Shown here: positions 1 through 64,000 of the stretch, one piece after another
How positions within the stretch are numbered: the stretch's first letter is position 1
Layout of the letters: every line of letters starts with the position of its first letter
Assembly: GCF_026151205.1 (NCBI RefSeq)
Contig: NC_087081.1
Location: 8,799,246 to 8,863,245 of the forward strand
Source: Bolinopsis microptera
Taxonomy: Eukaryota > Ctenophora > Tentaculata > Lobata > Bolinopsidae
Direction: 5' to 3'
DNA length: 64,000 bases
Notes under the pieces: generated by a model
Databases searched by the model: none
What the model was told of the DNA's origin: nothing
Seen by the model: only the letters and a program-made list of their open reading frames with translations
Position numbers and translations under genes: made by a program

Positions 1-1307
1 GTTCGGGTACCTCGCAACCGAAGTTGCTCCACCAAGAGACTGGACCGTCAGAATCTTGGCTAAAACTTGAGGCAGCGTCAGTAGAGAATAAGCCTCTTTT
101 CTCTCGGTAGAACGTGTACTTCGAAAGTATCTTCTTCTTTGTTGCACCGTCACACCACGTGTCCATGACATCTAGAAACTCCTTCCAGACATCCTGATTC
201 GTGTGTTGATCATATCCCTGATATACAAGCCGGGTGAACACAAAACCCTACTGAATGTAGGGGGGAATGGAGCTCGAACCACCTTTTGTTGGCAAGACTA
301 ACCATATCGCTTTTATAGTTTAAATTGCGAAAAGCAAAATTTGCTAACTTTAAGGTGAACAGATAATATTTGTAATAAATTACACCGATGAAACCAACAG
401 GAATCTTAAGACTATTGTCTGAAAATTTAAGCAAGACTATTATCGGCTCGAGAATTGAGCATAAATAGTCGACTTCTATCCAGAAACACTAGCGGAGTTT
501 TAGGGCCTGAAACGTGCATGCATGCGCGCTAAAACTCTTTTAGCTCATCTAGAACATGTAAAATTGCGGGAAACGATGGCGTGTCGACGTGTTAATATTT
601 TAAATCTGATTAACGTTCCTTTATATGTTCCGAACGTTAAAATCTTTTAGCGAACGCGTTCACAAAATATTTTTAGTGAGCGTTCCGTACGTTCACTACA
701 ACTAAGCCGGGTGTCTATCAAAGTAAATACTCATACTTTGACTCTTTGACAATGACATCAACTGTGTGGAACCCGATATCCTAAAAAGATTAGATATTGA
801 CAATATAATCCTTAATCTGTTTAGCCGTGCTACTGCTATTAGTATTGTGGATGGAGATTGGAGATGCTCCCGCCCATTCATGCATGGCGGATTATCAATA
901 TTGTCCCAATGTCCAAAATAGGAAATCTCACCGAGGCTGACAACTACATTAAATGGATCACCATCATCAATTGTCAGCAAAACTCTCAACCGCATGATCC
1001 TTATCAGTTGAGAGAGACCCGCTCGGGGTATTCTGATGAACATACTGACAGCATGCCTACGGTATCCGTATAGTATTCCAAGGCCCATTTTTTTATGAAA
1101 ATCTTTTCAAAATTTACATACAATATAGCATGTGGCGCAAAATAAAAACAAAATATAACTGATTGCGATCTCTAAAGGACAGATGTATGTAAATTTCAAA
1201 GGGAAACCAGAACGCAGTAAAATTGTAGTCGAAACCACACCGCACAAGCCTAGTCCCTGGTAAATGAAAATCAATTAAATAATATGTTGATAAAAAATCA
1301 TATCCCA
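1..1307. other. No recognisable gene; AT-rich sequence
   Basis: No exon chain or known domain was found. A 128-codon open frame on the minus strand (702-1088) has fairly natural composition but resembles nothing I recognise, has no ATG-proximal context that stands out, and could be an exon of an unseen gene or chance. A short imperfect inverted repeat built on GAACGTT and GCGTTC lies around 610-700. Confidence 0.4.
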
Positions 1308-2207
1308 TCAGTCCTTCTCGGAGCTTACGATCTTATTGTTCCTTATAACATGAACTCGCTGAGGCTCCAATTCCCGTTTCTGCTTAACTTCAAGAGCTAA
1401 CTTCCTGAAGGCAGCTCTCTGCTCGGCTGATCGGTCGGGGCTGATGTACACTGAGTCATACCCCTCCACTTCTCTTAGTTTTCTCGCTTTGCTCAACACT
1501 TGCCGCACATGATCTGAGCCGCTGAGAGTGAACTTGATAGGTTTAACGGCTGGTCCTCCATCTGATACAGTTCTCCCCATCCTACAGCAGGAAACGATTC
1601 GAGGTTTCTCATCTATGTTTTCTAGTACCTCAAGCACTCTCTTTTCCAGGATTTCTTCACTCTTTTCTGGTAGACCGTAGATGACCAGATTTTGACTACG
1701 ATCCTCTTCCTCGGAGGCACGTTTCAGAGCAGCTTTCATTTTCTTAGGCGCTAGCGCCTTGCTGCATGAATTCTTCACAACTGACGACCAGGCTTTGAGT
1801 TCGCTTTTCACTGTCGTCTGAACAGAGGTCAAATCTTCACTTTTCTTCTCAAGCAATTGTCCTTGCAGTTTAATCACAGTGTTCTGATCTGCAATCTTTT
1901 CGTCCTTCAGTTGGTCGATTTCATCTTGTAGTTTGGTGGCTGAAAACAACAGCGGTGAACAATAACTGTCGAGAATGTCGATAAAAGTTTCCATCCAATC
2001 ACACAGCGTAGCCTTGGTGATCTGAGGCTTGTTGAGCGTTTCTTTACGTAACACATTGGATTTCTGAACACCTGCCGCTTGACGCATATCGTTGAGTAGC
2101 ATAATCTGAGCACCCAAAATCTGTTCAGCATACATTGATCTGAATTTGAGTGTAGAGTAATTCAACGCTATTTCATTGTCAAGATTCTCCAAGTATTTGT
2201 TAACCAT
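1308..2207 (-). CDS. Non-LTR retrotransposon ORF1-like protein (coiled coil + RRM-like), isolated copy
   Basis: A 299-aa frame from the ATG complementary to 2205-2207; the open frame extends three codons further up to a TTG. The N-terminal half is helical and heptad-like, with a Lys/Glu/Gln-rich stretch near residues 95-130. The C-terminal part from about residue 170 has the pattern of LINE ORF1 RNA-binding modules: a NLVIYGLPE strand, a CRMGR segment, PIKFTLSGSDHVRQVL, then YISPDRSAEQRAAFRKL and a final VIRNNKIV. Known members bind element RNA as trimers. No reverse transcriptase frame follows downstream (1307 to 1), so this is either a 3'-truncated element or a captured ORF1. It has no internal stop, which suggests recent insertion or retained function. 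Family assignment is from motif recognition only. Confidence 0.65.
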   Translation of the reverse strand: MVNKYLENLDNEIALNYSTLKFRSMYAEQILGAQIMLLNDMRQAAGVQKSNVLRKETLNKPQITKATLCDWMETFIDILDSYCSPLLFSATKLQDEIDQLKDEKIADQNTVIKLQGQLLEKKSEDLTSVQTTVKSELKAWSSVVKNSCSKALAPKKMKAALKRASEEEDRSQNLVIYGLPEKSEEILEKRVLEVLENIDEKPRIVSCCRMGRTVSDGGPAVKPIKFTLSGSDHVRQVLSKARKLREVEGYDSVYISPDRSAEQRAAFRKLALEVKQKRELEPQRVHVIRNNKIVSSEKD

Positions 2208-4495
2208 GATGTACAATGTACACGCAGGGCCAGTTTAATATACACGAGTATATTATCTGCTACACAGTGAGAGCTGTTTAAACCGACGCAAAAGCAATTA
2301 ACTGATAAGACTAGCCATAAGTTAGGCTGATTCGACACTATGGAAAAATTCATTCTTGCAGGAGTTATGCAAGGGAATACGCTACCTGTTTGTCATTACT
2401 TATATTGAAGCTGTGTTGTGCAAAAGTCATAGAAGGTCGTGATCTTGGCTTCAAACTCGTTCTAATAGACCAAAATCATATATAAGACCATGAAGATTAT
2501 ACTTTTCCGAGCCACCGTTGAGCCTGTATTGTTCTATGGCTGAGACCCATTGGATATCAGTTAGTTGCTGTCTGATAACTATAAGCGTATCAATGGCTGT
2601 TGCAGTAGGCCCTCAACAGTTGAATACCATCGGACCATCCCCAATCCAACAGTGATGATTAGTCGAAGCATAATGAAACTAACCAAGTATTTAGCAAGAC
2701 ACAATGATGAACTGGCCGATCAAGCACTTTTTGGGATTCCCAGCATGAAATAACAGCACCTGTTTCAAAACAGTTAAAGTTAAAGATTAAACTTACCGTT
2801 GCCTAATTCTGAGAACATGGAACGCACACGTGCAAATATGATTTTACGCGCGAATTACCCAGAAACTGAAACTTAATGTTGAAAGAGAATCTAATTGCGT
2901 CGCGCGGGGAATAATTTTGGTCACGTACATCATTTTGTGTTCCCTTTTAAATACAATTACCAGTGCAGAGAGTGGTTTCAGAAACGCAAATTCAACTTGC
3001 AAAGATGAATTTACCTGGGAACGGTACCTCGCTCAGGCTTTTGTATTTATTAAGTTAAACACATTGATTTAACATTGAACATATTATGGCGATTAAAAAT
3101 ATGCCTATAGCAGATAGGGCGGAATGACAGGTTCAGCAACGCCCAGGAATTACAAGCAGCAAATTCTGCTACTGCTAGTGCTATCACGGAGAATCAAAGC
3201 AAATATTATAGTGGTACCGTGGCATGTCCATTCTTGGTCAGCGTTGTATAGGTTGCATGGATAAGTCCCTGCTTGCTGTTGGCGTTGCTGCGGTGATGCT
3301 AGCTGGAACAATTGTCGGAGAACTCTTTGGCTTCGTACTCTCTTCACTTCTTTCTTTGCACAAAACTGTTTAATCCGTGGGAGGCCCTGTTATTCAAATA
3401 AAGTTCTGAACCGTCAATCAAGCGTTTAGTTCTAAAACTGGTTATGGAAATTGTAGTTTTGTAGCTTTTCTCATAACTATCGTCCTATCGCATATCGAAC
3501 TGATGATCAATAAACATCACGCGGTTTGCTACAATCAAGTTAATATAAGGGGTCGTTTACATATCAGCAGAGGGGTCTTCCAAATTGCAAATGATTACGA
3601 TTGACCATATAATCAATAATATTGTAATTTTGGCACAATAGCACCAAGCATAATACTAATAGCGATACCCGGATTTAACATTTAAACAATTTGTAATCGT
3701 ATTGCCATGCAGTGTTTGTGTAACTGTAGACGTAGTTAGTAATCGCTTTTCTTATCAAAAAGTTAATATTTATTTCCTTCGATAGTAAATTATTTTGTCC
3801 CAAATTCATATATTTTCTAATAATAATATCTACTTTAATTTTTAGTGCTGACTTCAGCTTCAATCATATCACCGCGCACTGTTAACATACTCATAGTCTG
3901 GACAGCACCCTTCTAAATCCGAAAAGTGTTATACTTGTAGTGATAATATTTGGTAGAATTCGGTCCAGGACAAGCTATCAAATTTTTTGCTGCGCTCCGA
4001 TCTATCACAGCAGTTTACCTAATACCGTAAAGAAGTTTTTTTTATTAACAAATAAAACTCGATTACTAGACTCCTAGCCTGATACGAACTAAATTAAAAA
4101 TTGCTCATAACGAACTTATCATCTTATCATAAATAAAAATAAATGCTGTTAACTGTGAGCTTTTGCTGGTCCCATGAATATAATTATAATTCAATGGATA
4201 TGATATAAATATTCATATACTTGCACATTTACGAGTTTTCTGAATCTATTACACAATACACGACTTCTCATTTCATAATTCATATCAAACATTTATATAC
4301 TCATGCGAGAACAAAATATTTAATGTCGAAACTAACAGTAACACAAGCAGTCATATTGACGTGTTGTAAAACGGCCGACCGTTTACTACAAGTTAAGTCA
4401 AATCAAATCAAAACATAGTTTTAAAAAACGTATACCGATACGCTATCTGCAACATTTGACATCTAGCGCAACGTGCACAGTTTGGTTTCCAATTA
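2208..4495. other. Gene-free AT-rich stretch
   Basis: No convincing exon chain on either strand. The only repeat recognised is a partial copy of the about 80-bp mini-transposon near 3118-3157 (GGCGGAATGACAGG followed by CGCCCAGGAATTA). The short open frames here have no family likeness. Confidence 0.45.
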
Positions 4496-4505
4496 GTCAA
4501 CAATG

Positions 4506-4590
4506 TTACGTGGGGACCTCAGGCTATCATGTTCATTAATGAATAGAGATTCGGCGGAATGACAGGCTGAGCTGTGAGCGCGGCCCAGTA
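4506..4590 (-). mobile_element. Mini-transposon copy 1 (~80 bp, TIR-like ends, ~10-bp target duplication)
   Basis: Runs from TTACGTGGGGACC to GCGGCCCAGTA. It is flanked by GTCAACAATG on the left and ATCAACAATG on the right (9 of 10 identical). Same family as copies at 6322, 6968 and 37341. It carries no coding capacity. Confidence 0.75.
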
Positions 4591-4674
4591 ATCAACAATG
4601 CAGCTCTAAACGCTGCGGACTTGCTATTATAAAAATTGATGAGCGCTCGATTTGAAACCCCGACGCGCATAAAA

Positions 4675-4875
4675 ACTGCCACTAACTGCTACTAACTGCC
4701 ACTAACTGCCACTAACTGCCACTAACTGCTACTGTCGCGCGCAAATGCGTGGGCGCGATTGTAGCAGTTAGTGGCAGTTAGTGGCAGTTATGAGTTAGTA
4801 GCAGTTAGTGGCAGTTTGTGGCAGTTAGTGGCAGTTAGTGGCAGTTAGTGGCAGTTAGTAGCAGTTAGTGGCAGT
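4675..4875. repeat. 10-bp tandem repeat arranged as an inverted pair
   Basis: About five copies of CTGCCACTAA run forward to about 4731. After a short spacer containing TGTCGCGCGC, about ten copies of the complement (TTAGTGGCAG) run to about 4875. The whole could fold into a long imperfect hairpin. GCTAC variants are scattered through both arms. Confidence 0.85.
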
Positions 4876-4984
4876 TTCTTTGCACTTAGCTCCTCCTGTG
4901 GGGGGGGGGGTGCAGCGACCATTAATGTCAGTATTTTTTATTTTGCCAATACTTAACGGGTGATACTCGTAAAATATCTGTTCC

Positions 4985-6147
4985 ATATACTGCCGTTTTC
5001 TCAGAAAAGGCAGTAAGTCCAATTTTTCGAAATATGACAATATTGGTATCAAAATTTTCAGTAGAAAATTCTCTACAACATGAGCTACATATTAATGTAT
5101 AGAAACATTGTTGCATGCAATTTCTAAGGAAGTAAGTCCCAGTTGAGAAACATTATGTTCGGTTTTGGCCAATTATTTTCTGAGAGAAGGACGTAAGTCC
5201 GGACTTACTGCCTTTTCTGAGAAAATCTTGAAAATCTTCTGAGATAAGGAAGTAATTCCGTGGACTTACTGCCTTTTCTGAGATAAATTATCTGTGATAG
5301 GAAGAAGTAGCTGGACTTACTTCCTATAAAAGCATGCTAAAAGCGCAATTTTAGAAAGCGATTTCCCAAAAAAGAACAAAACTTTACTGCCGATTGATAT
5401 TTTCGCTTGAAATTTTCAGAATCGATGTATAATTACATTTCAACTTTACTTAAGTGATCAAAATTTTCATTTAGGCCTCAAAAAAAATTTGGTGGCCGAT
5501 TTTCAAAAACGCCGGATGTATTTTAGTCGCAAAACATAAACATTGGAGCAGTTATTGAGCTGTTATAATCGCAGAGAATGTTTAGTTTAGGTATATCTTT
5601 TAGATCAAGTTCATTTTCATCAAAATATCGATAAGATATCATTTAATGCACTGAAATCTTTCAAAATTGGCGAGTTTGCCTAAATAAGGGCATACTATTA
5701 TTCAAAAACATTTATTATATGATATGGAGCAATTTAGATTTACCTAATTGTTTATATTTTACAATATAATCCAAAATACATAGATCCAAACCTCAAAAAT
5801 TTAGTAAAAAGCTTGGACTTACTTCCTTCTCAGAAAAATATTGAACAGAGATTTTTCTCAGAAAAGAAGGTAAGTCCAAGTTTTCTCAGAAAAGGCAGTA
5901 AGTCCATCCAGTATGAAAAATAAGCTCGATTATTTGGCATAAAAATGGTTATATCTAAGCTTATGGACGGCTCAAAGCTTTAATTTTTTTGACAAATTAA
6001 AATTTGACTAATTATTGATAACTCAACGTGTTTACTTCCGATCTTACGCAAAAAGTAAGCGGAGAAAAAACCATAAACGCAAAAGTCGCAATATCTCGAA
6101 ATGGCAAATATGGACTTACTGCCTTTTCTGAGAAAACGGCAGTATAT
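4985..6147. mobile_element. TIR element A (ACTGCCG-ended, non-autonomous)
   Basis: Both ends carry an inverted repeat of about 35 bp: left starts ATACTGCCGTTTTCTCAG and continues with AAAAGGCAGTAAGTCC; right is the complement and ends AACGGCAGTAT. TA or TATA flanks each end, as expected for a Tc1/mariner-like TA target. The body is AT-rich with no protein. It holds at least six further inverted or direct copies of the GGACTTACTGCC / GAAAAGGCAGTAAG motif (about 5180, 5235, 5270, 5818, 5850, 5882). Related to element B at 21430. Confidence 0.75.
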
Positions 6148-6150
6148 TGG

Positions 6151-6321
6151 ACCGTCGACGAGTCCAACTCGGCGCGCGTCCTGGTAGGTTGTAAACCTAC
6201 AAGCCAATACTGACATTGTCATGAATGGTCAACAAATTCATCACCAATTAAATGCAGACGTCTTTGAAAACTGTCCGAGGACTTTACAATTTTGTTCAAT
6301 TCTTAAATATTAAAGTATATC
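6151..6321. repeat. GC-rich repeat unit next to TIR element A
   Basis: Begins with GTCGACGAGTCCAACTCGG and a palindromic GTAGGTTGTAAACCTAC. The same block recurs inverted near 7606-7660 and in part near 7817-7856. Confidence 0.55.
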
Positions 6322-6405
6322 TTACCTGGGGACCTCAGGCTATCATGTTCATAAACATATGAATAGAGATTAGGCGGAATGACAGGCTGAGGCGCGCGGC
6401 CCAGT
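6322..6405 (-). mobile_element. Mini-transposon copy 2, exact 10-bp target duplication
   Basis: From TTACCTGGGGACC to GCGGCCCAGT. The flanking AAAGTATATC is identical on both sides (6312-6321 and 6406-6415), which fixes the element boundaries. Confidence 0.85.
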
Positions 6406-6537
6406 AAAGTATATCTTTACTGGGTCATGCGTTGTATGACCCGCCGCGCACGAGGGATGATAATTAATCACTCCACACTCGACTGTCACGTGACTTTTTC
6501 AACCCGTTCTCTAGCTAGTCCTGAACGACTATTCGAA

Positions 6538-6622
6538 ACCCTAACCCTCTTATCTGATCCCAACCCTAACCCTAACCCAATCCTTAACAAAAGCCTATGC
6601 TGAAATCCTAACCCTAACGAGA
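6538..6622. repeat. Interstitial telomere-type (CCCTAA) tracts
   Basis: Short runs of CCCTAA, partly degenerate, at about 6539-6577 and 6606-6619. This is the complement of the animal TTAGGG telomere unit. A diverged GGGTTAG tract lies at about 11519-11532. Confidence 0.6.
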
Positions 6623-6957
6623 AATTAGACTAACTTCCTTATACGGTCATATCATGTGATCGAGACAGTTTTTCGCCTATATCTCGTCAGGGGAGCATTT
6701 TAACCCTATGTCATGCCGTCATGGGGGGTGATTCGGAATCAGCGTCCGAAAATACATCGATTGAAGTTGATTTCAACTGTAGGGGGCCCTTTTAGAACAA
6801 TCTCGAAGATCGACTGCATATAAAGTGATTTAGTACGCTCGGCGCACGAGTGCGCGGCTCCCCCTGTATCGTCGAAACTCTACAGGTGAAGCGACAGTGG
6901 GGGTCACCACGTGATACTGATACAAAATATATCATGTGCGCAGCTGCCAAAGTCTTC
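6623..6957. repeat. Repeat block, inverted relative to 13434-13625
   Basis: Contains GATTCGGAATCAGCGTCCG, an ATACATCGATT segment and GGGGGCCCTTTTAGAACAATC. The complement of this series occurs in the same order near 13440-13622, so the two blocks are inverted copies about 6.7 kb apart. No gene seen. Confidence 0.6.
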
Positions 6958-6967
6958 AAGAAAATGC

Positions 6968-7048
6968 TTACTTGGGGACCTCAGGCTATCATGTTCATAA
7001 ACATATGAATAGAGATTTGGCGGAATGACAGGCTGAGCGCGGCCCAGT
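6968..7048 (-). mobile_element. Mini-transposon copy 3, exact 10-bp target duplication
   Basis: From TTACTTGGGGACC to GCGGCCCAGT. AAGAAAATGC is repeated exactly at 6958-6967 and 7049-7058. Confidence 0.85.
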
Positions 7049-7058
7049 AAGAAAATGC

Positions 7059-7856
7059 GCGCGTTCGGCGGCGCGCGCTTCGCGCGCGAAAAGTGGCATG
7101 CAACGTATGTCAAGTATATTGTCACGCGCGGTCCCTTTGTATGTAGCGCGATGCACTACTGGGGTCGCGCGCGCATCAAATAATGCTTCTCGCAACCACG
7201 TATGCAGATCGGCGAGATGCGAAGGATTGACATCGTGAATCAAGCGGTCCCTCTGTATTCCCACGGTCGTTTCACCTAGTGCATGAAACGACCGTCATGG
7301 GGGTCACGACGTGATACAACGATTGTTGACATCGTCAATTTGCTCTAACCAGAGCCCACCTCGCTTGCAGTAGCGCACGACCGCCGACTTGTGAAACAAG
7401 CGCGTCACGCAGTTCGCGTAGACATGTCTAGACACTGGACACATGACCATGTGAATTGTGAAATCGTCAATCAATAGTACAATTACAATTAGGCTTAAAA
7501 CTGCCTCGAAAAGAAAGCGGCGCGCACTACTTCGAAGAAATTTATATAAGTAACATCCATCAACAATGCGCGTTAATTTAAATTTCGAGAGTCTATTGTA
7601 GGTTTAATTTTATAACCTACCAGGACGCGCGCCGAGTTGGACTCGTCGACGGACGACGGTCTTAATAATTGAAACAAATATTTTACGACTATCATCCCGT
7701 TAAAGAGTATATATAATATAACTTAGTCCAATAAAGTAATTACATTGATATTTTTTTCAACAACCTGCAACAAGATCATTTTTTATTTGGCGAGAAAATA
7801 TGAGCTAGAACTTGTAGGTTTACAACCTACCAGGACGCGCGCCGAATTGGTAGGTT
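7059..7856. repeat. GC-rich repeat cluster (CGCGCG islands)
   Basis: Holds TAGCGCGATGCACTACTGGG followed by a GATCGGCGA and GATTGACATCGTGAATCAA block, repeated at 13713-13846 and inverted at about 21255-21345. It also holds CGCGCGAAAAGTGGCATGCA (again at 12719) and AAAGCGGCGCGC(G)CTACTTCGA (again near 12800). No gene seen; the open frames here are low-complexity by-products of CG repeats. Confidence 0.6.
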
Positions 7857-9159
7857 ACTAGAGATAAGTGTACTGTATTTTCCAATAATATATTGGAGAT
7901 ATAAAGTGAATTGTATTTTCCAATGTGGAAAGCATATTTGAAGTCTATTATTTTGCTTTCCCAATTATATATTAGCAATAAGGAAGTGCTACTACTAAAA
8001 TGACAACGAACCACTCTGACTACTGATAAAAAGAGTTTTGATGTCTGTATAGACTTATCAGGTGGCCTTTTTAATGATCCAGATATAGCAATATCTGGTC
8101 TCTGAAAACCACAAATATTGACTTATTCGCGGGCGCGGAACGTTTTGAGTAAACTTTGCTAGTAGGCAGAACATGTGGTTTGCCGGTGCTAATTTATCAC
8201 AGATAACTAACGCGCATTTAGGAGACGCGCAAAAGTTGAAATTGTTATTACGGTTTGGGCGAGCGATTTAGAAAGAGCCACGCGCGGGTGCCCATAGATA
8301 ACAACTAAATGCTTTTGCACGTAGTGCGCGTCAAAAATGTGGCAAAACGCTTGCGGAGTGACAATATTTAAATTTCGATAAAATTGTTGATTGATACACA
8401 GTGGCTGCGCCGCAACTAGCAAACAAATTTGGCGCCCCACCGTCAGTCGAACTAAGTAGACCTTATACGTCGATTTATCATTGACAACGTATGATCAATG
8501 ATTTTGCCATATTTGCACAAATATTTTGTAAATGCGCAGTAACGCCGCGCACAGTCGCAACACAATTTTTGATAAAACAGCTAGGACCAATGTTCTCCGC
8601 AATCTTTTCACTTTTCAGCCTCTTCCACAGTTTCACATACCAGGCAGCCTTAATTTGCAATACCTCTTCCACAAGAGCTCCACTCAAAAATTAGATTTCC
8701 AGAGCTCAATCTAGAATCATTTCTTTGTGTACTATTTCAAAGCGCGATCAACGCCTGATCAACCAATGTTGGTCGCACGTCAATGCATAAAAAAGCTTCC
8801 GCATTGCTTTAAATTGTTACAGTACGTTTTCCGAATTTATAAATGCTACATCATACTTGATACTACTTTCTTCTTTGTTCTGTAGGGCCACATACTTATG
8901 CCGTCAGCAGTCAGCATAATTTTCGTTTTGTAGACCATCCGCTTAAACTTGTCCATAGTATAGTTCAGATTCGTCCGAAGTTTTAAAACACCCATTCCTG
9001 TATTTCCGAACTTATGAGTCACGTATTTTAACAATTGACCACAGGTTTCTATTATTCCCTGTTAACACCATTACTTTATCAACCACAAATATTCCGCTTT
9101 CGACTGTTGATTTATGTGGTTACTGGCTTTACTTGTAAAGTTGTACTTTTTAGTTAAAG
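7857..9159. other. No recognisable gene
   Basis: Mixed AT-rich and CGCG-containing sequence. Overlapping short open frames at about 8480-8710 on both strands have no recognisable motif. Nothing supports a coding call. Confidence 0.35.
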
Positions 9160-10854
9160 ATGGAGTCTGCGAGTATGAATTCTACCGAAGAAACTTCTAC
9201 TTCTAATTCTCACAAGGAGATCAGGAAATACTCCTTACGAATACGAGTGAGTAAAAATGTTGAAGTTTAAATAAAACACGCTTTATATAGTTTATTTTTA
9301 ATATCAAATATATTTATATGTTTTGGCACGAATAATAATAATTCATAGGTCGGTCGTGAATTGCAGCTACAATTACACTGGAAATACTTTCCAGCGTGCG
9401 GTACTTTAGATTAAAAAACCGTTAAATTTTCTTTACCCGTTTTACTTTTATGCCATCTGCATTAATTACAATGTTACAGTACTAATTAACATTTCGATCG
9501 AATTTGATGAATAAAGCTCGATCTTTAGTTATGGATTTTTTAAACATCTGAAACTACTTTTATTTAGCGAATCAAGAGATACAAGAAATAATGGATACCG
9601 AAAGAGAGTCGAGTGAGTCCGAATCTGATTCAGAGTTCGATCGAATCGAAACTAACGTGGACGATATAGCTGGATATAGAGATATAATAATACTTCAGTC
9701 TATCTCAAAAGGTATGATTATTATAATATTAATAGAGTTATTTGTAATGGACCCGACAAGTTAAAACATTACGGAATACGGGCAATAGGCATAAGAGTTT
9801 CGATCAGACTGCGATAACTCAATCCGAGAAATCTCTCACAAACAAAGTCTCGTAGTGTGTCCACTTTCATCGGACGTGATATGAGAGATGTCCCACAGTC
9901 CCACACACGAAACGAAAATACAATGAATTGCCCGTGTTCAATGATCAAAATAATGTTCCGTTTGTACTAATTCTTGCTACCTATCTATCTAGTCCTTAAC
10001 TTAGGTTTGCAGCTTACTCTGAATGAGTGTTGCCGACTGCCAAGGTTTAATAATGGCTTTGTGGTCGAGGTCCCTCTAGTAGAAAGTATTTAATAATTTT
10101 CAATAATATGTAATAATATAATTATGACCTGATTTTATCAGGTCAGTCAATGAATTCTGAGAAGAGTACTACGCCAGAACCATTATTTCGGAAGAATCTA
10201 GGTCAGAATGGATATCGAGAGGAAAGTTCATCTGATTCTGATAAGGGGACGATATCAGGTAAGGGCAATTTGGTAATCTATCGATGGTCACTTAATTAAA
10301 GGCACGGTTACCGTTAAGTGTCCGTTCCTTAAGTAACCATATTAGGCGTTAAACGTGTCTTTACTGTGCCTTTATTGTGGATTGAGTGTCCGTTATGTGT
10401 GCGTTGACCATGCCGTAACACTAACTGTACCTTAAGTGACCTGTTATTGTGCTATCGTATATTGACGTGTTACTACGCGTGTAACTAGGCTATTTAACAG
10501 CGGAATCACAGGGCTATTATGTGTTTACCTTACTAAATACCTGTCTAGCAATGTTTACTTGTGACTTGGGAATCTTGCGGTGATTTATTTAGTTTTAGGA
10601 TTACATTTACCTTACCTGATAATTAGGTTCAGCACCCTTGAGGGGCTTTATTTGGTTTACTGTCGTATCACGTGAGCCTATTGGGGGTCATGTGATTCGG
10701 TGATTTTTGTGTAGAATGTTCTTCTACGAGACCGAAGATTTTGGATATATCTCCGGTCTCGTTTCTCTTTGTATTACGTACTACATAGATCAAATATTAT
10801 TACATAACTGTTAAACAGTATAAATCTATTACAGGAATTCCCGCTCTTGGCTAG
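9160..10854 (+). CDS. Candidate small multi-exon gene, acidic Ser-rich product (unrecognised)
   Basis: I see a chain of four GT-AG exons whose phases fit: 9160-9246 (ATG, then phase 0 at a GTGAGT donor), 9579-9711, 10142-10258, and 10835-10854 ending in TAG. The product would be about 118 aa, rich in Ser, Glu and Asp, with acidic runs such as ERESSESESDSEFD and EESSSDSDKG. Short acidic N-termini like this are common in intrinsically disordered proteins; I recognise no family. The next block (about 10836-10921) has a good open frame in another phase (…FPLLARKFDYEFGPWYDLF…) that could be the true next exon if an acceptor was misjudged. The gene may therefore be longer, a pseudogene, or chance. 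Exon 2's acceptor lacks a strong pyrimidine tract. Confidence 0.35.
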
Positions 10855-10921
10855 GAAATTTGATTACGAATTTGGGCCGTGGTACGACTTGTTCCTGAAT
10901 CACATTGTTGAAGGAATGAGG

Positions 10922-11545
10922 TAAATCTTTAAAACCAATTTCTTATGGACTGTAGGTCTGTAGAAGCATTAAAATCGGGCGTTGCTTGCCACAGGCTATC
11001 CCGAATTTAGAAGGCTTACTTTGATCTTTAACAGTATCACTGACATTGTCTCTTCCGCGGTGGTCCCAGACCACTAAACTAATATTGCCTGGGAGTTTCA
11101 TGAAATGAAGTATTAGAGACGATCAAATTTTGCGTTTGTAAATAGACATTTAGTTGTCGGCTATATCGAAAGGGCAAATTAACCCTGGAAATAAAGTTCA
11201 GATTATAATTTTATTCTTTTATAGGTACGTAACAGCAAAGCAAAAAAGATCAAGTCATTATACTCAGACGATTTCATTAGTTCATCGGAGCTAGGCGGGA
11301 TAAATTTCTTGAAAAAAGTTATCAGAGGGTATACAGAAATCAGCAATGTAGAGAACTGAAAGTGAAGATGTCCTCTTTCAAGATTTTTAAAACTGTCTCG
11401 ACCATTTGATATGATATTGTAAGAAAGTTGGTATAATTTATCGTTAGGGTTAATAAGATTTTACCGTTAATAAGATTTCAACGGGTTAATAGGATTTCAC
11501 CGTATGCTTTAGTTAGGAATTGGGTTAGGGTTGAAGTCTTCTTTC
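10922..11545. other. No firm feature; possible terminal exon
   Basis: A possible further exon begins after TTTTATAG at about 11224 and would continue the alternative frame noted at 10836-10921 for about 22 codons to a TAG. Apart from that, AT-rich sequence with a degenerate telomere-like GGGTTAGGGTT at about 11522. Confidence 0.25.
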
Positions 11546-11549
11546 TTGG

Positions 11550-11593
11550 AGTCTGTAGTCGATATCTTCAAACATAGATATCGACTACAGACT
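11550..11593. repeat. Perfect 18-bp inverted repeat (hairpin, 8-nt loop)
   Basis: AGTCTGTAGTCGATATCT at 11550-11567 is exactly complementary to 11576-11593, with loop TCAAACAT. It is not followed by a T-run. Its function is unknown. Confidence 0.85.
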
Positions 11594-11819
11594 TCGAGAG
11601 TCTTGAAACTCTGTTATCACCACCCCTGGTGCAACCCCGTCGCGTCGGGTTGAAGACGGAGAGACAGGGACTTCCAGGAGATATCATGGCCTGCTATGTG
11701 CAACTCGTAGGAGTGTGCAGTGTTCCTGGTGAGTGTTACTTCTAAATCTGCTTAATGGGATCGCCAAACAGTTTATAGACAGTTGCCTAGGTACTGTCAT
11801 ATCTAAGCGGAAACTTGTC

Positions 11820-12110
11820 TTTGGACATCGCTTATGTGTTTATATCTCGAACTACACAGTGTCCTGCTCCTGTAACCTGGTCAGTGGTAGCCTGTGAGGG
11901 TGTAGACTGCTCCTCTATTGTTTTATGTTTATCTATATCGGTATTTTGATTGTCCGATCCAAAACTAAATCCTGGGTTCCCACGAGACGTGGTAGCCTGT
12001 AAGCGTGTAGACCGCTTTTCTATCTTTGTTTTGAGTGTCCGATCTAAAACCAAAACCTGGGGTCGGTTACATGAAACATGGGAGCCTGTGAGGGCGTTTA
12101 TAGTTTCCTG
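11820..12110. repeat. Imperfect ~105-bp tandem repeat, three units
   Basis: GGTAGCCTGTGAGGGTGTAG, then GTCCGATCCAAAAC with a CCTGGG motif, recur with divergence at about 11888, 11990 and 12080. The open frames through it come from the repeat. Confidence 0.6.
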
Positions 12111-12263
12111 CGAAAGGAGTTATTTGCTCATGCTGGTGCATTGTGGAAAGAGCATGGTTATGCTCTAAGGCTAGTACTAGTACTAGTAGAGCTTATTAAA
12201 GTTAAACACCTACGCATATATGATATAAGATCGCGCGCGTTCCGCGCATTTTGTTCAATTTAA

Positions 12264-12755
12264 AGTCAATCTTTTAAACAAATAAGTATAATTCGTATAT
12301 CTTTGATTAACGTTTTAGTTATGAATATTTTCCTGCCTATACCTAAAACTTTGACTGTATAAGTATTGTTATTAAGAAAATTTCTGATCATTTCGTGTAA
12401 ATATGCCCATTTAGTTTTACTTATTTCATATGTTATGATCAAAACAAAATGGAGGACTTTTATTTGTTTTAAAATGCACTTAACTCTATTTACAGTTAAG
12501 CTAGAAATTTCAAAATTGCTAGATAATGATATTTAGACCATAAATTGTATGATGATTGATGTATTAAAAATCATACTAAAAGGATTGTTCTGGAATTTAT
12601 GGACAGCATTTAAAGAGTGCTTATGATATATATCTTGTCAAAACGCGAGAAAACGCGCAAAATACTTAGTTTGCAATTTGCGCTTTTTCAGCCACTGTGT
12701 GATACATGTTTCGTATCGCGCGCGAAAAGTGGCATGCAACGTATGTCAAATTGTT
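12264..12755. other. AT-rich spacer, nothing recognised
   Basis: No exon or repeat apart from a CGCGCGAAAAGTGGCATGCA block at 12719-12738 shared with 7080. Confidence 0.4.
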
Positions 12756-13047
12756 AACCATTGTTAATGGTCGGGCCCGGCGCGCGCTTTCTCGAGAAGA
12801 AAGCGGCGCGCGCTACTTCGAATAAATTTAGACGAGTAACATCCGTCAATAAAATTGTTGTATTTTCAAACTGATTTCATTTTTTAATCTAGTATGCCTT
12901 TTATTTTGTAGTTGGAGGATTTTGTTGACGAATGTTACCCGTCTAAATTTATTCAAAGTAGCGCGCGCCGCAATTTCTTCTCGAAATGTTAAGTCATAAG
13001 TGACAAGCGCGAAGCGCGCGCCGGGCCGGATCATTAACAATGGTCAA
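12756..13047. mobile_element. GC-rich foldback/MITE
   Basis: The ends are inverted copies: left ACCATTGTTAATGG then CCCGGCGCGCGCTT, right the complement ending TTAACAATGGTCAA. Inner parts also pair (TAAATTTAGACGAGTAACAT against ATGTTACCCGTCTAAATTTA). A diverged partial copy lies at about 22776-22857. Confidence 0.7.
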
Positions 13048-13847
13048 AGGATTTTGCCGCTTCGACGCACCGCGCAAATTAGCATTCTTGCTTTGCAGAG
13101 CAACGATCTGGAAGGGTAGACATTTCACCTAACCATGTGCTTTCGCGCCACTTCGGGCGCGCTTGTTTCACAAGTCAAGAAACCGCCGTGAGGCGGGCGC
13201 GCGCTACTGCAAGCGCAAGGGCTCTGGATAGAGCAAGGTAGACATCATTAATAAAATTTTAATCAGAAAAATAACATTAATAATTATAAAGTGTTTCATG
13301 TCTCATGTCTACTCTCAAAACAAAACCAAAAAGCTTAGGTTAGAGAAACATAGCAACCTGTAACATGTAAGATTGGCTTCCAGCTCAATATTATTGAGAC
13401 TTGAGCTAATTGCGAGCGTGCTAAATAACTCCACAGTCGATCTTCGTGATTGTTCTAAAAGGGCCCCCGACAGTTTACAGTTTAAAGTGAAACCAACTTT
13501 GGACTTTAATCGATGTATTTTCGGACGCTGCCAAATAAATAAAAGCCCTCTCGCTTACAGTACGCGTATAACTGATACATATGATTATGTGAAGACGCTG
13601 ATTCCGAATCGAATCACTCCCCATTACATAGGTTAAAATTCCGAATTTCTATGATGATTATGAACTAAAATATAATAGCCCTGGGGTCCCCAGGTAAATC
13701 ATAAATATTTCTTGTAGCGCGATGCACTACTGGGTCGCGCCGCGCATCAAATAATTCTTCGCGCAACCTTCGGTAGATCGGCGAAATGCACCACTGTGCC
13801 TCACCGGGCTGCGAAGGATTGACATCGTGAATCAAAAATATTTCCTG
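13048..13847. repeat. Repeat cluster paired with 6.6-7.3 kb
   Basis: 13434-13625 is the inverted partner of 6719-6815. 13713-13846 is a direct copy of 7142-7249. A truncated mini-transposon end (GGGGTCCCCAGGTAA) sits at about 13683. An 87-codon frame at 13373-13636 runs through the repeat and is not considered a gene. Confidence 0.55.
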
Positions 13848-14047
13848 ACTATTACATAAAAGCTGAAAAGCTAGGTAGGTTATTTTATGTTTTACTTCAT
13901 TTATTTATTGGTGATATAACAAAAATCTCACCAAGATCTGAATGATATTTTAAATAATTGAATTTGTAGCGAATGTTTGTCGCTTTGCCCTTATCTGCAG
14001 AGGGTTTATCATTTTGAAGTACAATTGAGATTGGCTTTTATCTCCTC

Positions 14048-14105
14048 TGAGTAACACAAGTTATTGCCGACGTTTCGCCCACATGGCTTCTTCAAAGGCG
14101 GAAAC
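14048..14105 (-). ncRNA. Hammerhead-ribozyme-like relic (Penelope-type repeat motif)
   Basis: The minus strand reads TTGAAGAAGCCATGTGGGCG then AAACGTCGGC. This matches the hammerhead core CUGANGA (with C3 changed to U), a short stem II (GCC/GGC) and GAAA, followed by a minimal stem III and GUC. Such motifs are known from Penelope-like retroelements. The changed C3 suggests it is inactive or only a relic. The fold was done by eye. Confidence 0.4.
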
Positions 14106-14244
14106 ATATTTTTTGTTACATAATCAATAATGTCCTGGTAAATATCCATATGAAGGTAAAACTCTAATTGTAATGATATGGTCTGTTAAAAGGAAAAGGT
14201 TTCAAACGATACAAAATTTCAAAGCAATAAATTGAGGTTTTGAT

Positions 14245-14305
14245 TCACTTCTCAAACATTTTATTCACTTCTCAAACATTTTATCACTTCTCAAACATTT
14301 TATTA
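14245..14305 (+). repeat. Three ~20-bp direct repeats at the probable 5' end of the retrotransposon
   Basis: CACTTCTCAAACATTTTA occurs three times in a row. It may belong to the 5' UTR or promoter of the retrotransposon that follows, but the element's 5' boundary is not fixed. Confidence 0.6.
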
Positions 14306-14524
14306 CATTATGTTGTTATCTAGTCTTGCTGCTAAATAGATAAGCCGACAGTGCAGCAGCTCATCGTGACGTGGCTTAAACGCTAATACTACGCACACTG
14401 ACTACAACACTACAGATAACAGAGACCCCTAGGCTCGGTGGCCCCAATTTAATTGGGCCCCTCCTTCCACATAAGTCCACCGTAGCCCTCCTTGAAGCGT
14501 AAGTTTACAAGTTTACCTTTCTAC

Positions 14525-16117
14525 ATGACTGAATCGACGGAACGCCCGTTTTGTTTCTCAACTGCAACCTGTTTGGAATTGATCGATAAACTCATTGTAT
14601 CTCAACTCGACCGTGAATTGCTGCTCTTTGGAGCGACTGAAGATGACCTTCAGTTATGCAAGCAATCCAAGCAGAAAATGCCACGTGCACACATTCTTGA
14701 CAGTCATAAGTGTACCTCTACATTAACCGAAACTACTGACAAACTTATCTCTCTAACTCAAATTTTTTCGAGATCGTCCACTGATGCGATGACCGGCCTC
14801 CTGAACACCGTTAGTGAAGCACAGTCCCTTGTCCAGTCTCTACGTGACCATTCTGCTCACCCTCCTACTCAACCTACAACCACCCTCCCCGAAATACCTG
14901 CACCACCTACACCGGTCCAGACTGTGGAACAGCCCTTCTCCAAGCTCGAAACTGGTGACCAGCTGCAGAGGTTTGACTTTAAGAGATTGGACTCTGAATT
15001 AACCTATGATAAAGTTTTCTCGAATAGAAAGGTTGCATATTTTGGCGATGCTCCTTACAAGTATTTAGGAGGGTACCACAGGGCAAAGCAATTAGACCCT
15101 GAGACGTACCTTGCTGAAAAACTTGTAGCAGTTGATGATGTGTGCAAGACCAACAACATCAACTATAAGGATTTCAATAGCTGCATGATCACCAAATATG
15201 AATCACACGTCTCGTGTATACCTCCTCATTCCGATGATGAATCGTGTATAGTACCCGACAGCACTATACTTACCATTTCCCTGGGGGGTAAAAGGGATTT
15301 AGTTTTTCGTAGACGTCCTCCAGGCGAGTATCGCGATGAAACCGTGACAGTTCAACACGGCGACTGTTACACTATGACGCGAAAGTCGCAGGACCTTTTT
15401 GACCATGCTGTTCCTCCGCAAACTCAGGCGGATTTTGAAGGTCCTCGAATCAGCTTAACCTTTAGACAGTTGGCCTCGGCACATTCCAGAAAATCTAGCA
15501 GCCATCAGCTGCGACCTCTACCCCATCATAAAGTGAACCAGACCAAACGAGTGCTGATACTGTCTGACAGCAAAAACTGTAATTTTGACTGTTCTCAATT
15601 TCGTTCACCTGTCATAGCGTTCCGGGAAAACTTATTTTTCCTCCGCGACTTAAAGGAACACCGGGAATCGATTCAACAAGCCGACATTGTACTCATAAGT
15701 GCTGGCATAAACGATATCCAGAAAAACAGAGCGAGTGCCGTCCTGCTGCATAATCACACCAGAAGTTTCATAGAACAGTTCCCGCGCACTATGTTCTTAT
15801 TCGATGCAGTCAGTCCACTATCGATACATGCTGACCGATTCAACACCCACAACGACATTATCCAGTACCTTAATGAACTCATGTTTAAGTGCTCCCTTCA
15901 CCATGACAACTTCAGACTCTTCGACAACTCAAGTTTTAGTCTCGCTCACCTCGCTCGTGACGGTCTACATCTTAACTATATTGGACAGAGTGTATTATCA
16001 GATTGCTGGGTAAACTGTGTGCTCATTGGACTGGGGTTCAGGCGTGGACCCCTACCTCTACGTGAGCACTTTAAACGTATGATATCTTATCCAATCCCTG
16101 GCCACTTTGGCACTTGA
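14525..16117 (+). CDS. Retrotransposon ORF1: AlkB-like 2OG-Fe(II) dioxygenase fused to SGNH hydrolase
   Basis: 530 aa from the first ATG; the frame is open 11 codons further up. The N-terminal 150 residues are Pro/Thr-rich without a known fold. Residues about 160-315 form an AlkB-type domain: the FNSCMITKYES strand, then PPHSDDE giving HxD (H235, D237), a distal H294 in FDHAVPP, and the RISLTFR pair R308/R314 that grips 2-oxoglutarate. This family removes alkyl groups from nucleic-acid bases. Residues about 340-495 form an SGNH hydrolase: LSDS (Ser349), SAGIND (Asn396) and DGLH (Asp479, His482). Esterases of this type are known in CR1/L2-like ORF1 proteins. The AlkB partner is the unusual part; it may repair or strip methyl marks from element RNA or cDNA. 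That role is inference. Both active sites look complete. Confidence 0.85.
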   Translation: MTESTERPFCFSTATCLELIDKLIVSQLDRELLLFGATEDDLQLCKQSKQKMPRAHILDSHKCTSTLTETTDKLISLTQIFSRSSTDAMTGLLNTVSEAQSLVQSLRDHSAHPPTQPTTTLPEIPAPPTPVQTVEQPFSKLETGDQLQRFDFKRLDSELTYDKVFSNRKVAYFGDAPYKYLGGYHRAKQLDPETYLAEKLVAVDDVCKTNNINYKDFNSCMITKYESHVSCIPPHSDDESCIVPDSTILTISLGGKRDLVFRRRPPGEYRDETVTVQHGDCYTMTRKSQDLFDHAVPPQTQADFEGPRISLTFRQLASAHSRKSSSHQLRPLPHHKVNQTKRVLILSDSKNCNFDCSQFRSPVIAFRENLFFLRDLKEHRESIQQADIVLISAGINDIQKNRASAVLLHNHTRSFIEQFPRTMFLFDAVSPLSIHADRFNTHNDIIQYLNELMFKCSLHHDNFRLFDNSSFSLAHLARDGLHLNYIGQSVLSDCWVNCVLIGLGFRRGPLPLREHFKRMISYPIPGHFGT

Positions 16118-16942
16118 GCACGACGTATTTTATATCTTAATGTCAAATTATCATGACAAAAATATCGAATCCTGAACAACTTTCCAGACTCGCGCTGAGT
16201 CGCAAACAATTTCACTAATCAAACAAACGTAACTTATTTGAACAAACTCTTACCATATTTTTTAAATTTTCCGTCATTTCAAATCAAAATTAGAAACTTA
16301 AATCAAATTCAAACTCAAGCACAAAGCACATAATACAACCAACTACTTAAACGAACTTTTCCCTTATCCAGATTCCCTACCTTCTCACCTTATCTATCAC
16401 ACCTTATCAGCAAAACGCGAAATAAACCCTGCTTGATAATAGTCCACGTCCCTACATCATAACAATCATTTCATATTATCTAATTCCTAACCTCATGCCG
16501 TACAATGATGACGCAATATTTACACGATATCTACACAGATATTTACACAGTACTCATTATACATACATCACACATTACTGTACATTTGACTCTGTACATT
16601 TGACTGATCTGTACATTTGACTCTGTACATTTGACTCTGAACATTCGACACATACATTACTGTACATATGGAAATTAGGCTCATGCACGGTGAGCTGCTG
16701 CCATCAAGTAATAGAAGAGAAGTTAAAGGTCAATCATAAAGGTAAAGGTGAAGTTTACTTAATTACTGTAGATAAGTCACGGTACTTTCTACACACAGGA
16801 CTGAAAGTCTTCGTTAGAAGTATATCTGACTAGGTCACGTTATTATTATCATATTTTGTATTAATAGTAAGTCTATACTCTCTTAAATATATCATAATAT
16901 AACTATAATACAAACGAATATAATACATTATCTCATAGTTCT
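16118..16942 (+). other. ORF1-ORF2 spacer of the retrotransposon
   Basis: Contains a run of about five GTACATTTGACT-type units (16581-16642). It also contains CAGACTCGCGCT at about 16185-16196, which is the exact complement of AGCGCGAGTCTG in the 3' UTR (20983-20994). No open frame of note. The length is large for bicistronic LINEs, so ORF2 expression probably does not rely on simple reinitiation. Confidence 0.6.
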
Positions 16943-19900
16943 ATGAACGAATCTCAGCGTTGCAACAAATGTTATACACGTATTCCTAAAGCACGTTCGT
17001 TCCTAATTTGCAGTCACTGCGACAAAATAAAACATATGAAATGCATGAAGTTATCTAAGTCTGAGGCAAAAATAATTGTAGATTCTGGCTCTGCCTGGAT
17101 ATGTTATGACTGTATTTCCAGCGCCTTACCAGTAAATGCATGCCCCTCGGCAAAGCCACCGAGACAAGGGCCCGTCATAGGTCCTAAATTTAAAGTTCAA
17201 TGCACATGCTGTAATGGCTGGATTTACTCCCCCGCCAACCTGAAAACCTGCCACTGGTGCGAATCTAAAGTGCATACCAAATGTCACTCCGACTTATTAG
17301 GATGCAGAAATTGCTGTGAAAATATGATCCCGGGATACTATGTACATTGCTATCAGCTATACTCATTACATACACATACTCACACCGGCGCAATCCACAA
17401 TCCCTACGATCGCTATCAGTTGATTAACGAAATAGGAAATACAATTGACCAAGATCAGGAACTCGAATATTGGAATGAGATTTCTGATATTTTAGTTAGC
17501 TGCAATTACATGGAGCCGACAAATGTAAGTTCGTCAGGACCATGTGATCTTAAGATATTTACCTTAAACATACGGGGACTTCTTAAAAACGTAGACAAAT
17601 TAAGAGAAGATATATTCACGTACTCGAAGTATGATGTCCTTTGTTTTAACGAGACTAATCTCTTGCAGGATAAGCTTCCTAATGGTATTAATGACCTAGT
17701 GCTTGAGGGATTTTATGAACCACTGTTACGAGATCCAATACGTAGTTCTGGTCGTGGTGGGGGTTTAGCAATTTATATCAATACGCGCGTATGTGAGTCT
17801 GAAAATATTGAAAAATTCTTTCCCCAAAACTTTCATGTGACAGACAAGAGTGGTGAATTCATGTTGGTAAAACTCCATAACTGCAAAGGCTTTAACAAAA
17901 CAAAGATAATCGTCAATATATATCGGTCACCAGCATCAAAAAATCCTGATAATTTTAACAAACTCATTGACTCCCTATTACACGGCATGGAAAGGCACTC
18001 GAGAAAACATACTATATTAGTCGGTGATTTCAATGTAGATCTTTCACATTATGATACTGACAAACATTGTCAAAATTTGATTGAAACTATGACTAAATAC
18101 GGTTTTTTTCAGCTAGTCTCACGTCCCACACGTATCACTGATCACAGTGCCACTCTTATAGATCATGTTTACAGCAATAACGTACAACACACACACAGCT
18201 GCAATGTTCTTACTGTTGACCTGTCTGATCATCTAGCCACTCTTGTTACTATCTCACTTGGGCAATACAGCCACATTGCAGGGAGTAGAAACAAACGACA
18301 CAGAGTCGACCATGGAATGAATATTGAAAAACGTATGTTTAACGAGTCGAACAACCTTAAATTTATAGAATTAATTGGATCCGAAATGTGGGAGGAAGTC
18401 ACACGTGAAAATTGTGCTGATGAACAATATAACAAATTTATTGAAATATACAGTCAGCATTATGATGAGGCATACCCAGTGAAAACCAATCATGTGCGCC
18501 GCAAATTTGAAAGGCAGGACCCCAAACCTTTTATGCTACCCTGGCTTGAAATTGCATGTGCTCGTAAAAACAAATTATTCCATGCCAAAATAGTGGACCC
18601 AACGGAGGAAAACTACAAGGCTTACAAAAAGCATAAGGCATTCTGCGACAAGCACATCAATAAGGCAAAAGACAAATACTACAAAACACAATTTGATAAG
18701 TATAAAGATTGTTCAAAGAAACAATGGCAGCTGATCAACACTCTACTTGGCAGAAAATCTAAATCTCATAACAAAATTAAACTCCAAAACGCCGACGGAA
18801 ATATCATAAATAGTGACAGTGATGTAGCTGAGCACTTTAACTCTTACTTCTCCAACATTGCCACAAAAATCAAAGATGCGATCAGCGCGCGTACTGTATT
18901 CGATCCAGGGGGTTTTAAACATTACCTTAGCAGCCCAGCTTCGCAGTCTATGTTCGTAAGACCAACTACCGAAAGTGAAGTTGAACAAATTATTAGCAAG
19001 CTTAAGAATAAATCCACTCAAGACACTAAAATTGAACCCCTAAAAATTGTAAAAGACTGCCCCTCCTTCTGTAAAGTCTTGTCCATAATCATTAACACAT
19101 CATTTAGTCAAGGTATCTTCCCATCATCTCTCAAAATAGCTAAAGTTATACCAATTCACAAAGGAGGCAGCAAATCCGACGCCACTAACTATCGACCCAT
19201 ATCTTTGCTGTGCACCTTTTCCAAATTGTATGAAAAACTTATGCATAATAGAGTAATGGACTTCCTTGACAAGAAAGGCTCGCTCTTTGAAGGGCAATAT
19301 GGCTTCCGGCCAGGCCGATCCTGTGAGCATGCTCTTTTGGATGCTCAACACACGATTCTGAATTCCCTTGCCAAAAAGGAAGTTGCTCTATTACTCCTAG
19401 TCGACTTTAGTAAAGCTTTTGATGTTTTGTCTCATGATGTATTGATTGACAAACTCCAGCACTATGGAATCCGTGGGCAAGCTTTGCAATGGTTTAAATC
19501 CTACCTGAGCACACGTCAGCAATATGTATGTTTGAATGGTATTAAATCAGCTCTTAAACCTATTACATACGGAGTTCCACAGGGCAGTATTATGGGACCT
19601 TTGTTATTCCTAATCTACATCAATGATATGCCAAATATCAACAGTATGATAAAGTTTATACTCTACGCTGATGATGCGAACATCATAATAAAAGGAAAAA
19701 ATGCAAACGATGTTATACAAAAATTCAACCAATTCTCCCACGAGTTTGTACGCTGGGTTGACTGTAATGGACTTGCACTTAATCTAAAAAAGACCTGCTA
19801 TATGCTTTTCGGTGTTAGAAATACTGATAATACTCCAAATATTCATATTGCAGACACACAATTAGAACGTAAAAGGGAAGCACGGTTCCTTGGCGTTATA

Positions 19901-20602
19901 ATGGATGATAAACTAACATGGTCTAAGCATATAGCAGCTGTTAGATCAAAAATGATGCGGTATGTAGGAATTATGTATAAAATAAAACGTCACCTATCGA
20001 TTCAAATAAGGCTACAGATATATCAAAGTTTTGTTCAATCGCATTTAAACTTCTGTTCAATTGTATGGGGGTTTGCAGCAAAAAATCACATTGAATCACT
20101 CTTCTCACGACAAAAACAGGGTATCAGGGCAGTAATGCCAGGTCACATTAATTACTTTTACAAAGACGGTCGACTGCCAGAACACACAAAACAATTTTTC
20201 AATAACAATGGTATACTCACGGTGCACAGTGTTATTGTAAAAAACACACTAATTCTCATGCACCGAATCAAACATTTCCGCAGCTCAGTCCCTCAACAAA
20301 TCTGTATGACTATCCCAGAAAATGCACCCACTGCAAACTCAGATCACGTGACTGCAGCATCCTGGTTAGCCGAGTACAACACCACACATTTCAGATCTTC
20401 GATGTTCTTCAAAGGACCTTTACTCTCAATTTATGCTGTAAATGCAAATGTAAGCACCCTACCCACACTTTTTTCCATAAACCTTTTTAAATCGGCTACA
20501 AAACGCATGCTCTTGAACCTGCAGAGTGAAAATGACGATGACACGTGGCCCAGTTTCTTATTACATAATATTCCAGGTCTAAGAAGGTCACAACGTGTCT
20601 GA
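16943..20602 (+). CDS. Retrotransposon ORF2: zinc fingers, APE endonuclease, reverse transcriptase
   Basis: 1219 aa starting at an ATG. Residues 7-57 form a PHD-like Cys/His finger (CNKC…CSHC…HMKC…CYDC). A second Cys/His module spans 87-125. Residues about 203-435 are an APE-type endonuclease: TLNIRG, NET (E237), NIYRSP, GDFNVD (D362), SRPTR, LIDHVYSN and SDH (D429/H430). It would nick target DNA to prime reverse transcription. The reverse transcriptase spans about 725-960: NYRPISLLCTFSKLYEK, QYGFRPGRS, VDFSKAFD (D821), GVPQGSIMGPLLFLIYINDM and YADD (908-911). The rest is a thumb and C-terminal domain with no RNase H. The frame has no stop, so the protein is probably functional. It lies 825 bp after ORF1. 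Confidence 0.95.
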   Translation: MNESQRCNKCYTRIPKARSFLICSHCDKIKHMKCMKLSKSEAKIIVDSGSAWICYDCISSALPVNACPSAKPPRQGPVIGPKFKVQCTCCNGWIYSPANLKTCHWCESKVHTKCHSDLLGCRNCCENMIPGYYVHCYQLYSLHTHTHTGAIHNPYDRYQLINEIGNTIDQDQELEYWNEISDILVSCNYMEPTNVSSSGPCDLKIFTLNIRGLLKNVDKLREDIFTYSKYDVLCFNETNLLQDKLPNGINDLVLEGFYEPLLRDPIRSSGRGGGLAIYINTRVCESENIEKFFPQNFHVTDKSGEFMLVKLHNCKGFNKTKIIVNIYRSPASKNPDNFNKLIDSLLHGMERHSRKHTILVGDFNVDLSHYDTDKHCQNLIETMTKYGFFQLVSRPTRITDHSATLIDHVYSNNVQHTHSCNVLTVDLSDHLATLVTISLGQYSHIAGSRNKRHRVDHGMNIEKRMFNESNNLKFIELIGSEMWEEVTRENCADEQYNKFIEIYSQHYDEAYPVKTNHVRRKFERQDPKPFMLPWLEIACARKNKLFHAKIVDPTEENYKAYKKHKAFCDKHINKAKDKYYKTQFDKYKDCSKKQWQLINTLLGRKSKSHNKIKLQNADGNIINSDSDVAEHFNSYFSNIATKIKDAISARTVFDPGGFKHYLSSPASQSMFVRPTTESEVEQIISKLKNKSTQDTKIEPLKIVKDCPSFCKVLSIIINTSFSQGIFPSSLKIAKVIPIHKGGSKSDATNYRPISLLCTFSKLYEKLMHNRVMDFLDKKGSLFEGQYGFRPGRSCEHALLDAQHTILNSLAKKEVALLLLVDFSKAFDVLSHDVLIDKLQHYGIRGQALQWFKSYLSTRQQYVCLNGIKSALKPITYGVPQGSIMGPLLFLIYINDMPNINSMIKFILYADDANIIIKGKNANDVIQKFNQFSHEFVRWVDCNGLALNLKKTCYMLFGVRNTDNTPNIHIADTQLERKREARFLGVIMDDKLTWSKHIAAVRSKMMRYVGIMYKIKRHLSIQIRLQIYQSFVQSHLNFCSIVWGFAAKNHIESLFSRQKQGIRAVMPGHINYFYKDGRLPEHTKQFFNNNGILTVHSVIVKNTLILMHRIKHFRSSVPQQICMTIPENAPTANSDHVTAASWLAEYNTTHFRSSMFFKGPLLSIYAVNANVSTLPTLFSINLFKSATKRMLLNLQSENDDDTWPSFLLHNIPGLRRSQRV

Positions 20603-21038
20603 AAGTTACTGGACACAACAGTCATTATATCAGTTTAGTGAATTAGTTAATTAGTTAATTAGTAAATCAGTTATTAGTCATATGGTTATTATTAAGTACT
20701 ATATATTATATGATATTACAAAAATAAACTATGAATATATATTTGCACACAAAAAAACCAGAACAAACTGATCACAGACTAGCGGCAACTAATATTAATG
20801 GATAAGCCACACATCCTAAATTCCAGGTCCATATTTACACTGCCACATTCCCCACTATCACTATTTTCCTATCAGCACAAACCGTAATTAATTGATTTCA
20901 ACAATCACAAACACTACATATCCAAACTAATGACATGGCATAGCAATATCTACGATATCCTAAATCAGTCCCTAACAAACTTAGCGCGAGTCTGAAAGGC
21001 TGTTGGAAGCACAGAGTGCTCCATATTTTGTTTTTATC

Positions 21039-21044
21039 AATAAA
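21039..21044 (+). terminator. Poly(A) signal AATAAA of the retrotransposon
   Basis: AATAAA in the 3' UTR, followed within 5 nt by a T-rich tract. It lies about 440 nt after the ORF2 stop. Confidence 0.6.
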
Positions 21045-21203
21045 CCTTTTTTTTTCATTTTCATTTTCTTTTTTCTATAAATTTATTAACTGCGTGCAAA
21101 TTTGTGTTTCAGATTTGATCTATTTATGATATATATTTATAATTATGTAATAAAGTTATTAATATTATATTCGTAAACATTGGCTGGCTTACAAACCAGT
21201 CCC

Positions 21204-21205
<2 letters not shown>

Positions 21206-21251
<46 letters not shown>
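21206..21251 (+). repeat. ~46-nt poly(A) tract
   Basis: Pure A run after ACAAACCAGTCCCC. It may be the tail of a short retroposon inserted beside or within the retrotransposon's 3' flank, or replication slippage. Mirror open frames here are artefacts. Confidence 0.8.
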
Positions 21252-21254
<3 letters not shown>

Positions 21255-21345
21255 ATGTCAATCCTTCGCATCTCGCCGATCTGCATACGTGGTTGCGATG
21301 CGCGGCGCGGCCCAGTAGTTGGTAGTGGCAGTGCATCGCGCTACA
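21252..21345 (-). repeat. Inverted copy of the GCGATGCACTAC repeat block
   Basis: Complement of the 7142-7249 and 13713-13846 blocks (GACATTGA…, CGATCTGCATACGTGG, GCATCGCGCTAC). Confidence 0.65.
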
Positions 21346-21429
21346 AATTGAGGTTAGGCAAAAGAATCTAAAAATCGTCATTAAAATAAATCAGTTATGT
21401 TTTAATTTCGTATCATCGTCTAGCTCTGT

Positions 21430-22518
21430 TATACTGCCGTTCCCTGAGAAAAGGCAGTAAGTCACATCGATGTCATTTTGAGAAAATGGGACAAACGTGT
21501 TTGTCGTTTTTTAGGTAATTTTATTCGTATAAACGGGGTTAATTTGGACATCTTCGTGTAAATAAATTATTGTCATATGTCCTAAACATGCTTAAAAGCA
21601 TAAATTCACCAACACTGATCTATAAAAACCATTTTTCTTCAGAATAAATGAACTATTTTCCCATCCGCATTGGACTTACTGCCTTTTCTGAGGGAATTGC
21701 GGACTTACTGCCTTTTATCAGGATCGATTTTAACCGATTCCTCTCTAGAAAGGCAGTAAGTCCATTTTTCCTCAGATAAAGTCAACACAAAAAATACAAC
21801 ATTTCTATATTTTTGATCATATCCTTGCAATATAATTATGTGGGCCTCCTGTGCATTGCAAGTGTGTAATATTGACGAAAAATTGATAATTTCTCGCTCA
21901 AAATGCCTATAACTCCTTAAATATCGAATATTTTGGAATAATTTTTACAGCATCATATTCAGCTTGGTCAGACACATTAAATTCGAAAAAAAATTTGAAC
22001 ATACAATATTTAAAGCACCAAATTTAAAAAAAAATGTTTCAATAATTCACACAAGGGGGGACCCTTGTGTTCAGGTTCAAAAATTTTGAAAATAATATTT
22101 TTTTAAATTTTGAATTATTAGTACCAAAATTTTTTGCTTGCTGAGCTGATTACGACCACATAAAAATTATTTCGATATAACTAAAACTGTGGAAGTTATA
22201 GGCCAAAAACTATAAAAACTGCAAATAAATCTGGACTTACTGCCTTTTCTCAGGGAAAAAGTTCCCTCACGGAAAAAGTTCCCTCAGAGAAGGCTGTACA
22301 AATGGACTTACTGCCTTTTCTCAGGGAAGGTTTTGGGATTATGTGCTAAATTTTCAAGTTTTGTGTGACTTACTGCCTTTCGTGACAGCTAAAACAGTAT
22401 TTTTATAACGTGATTCATAGCTTAAGTTGTAGAGAATCTTTTCCTGAAAATTTTGGTACCAATATCTCTAAATTTCGAAAAATGGACTTACTGCCTTCTC
22501 TCAGGGAACGGCAGTATA
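21430..22518. mobile_element. TIR element B (ACTGCCG-ended, non-autonomous)
   Basis: Left end TATACTGCCGTTCCCTGAG plus AAAAGGCAGTAAGTC. The right end is the complement, ending AACGGCAGTATA; TA/TATA flanks both ends. Same end sequence as element A but CCCTGAG replaces TTCTCAG. It has internal GGACTTACTGCC copies at about 21670, 21700, 22234, 22305 and 22365. No protein. The middle resembles the middle of element C (63062-63721). Confidence 0.75.
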
Positions 22519-22639
22519 CTGTAGTAATAGTATGGATTTTATTTGACAACGACGATAATACAACGTTGTTATTATTCAGATTCCCTAAAACTCTAAAAGC
22601 CTAAACAATACTTTTTACCGCATCAAAAATATCAATCAC

Positions 22640-23170
22640 CAAAGTTATGAACTAAAGTCATGAGTTGATAACGTTGTAACACTAACCCCTGACCTGACAG
22701 CAATATTACGTAATCACAGCCTGACCCCCCCCCCCCCCCCCCTTGACTTTTTTCCCTAGAAAACACTTTCCTCAACGTTTTATGTTGACGGATGTACGTT
22801 ACTCGCGTAATTTCTTCGAAGTAGCGCGCGCCGGGCCAGATCATCAACAATCGTCAACGTTTCATGCTACCCTGATCATGCTATCATGATGAGCCGAAAT
22901 CATTGTTGTGATATCCAGCTAAGTACCTTCTTAACAACTTACTATTAATATTATGGCCGGATATTCGATCAATTTCTAAATTCTATCACTATCAAAGTGA
23001 AATTCATGAGTGGAATACGAATTAAAATATTGTCAAATCGTTATTATTCTATAGAGGGTAGAAAAGAAAATGTTGATAACGTAATCAACGACCGAACCCC
23101 CCCCCCCCCCCCTAATACTTGTATAATACTATAATATGAACGCAATAGTGAATAGCCTGAGGTCCCCTGC
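22640..23170. repeat. Foldback fragments, poly(C) tracts and mini-transposon remnant
   Basis: 20-nt and about 18-nt C runs at about 22723 and 23096. A partial copy of the 12756-13047 foldback lies at 22776-22857. A GTTTCATGCTACCCTGATCA block at 22858 is shared with 29271 and 29550. A truncated mini-transposon (GCCTGAGGTCCCCTGCAGG) sits at about 23157. Confidence 0.6.
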
Positions 23171-26100
23171 AGGTAATTAAATTACTAGTCTGTAGGATTG
23201 TGGAATTCGATTAAAATTTCCTTTGAGATCTTTGCACCTCTTAATATTGCTTCTGCGGAACACTCCTAGCTTCTCAATACTCCTTCCGCGGCAGTAGTAC
23301 AGACAAATCCGTCTGAAAAAATCGATCTGCTGACACACGAAGCTTTCAGAGGATTTTTGACGTTTTTGAGTCCCATTAGGTGCCCTTTATGGCTGACCAA
23401 CTTTTCCAAACTTTTCCACTTGTCTTAAGGCCACTTTTTGCCAGTTTACCACTTTTTACCACCTTTCGTCCTTTCTTGTTTGTCGAATATCTTTAGTTGT
23501 GAACATCGTAAAAGGTTGCGGATCAATCGAGTGTGTTCATATTATCAGGAAAAAAAACTTTTGTTCTAACAATTTTTACGTCAGATAATTGTTAATAATT
23601 GGATAATTATCAATTAACTAATTAGCAAAATTCTAATTTTTTTTTATTGGCTCAAAATGATCGGAATAGCTTAAAACACGGATAAAAGTAAATTTTAGAA
23701 AAAATTTGAAAATTTGTCACTTACTTTTTTTTTCGAGACTTGAAAAAATTTCGAAAATTCAAAATATTTTTTCCGCCAAAAGTGATCAAACCGCATGAAA
23801 CACGGAGAAAAATGTCTTTCAAAAAAAACTTAGTGAATTTTTCGTTTCAAGAATACTTAAATCGCCAATATTTGTAGTTGGAGTTCAGTAAATCTCGGCA
23901 GATTTTAGTAATCAGGAATTGCTGAAGCGGTCTGAAACTGAAAAACGTTAACCATACGATCGCGCGGCGATATAAGAGTTTCATAAACTAATTTTCACAG
24001 AAACTGCACCAATGGCACAGTCAAGATCGAAACGATAGCCTGCTGTACTGTCATTTTATTGATTTCAATGATGAATCAGTGGGGTTAAGATAATCACATT
24101 TGTAATAAATAAACATCTCTGTACCGTCAATTGTGCTAATCTAAACCAGCCTACCTGTATTACCAGACCTCTTCTTTTCCTCGACAATCAAACCAAGTTG
24201 TTCATATCGCATTTGGTGGGTGATGTAAGTAGTAATGCGCTTAGTCAATAAAGACACCGTGATTTTTCACCTACAACAAAAACCAGGATACGTCGCGTCC
24301 ATACGTTGTTATAGCTCGTATAACGACGTAGAGGACACACTCACAGGTCAGCAGCCAGCTTTCTTTGCGAAAGAGCCCAGAGGGTGTGAAAGTTAGAACA
24401 ATTGACAATACTCTGCCCTTTTTCTTTATTTAGGTATCATTAAACAGTAAGAATAAGCTGACCATGAGAATAGCACTATAATGAGAACCAATCAACGCTG
24501 AGTATTGTAAACGTTTATAAACGTTCCTATGAATAGGAACATGTGCAGAGTAGGACCCAGGACGGCAGGACCGTAACTCCGAATTTGAACTCTTGGCCGA
24601 GCGAAGCGGGTCCAGGGAGCAAAGACCCCCGTAAATTTTTGGCTTTGTGAGTTAAAACTATGAATTTTTAGCAATTATAAATCATCTTGCACTTTGACTT
24701 ACGTAAAGAAGCACTTTTAGGTAGTAAATAGTAAATACCCGTAGAATTATTGGACACCGTTGATTATGGTTTAAGGTAGTAAGATAATGAGCCATCTCGA
24801 GTTTTGTTTTTTTAAATACAGCTAATTACAGTTTACACTGCATTCTGATTTCTGGTTGATAGCGATTCAGAGGAAGCTCCGCGGTTGATCATCTCTAAAC
24901 GGATTCTGGGTATTAGGTTAGCAGCAGGTATGAATATGATGTTACCATCCCTCGAGATATTTCGTTTTATTTTACGCATTTCCTTTTTCCTGGAATGTGG
25001 ACTTTTTTACTTTATTCCGATCGAGTTACGGATTCCGATCGAGTTACGGATTTTATAAAGCTAGGACTAGGAGCAACTACTTTCCCCGGGATTTACGGCC
25101 CTGTTTGGACCAGCTTGGTAATTACCAGTCTTCCGAGCCTTTAGTGTTGATTAGGATTAATATCAATGACCGTCCTTATCCAGATCAGAAAATCAAGTCC
25201 TCAGTCATAGACAGTTGATTGACGGTGTCAATCCATCGAGATCGTTGCTCTGCGAAGCAGAGCAACGATCGACGACGATCGAAGCAAGAATACTAGTTTG
25301 CGCGGCGCGTCGAAGCGGCGAAGTCCTCCAAAGACTACAGTCCTCAGTCCTCGACTACAGCGAGAATGGAATTTTTCGCTCGCATTCTTCCCACCCTCTC
25401 ACAGAATTATTGCAATAACATTTATCAAAACAGTTTACACTCCGCCAGATAATGAAGTAAGGAAAGTGCTAAAGATAAAGATCGAAATTAAATTAAACAA
25501 TCTTAAGCAACCCCACCGCATATAGTCACGGAAATCAAATTAACATACCGATGAGTAAGTTAAGACTGGCACCGCTGTAAGAATTGCAACGGTGCCAATT
25601 GCATAAAATTGTTTCGTCATGTTAGTATGTAAATAATCTCCACGTATTATATAATAAATAATAAATAACATATTATATAATATACGCAAAGATCGTGATG
25701 ACTCAAACATTCATAATAGTGATTTTAGTTTTTAGTGATGTTAGTGATATGAGTGATTTCTGATTGATGGTATCCACACCCAATTGTTCGTCAATCCATG
25801 TAATGTAAACCTCTTTAAGATGAGGGCAAATTGCACCAATTAATTGATTATAAGGGTTTAATTAATTTGAGGGTGATATATGTTATATATCAAGAGCAGA
25901 TTCGGTTAGACGTTGTTTTATGGTGATATTCAGTGTAACAAGATTTACATTACAATTTATATTACGAGGGTCACAAATCGTAAAATCATCCCTGCATTTG
26001 AATACCGAAAACAGAAAACCATGCACATTGAAGTTCATGAAAACTGTTCTCGGTTACCCATGACAGCTCCTCCGCTTTGGTAAAATTCTCTTTACGTTTA

Positions 26101-26188
26101 AAAGTAGGCACACAAACCAACAAATCAGCGGTATTCCTAATTAGCTTAGGATTACCGTTAGCATTCATTCTCAACAAGACATCTCCTA
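23171..26188. other. Gene-free stretch
   Basis: AT-rich, with no exon chain and no known protein motif on either strand. A GGACTAGGAGCAA block at about 25062 is shared with 30162. A 69-codon minus frame at 25986-26195 is of natural composition but unrecognised. Confidence 0.4.
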
Positions 26189-26227
26189 TATTCACGTAGG
26201 GAAAACAAACTTTTCCCTACGTGAATA
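26189..26227. repeat. Perfect 17-bp hairpin, 5-nt loop
   Basis: TATTCACGTAGGGAAAA is followed by CAAAC and then the exact complement. It could be the fused ends of a small TIR element or a structured RNA signal; nothing nearby decides. Confidence 0.9.
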
Positions 26228-27861
26228 TTGATCGAGATTATCTAGTAGTAGTTCCACTTCTAGTTTGGAGATCGCCTCCGATCCGCCTGACGATCGACAA
26301 CTTTCCTAACATTTGAGTTAACGTGTCGAAGTTCCACGAAATCATCCAATAATTTAGCATGATCACTACGAGTCAGTAATTTCCACTAAAAGTAGAATAA
26401 CGAAATTCTGGATCGTTATGTGTTGTGAACTAGATCAGAGTTGGCGCACGATAGAAATAAACTTGCTCGGGTTTCAAAATATTAATACCATTGTTTTCTA
26501 TAGAGTGTGAGCCTTTTCACAATACCAAATGTTCCATACTATAATTTGAAATGATCAGTCATGAGTTTCGCGCCTATAGTGTGTAGGTGCCATATTTAAT
26601 GACGCGCGGCTTTTGGAGCTTCAGTAAGTGTAATTGTAACAGTCCCGTAATTTGACAACATCCATTGATTTTCAACGTACTAATATTTAAATACTAATTC
26701 TATAAAACATTACGTGTCCCATCACCTGCTTTACCAATTTTATAAACGTAACCGGATTGTCCCTAATTAGATTTTTTGCCTCCAAGCCCTTTCATTGGCT
26801 GAATGAACAGGTACCTATCGATTTTAATATTTTTCCACGCTATCAACTATAGGACAGTAATTTCCGCTTGGTCATTTGTATCACTATCAGTATCACGTTT
26901 TACTTTTTTATTTCCCATATTCTTTCACAATTTCACGATAATAAGCCGTTCGCGTTGAACATCGGCTCATTGTATTTTGCAGGCCGTGAATTTATTGTAA
27001 TTGTATAATCATAATGTAAACGACCGGCTGATTTTATTCTCGGTGTCATTTGGGAACAATAATTGGAAACTGGGTCACAATAAAAACCCTAATTTACCGC
27101 GGAGTTTGGAAGAAATATAATTATAAATACATTGGGTTTTGTTTTTTTACAATTACATTATGGCGCGGTACATCGGGGCGCCGCAAATCAGGATTTTACT
27201 GTAATATGATTTCTTTTTTGTCTTCAAGAAAGAGAAACTATATGTTATATTGGCCACGGTCCACTCAATCTACCCAATTTTTACCTGGCATGCCAATCCT
27301 AATGTACGGCGCTCTTTTCGAGCTTCTCGCGTGCATTGGGAGAGTGAGCGATACTCGATAGTAATAATATAAGAATTGTATTCTATTAACTTATATTATT
27401 TTTTGGAATACAACTGTGGTAGATTTAATTTTTCATTATAATCAATAGACTAAGTTAAAATACCTAGTAGTCTAAATGAACTGTATGAACTGAATAAATA
27501 AGTGATAAGATCACAGAAGAAGTTTTGTGATCCCAGTTTCCACTTTCCAATACGTTTACAAGTACAACCATTCGCAACAATAAAATTAACATGGTATATA
27601 CTGTATAGCTTATACTTTTCCACCCGTATTATTGAAATAAAATAGGTTATAAAAAGAAATGTGACCACAATTTATATGTCCGGGCCACTTAATTTCCCGG
27701 TCATGCCATGGCGCCACGCACAGGGGCCACAAGACACACGGCCTCCCCCCACCCCCACCCCCCCATAAAATCTGGGAAAGGGGCCAAAAATGGCCAATTT
27801 TTTTAGGTTTTAAACATTTTTAGGGGGAAAAAAAAATTTTTTTCGTTTTTTTTAACCGAAA
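26228..27861. other. Gene-free stretch
   Basis: No supported coding sequence. A 103-codon frame at 27050-27361 has no recognised motif. C-rich tracts lie at about 27745. Confidence 0.4.
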
Positions 27862-29224
27862 CTTTTAAGGGGGGGGACAATGGATATTTTTTTATGAAAC
27901 TTGATTTCGAGATAGCAGTTGACCAACAAACTAGGACCAGTGACCGAACTTTTGAGGGGGTCCCGGACCCCAACCGCCAAACGGTGCCCGCGGGGCAGCC
28001 ACGCCCATATTTGGTCCAAATTAGGCCCAATTTAGCCAAATACCCTGAACATGCCCAAAACCCAGATTTTATGTGCTCTACTTGTAGCTAGTGGTCTCCT
28101 GAACTCGTATATGAAATTTCACCAAGATTGGACAAAAAATGACTGAGTTATGGGCCAAAAACCATATGCCCATATTTGGGCATACGCACCAAATTTGGTA
28201 GATTTCGTCCCATAAATTAGGCAAATATCAATATTTTTAAATGAAACTTACTTAATAAGAAAGGTAAGGCTAGACTACATATTCTCTGTAAGTTATAGCT
28301 TTATATCTGTTTAAATGTGGATACTAAGGCGAAAAACCCACAAAAAATGAACTAAATTGCTCGTATCTTGGTTCGCGATATTCGCGGAATTGATTTCATT
28401 AAAATTGTAACAACTCAATCAGTTTTCAAAATTGAAATTTTCGGACTCGACTCGAAATCGCATTTCCACCTTATTTTGAGAACAGATTTTTGATTTAGGC
28501 CTCAAAAAAAAATTTGGCGGCCAAATTCCAAAATTTTCCCGGAAAAATTCAGAATTTGGCCGCCAAATTTTTTTTGAGGCCTAAATCAAAAATTTGTTCT
28601 CAAAATAAGGTGGAAATGCGATTTCGAGTCGATTCCGAAAATTTCATGACACAATTTTGAAAACTGATTGAGTTGTTACAATTTTAATGAGATCAATTCC
28701 GCGAATATCGCGAACCAAGATACGGGCAATTTAGTTCATTTTTTGTGGTTTTTTCGCCTTAGTATCCACATTTAAACAGATATAAAGCTATAACTGATAG
28801 AGAATATGTAGTTTAGCCTTACCTTTCATATAAAGTTAGTTTCATTTAAAAATATTGATATTTGCCTAATTTATGGGACGAAATCTACCAAATTTGGTGC
28901 GTATGCCCAAATATGGGCATATGGTTTTTGGCCCATAACTCAGTCATTTTTTGTCCAATCTTGGTGAAATTTCATATACGAGTTCAGGAGACCACTAGCT
29001 ACAAGTAGAGCACCTAAAATCTGGGTTTTGGGCATGTTCAGGGTATTTGGCTAAATTGGGCCTAATTTGGACCAAATATGGGCGTGGCTGCCCCGCGGGC
29101 ACCGTTTGGCGGTTGGGGTCCGGGACCCCTCAAAAGTTCGGTCACTGGTCCTAGTTTGTTGGTCAACTGCTATCTCGAAATCAAGTTTCACAAAAAAATA
29201 TCCGTTGTCCCCCCCCCCCTTAAG
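27862..29224. repeat. ~1.36-kb palindrome with essentially no spacer
   Basis: The two arms (about 680 bp each) are near-perfect reverse complements that meet at TTTTCCCGGAAAA around 28541. The outer edges are a G-run at about 27868 and a C-run at about 29210. Spot checks pair along the full length: GATAGCAGTTGACCAAC at 27911 with 29158-29174, and CACCAAATTTGGTAG near 28187 with its partner near 28887. Mirror open frames appear on both strands and are not genes. Its core TTTGGCGGCC / CCTCAAAAAAAA motif also occurs inside element A at about 5476. Confidence 0.9.
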
Positions 29225-29620
29225 ATCAAAATTTTTCAAAGTTTTTCTGGAAACTACTTTTGTTCATCATCATGTTTCATGCTACCCTGATCATTATGAG
29301 CCGAAAATATTTTTTTTCGGTTTTCGAAGTCCGCACCTTCACCCCTTCGATATACTATTTTGGACTCCAGGGTTCCCCTTTGTAATGCGATCTCGGGAGG
29401 CAGGCCTCCCCTTACCAATACGAGCTCGAAAGCCGGAGCTCTGCCTTCGGCTTCAGAAGTATGTTTCGTGTAACTGTATCGAGAATGACTCGTACCGAAA
29501 ATTTTCTGAGTAAAAATTTTTCAAAGTTTTTCTGGAAACTACTTCTGTTCATGTTTCATGCTACCCTGATCATTATGAGCCGAAAATATTGTGTCGGTTT
29601 TCTGAAGTCCGTACCTACAT
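29225..29620 (+). repeat. Duplicated ~90-bp block
   Basis: A block from TTTTTCAAAGTTTTTCTGG to CCTGATCATTATGAGCCG occurs at about 29230-29310 and 29516-29585. A related GTTTCATGCTACCCTGATCA also occurs at 22858. Confidence 0.7.
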
Positions 29621-29689
29621 TCAGAAGGCTGTGGATGTGATTGGTTTCATATACTTATAGATTTATAGAAAACGTGATATTTGGCCCGC

Positions 29690-29850
29690 AGATTTGAAGG
29701 AAAATAGGTGAATTTGCCATTTGGTCTTCAGATTTAAAGAAAATGCGCAATTTGTCGTGGAGAACTGAAAAATCGCGATTTGTCGCGGCAAACGTGAAAA
29801 ATCGCGATTTGTCGCGACAAACGTGAAAAATCGCGATTTTGCACATGCCG
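29690..29850 (+). repeat. Short tandem ~30-bp repeat
   Basis: Units built on AAAAATCGCGATTTGTCGCG followed by a CAAACGTG segment, most regular at 29765-29835, with diverged units before. Open frames in two phases on the minus strand follow the repeat. Confidence 0.65.
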
Positions 29851-30229
29851 CAATTTCCTTTTGTCCTTGCCCCGAAAATTGCTTGAAATTCAGGCGCCAA
29901 AACATATTTAGAATTTAGCCGATGTAACCATGGCCCTTACTACCACTAGGTGGGAACTAAGTTCTATGAATGTCAGATTTCTGACGTCACTCTCCGTATA
30001 TTCTTGCCCCGCATCAGGATACTGATAGTTCTAGCAGCATGTATTCCCAGGATCGGAATTTTCATTAGATTTACTTTAAGCAGAAGCTAAACCCTCCGCG
30101 GCCAATACCAGTAACATTTTTTATAGCAGACAAATATTATCATGTTAATTTGATTTTATAAAGCTAGGACTAGGAGCAAGTACAGGGTGAATATAAAAAT
30201 AACTGCACTGAATTGGACTTTTTGACTAA

Positions 30230-31200
30230 TTATTGCAAGACTGTGACCAGGCGGACTGGTTCTGAAATTGTATACTTTAGATATCTAGGAACTATAAACA
30301 AACATTTAATTACCCTAATCCTCATAATCCACTTGCAGGCCATATCAACTCTAGGTCCAGTCACAAACATCAAACAGAACTTACCGCCAGAGGATCCACC
30401 AACACTCCGATGGATAGCTGCTGTTAACCAGGTTTCCTGATTTAGTCTGGTGACTTTGTCGTCGATCAGGCGTTTGATGTAAAATTGTGGAATTGGGCAC
30501 TTTAAAGTGGATTCACTGGTTGTGCCAGTCTTGGCCAGCTCATTTGCTTTTTCATTACCCCACAATCCGATGTATGCAGCTATCGATCGGATCTCTAGAG
30601 TGTTAGTGGATCCGAGTGCAAATTGATGGTGTCATAACAGTCTCTAGTATAGTTCTACTTCTCGTTGGGAGCGAGGATATAGCTTGTATAGAGGAGAGAC
30701 TGTCTGACCATATGATGATGTGTGTGTTGGTATAAGTTGAGAGATATTTGCAAGCTTCGATGATGGCGGTGAGCTCTTTTTGATACAGATAAACAGTGCA
30801 ATAATCGGGAAGCTTGAATTATCTTTCCTTTAGGGTGGTGTAATCGTTATTGTCACTTTGTCAGTAGTGATGATATAGCAAGCCCCGCTACCTGAGTTTG
30901 TGCGTGACCCGTCTGTGTAGCATCTCACTGGAGATGTTGTCGATGGTGTTTTGAAGTGAATCTCTATTATAGTCTATATTCAATTTTGTCAGCTCCAGGA
31001 GTGATGACTGTGAAATGCCGTTCAAGCATTTAGCATCATGGTTGGTATTTATAGGTCTCTCTCTCTCTCTCTCTCTGCTTTGGATGGTATGTTGAGATAT
31101 ACCATGAATTGTTTGTTGATAGTGGTGTGAGTTTTGATGGTACCTTTTTTGAAGGCGACAATTTCTAGGGTTAAGCTATATCTACGGCTACATATTACCG
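30230..31200 (-). pseudogene. Decayed LINE fragment with RNase H domain
   Basis: The minus strand encodes RNase H motifs in broken frames. YTDGS and a following TNSGSGAC lie near 30880-30919, an ELTAIIEA-type segment near 30770, and the terminal GNEKANELAK near 30535-30562. The order and spacing fit the C-terminal RNase H of a jockey/I-type non-LTR element. Stops between the blocks show it is dead. A (CT)n tract interrupts the upstream part. It is of a different type from the retrotransposon at 14-21 kb, which has no RNase H. Confidence 0.65.
31055..31077 (+). repeat. (CT)n microsatellite
   Basis: About 10 CT units. Confidence 0.9.
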
Positions 31201-32474
31201 GGTGCACGCATTACAGGTAGCCGACGAAAAATCGATTTGCCAATCGTATTTTTCGGTTGCTGTATTATTATAGTGCTCGCTATTTCAATAATTAATTCTG
31301 ATATTTGTTGAAGAATTGTGATCCAGCATACCTATAACCAATTTGCTGCACTGCAATATAAATGTTGCTTTAAACAGTTAAAGCTTTAACTCCGTCCCTA
31401 GATAAAACGCGAAATGTTTCATACTACCCCATCAGATGCTCTAATTTTGCAAGTTCCAACAATTTAGAGCAAAGCAACGAAAAATCGCGTGATCATTGCT
31501 AATGGCGTGATAATGAATTGGTATGCAAGATAGGCCAGTAGGCCAGCTCTGGTTGAATTTTATCATGCTGGAGTACGAACTTAAAAACAAAAATGAATTC
31601 TATCATATGAAGTTCTGCGAATCAATGTCGGCTTTATTGATCACATGACCGCTTTACCGTGCAAATATCACTAAGCAACTATAGCTAAAGCTTGCAACTA
31701 CACGTAAAAATTTTAAAACTCAAGACTTTGATAATAAGTTCAACTTCATAAGCAGTGCATGTCATTCTTAACAGTTTGCTTAAAAAGGGCTGTTTAGTGT
31801 TTAGCGTTGAGGTTGTGCTTTGTTTGAAGTATGATTTCAAATTTTCCATATGCCAAATATTACATCCTTCTCCTAAAATTTAAACGGATACCGATTTTAT
31901 AGTATAGGTTCTTTATAGGTTATACATCTACTATTAGCTGCAATCTAACCTCGGGCAGGGTAATTAAATAATAGTGGTATCGCATAATACCGATATAAAT
32001 TATTCATACATTTATTTATTACGCATTTTAACTTAATAATCAATGATCTGTTCGTTTATTTTCCGACAAAGTGCTCGATAAAAATAGGAGCATATATAAA
32101 TAGTTATTAGTTATAACTATCATTTCTATAGAAATCAATACAAATGGCAGCTTTGTTGCCAAATGCCATACGGTTGTTATTAGCTCAAATATTTTACAAT
32201 TTTTCTAAATTAATTTGATAATGGTTTAATTTAAATATACTTGTATATTGGCTTTTATTAATACACAGCGCGCTGTCACGTGACTTGGCTTTTTGCCATT
32301 TTGTTACCAAACTTTTAGTTGCGCAACATTTTAGCCAATCACTATTTTAAACGTCTAAATTATAGCCGAAAAGGTATACAAATCCGTTTACTAATCTCAC
32401 TGATAAAACTGCACATAACATTTAAAGCTTCTAATAGGCGCCGTTCCGATCGTCCACAAGAAAAAAGATTAGCT
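31201..32474. other. Upstream region of the choline transporter gene
   Basis: AT-rich, with no gene seen. It presumably holds the promoter and 5' UTR. No TATA box or other element can be assigned with confidence. Confidence 0.4.
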
Positions 32475-35400
32475 ATGGCTGAAGATGGAGATGAACTACC
32501 GCAACCAAAGCTCAATGTATCGGGGTTGATCGGGCTCATCGTATTTTACCTCATCATCTTCGCTGCTGGGATACTTTCCCACAAGTGAGTGTTGTTATTA
32601 CTTAGTGTTGCTTTTCGTAATTCTGTTTTTTTTTCTTTGCACTTTTCCCTGAAATTTGTAGCTATGACAAAATATTCGTGAGACAAAAAATCTTTGATTA
32701 GTTTATAATAATACTAGTGCCCTTAACGTGGATATCAAATTAAATACATTGATGAAGTTTGCACACATTCCATTTCCAGTCTTGGGATTTCAATATATAT
32801 CGGCCACAAGTTACCTGGAAATTTATCGGACACAGCTGATCCCTATGAAAATAGAAAGGTGGAGCACTAGCAATTGATATCAGGCGATTTGAAGTTTTGC
32901 GAGTTGCTAGAACATACGATAATATTGTATCACAATCATATCAGGAGGGAACTTAATTGCATACTCAGGATCAGTCTGTGATTAGTGCAAATATCAAAGA
33001 TCAGTAACTTTGGGTTAATAATCTGTAATCTCGTCCCCGATAGTATTACCTCACAATATAATATTCACATAAAGCACCTGCATACAGGAGAGTATCACAA
33101 TCTTATTAAGTGTGCATTATGCATTATGCAACCATGAGCTGCTGGTCTTCTCTGCATTCGCATTTTCTACATTGACCAAGATAAAAACGTTCTTCAAGCT
33201 CCCCATATATGTATTTGAACTTTTCATTTAGGATTATTATTAAAGGAAATTCTTAATATTACAGAGCCAGGGTGTGGACTCATTGCTTAATATTTTTTCC
33301 CAAGAGTGCTGAAAAGGAAATCAAGGAAGCAAAAACAGAAGGAACAAGTTGAATCTAACGCCGAGGACATGATGTTGGCTGGCAGAGACATCAACTATTT
33401 TGTTGGTATTTTCACAATGACTGCCACTTGGGTCGGTGGTGGTTACATCAACGGTAAGTTGAACGTTGAATGGGTGTCCCACTTATCACCAAGTCAGCAA
33501 GAAAAATTTTTGTCATAGAGTTAATTCTGTTTTCGGTATTGTCAACATGCATGCTGTTGAACCATGCTATTTTGTAGCATGTAAAGATATCAAGGATCCT
33601 TCACTGGGAGACTTTGGGACCGGAAACTGATCCGGCCCCCAAAGAGGGGTCAGATCACGTCACCAATTAGTGACGTATAATTAGTGATGTGATCCATGGA
33701 TTGAATTTAATTGACATAGAAATGGGCTAGATCTGGGGTAGAGTTCACATGTCAATTCTGTAAATCATAGCTGTACATTAAGAAGTAAACATGATCTGAC
33801 TGCTCGACTCGTAGATCACATAAGGGACGGGAGCTCTTGCTAAAGGGGGGTTCTCGTATCAAGGGATGTGAGACGTACGTGTCAAAGGCATGCAAGGGGA
33901 GTGAACCGATCTAGTGTTCTAGGTATAAATATTGGGTGATAGAAGGTAGTAGTATCGCATTCTATCAACAGTCATGCCTACCTTCTCCAAGTTCCTCAAC
34001 GGTTTCAGAGGATGTCAACATGTGCTTGATTCTGACGGATATATCTACAGCAGCAAGAAATATGATGACACCGTCCTCTCCTCTGCTTGGCGTTGCCAGA
34101 AGAACAAATCCCTTTGATGGGAAGACTGACCGAGATGTGAGAATCATAGCCTTCGCCACCAACAGGAACCCACAGCCAGAAACCATAGCAGACTAGCAGA
34201 TAATCTGCAAGGAAATTTTCGATTTCGGAGGAAATTTTTGTTGCCAACGAGGAAATTTCAAAAGTTTACGATATTAATTTGAAAAATTTGGATACGAAGT
34301 TTATTGTTTACTGCGGCAAACATATCTTCAATTCCTGTCTGTGGCCTGTGCGAAAGTTTATGCACTCTACATTTCTCAGGATATGGTTGCCTCAACTCTG
34401 CAAGGCACATATAATAATTTGTGATAACGGGCCACAGAAAACAGAAAATTTGTATCTGCGAGGACATTTTTAGCTTTCTGGATGTGGGAACAGGAACCTT
34501 CACACTCCCGCAGAACACAACAATTGGATTGCCGACGGGACATTTTATGTCGCTCCAAAGATATTTCCCCAAAGTTACACCATACATTCGGTTTAATTTG
34601 TAGCTTCTATGTACAGAGTTGTCATATGAACTCTACCCCAGATCTAGCCCATTTCTAGGTCAATTATATTCAATCCATGCAATATCCATATATGTAATAT
34701 GTACAAATATTTTATAATATATTGTATATAAGTATATATACATTAGCAATTCATGCCAAAAATAAGAAAATACACGTTTAACATCCAAAAAGCAGTGCGC
34801 GATAGAATTTAAAAAATCAAAAAGTAGATAAGGTCATGATTCTGTGCTGTTTTGTAAAGGTGTATTGTGACTCTAAAAACATCAATTATTCAGGAACCAC
34901 GGAGTCTGTCATCAAGAATGGATTAGTTTGGACGCAGGCCCCCATTGGCTACTCGATCTCTCTGTTTCTGGGTGGAATATTGTTTGCTGAGAAAATGAGG
35001 ACGATGTCTTTCGTAACGATGCTGGACCCGCTCCAAATTAAGTACGGGAAGCCACTTGGAGCACTCTTCTACATCCCTGCCTTCTCCGGAGAGGTAACTA
35101 CTAATTTGTTCCAGGGAGCTGATAGGTATTATGGAACTCTCAGTATTAAACTTTTAGGAAACACTCTCAGTATATAGATGAGCTAACTAAAACTTGACTA
35201 AGAGCCAAGGTTGCACAGAAATGTTAAACTTTTAGGACACTCTCACTCTCAGTATATATAATATGAGCAAACTTGGCTCAGAGCCAAGGAAATGTTGACC
35301 CCTGCCAGTTCAGCTGAACCTTTCGAAAAACGTTGAATATTTCAGATCCTTTGGTCTGCCTCAATCCTTGCTGCTTTGGGAACATCTCTTCGAGTGATCT

Positions 35401-38400
35401 GTGGTATCAACGATACTGCTTCTATCATCGTCAGTGCTGCCATCGCAATGACATACACTCTGTTTGGAGGTATCATCAACGTTTAAAGAGTTAATTTAAA
35501 TCATTAAAGTGTAGTTGTACGATTTAATTACAAATCATTTCACTTTAACTCATTAAGATACCTAAGATGTAGAATAAAAATTAGAATTTCACAAATTTTC
35601 ACAAATTTTCACAAATTTTCACACATTTTCAGGACTATACTCGGTAGCGTTTACGGATATCATCCAGCTGATTTGTATCTTCGTCGGACTGATATTCTCC
35701 ATTCCCTGGATGACTGGCCATGACGCTGTGACAGTGCCACTGCAGGCTAGCAATGTCTCTATGTTTGGACCAGATCAGCCGTACTCGAAATTCTATGGAA
35801 AGTTGGAGAAAAACGATGTGGGAGTTTGGGTATGAAAATTGCACCAGCTTTTCTTTTAAGATAAAGTCTTGAAAGTATGTTTGAGAAAATACATAGATCA
35901 CTCAACAGTTGACAAACGAAATCTATATCGGATAAATTTGTCTACTAAAACTTGCCCTCTCTTCCCAGATTGATTACGCCATTATGCTGATCTTCGGAGG
36001 AATCCCATGGCAAGCATACTTCCAGAGAGTGCTGTCCGCAAGAAGCGTCAGTGTTGCTAAAACACTTTCTTTCTGCGCTGCGTTCGGTTGCTTCTGTGCT
36101 GCAATCCCCTCCATTGTCATCGGTTAGTGTAACTTGTTTAAAGTTAATATTCTCAAGTTCCTCTCTATCTTATAGGCAGTCTATTGAACTCAATTCATTG
36201 GTAATAAAGTTTAAAAGTTGATAACTTCGAGGACAGATCATTTTGTAAACTCTACAAATCATTTTGTAAACTCTACATGTCATTTTGTAAACTCTACAAA
36301 TCATTTTGTAAAGTAAACTCTACAAATCATTTTTAAAACTCCAGTACTGATCACCATGACCACCACACGATTGATCGTTCTACAATTTCAGGATTGATTA
36401 CAATGAATACTGACTGGCCAAACACAGAGTACGCTCAGAAGCTGGTGAAGGATGACTACAAACTGGCAGTACCACTGACTCTGCTCTATCTTACTCCCCC
36501 TGCTGTTGCCTTTATTGGTAAGAAAATAAATATCTTTCAATAACCTCCAACATCGATCCTGAGTGGTAAGAATGTTTTACATTTTTCATTAGTCTGGAGA
36601 ATAACGGAGAATATAACGGAGTCCGAATGTATGTAGGGAGACAGTGCCAAGACGAGTGATGTTATTTTATTAGCCGAAAACGTGACAAAAATAAATTTCA
36701 CCTAATATTCTTATCCTTCAGACCTAGGTGCATGTAAGTACAACTTTAATGCCCTGAACTAATAATTCAATCCTCCAGGTCTAAAAATGCAGTCACTGCT
36801 CATTTGATAACCTCAGCTGATTGTTTTACACTTTTTCAGGTCTTGGTGCAGTCAGTGCTGCTGTGATGAGCTCCACTGATAGTTCTATCCTGGGGGTTAG
36901 CACTATGTTCACTAGGAATGTTTTTGTTAACGTTTTCTATCAGAAAGCGAGCGATAGGTGAGGCATGTTCATCCATTGAGGGAAAATGAGATGAGGGATG
37001 TAATTTAATCTAATGATAATATTTCAGTTACTTTCAGTGAATGATAACGATTTTGATTTATTAATCAGAGACAATTAACAAATCAAAAAGTAATGAAAAA
37101 AATTAGGAGCTAATGAGCAATTTCTGACCCATTATGTTTCAGGGTGACAGTTTGGTTCCTGAGAGCCACTATTCTTGTCAACACTATTATTGCTATGTTG
37201 ATCGCCATTTTCGTCAAAACTGTCTACGGACTCTACCTCATTTGCAGGTTTTTATTCACGAATTTTCTCTATTCTATCAGCAAAAATTAAAAAAAACCCC
37301 GAATGAATAATTGTAATTGAATTTAAACTTTGGGCCGCTAACTGGGCGGCGATCAGCCTGTCATTCCGCCAAATTTCTATTTATGAACATGATAGCCTGG
37401 GGTCCCCAGGTAATGGGCCGCTTGATGAAATTAAATCTTCTCAGTGACCTGGTGTTCATCCTCCTCTTCCCTCATCTGGTTTTGGTGGTACACTTCCCCC
37501 ATCGCACCAACAAGTACGGAATGGTCCTAGGTTTCTCCATCGCCCTGCTCCTTCGAGTACTGTCCGGTGAACCAGTTCTGAAATACAATGCTATCATCAA
37601 GTGGGCCGGATATGTTGAACCCTCTACTGACAGTTATGTAAGTTTTCAGAATCAGCATTTCCCAATTTTTAACACCTCCCCACTCTTGGTTCTGAGTTTT
37701 CTGTCAATTGCCAGGATTATATTATTATAAACCCCTCCGGGATAGAATAAGATTATGATAATCCCGGCTCCCGCTAAATAGATTCTGATAATCCCGGCTC
37801 CCGCTGTTAGTTTTTTCCCGCTTAATAAATAACCCCGGCACAGCTTTTATAATCCCGCCCCGCTAATTTGGCTCAACAAGATTTGTTTTGTTTTGACATT
37901 CGATGAGAATTTCAACCGCGTACTGTCACGTGTTTTGATGACGTGTATCACGTGACTAACTACTACGACGCGCATTGGTAAAAAATGTCACGTGACCTAT
38001 GGCTTAACGTAAGAACTATAAATACACTCGATCTACGTATCGGTCTAATTGCAGGCGCTGGCAAAACTCCAGCACACTGCTTACATTACTTAAACTCTTA
38101 CATTAATTGGACCAGTTCCAAAACTTGTCTCGACGGTTACATTTGATTTTGTCCGGTTCGGTTAATTTTGTCGTGTTTGATATAAGCCATGTATTATAGT
38201 CGTCTACTTTGATAAACTTCATGACACGATATCATTATTAGCTTTTATCGCTTGCCAGGCTTAACTCGACGCCCCTTATCGATATTCATATTCATTCAAC
38301 GTTCTGACTGAGGAATAATGTTTAGATATAACGCCAATTTCAAAAGTCATAGTACCTTAGTTGTATTTATTTGGTAGTCCCCAATTCCATTTCATATTTT

Positions 38401-39053
38401 CCATAATGATCTCATAATCATATAGCTATATTTAAGAGTAAAATGTCAAATTTGTTGGTCCTAGCACTAACCCGGAGGGGTTTATAACACATAACACCGG
38501 CACGCTTAAGTTATATTAAAATAACTGTCCGGTGAACCAGTTCTGAAATACAATGCTATCATCAAGTGGGCCGGATATGTTGAACCCTCTACTGACAGTT
38601 ATGTAAGTTTTCAGAATCAGCATTTCCCAATTTTTAACACCTCCCCACTCTTGGTTCTGAGTTTTCTGTCTTGCCAGGATTATATTATTATGTTTTGCTA
38701 TTTCAATATCATTATTGGTGATTGTTACAGGGAGAACCAGTGTACGGTCGACAAAGGTTCCCCTTCCGTAACCTCATCATGGCTCTGAACTTCATCATTA
38801 CTTTGTCTACAACCTGGGTGACACAGCAGCTCTTCAAAAGATGTAAGACACATTTTTTTAAAGACTTGCAGATCATTCACTTGATGCTATTTCTAACAAA
38901 TTTAAAGATCGTATCTGCTAGATTAATTACTACAACCAACTTATTTCAGACCCTCATCTGCTGAAGTACGACTTTTTGGACGCCCAGAGTATGCCTGTCA
39001 GTCCTATGACACCCGTCCAGCCCGAGATCAGGCAAAAGGAAACATCATCGTAG
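32475..39053 (+). CDS. SLC5A7-like: High-affinity choline transporter, SLC5A7/CHT1-like, 12 exons
   Basis: Exons: 32475-32584, 33305-33453, 34894-35093, 35346-35469, 35633-35829, 35969-36122, 36392-36517, 36840-36957, 37143-37247, 37445-37637, 38731-38842, 38950-39053. All have GT-AG borders and all phases agree, giving 563 aa (human CHT1 is 580). It is a sodium/solute symporter of the plasma membrane; the family takes up choline for acetylcholine synthesis. Diagnostic stretches: [15 protein letters not shown] in TM2, [27 protein letters not shown], and [19 protein letters not shown] with the family's Na+-site serines. TM13 and a short Ser/Pro tail with no dileucine-like motif close it. The tail is much shorter than in vertebrates, where it drives endocytosis. 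A choline/betaine or other SLC5 role is possible but less likely. Confidence 0.93.
33695..34679. mobile_element. TIR element with FLYWCH-like remnant, in intron 2 of the choline transporter
   Basis: The ends are about 60-bp inverted repeats (CATGGATTGAATTTAATTG… and GGGCTAGATCTGGGGTAGAG, mirrored at 34630-34679). Inside on the plus strand, 33974-34123 encodes a short frame with [15 protein letters not shown] and SSAWRCQKN, the Gly-Tyr-x-Tyr and W-x-C pattern of a FLYWCH zinc finger, then a stop. FLYWCH fingers are known in MULE-type transposases. The rest of a transposase is missing, so this is a deleted derivative. Confidence 0.6.
35588..35630 (+). repeat. 10-bp repeat forming the pyrimidine tract of exon 5's acceptor
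   Basis: Four units of ACAAATTTTC, the last ACACATTTTC running directly into the AG at 35631-35632. Confidence 0.8.
36236..36335 (+). repeat. ~21-bp tandem repeat in intron 6 of the choline transporter
   Basis: Units of ATCATTTTGTAAACTCTACA, about four to five copies, one with a small insertion. Confidence 0.8.
37341..37413 (+). mobile_element. Mini-transposon copy 4, in intron 9 just before exon 10
   Basis: From ACTGGGCGGCG to CCCCAGGTAA, flanked by TGGGCCGCTA and TGGGCCGCTT (9 of 10 identical). It ends 31 bp before exon 10 and brings its own CCCCAG|GTAATG, a potential splice acceptor or donor. Confidence 0.85.
37559..37728 (+). repeat. Exon 10/intron 10 segment, copy 1 of a 170-bp duplication
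   Basis: Identical to 38524-38691 apart from a 2-bp difference near the 3' end. It holds the last 79 bp of exon 10, the donor and about 90 bp of intron. Confidence 0.9.
37725..38487. mobile_element. Non-autonomous TIR element between the two exon 10 copies
   Basis: Perfect 17-bp ends TTATAAACCCCTCCGGG and its complement. No protein. Near the left end ATAATCCCGGCTCCCGCT is repeated. It sits exactly at the edge of the first exon 10 copy. Confidence 0.75.
38524..38691 (+). pseudogene. Partial duplicate of choline transporter exon 10
   Basis: Carries the 3' 79 bp of exon 10 with its GTAAGT donor (38603) but no acceptor, so it is probably skipped. Sequence is unchanged in the coding part, indicating a recent event. 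Confidence 0.85.
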
Positions 39054-39137
39054 ATGTAACATGCGATACATCTACTTAGTCGTGCTTTCCTAAATTCCTA
39101 GCACTGTCGGCTGTAAGTGTAGCTGATGATCAAGGAG

Positions 39138-39143
39138 AATAAA
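39138..39143 (+). terminator. Poly(A) signal AATAAA of the choline transporter gene
   Basis: AATAAA 85 nt after the stop codon, upstream of the 14-bp minisatellite. Confidence 0.6.
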
Positions 39144-39221
39144 AGAAGATTGGTTACATGAGCTTGCCGGATGTATATCTCAATTACGTAGCTTAGTGTT
39201 CAACTAACTTATAATTGTCGC

Positions 39222-39862
39222 TGTGGGCCTGCCACTGTGGGCCTACCGCTGTGCGCCTGCTGCTGTGCGCCTGCTGCTGTGCGCCTGCTGCTGTGCGCCT
39301 GCTGCTGTGGGCCTGCTGCTGTGGGCCTGCTGCTGTGGGCCTGCTGCTGTGGGCCTGCTGCTGTGGGCCTGCTGCTGTGGGCCTGCTGCTGTGGGCCTGC
39401 TGCTGTGGGCCTGCTGCTGTGGGCCTGCTGCTGTGGGCCTGCTGCTGTGGGCCTGCTGCTGTGGGCCTGCTGCTGTGGGCCTGCTGCTGTGGGCCTGCCA
39501 CTGTGGGCCTGCTGCTGTGGGCCTGCTGCTGTGGGCCTGCTGCTGTGGGCCTGCTGCTGTGGGCCTGCTGCTGTGGGCCTGCTGCTGTGGGCCTGCTGCT
39601 GTGGGCCTGCCACTGTGGGCCTGCTGCTGTGGGCCTGCTGCTGTGGGCCTGCTGCTGTGGGCCTGCTGCTGTGGGCCTGCTGCTGTGGGCCTGCTGCTGT
39701 GGGCCTGCTGCTGTGGGCCTGCTGCTGTGGGCCTGCTGCTGTGGGCCTGCTGCTGTGGGCCTGCTGCTGTGGGCCTGCTGCTGTGGGCCTGCTGCTGTGG
39801 GCCTGCTGCTGTGGGCCTGCTGCTGTGGGCCTGCTGCTGTGGGCCTGCTGCTGTGGGCCTGC
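39222..39862. repeat. 14-bp minisatellite, ~46 units
   Basis: Unit GGGCCTGCTGCTGT, nearly uniform, with a variant at the 5' end (GCGCCTG) and three CCACTGT units. Because 14 is not a multiple of 3 and the unit and its complement lack stops, five frames stay open for over 200 codons. This is a property of the repeat, not evidence of a gene. It starts about 80 bp after the poly(A) signal. Confidence 0.95.
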
Positions 39863-39869
39863 CGCGCGA

Positions 39870-42190
39870 TGGCCATTCTGACCAACCGCACTAATCTTCT
39901 TCATTATTAAACTCCCATACATACGTTTAATTCAATATGAATAGACTTAAACATGTTAAAGTGATGATACTTTATTTTAGTTAGCTAGTTTTGCGCAATT
40001 CGCCAGGTATATTCGCGCGTGGCGGGCCTATACAATATACTATTATAACGTGAGGCAAATATTAAAATAAAAATGCAGTTATTTGGATAGATTGTTGAAA
40101 GTTTAAGTTCATTTTAATCTAATGATATTAGTATTATATTACTTTAACCTTACTGTTTACTAAGTATTTTTCTGATTTTGTGAGACCCGTGTGTTTGCTT
40201 TGTTTTAAACTTCCTGCTCCTGAGGAGAGAATTTTTTGAGGAGAGCTGCTTGATATATTTCAAAGTTCTCTGAGCAGGCAAGGCTATCATATTTGTAAAG
40301 GGGGGAGGGGGGGGGGGGGATTGGCCTGCCCTGTCTCATATTGCTGGCCACGGACTAGTCGTTCTTTTTAATTCGACGGTGTCATACGTACTTTTCAATT
40401 TTTATTGAAAAGTACTGTCACAAAAACTATTTTGAAAAGATTTGAAAAACGACTGTTTATTATTTTTATTTCCCGTACCTTATATTATGACATCATGACT
40501 CACAGATCTCTGGTTACCGAGCAAATTCGGAGCTAAAACTGCTTAGTTTTTGGTTCTAAAGTTCCGTGAATTCTTAAATTCCACGAACAGATCAATTAAA
40601 GGCAAGATTACCGATCTGTTGTTTACGTTTGGTATGTGTTTTAGCTGACACTGGCAGGTAGCAATCATGATGTCACGTTTTAACGATAAGAAAATATCAC
40701 GCCATGACTGCTTTTTTGAAATTATCCTCTGCTAAATCGTGATAGTTGTGATTAATAAACTCTCAGAACCGCAAAATATCTCGTTTTTAGCATTTCAACT
40801 TCAAGTATTTGCTGTAAATAATTTACTTATGTTTATGTAATCATATAAATTACGAAAAACTAATTCGAAAAAACTGTTAAAATATTTTCGAATTAGTTTT
40901 CCATAATGCCGAAAATGTTGACTTATAAAATTTTGGTCCGAGTCATTCTGATCGAAGTCGATACGTACCTCTGAGGGCAGGATTCTGTCCTAACTATGCT
41001 TAGGATCTTGTTCTCCGGATGCTAAATTTATAAATTAGGACAAGAGCGAGTCTGTTCACCTTCCAAAAGCCGTACAACTACAAGTTGGGCAGAAGCTTCC
41101 CCTCTAATTTTGTGTTACTAATTTTCAAAATTTTGGCCCAAAATGAAATTTTCACCAAAGCTTCTTCATACTTTTATATATCCACAAATTGAAATATCCT
41201 GAAATCACGTACATTCAATTGAGATGCAAGTTATAGTTAGACACCTGTGAATATTCCTGAGCTTTGTTAAAGTTAACACCTGAGCATATGGCTGCTCATA
41301 AATTCATTTCACAGCACATCAAAATCAATTTACTGTAGTCTAACAAAATCTACAGAAAGTGTGAATATTGTTAAGTTGTTAATTTTAGCCGCTATGAGAA
41401 AGAGAGCATTGGATTTGGCTTTACGAATTACGGTCACAAACAGTTCCCTCGTATTGAGATTTTATTCGTAAAATTTTGGAGCTCATAAATTTCTTTTCTA
41501 CTTTCAGTCAAAAAATTTTGTAAAGTAATAAACTGGCTCTCACAAGATTAAACATTGAATAATGTCAAACGCAGTATTAAGCCGTATGAAAGTAAACGAA
41601 TAAATATCTCAAATATATCAACTGCTATATCCCAAGAACATTTCGAACTTTTCGGACACCATGTGCGATAAAAAAATCGCGTCATAATAGCAGAATAACA
41701 TTTTATCTTTATCAAACATCATTATCTTTCCTTACCTAACAAAGCGTCTTTTGTTTGATTGCTAGATGCTTATGAAATTTCTTGGAAATAAGCACTAAGG
41801 GCTCGTTGATCTAATTGACATAATCGAAATTATCAATTATTTCCTAATGTACTTGTGTGACGTGTGTGAACTGGTGAGTTGTGGGGTTTGGTGCAATTTA
41901 TTTGTTTTTTTTTCGTTCGTTATCCTTATTTAAACCGCCCGTCTGTAGGGCTCGTTCACAAGGAGTATTGTGAAGCCATGTAATCAAGTTGATTGTTTGT
42001 TCGTTGGTTGAAATTCGGAATAAAATCCCCTAGATATAGAATACCTATGTTTTTCTAACTTTAAACTTTACCGAAAGAATAAAATATTACTCACATCACC
42101 TCTGCTTTTTCTTTTGACGACGTAACCCATTTTCAAAATGTAATTAGTCTACATGGTTCAGAGAATCTTAAAACCCATTATATATATACA
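39870..42190. other. Intergenic region between the two main genes
   Basis: No gene seen. Contains a G-rich tract at about 40301-40319 and two small perfect or near-perfect hairpins: 40388-40415 (GTACTTTTCAAT, loop TTTT) and about 40854-40903 (AAAACTAATTCGAAAA against its complement). Confidence 0.5.
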
Positions 42191-42201
42191 TTCCCCAGAA
42201 G
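42178..42201 (+). promoter_or_regulatory. TATA-like run followed by a CCCCAG acceptor just before the start codon
   Basis: ATTATATATATACA and then TTCCCCAG, three bases before the ATG at 42202. It can be read as a TATA box, or as the 3' splice site of a 5' UTR intron or spliced-leader acceptor. The last two readings fit the AG position better, since a TATA box this close would leave almost no 5' UTR. Confidence 0.35.
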
Positions 42202-45200
42202 ATGTACCGAAGTTTGGGGTTGCTATCCTTGATCCTGGTCTCCGTCGTGTCACTAAGATGTGACTACAAGGGTTACAAGGATGTCACGGACCGGCCTGTC
42301 GAATCTATGGAGTGGTTTAATACACTTTCTGAATCCTGGTAAATTATTCATCATCACTCGTTAATCTGCCAACTAATCCTGGTAAATTATTCATCATCAC
42401 TCGTTAATCTACCAACTAATCCTGGTAAATTATTCATCATCACTCGTTAATCTGCCAACTAATCCTGGTAAATTATTCATCATCACTCGTTAATCTGCCA
42501 ACTAATCCTGGTAAATTATTCATCATCACTCGTTAATCTGCCAACTAATCCTGGTAAATTATTCATCATCACTCGTTAATCTGCCAACTAATCCTGGTAA
42601 ATTATTCATCATCACTTGTTAATCTGCCAACTAATCCTGGTAAATTATTCATCATCACTCGTTAATCTGCCAACTAATCCTGGTAAATTATTCATCATCA
42701 CTCGTTAATCTGCCAACTAATCCTGGTAAATTATTCATCATCACTCGTTAATCTTCCAACTAATCCTGGTAAATTATTCATCATCACTCGTTAATCTGCC
42801 AACTAATCCTGGTAAATTATTCATCATCACTCGTTAATCTGCCAACTAATCCTGGTAAATTATTCATCATCACTCGTTAATCTGCCAACTAATCCTGGTA
42901 AATTATTCATCATCACTCGTTAATCTGCCAACTAATCCTGGTAAATTATTCATCATCACTTGTTAATCTGCCAACTAATCCTGGTAAATTATTCATCATC
43001 ACTCGTTAATCTGCCAACTAATCCTGGTAAATTATTCATCATCACTCGTTAATCTGCCAATTAATCCTGGTAAATTATTCATCATCACTCGTTAATCTGC
43101 CAACTAATCCTAGTAAATTATTCATCATCACTCGTTAATCTGCCAACTAATCCTGGTAAATTATTCATCATCACTCGTTAATCTGCCAACTAATCCTGGT
43201 ATATTATTCATCATCACTCGTTAATCTGCCAACTAATCCTGGTAAATTATTCATCATCACTCGTTAATCTGCCAACTAATCCTGGTAAATTATTCATCAT
43301 CACTCGTTAATCTGCCAACTAATCCTGGTAAATTATTCATCATCACTCGTTAATCTGCCAACTAATCCTGGTAAATTATTCATCATCACTCGTTAATCTG
43401 CCAACTAATCCTGGTAAATTATTCATCATCACTCGTTAATCTACCAACTAATCCTGGTAAATTATTCATCATCACTCGTTAATCTGCCAACTAATCCTGG
43501 TAAATTATTCATCATCACTCGTTAATCTGCCAACTAATCCTGGTATATTATTCATCATCACTCGTTAATCTGCCAACTAATCCTGGTAAATTATTCATCA
43601 TCACTCGTTAATCTGCCAACTAATCCTGGTAAATTATTCATCATCACTCGTTAATCTGCCAACTAATCCTGGTAAATTATTCATCATCACTCGTTAATCT
43701 ACCAACTAATCCTGGTAAATTATTCATCATCACTCGTTAATCTGCCAACTAATCCTGGTAAATTATTCATCATCACTCGTTAATCTGCCAACTAATCCTG
43801 GTAAATTATTCATCATCACTCGTTAATCTGCCAACTAATCCTGGTAAATTATTCATCATCACTCGTTAATCTTCCAACTAATCCTGGTAAATTATTCATC
43901 ATCACTCGTTAATCTGCCAACTAATCCTGGTAAATTATTCATCATCACTCGTTAATCTGCCAACTAATCCTGGTAAATTATTCATCATCACTCGTTAATC
44001 TACCAACTAATCCTGGTAAATTATTCATCATCACTCGTTAATCTGCCAACTAATCCTGGTAAATTATTCATCATCACTCGTTAATCTACCAACTAATCCT
44101 GGTAAATTATTCATCATCACTCGTTAATCTGCTAACTAATCCTGGTAAATTATTCATCATCACTCGTTAATCTACCAACTAATCCTGGTAAATTATTCAT
44201 CATCACTCGTTAATCTGCCAACTAATCCTGGTAAATTATTCATCATCACTCGTTAATCTGCCAATTAATCCTGGTAAATTATTCATCATCACTCGTTAAT
44301 CTGCCAACTAATCCTAGTAAATTATTCATCATCACTCGTTAATCTGCCAACTAATCCTGGTAAATTATTCATCATCACTCGTTAATCTGCCAACTAATCC
44401 TGCTAAATTATTCATCATCACTCGTTAATCTGCCAACTAATCCTGGTAAATTATTCATCATCACTCGTTAATCTGCCAACTAATCCTGGTAAATTATTCA
44501 TCATCACTCGTTAATCTGCCAACTAATCCTGGTAAATTATTCATCATCACTCGTTAATCTGCCAACTAATCCTGGTAAATTATTCATCATCACTCGTTAA
44601 TCTGCCAACTAATCCTGGTAAATTATTCATCATCACTCGTTAATCTGCCAACTAATCCTGGTAAATTATTCATCATCACTCGTTAATCTGCCAACTAATC
44701 CTGGTAAATTATTCATCATCACTCGTTAATCTGCCAACTAATCCTGGTAAATTATTCATCATCACTCGTTAATCTGCCAACTAATCCTGGTAAATTATTC
44801 ATCATCACTCGTTAATCTACCAACTAATCCTGGTAAATTATTCATCATCACTCGTTAATCTACCAACTAATCCTGGTAAATTATTCATCATCACTCGTTA
44901 ATCTGCCAACTAATCCTGGTAAATTATTCATCATCACTCGTTAATCTGCCAACTAATCCTGGTAAATTATTCATCATCACTCGTTAATCTGCCAACTAAT
45001 CCTGGTAAATTATTCATCATCACTCGTTAATCTACCAACTAATCCTGGTAAATTATTCATCATCACTCGTTAATCTGCCAACTAATCCTGGTAAATTATT
45101 CATCATCACTCGTTAATCTGCCAACTAATCCTGGTAAATTATTCATCATTACTCGTTAATCTGCCAACTAATCCTGGTAAATTATTCATCATCACTCGTT

Positions 45201-48200
45201 AATCTACCAACTAATCCTGGTAAATTATTCATCATCATTCGTTAATCTACCAATTAATCCTGGTAAATTATTCATCATCACTCGTTAATCTACCAACTAA
45301 TCCTGGTAAATTATTCATCATCACTCGTTAATCTGCCAACTAATCCTGGTAAATTTTTCATCATCACTCGTTAATCTGCCAACTAATCCTGGTAAATTAT
45401 TCATCATCACTCGTTAATCTGCCAACTAATCCTGGTAAATTATTCATCATCACTCGTTAATCTGCCAACTAATCCTGGTAAATTATTCATCATCACTCGT
45501 TAATCTACCAATTAATCCTGGTAAATTATCGATCATCACTCGTTAATCTGCCAACTAATCCTGGTAAATTATTCATCATCACTCGTTAATCTGCCAATTA
45601 ATCCTGGTAAATTATTCATCATCACTCGTTAATCTGCCAACTAATCCTGGTAAATTATTCATCATCACTCGTTAATCTGCCAACTAATCCTGGTAAATTA
45701 TTCATCATCACTCGTTAATCTGCCAACTAATCCTGGTATATTATTCATCATCACTCGTTAATCTGCCAACTAATCCTGGTAAATTATTCATCATCACTCG
45801 TTAATCTGCCAACTAATCCTGGTAAATTATTCATCATCACTCGTTAATCTGCCAATTAATCCTGGTAAATTATTCATCATCACTCGTTAATCTGCCAATT
45901 AATCCTGGTAAATTATTCATCATCAGTCGTTAATCTACCAACTAATCCTGGTAAATTATTCATCATCACTCGTTAATCTACCAACTAATCCTGGTAAATT
46001 ATTCATCATCACTCGTTAATCTGCCAACTAATCCTGGTAAATTATTCATCATCACTCGTTAATCTGCCAACTAATCCTGGTAAATTATTCATCATCACTC
46101 GTTAATCTACCAATTAATCCTGGTAAATTATCTATCATCACTCGTTAATCTGCCAACTAATCCTGGTAAATTATTCATCATCACTCGTTAATCTGCCAAC
46201 TAATCCTGGTAAATTATTCATCATCACTCGTTAATCTGCCAACTAATCCTGGTAAATTATTCATCATCACTCGTTAATCTGCCAATTAATCCTGGTAAAT
46301 TATTCATCATCACTCGTTAATCTACCAACTAATCCTGGTAAATTATTCATCATCATTCGTTAATCTACCAATTAATCCTGGTAAATTATTCATCATCACT
46401 CGTTAATCTACCAACTAATCCTGGTAAATTATTCATCATCACTCGTTAATCTGCCAACTAATCCTGGTAAATTATTCATCATCACTCGTTAATCTGCCAA
46501 CTAATCCTGGTAAATTATTCATCATCACTCGTTAATCTGCCAACTAATCCTGGTAAATTATTCATCATCACTCGTTAATCTACCAACTAATCCTGGTAAA
46601 TTATCTATCATCACTCGTTAATCTGCCAACTAATCCTGGTAAATTATTCATCATCACTCGATAATCTGCCAATTAATCCTGGTAAATTATTCATCATCAC
46701 TCGTTAATCTGCCAACTAATCCTGGTAAATTATTCATCATCACTCGTTAATCTGCCAACTTATCCTGGTAAATTATTCATCATCACTCGTTAATCTACCA
46801 ATTAATCCTGGTAAATTATCGATCATCACTCGTTAATCTGCCAACTAATCCTGGTAAATTATTCATCATCACTCGTTAATCTGCCAATTAATCCTGGTAA
46901 ATTATTCATCATCACTCGTTAATCTGCCAACTGATCCTGGTAAATTATTCATCATCACTCGTTAATCTGCCAACTAATCCTGGTAAATTATTCATCATCA
47001 CTTGTTAATCTGCCAACTAATCCTGGTAAATTATTCATCATCACTCGTTAATCTGCCAACTAATCCTGGTAAATTATTCATCATCACTCGTTAATCTGCC
47101 AACTAATCCTGGTAAATTATTCATCATCACTCGTTAATCTGCCAACTAATCCTGGTAAATTATTCATCATCACTCGTTAATCTGTCAATTAATCCTGGTA
47201 AATTATTCATCATCACTCGTTAATCTACCAACTAATCCTGGTAAATTATTCATCATCACTCGTTAATCTACCAATTAATCCTGGTAAATTATTCATCATC
47301 ACTCGTTAATCTGCCAACTAATCCTGGTAAATTATTCATCATCACTCGTTAATCTGCCAACTAATCCTGGTAAATTATTCATCATCACTCGTTAATCTGC
47401 CAACTAATCCTGGTAAATTATTCATCATCACTCGTTAATCTGCCAACTAATCCTGGTAAATTATTCATCATCAATCGTTAATCTGCCAACTAATCCTGGT
47501 AAATTATTCATCATCACTCGTTAATCTGCCAACTAATCCTGGTAAATTATTCATCATCACTCGTTAATCTGCCAACTAATCCTGGTAAATTATTCATCAT
47601 CACTCGTTAATCTGCCAACTAATCCTGGTAAATTATTCATCATCACTCGTTAATCTGTCAATTAATCCTGGTAAATTATTCATCATCACTCGTTAATCTA
47701 CCAACTAATCCTGGTAAATTATTCATCATCACTCGTTAATCTACCAATTATTCCTGGTAAATTATTCATCATCACTCGTTAATCTGCCAACTAATCCTGG
47801 TAAATTATTCATCATCACTCGTTAATCTGCCAACTAATCCTGGTAAATTATTCATCATCACTCGTTAATCTGCCAACTAATCCTGGTAAATTATTCATCA
47901 TCACTCGTTAATCTGCCAACTAATCCTGGTAAATTATTCATCATCAATCGTTAATCTACCAATTAATCCTGGTAAATTATCTATCATCACTCGTTAATCT
48001 GCCAACTAATCCTGGTAAATTATTCATCATCACTCGTTAATCTGCCAATTAATCCTGGTAAATTATTCATCATCACTCGTTAATCTGCCAATTAATCCTG
48101 GTAAATTATTCATCATCACTCGTTAATCTGCCAACTAATCCTGGTAAATTATTCATCATCACTCGTTAATCTACCAATTAATCCTGGTAAATTATCTATC

Positions 48201-51200
48201 ATCACTCGTTAATCTGCCAACTAATCCTGGTAAATTATTCATCATCACTCGTTAATCTGCCAATTAATCCTGGTAAATTATTCATCATCACTCGTTAATC
48301 TACCAATTAATCCTGGTAAATTATTCATCATCACTCGTTAATCTACCAACTAATCCTGGTAAATTATTCATCATCACTCGTTAATCTGCCAATTAATCCT
48401 GGTAAATTATTCATCATCACTCGTTAATCTACCAATTAATCCTGGTAAATTATTCATCATCACTCGTTAATCTACCAACTAATCCTGGTAAATTATTCAT
48501 CAACACTCGTTAATCTACCAGCCAACTCTGGAAGATCTGATATTGATGAGGCTAACAGAGTAACAGAGATTTCTGATATTGATGATACTAATACTACTAG
48601 TAAGAGCCAAATCTTATAGAGGTCATCCGGTCAAAAATAATCACGACAGTGACAACACGATATAGTATATACAGTGACATATCATTATCAACACATTACA
48701 ACAATACAACAGACAAGATGAGCAGGTACCAAACCAACAAACGGGGGCTGTTCAACATGGTGAAGGAATCAGTAAACGTGAAGTTGGTGTCCGGGTTACC
48801 GGACTGGATCCTATCTCTGGAGCTGGAGAGGTTAGAGTTTTCGGAGGGCACCGTCCCAGCCATCACTAGAGTTAGAACTGACCAGGTATTCAAATATGTG
48901 GAATAATTGAATTTTTTTGTTTTTGTATGCTGTAAAGCTCCAAATTGGGCTTTGAGGGCTACATTGTCATATAGGGAGAAATCAAATAAATTAATATCAA
49001 ATTCAAAAAGAAAATTTATATGAAACAAATATAAATTTGAGAACCGCGATGGTTTCACGTGCCAAATACGATTTTTAGAACACACCTACTTAACGGTCTC
49101 GTGTTACAGGATATGGTAAGATGTCTGAATGAGGTTAACCAAGAGGTGAAGCTGCGGCGTGTTACCTTCGACATGAACATTCTTCTACACAGCAAGGGAT
49201 CTATCGCTCTCCTCGCCATCAAGGTGAGTTTAACATCATAAACCTCACATTATAAACCTCACATTATAAACCTCACATTATAAACCTCACATTATAAACC
49301 TCACATTATAAACCTCACATTATAAACCTCACATTATAAACCTCACATTATAAACCTCACATTATAAACCTCACATTATAAACCTCACATTATAAACCTC
49401 ACATTATAAACCTCACATTATAAACCTCACATTATAAACCTCACATTATAAACCTGCAGCATTAATCATAATTTTCTGCATGCACATTTGATTCCGAATG
49501 AAGACTATAACTTGACGAATTGTTTAGGTTATTAGCTGGGCCAGTCAGAAAAATTTGGCGCGATCTTCAAGTCACTTCCTGTTTGTGAAACAGACCCTCT
49601 AGTAAAATGGGACTCATTCTGTCAGGCTGTCACCCCGACACTCCGCCATATCTTCGAGTGTGTTTATAAACACTGAGATCCCCAGGTAAGTGGATATTTA
49701 CCAAGTAATTTTAAATCAACATTTGCAGCTACTTCTCGGTGTAAGTGGACAGTTGTCTCTCAATGGAGTGACTCTTATGGCCCAAGCAAGACTAGAAATC
49801 CTGATGAACACTAAACAAGAATTCCCTGGTCTTGTCAGTGCTACTTTCTCTTTCACTGAGAGGTTACTTTGTCTTTCACTGAGAGGTTTTGTTTCGTTGT
49901 CAATAAATCCTTGATAGAATACGAATAATCATCATCTTAAGTTATATGACCAATATAATAAATCAACATTCTGCATTCCCAAAACCATTAACAAACAAAA
50001 TGAATGGAAAACGATCAAGTTTAAATTGATCGAGCTTCAGCTTGTTCATCTTACAGTTTGAGTTACACATTTACAGTTACCTTGACACAAGCCTTGTTCA
50101 GGCCGCATTTTGCTTGCAATGTGGACATGTACAATCTGATCGGGCTTGACACGTTTGGTATTGACAAATGGGTAAACGAAAAAGTTGAAGATATAATACA
50201 GCAGCGTGAGATTTACAATAATTTTTTTTACAATAAGTTTTAATGATCTTAAAATGTAGAATTTAAAATCTCGTCATTCTGATGTGGAAACAAAATGATT
50301 TGGTATCGGGTTATGGGATTTGATAAATTGAGTTCGGCTAATCAGCATAACATAATTAGTGGCAGCATCCGGCAGTATGGAAGGAAGATGCCAGCTGTAC
50401 TAATTATCTTAAAACGATATTTCGAGTTCAACTTTAATCATTTCCAGAACTGGTTTACCCTGGAATGTTGTTTATGGATCTAACAGGTCTATCTACCGGA
50501 CAAGCTGTTCAGACATCTCTTCTTAGCGGCATACACGGCGGTGAGTTTTGTTCCTATTTGTTGTTTTATTTTATTTGTTGTTGTTACTTTAACTTATTGA
50601 GATATAATTTGCATTTCCGAAGTCAGTTTTCAAGTTCGACGCATGATAACTATAAAGCTATACCCTGCCTCATTCTTAAACTTCTTTGTAGACTAATGAT
50701 GATTATAACACTACTTATTGTGAGGTTTTTGCTGGGGTTTAATGATCATATTTTCTCAGATTTCAAAGAGTGGCCCGCAGCTTATTCAGTAGCTGTAAAA
50801 ATCAGCCCTGCAGATGATAACACGAACGGTTAAGTTTTTTAATATTCTGAAACTGTTTCGTTTTTTAGTGTTAACAATGTTTATGTTTTGATCAGTTTAT
50901 CACTATAAGCAATCGGGATCTTGCATTTAATCCTCCACAGTTAACAATAATAATAATAATAATAATATTTATTATATTTATTTGTATAATTTGTGATTGT
51001 TTCTCCCGGTTTTCTTCCCTTGCGTAGCAAGCCCTGTCTCTTGTAAAAACAACCTCGAAAGATTTGTAGATACACATAGTCTCTACACCTTTACCCTCTG
51101 GTCCCTAGGGTCAGCTGATCCCGGGCCAGAGGAAAACTACCGACTGCCAAGGTTTGACGCCTAGGCAGTCGAGACCTCTTATTGAGACCCTTTATAATAA

Positions 51201-54200
51201 TAATAATAACAAAGTATTTATATCCCGCTCATATTAGCAACTAGTAACCAAGAATGGTACTAGCTACTAATGTCAGAGCGGCTGTCCAAACAAAGATAAA
51301 ACTTTAATAATTTAGAATTCTCCAACAAAAAATTCTCAATTTCCTTTAAACTGCTTATTAGTAACACTAACGTCTAAAAACTACCTTATCGGACCTTATT
51401 TGGACGGACATTACATGAACGGACATAATTATGAACGGACATTAATATGAACGCTCGAAGGCATTCAAAACCATCAAAAATCCGAATTTTTTTGACGTTT
51501 TTTTTAATTTCAGCAAATGATTTTTAAATCCATTTTTTATACAGTAAGTAAGAAAAGCAGTCATTAAGCAGCAAAAATGTTAAAATATGTGTACATGATC
51601 AGTTTTTAATATCACATATCATCTTCATCAAATGGGTTTTCGTGCATGAAATAGTCCATGCTTAAAAGCTTAAAGCATCAGTGATTTCTAGCTTTATAGA
51701 AAACTTTTTTATCAAACTACCCCGGTCCTGCATTTCAGTGTTAACTTTTACAAGCCATTCGGCGTGAAGTGGTTTTATCTTAGACAACTTAAGGTTAACC
51801 TTAACATCACGTGGAGCTTTCCTATCACTGTTTCATTACCTCCCGGTCCCCTCAGTAATATGAACTATAACAACGTCGGACAATGTCCTTGGCAACACGA
51901 TTTACCGTAATATCTAGAGGCTGGAACAAGTTTGTCATGTTGGCGGGGACTAGTTCATGAACTATGTTGTGGAGTGCCATAATTTCGTTGACTTTTTTCC
52001 GCCAAGTGACCCTTCAAAACATCATATACTAGTAGAGTTTTCTGTGCCTCCAGCAGACCAAGGAGAACCTTTCCATCGTTAACTTACGGCACAATAAAGT
52101 TCTCAAAGTTGTCATATTCTGGACAAAAAGTTCGAAATGGAAAAATGTTTGAAAAAATTTCAACGGACTTTAACTTGGACGGACATTAATTGAACGGACT
52201 TTATTTGAACGGACATTAAGATGAACGCTAGGGCCTCCAGCGTTTAAGTAATGTCCGTCCAAATAAGGTCCGATAAGGTATATTATACGACAGACATGGT
52301 GGTACAATCAGACATCAGATGGAATAAACTATAAGAGAAAAATAATAATCTCGACACGTCATAATGGTTACCTTTATCTATTCAAAAGAATTTAATTAAT
52401 TGAACTTCATTATACACTCTTCTTTATTTGTAGATCAAAACAACAAACACAAACTGAGGCCTGCATCCCCGTCAATACTTCAATACCACACAATCAATAA
52501 AAGTAAAGTTTACCAGTGTCTGTTTTAGAAAGTGAGTTTGTGGTTAAAGTTGGTAGTGTGGATGACTCAGCTCCTCACATGGAACGAATAAAACACAGTG
52601 GCGAAGTACAATTCGACTTGGCTCTTCAATCCCTTTCATACCCACAGGTACGCATAGGAAATAATTAACTAATGTATCTTATCGAGATTTTTAGGATTTG
52701 CTGTCTTCACCAACTACTAGTAGTTAGTACTCATTTTAGTCACAGTCTTTAATATCATGTAGAGTTACCGTCAAAATAATTTCGAATACTGAGAGGCAAA
52801 AAGTCATTTTAAGTTTACTGTATACTAGTATACTGAAGAGTGTAGTACTAGTTCAGTAGTTCAGGAATACTTACTTTCCTATTTTCATGTTAGGTGGAAG
52901 TGAAAGTGACGAAAGATGTTAGTTTTGCCGTGGATCCAGTGATATTATCAAAGCAAGTTGACCTGACGATGATTCTTGATGGAAATACGATGAACAAATC
53001 CTACTCAATTGATTACCAAGATGGTCAGGGCTCCTGGAAAATAGATGTCAATGTATGGGGTCAGTTTCCTTTTCAATATTTTGTCGTAGTATTCTGTAAA
53101 CCGGGGTTTACTTTTAGATGCGTTCCCAGCTAGCAGCTTATACTCTTATATATAGTAATATATATATAGTAATATATTAGTATAAATCAATTCAGATTTT
53201 GTTTGCTTTATATGTGGTTTTATTTTATCTGATACATGATTTGAATAAATTGAAACAAAGGAGTTGACCGCACTCCAGGACCATCAGCCAAATCAGGTCC
53301 GCGGCAGTGGGACCTATAGTTCTGTTAAATTCGAGTTTAAACTTTTAAAGTAAACTCGACAATCTAAGAATCTAGCAGAACTATACTAGGCTGGCACGAA
53401 GAGCAAGTATTTAATACCTTGCTCCCCCCACTGTGACCGAAGCACGACGTTTTGCTTGGCCGATTAAAATCTTAAGTGTATAATATAAAATCATAGTGAT
53501 GGTTGCTAAAGTCGTAATTGTGGTGTTCCATCGTCCGTTTTCCAAAGGCGAGTCCGTTCCGATATGTTGTTTCCTCCATCCTACTCAATTTGAATCACCG
53601 CATCTGTCAAAGGTTTGACTTGGATGATTTGTGGCAAACTTTGAGTGCTAGCCAGATTTGTCTGAGTACAAGCATCTGCTTGTTCGTTGCAATCCAGTTC
53701 TGTGGCGGCATCTGCCATGACAATTCGTCGAGGGTTCATCTTCACATGCGCAGCCCTCTCCACTTCTCTGATTTTCTTTTCCAAATAGTCAGAGAAGTCC
53801 AGGCTGACGTATTCGCTTGATTCCAGGTAGCTCTGTACCTTCTTTTCCAAGTCTTCGATCATCGAGTAATTCTGTCCTTTTCTGGTCCAAAATATGACAG
53901 CAGCCCCGATGGTGACGACTGCAAACAGTAACACAACGGTTACTAGCAATATGATCTCCTCAAGGATCATTTTAAAGATTCGAGAAAGTTGAGGGAGTAG
54001 TAGAATGCTTTAAAGAGCGATTCGTTCAATTCAGTGAGAGCACAAAGCAATGAGTGTTGTGATAAGACCGAAGTGAACCAGAACATTGTGCGTTACCAAG
54101 GTAATTATGCGCGCAAATTTGCACGCGCGGTTTGTTGTCGTAAAATGCACGTGCAAGTCAAATACATTAAACTGCTCCTCTAGTCTCTAGCTTGCCAAAT

Positions 54201-57200
54201 AAAAAGAATATGAAGAGAATGACCAATGACTTATTGTCTGTTTTGAAATTCACAAATAATCTTCCGCCCAAAATTGGTGTTATCCGTTGCAAGTTAAAAC
54301 TTTCGTATTCGTTTCTGCTTCGGAAACAATGATCAAGCCATGGAAGCGATCATTAGTCATTTGTATCAAAGCGACAACTTCACATAACATGAACTTTCGT
54401 CTGAAATCTGAAGTATAGCTCAGTGTTTCTATTTGAAACGTAATAACGTATATAATCTTATAATCATACTTTGACATCATTTCTTTTTTCAGCGTATTTG
54501 TTACCAGCAGCAGTTATTAAACAAACAGGCGTAGAAGTGGTCCACTATCCGACTTTCGCTTCAGAGGCAACTTGTAACGAAGGTAACTTCAAGCTATACA
54601 TACATTCACGATTCATCTTATCACAATTCAGCAATTTCATGATTATTTTTGATACTTCTTACAACTTTACAAAATGATGTTTGAATTTGATTATCATCAT
54701 ATTATTATATAGGTATAAACAAACATCAGCTTCGTCGCGGTTTTTGTCTACACATCATATCAAGGTGACTAACAACACCTCCCTCCCTAGACTGCCCCCA
54801 GCTAGGAGTACTGTGTGTGCAGGTGACTAACAACTTAACAACACCTCCCTCCCTAGACTGACCCCAGCTAGGAGTACTGTATGTGTAGGTGACTAACAAC
54901 ACCTCCCTCCCTAGACTGCCCCCAGATAGGAGTACTGTATGTGCAGGTGACTAACAACACCTCCCTCCCTAGACTGCCCCCAGCTAGGAGTACTGCATGT
55001 GTAGGTGACTAACAACACCTCCCTCCCTAGACTGCCCCCAGCTAGGAGTACTGTATGTGCAGGTGACTAACAACACCTCCCTCCCTAGACTGCCCCCAGC
55101 TAGGAGTACTGTATGTGTAGGTGACTAACAACACCTCCCTCCATAGACTGCCCCCAGCTAGGAGTACTGTATGTGTAGGTGACTAACAACACCTCCCTCC
55201 CTAGACTGCCCCCAGCTAGGAGTACTGTATGTGTAGGTGACTAACAACACCTCCCTCCCTAGACTGCCCCCAGCTAGGAGTACTGTATGTGTAGGTGACT
55301 AACAACACCTCCCTCCCTAGACTGCCCCCAGCTAGGAGTACTGTATGTGCAGGTGACTAACAACACCTCCTTCCCTACACTGCCCCCAGCTAGGAGTACT
55401 GTATGTGTAGGTGACTAACAACACCTCCCTCCCTAGACTGCCCCCAGCTAGGAGTACTGTATGTGTAGGTGACTAACAACACCTCCCTCCCTAGACTGCC
55501 CCCAGCTAGGAGTACTGTATGTGTAGGTGACTAACAACACCTCCCTTCCTAGACTGCCCCCAGCTAGGAGTACTGTATGTGCAGGTGACTAACAACACCT
55601 CCCTCCCTAGACTGCCCCCAGCTAGGAGTACTGTATGTGCAGGTGACTAACAACACCTCCCTCCCTAGACTGCCCCCAGCTAGGAGTACTGTATGTGTAG
55701 GTGACTAACAACACCTCCCTCCCTAGACTGCCCCCAGCTAGGAGTACTGTATGTGTAGGTGACTAACAACACCTCCCTCCCTAGACTGCCCCCAGCTAGG
55801 AGTACTGTATGTGTAGGTGACTAACAACACCTCCCTCCCTAGACTGCCCCCAGCTAGGAGTACTGTATGTGTAGGTGACTAACAACACCTCCCTCCCTAG
55901 ACTGCCCCCAGCTAGGAGTACTGAATGTGTAGGTGACTAACAACACCTCCCTCCCTAGACTGCCCCCAGTTAGGAGTACTGTATGTGTATGTGACTAACA
56001 ACACCTCCCTCCCTAGACTGCCCCCAGCTAGGAGTACTGTATGTGTAGGTGACTAACAACACCTCCCTCCCTAGACTGCCCCCAGCTAGGAGTACTGTAT
56101 GTGTAGGTGACTAACAACACCTCCCTCCCTAGACTGCCCCCAGCTAGGAGTACTGTATGTGCAGGTGACTAACAACACCTTCCTCCCTAGACTGCCCCCA
56201 GCTAGAAGTACTGTATGTGTAGGTGACTAACAACACCTCCCTTCCTAGACTGCCCCCAGCTAGGAGTACTGTATGTGCAGGTGACTAACAACACCTCCCT
56301 CCCTAGACTGCCCCCAGCTAGGAGTACTGTATGTGCAGGTGACTAACAACACCTCCCTCCCTAGACTGCCCCCAGCTAGGAGTACTGTATGTGTAGGTGA
56401 CTAACAACACCTCCCTCCCTAGACTGCCCCCAGCTAGGAGTACTGTATGTGTAGGTGACTAACAACACCTCCCTCCCTAGACTGCCCCCAGCTAGGAGTA
56501 CTGTGTGTGCAGGTGACTAACAACACCTCCCTCCCTAGACTGACCCCAGCTAGGAGTACTGTATGTGTAGGTGACTAACAACACCTCCCTCCCTAGACTG
56601 CCCCCAGCTAGGAGTACTGTATGTGCAGGTGACTAACAACACCTCCCTCCCTAGACTGCCCCCAGCTAGGAGTACTGTATGTGTAGGTGACTAACAACAC
56701 CTCCCTCCATAGACTGCCCCCAGCTAGGAGTACTGTATGTGTAGGTGACTAACAACACCTCCCTCCCTAGACTGCCCCCAGCTAGGAGTACTGTATGTGT
56801 AGGTGACTAACAACACCTCCCTCCCTAGACTGCCCCCAGCTAGGAGTACTGTATGTGTAGGTGACTAACAACACCTCCCTCCCTAGACTGCCCCCAGCTA
56901 GGAGTACTGTATGTGCAGGTGACTAACAACACCTCCTTCCCTACACTGCCCCCAGCTAGGAGTACTGTATGTGTAGGTGACTAACAACACCTCCCTCCCT
57001 AGACTGCCCCCAGCTAGGAGTACTGTATGTGTAGGTGACTAACAACACCTCCCTCCCTAGACTGCCCCCAGCTAGGAGTACTGTATGTGCAGGTGACTAA
57101 CAACACCTTCCTCCCTAGACTGCCCCCAGCTAGAAGTACTGTATGTGTAGGTGACTAACAACACCTCCCTTCCTAGACTGCCCCCAGCTAGGAGTACTGT

Positions 57201-60200
57201 ATGTGCAGGTGACTAACAACACCTCCCTCCCTAGACTGCCCCCAGCTAGGAGTACTGTATGTGCAGGTGACTAACAACACCTCCCTCCCTAGACTGCCCC
57301 CAGCTAGGAGTACTGTATGTGTAGGTGACTAACAACACCTCCCTCCCTAGACTGCCCCCAGCTAGGAGTACTGTATGTGTAGGTGACTAACAACACCTCC
57401 CTCCCTAGACTGCCCCCAGCTAGGAGTACTGTATGTGTAGGTGACTAACAACACCTCCCTCCCTAGACTGCCCCCAGCTAGGAGTACTGTATGTGTAGGT
57501 GACTAACAACACCTCCCTCCCTAGACTGCCCCCAGCTAGGAGTACTGAATGTGTAGGTGACTAACAACACCTCCCTCCCTAGACTGCCCCCAGTTAGGAG
57601 TACTGTATGTGTATGTGACTAACAACACCTCCCTCCCTAGACTGCCCCCAGCTAGGAGTACTGTATGTGTAGGTGACTAACAACACCTCCCTCCCTAGAC
57701 TGCCCCCAGCTAGGAGTACTGTATGTGTAGGTGACTAACAACACCTCCCTCCCTAGACTGCCCCCAGCTAGGAGTACTGTATGTGCAGGTGACTAACAAC
57801 ACCTCCCTCCCTAGACTGCCCCCAGCTAGGAGTACTGTATGTGTAGGTGACTAACAACACCTCCCTCCCTAGACTGCCCCCAGCTAGGAGTACTGTATGT
57901 GTAGGTGACTAACAACACCTCCCTCCCTAGACTGCCCCCAGCTAGGAGTACTGTATGTGCAGGTGACTAACAACACCTCCCTCCCTAGACTGCCCCCAGC
58001 TAGGAGTACTGTATGTGTAGGTGACTAACAACACCTCCCTCCCTAGACTGCCCCCAGCTAGGAGTACTGTATGTGTAGGTGACTAACAACACCTCCCTCC
58101 CTAGACTGCCCCCAGCTAGGAGTACTGTATGTGCAGGTGACTAACAACACCTCCCTCCCTAGACTGCCCCCAGCTAGGAGTACTGTATGTGTAGGTGACT
58201 AACAACACCTCCCTCCCTAGACTGCCCCCAGCTAGGAGTACTGTATGTGTAGGTGACTAACAACACCTCCCTCCCTAGACTGCCCCCAGCTAGGAGTACT
58301 GTATGTGCAGGTGACTAACAACACCTCCCTCCCTAGACTGCCCCCAGCTAGGAGTACTGTATGTGTAGGTGACTAACAACACCTCCCTCCCTAGACTGCC
58401 CCCAGCTAGGAGTACTGTATGTGTAGGTGACTAACAACACCTCCCTCCCTAGACTGCCCCCAGCTAGGAGTACTGTATGTGTAGGTGACTAACAACACCT
58501 CCCTCCCTAGACTGCCCCCAGCTAGGAGTACTGTATGTGTAGGTGACTAACAACACCTCCCTCCCTAGACTGCCCCCAGCTAGAAGTACTGAATGTGTAG
58601 GTGACTAACAACACCTCCCTCCCTAGACTGCCCCCAGTTAGGAGTACTGTATGTGTATGTGACTAACAACACCTCCCTCCCTAGACTGCCCCCAGCTAGG
58701 AGTACTGTATGTGTAGGTGACTAACAACACTTCCCTCCCTAGACTGCCCCCAGCTAGGAGTACTGTATGTGCAGGTGACTAACAACACCTTCCTCCCTAG
58801 ACTGCCCCCAGCTAGGAGTACTGTATGTGTAGGTGACTAACAACACCTCCCTCCCTAGACTGCCCCCAGCTAGGAGTACTGTATGTGCAGGTGACTAACA
58901 ACACCTCCCTCCCTAGACTGCCCCCAGCTAGGAGTACTGTAATTAAACGGAATTAAACGGAATTAAAACGGAATTAAACGGAATTAAACGGAATTAAACG
59001 TAAAGTTGTCAGAGATGGCACTAACACCATCGTCTCGACTATACATGAATGAATAACATATCTAGAGTAGGTAAAATTCGAGATTCAAGAATCATGAAAA
59101 TTTAAAACAAAATCACTTAAAATTTAACTCCCGTACAAACAACCGAAATAGAAATAATTGCTGAAATAATAATTTAACAAAAGAGGAAGTAGTAAAAGGC
59201 AACTTCAATGGTCACTAAACTGCGATATTAGTATTCGAGTCCACAAAAGACACATTCATACTCAAACAGTCCTCCCACTCACAGTCACAACGTACTGGAA
59301 ACAGTAATCACTAGTGTTCCATGCTCGTACAACAGATCGTGAAATCTGCATAATGATGGTTGATCTGTATCATGTCTGTTGAGTTGGTAGTCCTGATGGG
59401 GTGACAGGCAGTATTGGCGTCTTTTTCGGGTTCCTGATGCGGTGACAGTTGCAAAGGAATTTGCCCAGTTCTTGCACATGGGCAGAATTCATGATAGCTC
59501 CGTATTCCTTGAGCAGCAAAAGACTCTTAAGGTTTTCCGACAGTGAGAGTCTCGCTGAGTGGTACATTGGACATTCAGTGAGGCAGTGTTCTTCATTTTC
59601 AATGATTGTTCCTTCGAAAAAGGGGAGATATTCTAAGCCTTGAACGTTATCCTTGTTGCAGCAGAATCTGCAGGCTCTCGTCCACGTTCCAGTTTCTTTT
59701 GTGTATCTCCCTCTTTCAATAAGAAGGTCATGGCTACTGGAGCGGATTTTTGCTATGTGCATGCGACATTGACTATTCTTTAGATTGAGATACTACTGTA
59801 TGTGTAGGTGACTAACAACACCTCCCTCCCTAGACTGCCCCCAGCTAGGAGTACTGTATGTGTAGGTGACTAACAACACCTCCCTCCCTAGACTGCCCCC
59901 AGCTAGGAGTACTGTATGTGCAGGTGACTAACAACACCTCCCTCCCTAGACTGCCCCCAGCTAGGAGTACTGTATGTGTAGGTGACTAACAACACCTCCC
60001 TCCCTAGACTGCCCCCAGCTAGGAGTACTGTATGTGTAGGTGACTAACAACACCTCCCTCCCTAGACTGCCCCCAGCTAGGAGTACTGTATGTGCAGGTG
60101 ACTAACAACACCTCCCTCCCTAGACTGCCCCCAGCTAGGAGTACTGTATGTGCAGGTGACTAACAACACCTCCCTCCCTAGACTGCCCCCAGATAGGAGT

Positions 60201-61803
60201 ACTGTATGTGCAGGTGACTAACAACACCTCCCTCCCTAGACTGCCCCCAGCTAGGAGTACTGTATGTGTAGGTGACTAACAACACCTCCCTCCCTAGACT
60301 GCCCCCAGCTAGGAGTACTGTATGTGTAGGTGACTAACAACACCTCCCTCCCTAGACTGCCCCCAGCTAGGAGTACTGTATGTGTAGGTGACTAACAACA
60401 CCTCCCTCCCTAGACTGCCCCCAGCTAGGAGTACTGTATGTGTAGGTGACTAACAACACCTCCCTCCCTAGACTGCCCCCAGCTAGGAGTACTGTATGTG
60501 TAGGTGACTAACAACACCTCCCTCCCTAGACTGCCCCCAGATAGGAGTACTGTATGTGTAGGTGACTAACAACATCTCCCTCCCTAGACTGCCCCCAGCT
60601 AGGAGTACTGTATGTGCAGGTTACTAACAACACCTCCCTCCCTAGACTGCCCCCAGCTAGGAGTACTGTATGTGCACCTCCACAGAGCAGAGGGCATCGC
60701 TCACGAGGACCCTGAGGAGAGTGTTGATCCTAATGTTAGAGTTTATCTGAACAACCAGCAGGTTATTTACTAATTATTAATTTAATGTAATTAATTAATG
60801 TAAGCATATTGTCATGATATCTGTAAATATGGTAAAGTATATGGTGAAAGTTATATGAAGAGGATAACGTTTATAAAACATCCCAAAACGTGTTTCAAAG
60901 CAAAATCTCGAATGTTGATTAAGAAGGGTATATCATCATCAATTATGAAAGAAATTGCTCTATTTTCAATTAGAGGACGTAATAGTTTCTGAATAGTGGA
61001 GATGCTTGTCGTGGAAGTTTTTCTATGTTTGAAAATTAAAAGACTTAATATTTGTATTCCTTGCATAAGGTGTACAAATCAGAGACATATCCTAATTCCG
61101 GTGATCCAATATTCGACGAGAAATTCCAGATACTTGTTCGGACAAAATACTCTACCATTCCAGAAATAGCTGACCAGGTAAATTGCTGAGAGTAAGAAAC
61201 TCTTATTAGCAGTTATTAATAAAAATTGGGAAATTATCGAATACAATTAATAATACATCATAAGGAGTCATGAAGATGATTATGCACTCGACATAGAGGA
61301 CCTGGGACACCACCCTCAGGCAAAGCGATTACTTTTACTTATTTTTCAGACCCTGAGATTTGACGTATCCGACTATGACAAGTTTACAGACGACGACTTT
61401 TTGGGTCAAACTTCTGTCAACCTTTCAACTGTGAGTCGAGCTTAAATTCTTAAAGTGTAATTTGTAAAAGCGACCCAAGCTATATACTAGGATCGTTCGG
61501 CGGTCCACTAAAAGTAACTCGTCTTAAGATTGAAAATAATACAAGATAATGTATTTACCATTTACTCTGCATGCATTTTCCATGAAACAAACTACTTCCC
61601 TCATTTGCATTGCCATTACCATCGACAATAAAGTAGAAAAATTAACAAAAAACAATAACTTGTGGTGACACAACATTTAATTTTATATCCCGCAGGACGT
61701 GGTTGTTAACAAAGGTCTCTACCTACAGAAAAGGGCGTCAAAAGTTGGATACAGTGTCCTGTATGTTTCCATGGTGTTCAAACCAGTACCATTCTATAAA
61801 TAG
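42202..61803 (+). CDS. Extended-synaptotagmin-like SMP + two C2 domain protein, 13 exons
   Basis: Exons: 42202-42338, 48726-48885, 49110-49223, 49729-49862, 50102-50205, 50448-50540, 52530-52647, 52894-53059, 54493-54582, 60646-60761, 61070-61177, 61350-61430, 61696-61803; about 509 aa. A hydrophobic N-terminus (LGLLSLILVSVVSL) could be a signal anchor or signal peptide. Then comes VESMEWFNTL, as at the start of SMP domains, and an SMP-like module through exon 6 (LPDWILSLELERLEF, GVSGQLSLNGVTLMAQARLE). A first C2-like region (exons 6-9) lacks an evident Asp cluster. A second C2 (exons 10-13) keeps VDPNVRV, DPIFDEKF and DVSDYDKFTDDDFLG, so it should bind Ca2+. The family moves lipid at membrane contacts. 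Exon 7 is one base short for the frame (see findings). TMEM24/C2CD2 or tricalbin kinship is also possible. Confidence 0.75.
42339..48525 (+). repeat. 43-bp minisatellite carrying the exon 1 splice donor, ~144 units, fills intron 1
   Basis: The first unit begins at the exon 1/intron 1 junction: exon ATCCTG|GTAAATTATTC, and each unit ends ACTAATCCTG before the next GTAAAT. The last exon bases and the donor are thus copied in every unit. The consensus unit has no AG dinucleotide, so it offers donors but no acceptors. Common variants: CTACCAA for CTGCCAA, CAATTAA for CAACTAA, and TTATCTATC or TTATCGATC for TTATTCATC. Confidence 0.97.
49228..49455 (+). repeat. 14-bp minisatellite at the 5' end of intron 3, ~16 units
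   Basis: Unit ATAAACCTCACATT, starting within 5 bp of the exon 3 donor (GTGAGTTTAAC). Nearly invariant. Confidence 0.95.
49597..49687 (+). mobile_element. Diverged mini-transposon relative in intron 3
   Basis: Keeps TCAGGCTGTCA, CCGCCATAT and GATCCCCAGGTAAG in the order seen in the 37341 copy, but no target duplication is visible. Confidence 0.45.
50945..50967 (+). repeat. (AAT)n microsatellite in intron 6
   Basis: About 7 AAT units; a second shorter run lies near 51195. Confidence 0.9.
51382..52280. mobile_element. 0.9-kb TIR element in intron 6
   Basis: The ends are perfect inverted repeats of about 33 bp starting TACCTTATCGGACCTTATTT, with TA at the borders. Sub-terminal GAACGGACATTA units repeat inside both ends (about 51418-51455 and 52165-52225). 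No transposase frame found. Confidence 0.8.
53581..53970 (-). CDS. Small single-exon membrane protein, nested in intron 8 (unrecognised)
   Basis: 129 aa on the strand opposite to the host gene. Residues 2-28 form a strongly hydrophobic helix (LLVTVVLLFAVVTIGAAVIF) bounded by Glu before and Arg-Lys after, as expected of a single membrane span with the tail in the cytosol. Residues 36-70 are a charged heptad-like segment (EDLEKKVQSYL, DYLEKKIREVERAA) that could form a coiled coil. The C-terminus is polar with ADAATELD and TDAVIQIE. ATG context is AAAATGA. Natural composition, the domain-like layout and lack of repeats support a real gene; it could also be a retrocopy. I do not recognise the family, and no poly(A) signal is obvious downstream. 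Confidence 0.55.
   Translation of the reverse strand: MILEEIILLVTVVLLFAVVTIGAAVIFWTRKGQNYSMIEDLEKKVQSYLESSEYVSLDFSDYLEKKIREVERAAHVKMNPRRIVMADAATELDCNEQADACTQTNLASTQSLPQIIQVKPLTDAVIQIE
54765..58941 (+). repeat. 58-bp minisatellite carrying the exon 10 acceptor, block 1 (~72 units)
   Basis: Each unit reads GTGACTAACAACACC, TCCCTCCCTAG, then ACTGCCCCCAGCTAGG, AGTACTGTATGTG and CAG or TAG before the next GTGACT. GACTAAC matches the UACUAAC branch site in 6 of 7 bases, 18 nt before the acceptor. The bases after the AG equal the start of true exon 10 at 60646. Variants (CCATAG, CTACACTG, CTGAATG, CAGTTAGG, TGTATGTGAC) recur at distances that are whole multiples of 58. Confidence 0.97.
58942..59793 (-). 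mobile_element. 5'-truncated LINE inserted in the 58-bp array
   Basis: Splits the array and is flanked by TACTGTA at 58935-58941 and 59794-59800. On the minus strand, 59762-59370 encodes a non-LTR ORF2 C-terminus: IERGRYTKE, CRFC, then EEHCLTECPMYHSAR, the usual Cys/His module. The element ends in about six AATTAAACGG-type units (58941-59000), a short tandem 3' tail typical of several LINE clades. Confidence 0.75.
59794..60672 (+). repeat. 58-bp minisatellite, block 2 (~15 units), ending in exon 10
   Basis: Same unit as 54765-58941. The last unit merges into exon 10: its acceptor (AG at 60644-60645) is the one that keeps the reading frame, and GTATGTGCAC replaces GTATGTGCAGGTGAC. Confidence 0.97.
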
Positions 61804-62171
61804 AATTATTGGTTCGAGGGACAATTGTGAAATGCAAAGTAGCTGATTGTTCAAAATATATGAAATTTATTAGCTGTTAACTGATTCTTCGGGATTAGAT
61901 TTAAATTTTTGAATTGATTCTGACCCTTTTTATTTTTCAGAATGTGAAAAATGTAACATTGTTGTTTAACAGTAGACTGCTACTACGGCTATGCAAAAGT
62001 ACTTTAGCTTAAAATGGGTCAAATATAGTTTTTTCGGTGTATAAAAATCCCAAATCTAGCGATCAACTGCAAAAAAAATGAAAAAAACGTAATCAATAAT
62101 TGTATTGTCCCATTCATTCACAATTGATTATAGGAGGCACTTACGATGCGTTACGACACTAACTGAGCTCA
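61804..62171. other. 3' flank of the SMP/C2 gene
   Basis: AT-rich. No canonical AATAAA is seen close to the stop; the cleavage site is not identifiable. Confidence 0.4.
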
Positions 62172-62234
62172 TTACAGTTTACATGCCTTGAATAATGGGA
62201 AAAGCGACCGACATATTTCATTATCGGTATCATT

Positions 62235-62672
62235 TTGCGTTTGGGTACGGTAATTCAAATTGATATCACTTCCTTTTGTTTGGAAAAAGGAAACACTAGC
62301 AACGGTCCTGCGGTCCAACTCCACTCTACCCAATTTTGGGTTTTGTTTAAGATACATGATCCTGATTCAACTGCAGTACACCTCATCACGGGACATTGTG
62401 GCCTCAACAAACACCTACACACCATTCGCAAATCAGACACAAGTGCTTCTCCTAAATGCGGCGACGGAGAGGAGACTGTCTCACACTTTCTCGGACTGCG
62501 GACAGTGCCCGGCTATTGCCCAAATTGAAATAAGAGGTCAATATTTCCGGGACTAATACCTCTCTCACAATGACATATTCGACAACCAACACATCTCCAC
62601 CATTGTCAACTTTACAAACCACACTAAACGCTTAGTGGTGCTAGAGGAGTTGGACCAGACAGGTGTAACATA
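62235..62672 (+). pseudogene. C-terminal fragment of a jockey-like non-LTR element
   Basis: In broken frames: HLITGHCGLNKHL, then SPKCGDGEETVSHFL, QCPAIAQ, and further on NFTNHTKRLVVLEEL. The TGHG/H and C-x2-C…EET…H…C pattern is the conserved tail after RNase H in jockey/R1-type elements. At least one frameshift lies near 62490. No RT domain precedes it in the window. Confidence 0.65.
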
Positions 62673-62835
62673 GCGACTATTTTAACGCCGTCTTATTTCG
62701 CCTCTCTCTTCCACACTCAACCACCACTTAAGCGTTTACAGTTTATCTATGACACACCCCACAACACTTACCATCATCCTTGATTACACATCTTGATTCC
62801 ACTGGCATCCTCCCACAGGACTGCCATACCCCAGA

Positions 62836-62935
62836 GGGGGTATAGGACGCAGCGGCGGAAGTCACTGCTGTGGTGGACGGTACAGCGGAGGACGGTACAG
62901 CGGAGGACGGTACGGCGGTACTCCGCCGCAGTGAC
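62836..62935 (+). repeat. Short GC-rich repeat (GGACGGTACAGCGGA)
   Basis: Three to four 15-bp units; frames through it on both strands are low-complexity. Confidence 0.75.
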
Positions 62936-63061
62936 CGGTTCCCGCAGAGGTAGGCAAAGCATCCATATGCTATCCTCTCGTGGGCCAACCAGGCCCAGCC
63001 TCTTTTTTTAATGATCCTGATTCCTGAATACCTGCTCGTGTCCAGGAGTTACCTGTAGTCA

Positions 63062-63721
63062 GTGTAATAAGCGCCAAGCGCGAGCACAGAACTTTTTTCT
63101 CCGATTTCGATAAATTTGGTACCAAAATTTGTCTAAAAATGTGAATAAAATAAATCCACCGTGTAGCAATTTTCGCTAAAAATGCTACACGGCGCTTGTT
63201 CGCCGCGCGTGCTTTTTTCGCGCCAATTTTTAGTTTTTGGCCTATAACTTTCATATTTTCAGTTATTATCACATAATTATTATGGCATCGTAATCAGCTC
63301 ATCGAGACGAAACTTTTTGTACTAATATTTTAAGATTTAAAGGAAAACTATTTTCAAAATTTTTCAATCTGAACACAAGGGTCCCCCCTTGTGTGAAATT
63401 TTGAAAAATTTTTGAAAAATTTGGTGCTTCAAATATTATAATTTTGGTACCAAAAGTTGCGTCTGACTAAGCTCATTACGATGCTGTAATAATTATTTCA
63501 AAATATTCAATATTTTAGGAGTTATAGGCATTTTAAGTAATAAATTACCCATTTTTCGTCCTTTGTACATTCTTGTAATGCACAGGAGGCCCACATATAG
63601 CTCGACGTTATTTTGCTACACGGTGAATTTGCATTATTCACACTTAGAGGCAACTTTTGGTACCAAATTTATCAAAATCAGAGACAAAAAATTCTGTGCC
63701 AACTCATGGCGCTTATTACAT
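63062..63721. mobile_element. TIR element C (~0.66 kb)
   Basis: The ends are inverted repeats of about 75 bp with mismatches: GTGTAATAAGCGCCA, GCACAGAA and GATAAATTTGGTACC on the left, complement on the right ending TGGCGCTTATTACAT. The middle shares ACACAAGGGTCCCCCCTTGT and GCACAGGAGGCCCACAT with element B, though the ends differ. Confidence 0.75.
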
Positions 63722-63783
63722 AGACTACTGGGGACCCAGGCTAATTATTATTATACAACTTTATTCAAATAAATAAATAGTAC

Positions 63784-64000
63784 AGGGTGGGCCAAAAGTC
63801 AGTACCCATACCACATACGTTGGGTCTTATACCTCCGCCGTCTTTTATATATTTGAGAGCTGTTGCTTTGCAGATGGCATACTATACTTACTGGTTCGAG
63901 GATTCCGTCGTAAAAATTGGAAAATTGGAATATTTTAGACCACGCCCATTCAATATTAAAACACTTATATTGTTCGCTGTGAACATGTTGGACGCCTAAT
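63784..64000 (+). mobile_element. Possible start of a Tc1/mariner-like element, cut by the window end
   Basis: ACAGGGTGGGCCAAAAGTCA resembles the terminal repeat of mariner/IS630-type elements. The other end would lie outside the window. A 70-codon frame starting at 63787 is unrecognised. Confidence 0.3.

Follow-up and report, generated by a model that had tools for sequence, protein, structure and literature searches.

A minisatellite repeating an intron-exon border in a C2-domain gene of Bolinopsis microptera, with similar arrays in kinesin genes of the same genome

How is an exon joined correctly to its neighbour when the acceptor in front of it has been copied tens of times, mostly letter for letter? 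And do the copies serve the gene, or is the gene simply able to live with them? These questions are raised by one intron in a 64,000-nucleotide stretch of the Bolinopsis microptera genome, called the window hereafter (C10:8799246-8863245). The intron ends in a long tandem array of 58-bp units, each carrying both the end of the intron and the beginning of the following exon.

Anatomy of the array and of its host gene

The 87 units, each having at most 6 substitutions relative to the consensus, span positions 54765-60677. Their spacing is 58 bp with two exceptions, 66 bp between 54765 and 54831 and 917 bp across an insert. TRF applied to the window recovered two blocks of 70.8 and 15.2 copies with 97-98% matches, and a unit probe run against the whole assembly (264.65 Mb) gave 86 matches, all inside the array interval. 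The array is real. The initial annotation, made from the sequence of the window, had described a minisatellite of about 87 units in which a complete 3' splice site is copied together with the exon start, and our count agrees. It had placed a single array at 54765-60672; the array was confirmed, but it is interrupted by the insert at 58942-59793, and the sequence shared by the units ends at 60676. The elements of the array are as follows.

54765..58941, plus strand: left array block, 72 units, the last one cut by the insert
54765..54822, plus strand: first unit, with A51G and T56C, a variant that recurs once at 56455; an extra stretch of 8 bp follows the unit
58935..58941, plus strand: left copy of the 7-bp target-site duplication TACTGTA, read from the sequence
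58942..59793, minus strand (assigned from the tail): transposable-element copy of about 850 bp (852 bp) with a AATTAAACGG repeat tail
59794..59800, plus strand: right copy of the 7-bp target-site duplication TACTGTA, read from the sequence
59794..60676, plus strand: right array block, 15 units, the last one running into the true exon 10

Each unit is composed of the final 26 nt of intron 9 followed by 32 nt, about 31 of which correspond to the start of exon 10. The intron part contains GTGACTAAC, a branch-site motif, then a pyrimidine tract and CCCTAG. The junction between two units creates an AG/GTGACT donor (the slash marks the exon-intron border). As a result of this arrangement, 83 exact AG/GTGACT donors are found in or at the edge of the 87 units (57 TAG, 25 CAG and 1 AAG, the latter at the left edge), together with 82 primary acceptors, the true one counted. 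CTAAC is intact in 86 of the 87 units and the acceptor AG in 85. The units end with TAG in 56 cases, which places an in-frame stop within the unit, and with CAG in 26. Most decoys are exact copies, CCCTAGACTG being present 80 times in the window, including at the true site. A G4Hunter score of -1.68 on the plus strand corresponds to G-quadruplex potential on the minus strand.

A 786-bp probe taken from the insert produced at least 42 matches genome-wide, 92-100% identical, with 40 of the 78 candidates scored; these matches include the insert itself and a small number of split copies. Another copy (L035) has its end within one base of the same right-hand point. A Pfam scan of the frame of the insert identified no family. 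The dispersed copies, the presence of TACTGTA on both flanks and the end shared with L035 lead us to conclude that a transposable element landed in the array.

Variants carried by the units give access to the growth of the array. The second unit and the last carry variants found in no other unit, and the variant of the first unit is not private. Variant units recur colinearly: the longest block comprises 11 units with 3 rare variants in common at a shift of 28, and two more colinear blocks are observed at shifts of 16 and 27 units. Among 1000 shuffles, a block with 2 rare variants appeared in 45 and a block with 3 rare variants in none. Higher-order repeats were also sought with a fixed shift, with a weak outcome: 3 rare variants were shared at shift 28, and shuffles reached up to 4. 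Because the colinear blocks go beyond what shuffling yields, the data support a contribution of block duplication, several units at a time, to the growth of the array. Once 86 units and the insert are removed, intron 9 is reduced to about 223 nt, an ordinary length for this genome. The distinct variants are so few that the retention of CTAAC in nearly all units says little about selection. The array probably originated when a segment spanning the 3' border of intron 9 was duplicated in tandem, and later growth, partly through duplicated blocks, would have brought it to its present size.

The downstream part of the host gene was modelled as follows.

54493..54582, plus strand: exon 9 (..ATCNE/G), open frame, donor GAAG/GTAACT with a score of 7.4 (25 of 47 donors no higher)
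54583..60645, plus strand: intron 9, 6063 nt, from the gene model
60646..60761, plus strand: exon 10 (DCPQLGVLYVHLHRAEG...NNQQ), start of the C2 domain, from the frame; donor CAG/GTTATT with a score of 7.91
60661..60761, plus strand: exon 10 with the alternative start at CTAG/GAG, in frame, at the acceptor position of the C4 paralogue
61070..61177, plus strand: exon 11, from the frame
61350..61430, plus strand: exon 12, from the frame
61696..61803, plus strand: exon 13 with the stop codon, from the frame

Exons 10-12 encode a C2 domain (Pfam, E=4.8e-18), and two upstream exons gave no family in the Pfam scan. When the last acceptor is used, the frame is open across exons 10-13 up to the stop. 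In the C4 paralogue of the gene (L010), the corresponding intron is in the same phase, is only 142 nt long and contains no array, a result also obtained with TRF. The acceptor of the paralogue aligns with CTAG/GAG, located 15 nt downstream of 60646, and both acceptors are in frame in the window gene. Acceptor 60646 makes the two proteins equally long across the loop and has the higher score (5.73 versus 0.34), which favours it over 60661. A start of exon 10 at 60646, as first annotated, thus appears more likely but is not proven: score and loop length argue for it, and the certainty initially attached to it has to be given up since CTAG/GAG is also in frame.

A C7 relative (L009), 89% identical over 1675 aligned positions and with a broken frame, was considered as a reference for the single-copy junction and rejected. 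This partial copy starts at 60723, inside exon 10 and past the array, and is therefore uninformative on the junction. TTAGGG-like repeats are found near its breakpoint, and the same locus (G000:C7:16668500-16678400) contains a GGGTCA array of 108 copies. Other repeats are visible in the window. A minisatellite of 144 copies of 43 bp (42332-48520) lies immediately upstream of exons of the array-bearing gene, and 46 copies of a 14-bp unit occupy positions 39220-39862. Further upstream, the open frame at 34806-35177 would encode a protein resembling a high-affinity choline transporter.

Splice signals and reading frame of the units

In order to place the unit signals on a scale, a splice matrix was built from 35 introns of five chaperonin genes of the same genome, modelled with a spliced aligner, to which the sites of the window gene and of the C4 gene were added. 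The set scored comprises 47 donors and 50 acceptors. The intron models were refined using the matrix derived from them, a step that biases them towards consensus sites, and some models are doubtful; in particular, a 1332-nt C2 intron model is probably wrong because the locus was cut short. On this scale, the primary unit acceptor has a score of 5.73, with 15 of the 50 real acceptors no higher. A CAG acceptor located 11 nt further on (60657 in exon 10) reaches 4.7 (10 of 50 no higher), and the CTAG/GAG acceptor only 0.34 (4 of 50). For the donors, TAG/GTGACT scores 5.8 and CAG/GTGACT 7.46, values not exceeded by 13 and 27 of the 47 real donors, respectively. Judged by these scores, the splice sites of the units would be ordinary rather than strong, yet real competitors of the true sites.

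Intron size restricts how these sites may be paired. The modelled introns measure 106-2399 nt, 33 of the 35 being shorter than 600 nt, and a YTRAY motif is present within the final 60 nt in 24 of them. With a minimum of 106 nt, the 26-nt gap between adjacent units is not a credible intron, and the reading of each unit as a 32-nt exon in a 26-nt intron, put forward in the initial annotation, has to be abandoned. The gap across three units, 142 nt, is long enough for an intron.

We then considered what inclusion of units would do to the message. There are 76 possible single-unit exons (32 nt, bounded by a primary acceptor and an AG/GTGACT donor), of which 54 are interrupted by an in-frame stop and 22 are free of one. 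All 76 lead to a premature stop when spliced to 60646 or 60661, either their own (54) or one reached by shifting the next exon (22). Joined at the CAG acceptor 60657, 22 of the 76 remain open to the true stop. Two-unit exons, in which the 26 nt between the units are retained, are 90 nt long and number 73. Of these, 23 are open and 50 are not when joined at 60646 or 60661, and none is open when joined at 60657. A path search also found in-frame routes through the array with the shortest permitted intron set at 26 to 100 nt. Unit inclusion would therefore usually, and not always, be fatal to the frame: the claim that it invariably brings a stop does not hold for the 22 single units and 23 two-unit exons just described. 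Likewise, a stop in the next copy, as first proposed, applies to 22 of the 76 units, the usual stop being the terminal TAG of the unit itself. Since 90-nt exons and 142-nt gaps have normal exon and intron sizes, some inclusion of units in transcripts is plausible.

Border arrays in kinesin genes

Similar arrays were searched for in introns of at least about 400 nt from chaperonin, myosin, kinesin, ALDH and P-type ATPase genes. The introns were chosen by eye from exon-match tables, mostly between exons with adjoining profile coordinates, so that the sample is non-random. It amounts to 44 introns. Of these, 42 were taken whole, including two from ATPase genes whose coordinates do not adjoin, and two giant introns were represented by both of their ends. 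Arrays of at least 8 copies (8-52) crossing an exon border were found in five of the 44, at donors as well as at acceptors. All five belong to kinesin genes, as recognised with the Pfam kinesin model (5 of 23 kinesin introns versus 0 of 21 others).

L050: 52 copies of 33 bp, donor side, exon end INTSLSELG/GTAAGT, 50 exact donors
L067: 25 copies of 35 bp, donor side, VDWVFQ, CAAGG/GTAAGT, 25 exact donors
L074: 8 copies of 53 bp, donor side, GTGCA/GTAAGT
L061: 29 copies of 49 bp, acceptor side, TTCTCAG/GTTTTCGTTTATAGACCTGGC
L055: 24 copies of 21 bp plus a second block of 15, acceptor side, TTTTCAG/GAGGTAACAG

In a further kinesin locus, L054, the donor border is present in two copies. Conserved kinesin motifs can be read past the arrays if splicing uses the first donor or, on the acceptor side, the last acceptor. 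We take the exon motifs beside the borders to be such motifs, that of L061 presumably corresponding to the DLAGSER region. Reading on beyond the first donor meets a stop after 8 nt in L050, 1 nt in L067 and 54 nt in L074. In every case a sensible mRNA requires the outermost site, that is, the first donor for donor-side arrays and the last acceptor for acceptor-side arrays.

Altogether, the sampled introns contain 23 arrays of at least 5 copies with a period of at least 10. Five of them span a border, against 2.32 expected from uniform seeding over collapsed introns (P of 5 or more, 0.058). Border-spanning arrays thus show no depletion, and an excess is not proven. The lengths of the units reveal no pattern of multiples of three (58, 33, 35, 53, 49, 21, 38). 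The 35 modelled chaperonin introns include no case of a repeated border. The chaperonin intron of 2399 bp consists mostly of 61 copies of a 30-bp unit (L036:3049-4876; G000:C13:6707800-6713200) in which branch-like CTAAC motifs are accompanied by a pyrimidine tract; this array, which multiplies the branch-site region of the intron, ends 19 bp before the true acceptor.

Several other observations were made during the survey. L067 and L061 are among kinesin exons distributed over C2:22.50-22.52 Mb, apparently in one gene, which would have both a donor-side and an acceptor-side array. Two arrays begin at a donor or at most about 10 bp away and leave the exon out: L072:93-379 (22 copies of 13 bp) and window positions 49233-49455 (16 copies of 14 bp). 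The kinesin copies L057 and L058 (C13, 5.07 and 4.98 Mb) have equal Pfam scores; one intron is about 1.05 kb long in one copy, with 11-bp arrays in opposite orientations, versus about 0.1 kb in the other. Finally, an aequorin probe gave 55 matches to photoprotein genes with uninterrupted frames, arranged in tandem about 0.9-1.0 kb apart at G000 C1 ~22.00 Mb, C13 ~11.09 Mb, C5 ~17.02 Mb and C3 ~3.42 Mb. One of these genes matches berovin and mnemiopsin in the PDB with E about 1e-121.

Probable splicing past the array and its possible meaning

From the sequence, we consider it probable that the array results from passive repeat growth over an exon edge, tolerated through splicing to the last copy, and that it is not a regulator. 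The mRNA would stay correct if full-size exons are recognised as units via their own outer splice sites. Exon 10, 116 nt long and having its own donor, would pair with the last acceptor, and what single units supply would amount to no more than pseudo-exons of 32 nt and pseudo-introns of 26 nt. A rule of first donor or last acceptor would also serve the donor-side arrays of the kinesin genes. Exon definition predicts use of the outermost sites because only those belong to normal-sized exons. Mis-spliced products, mostly with early stops, could be directed to nonsense-mediated decay, which is possible in this organism since the genome encodes a UPF1 zinc-binding domain (E=1.3e-37).

This explanation leaves some tension. 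The last acceptor is identical in sequence to the decoys, so position must decide. The decoys, being mostly exact, are not silenced, in line with decoys that do no harm or with an array of recent origin. Exon definition may account for the bypass of the array, but short introns could equally favour intron definition; the introns modelled here are mostly short, and under intron definition the earlier acceptors should compete. We also counted against passive growth the 21 sampled introns outside kinesins and the 35 chaperonin introns, none of which has a border array.

The initial annotation had proposed instead that the array tunes expression through decay. In such a scheme, inclusion of poison exons would rise with copy number and transcript decay would set the protein level. 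The unit signals do fall inside the genome's own score range, every single-unit exon leads to a premature stop at the expected acceptors, and the UPF1 domain is encoded. The open products obtained through 60657 or from two units nevertheless weaken the idea, as does a 26-nt intron far below the shortest one modelled. The C4 paralogue manages with a 142-nt intron and no array, and the arrays of the kinesin exons point to a mutational tendency of this genome. Tuning of this gene by decay is thus unsupported and seems to us improbable. Poison exons, which are conserved between relatives and whose inclusion brings a premature stop and decay of the transcript, are a known category. The window units resemble them in that inclusion of one would usually have this effect; they differ in that some inclusions keep the frame, and their use and conservation as exons are hypothetical.

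An inflated or collapsed copy number produced by the assembler is quite improbable as well. Near-identical units in tandem make assembly difficult, and excerpts of PMC3087553 mention a globin array of the lancelet that was misassembled in a draft genome. The copy number may accordingly be inexact, and an assembler could in principle duplicate colinear blocks. Against an artefact, the window contains no N, variant units form colinear blocks, and a transposable element with its target-site duplication sits within the array. PacBio libraries of more than 70x are reported for B. microptera in the part of PMC10232365 consulted.

We regard it as very unlikely that the array is there to give protein variants, for instance through a 90-nt exon of two units beginning with a CAG unit, which would add 30 residues before the C2 domain. 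Such an exon would have a normal size, CAG ends 26 of the 87 units, and 23 of the 73 two-unit exons are open and back in frame, but the remaining 50 contain a stop. Intron birth under way, in which units edged by AG and GT turn into new exons and introns, is the least probable reading, with hardly any chance of being correct: most units do bear both types of site, in-frame routes exist, and a model of this kind has been published for lancelet globins (PMC3087553, in excerpt), but the 26-nt gap between adjacent units is too short and most inclusions lead to a stop.

By its anatomy, the window array is what has been termed a mirage in lancelets. According to excerpts of PMC3087553 and PMC3902484, lancelet mirages are minisatellite-like copies of a 5' or 3' intron-exon border with splice signals in the units. 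They are described there in the genes for Adh3 and globin (PMC3087553) and for troponin C and PGBD5 (PMC3902484). In the same excerpts, RT-PCR suggests that regular splicing is undisturbed, length instability is reported for the Adh3 mirage, and the globin gene BflGb6 has 6 versus 3 units in two haplotypes (PMC3087553). Mirages are further characterised by length variation among haplotypes or in somatic tissue, and by concerted evolution of the inner units with divergence of those at the boundaries; the colinear blocks of the window array would fit such evolution, and of its edge units the first bears a variant that recurs. The window array likewise spans an intron-exon border, with the end of intron 9 and about 31 nt of exon 10, and its units likewise bear splice signals. 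Because the structure is shared, the initial view of a previously undescribed form cannot be maintained. The differences are the phylum, the copy numbers (8 to 87 in this genome versus 3 or 6 for BflGb6 in the excerpts) and the transposable element inside the window array. Our literature search on ctenophore repeats retrieved no earlier report of such arrays in ctenophores; 13% of the Hormiphora genome is given as repeats found by TRF (PMC8527503, in excerpt). The novelty lies in the phylum, in the copy numbers and in the repeated occurrence of such arrays in a single genome.

Duplications containing splice signals are also the starting point of the Rogers model, in which introns are gained through tandem duplication of AG/GT (cited in PMC3087553), and of human internal tandem repeats at exon-intron borders, which can form introns (PMC2812944); both sources were seen in excerpt. 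The window array shares this feature and differs by its 58-bp period, which leaves gaps of 26 nt, below a normal intron. A second comparison is with the classical test genes carrying duplicated splice sites. There, identical sites compete, so that position must decide. The window array differs from these constructs in being natural, in having tens of copies and in residing, like the kinesin arrays, in genes with open frames.

For annotators, these arrays are a warning that many perfect splice sites within one intron can be decoys. For the study of splicing, they ask whether, sequence being equal, the spliceosome follows position, exon definition or transcription order. One may further speculate that ctenophore genes widely hold splice-site arrays of variable copy number, with a small, length-dependent share of transcripts destroyed, such that output tracks copy number. 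We think this unlikely. If true, splice-site arrays would act as dials of expression, inherited and quick to mutate, and at the same time provide natural tests of spliceosomal choice among tens of identical sites.
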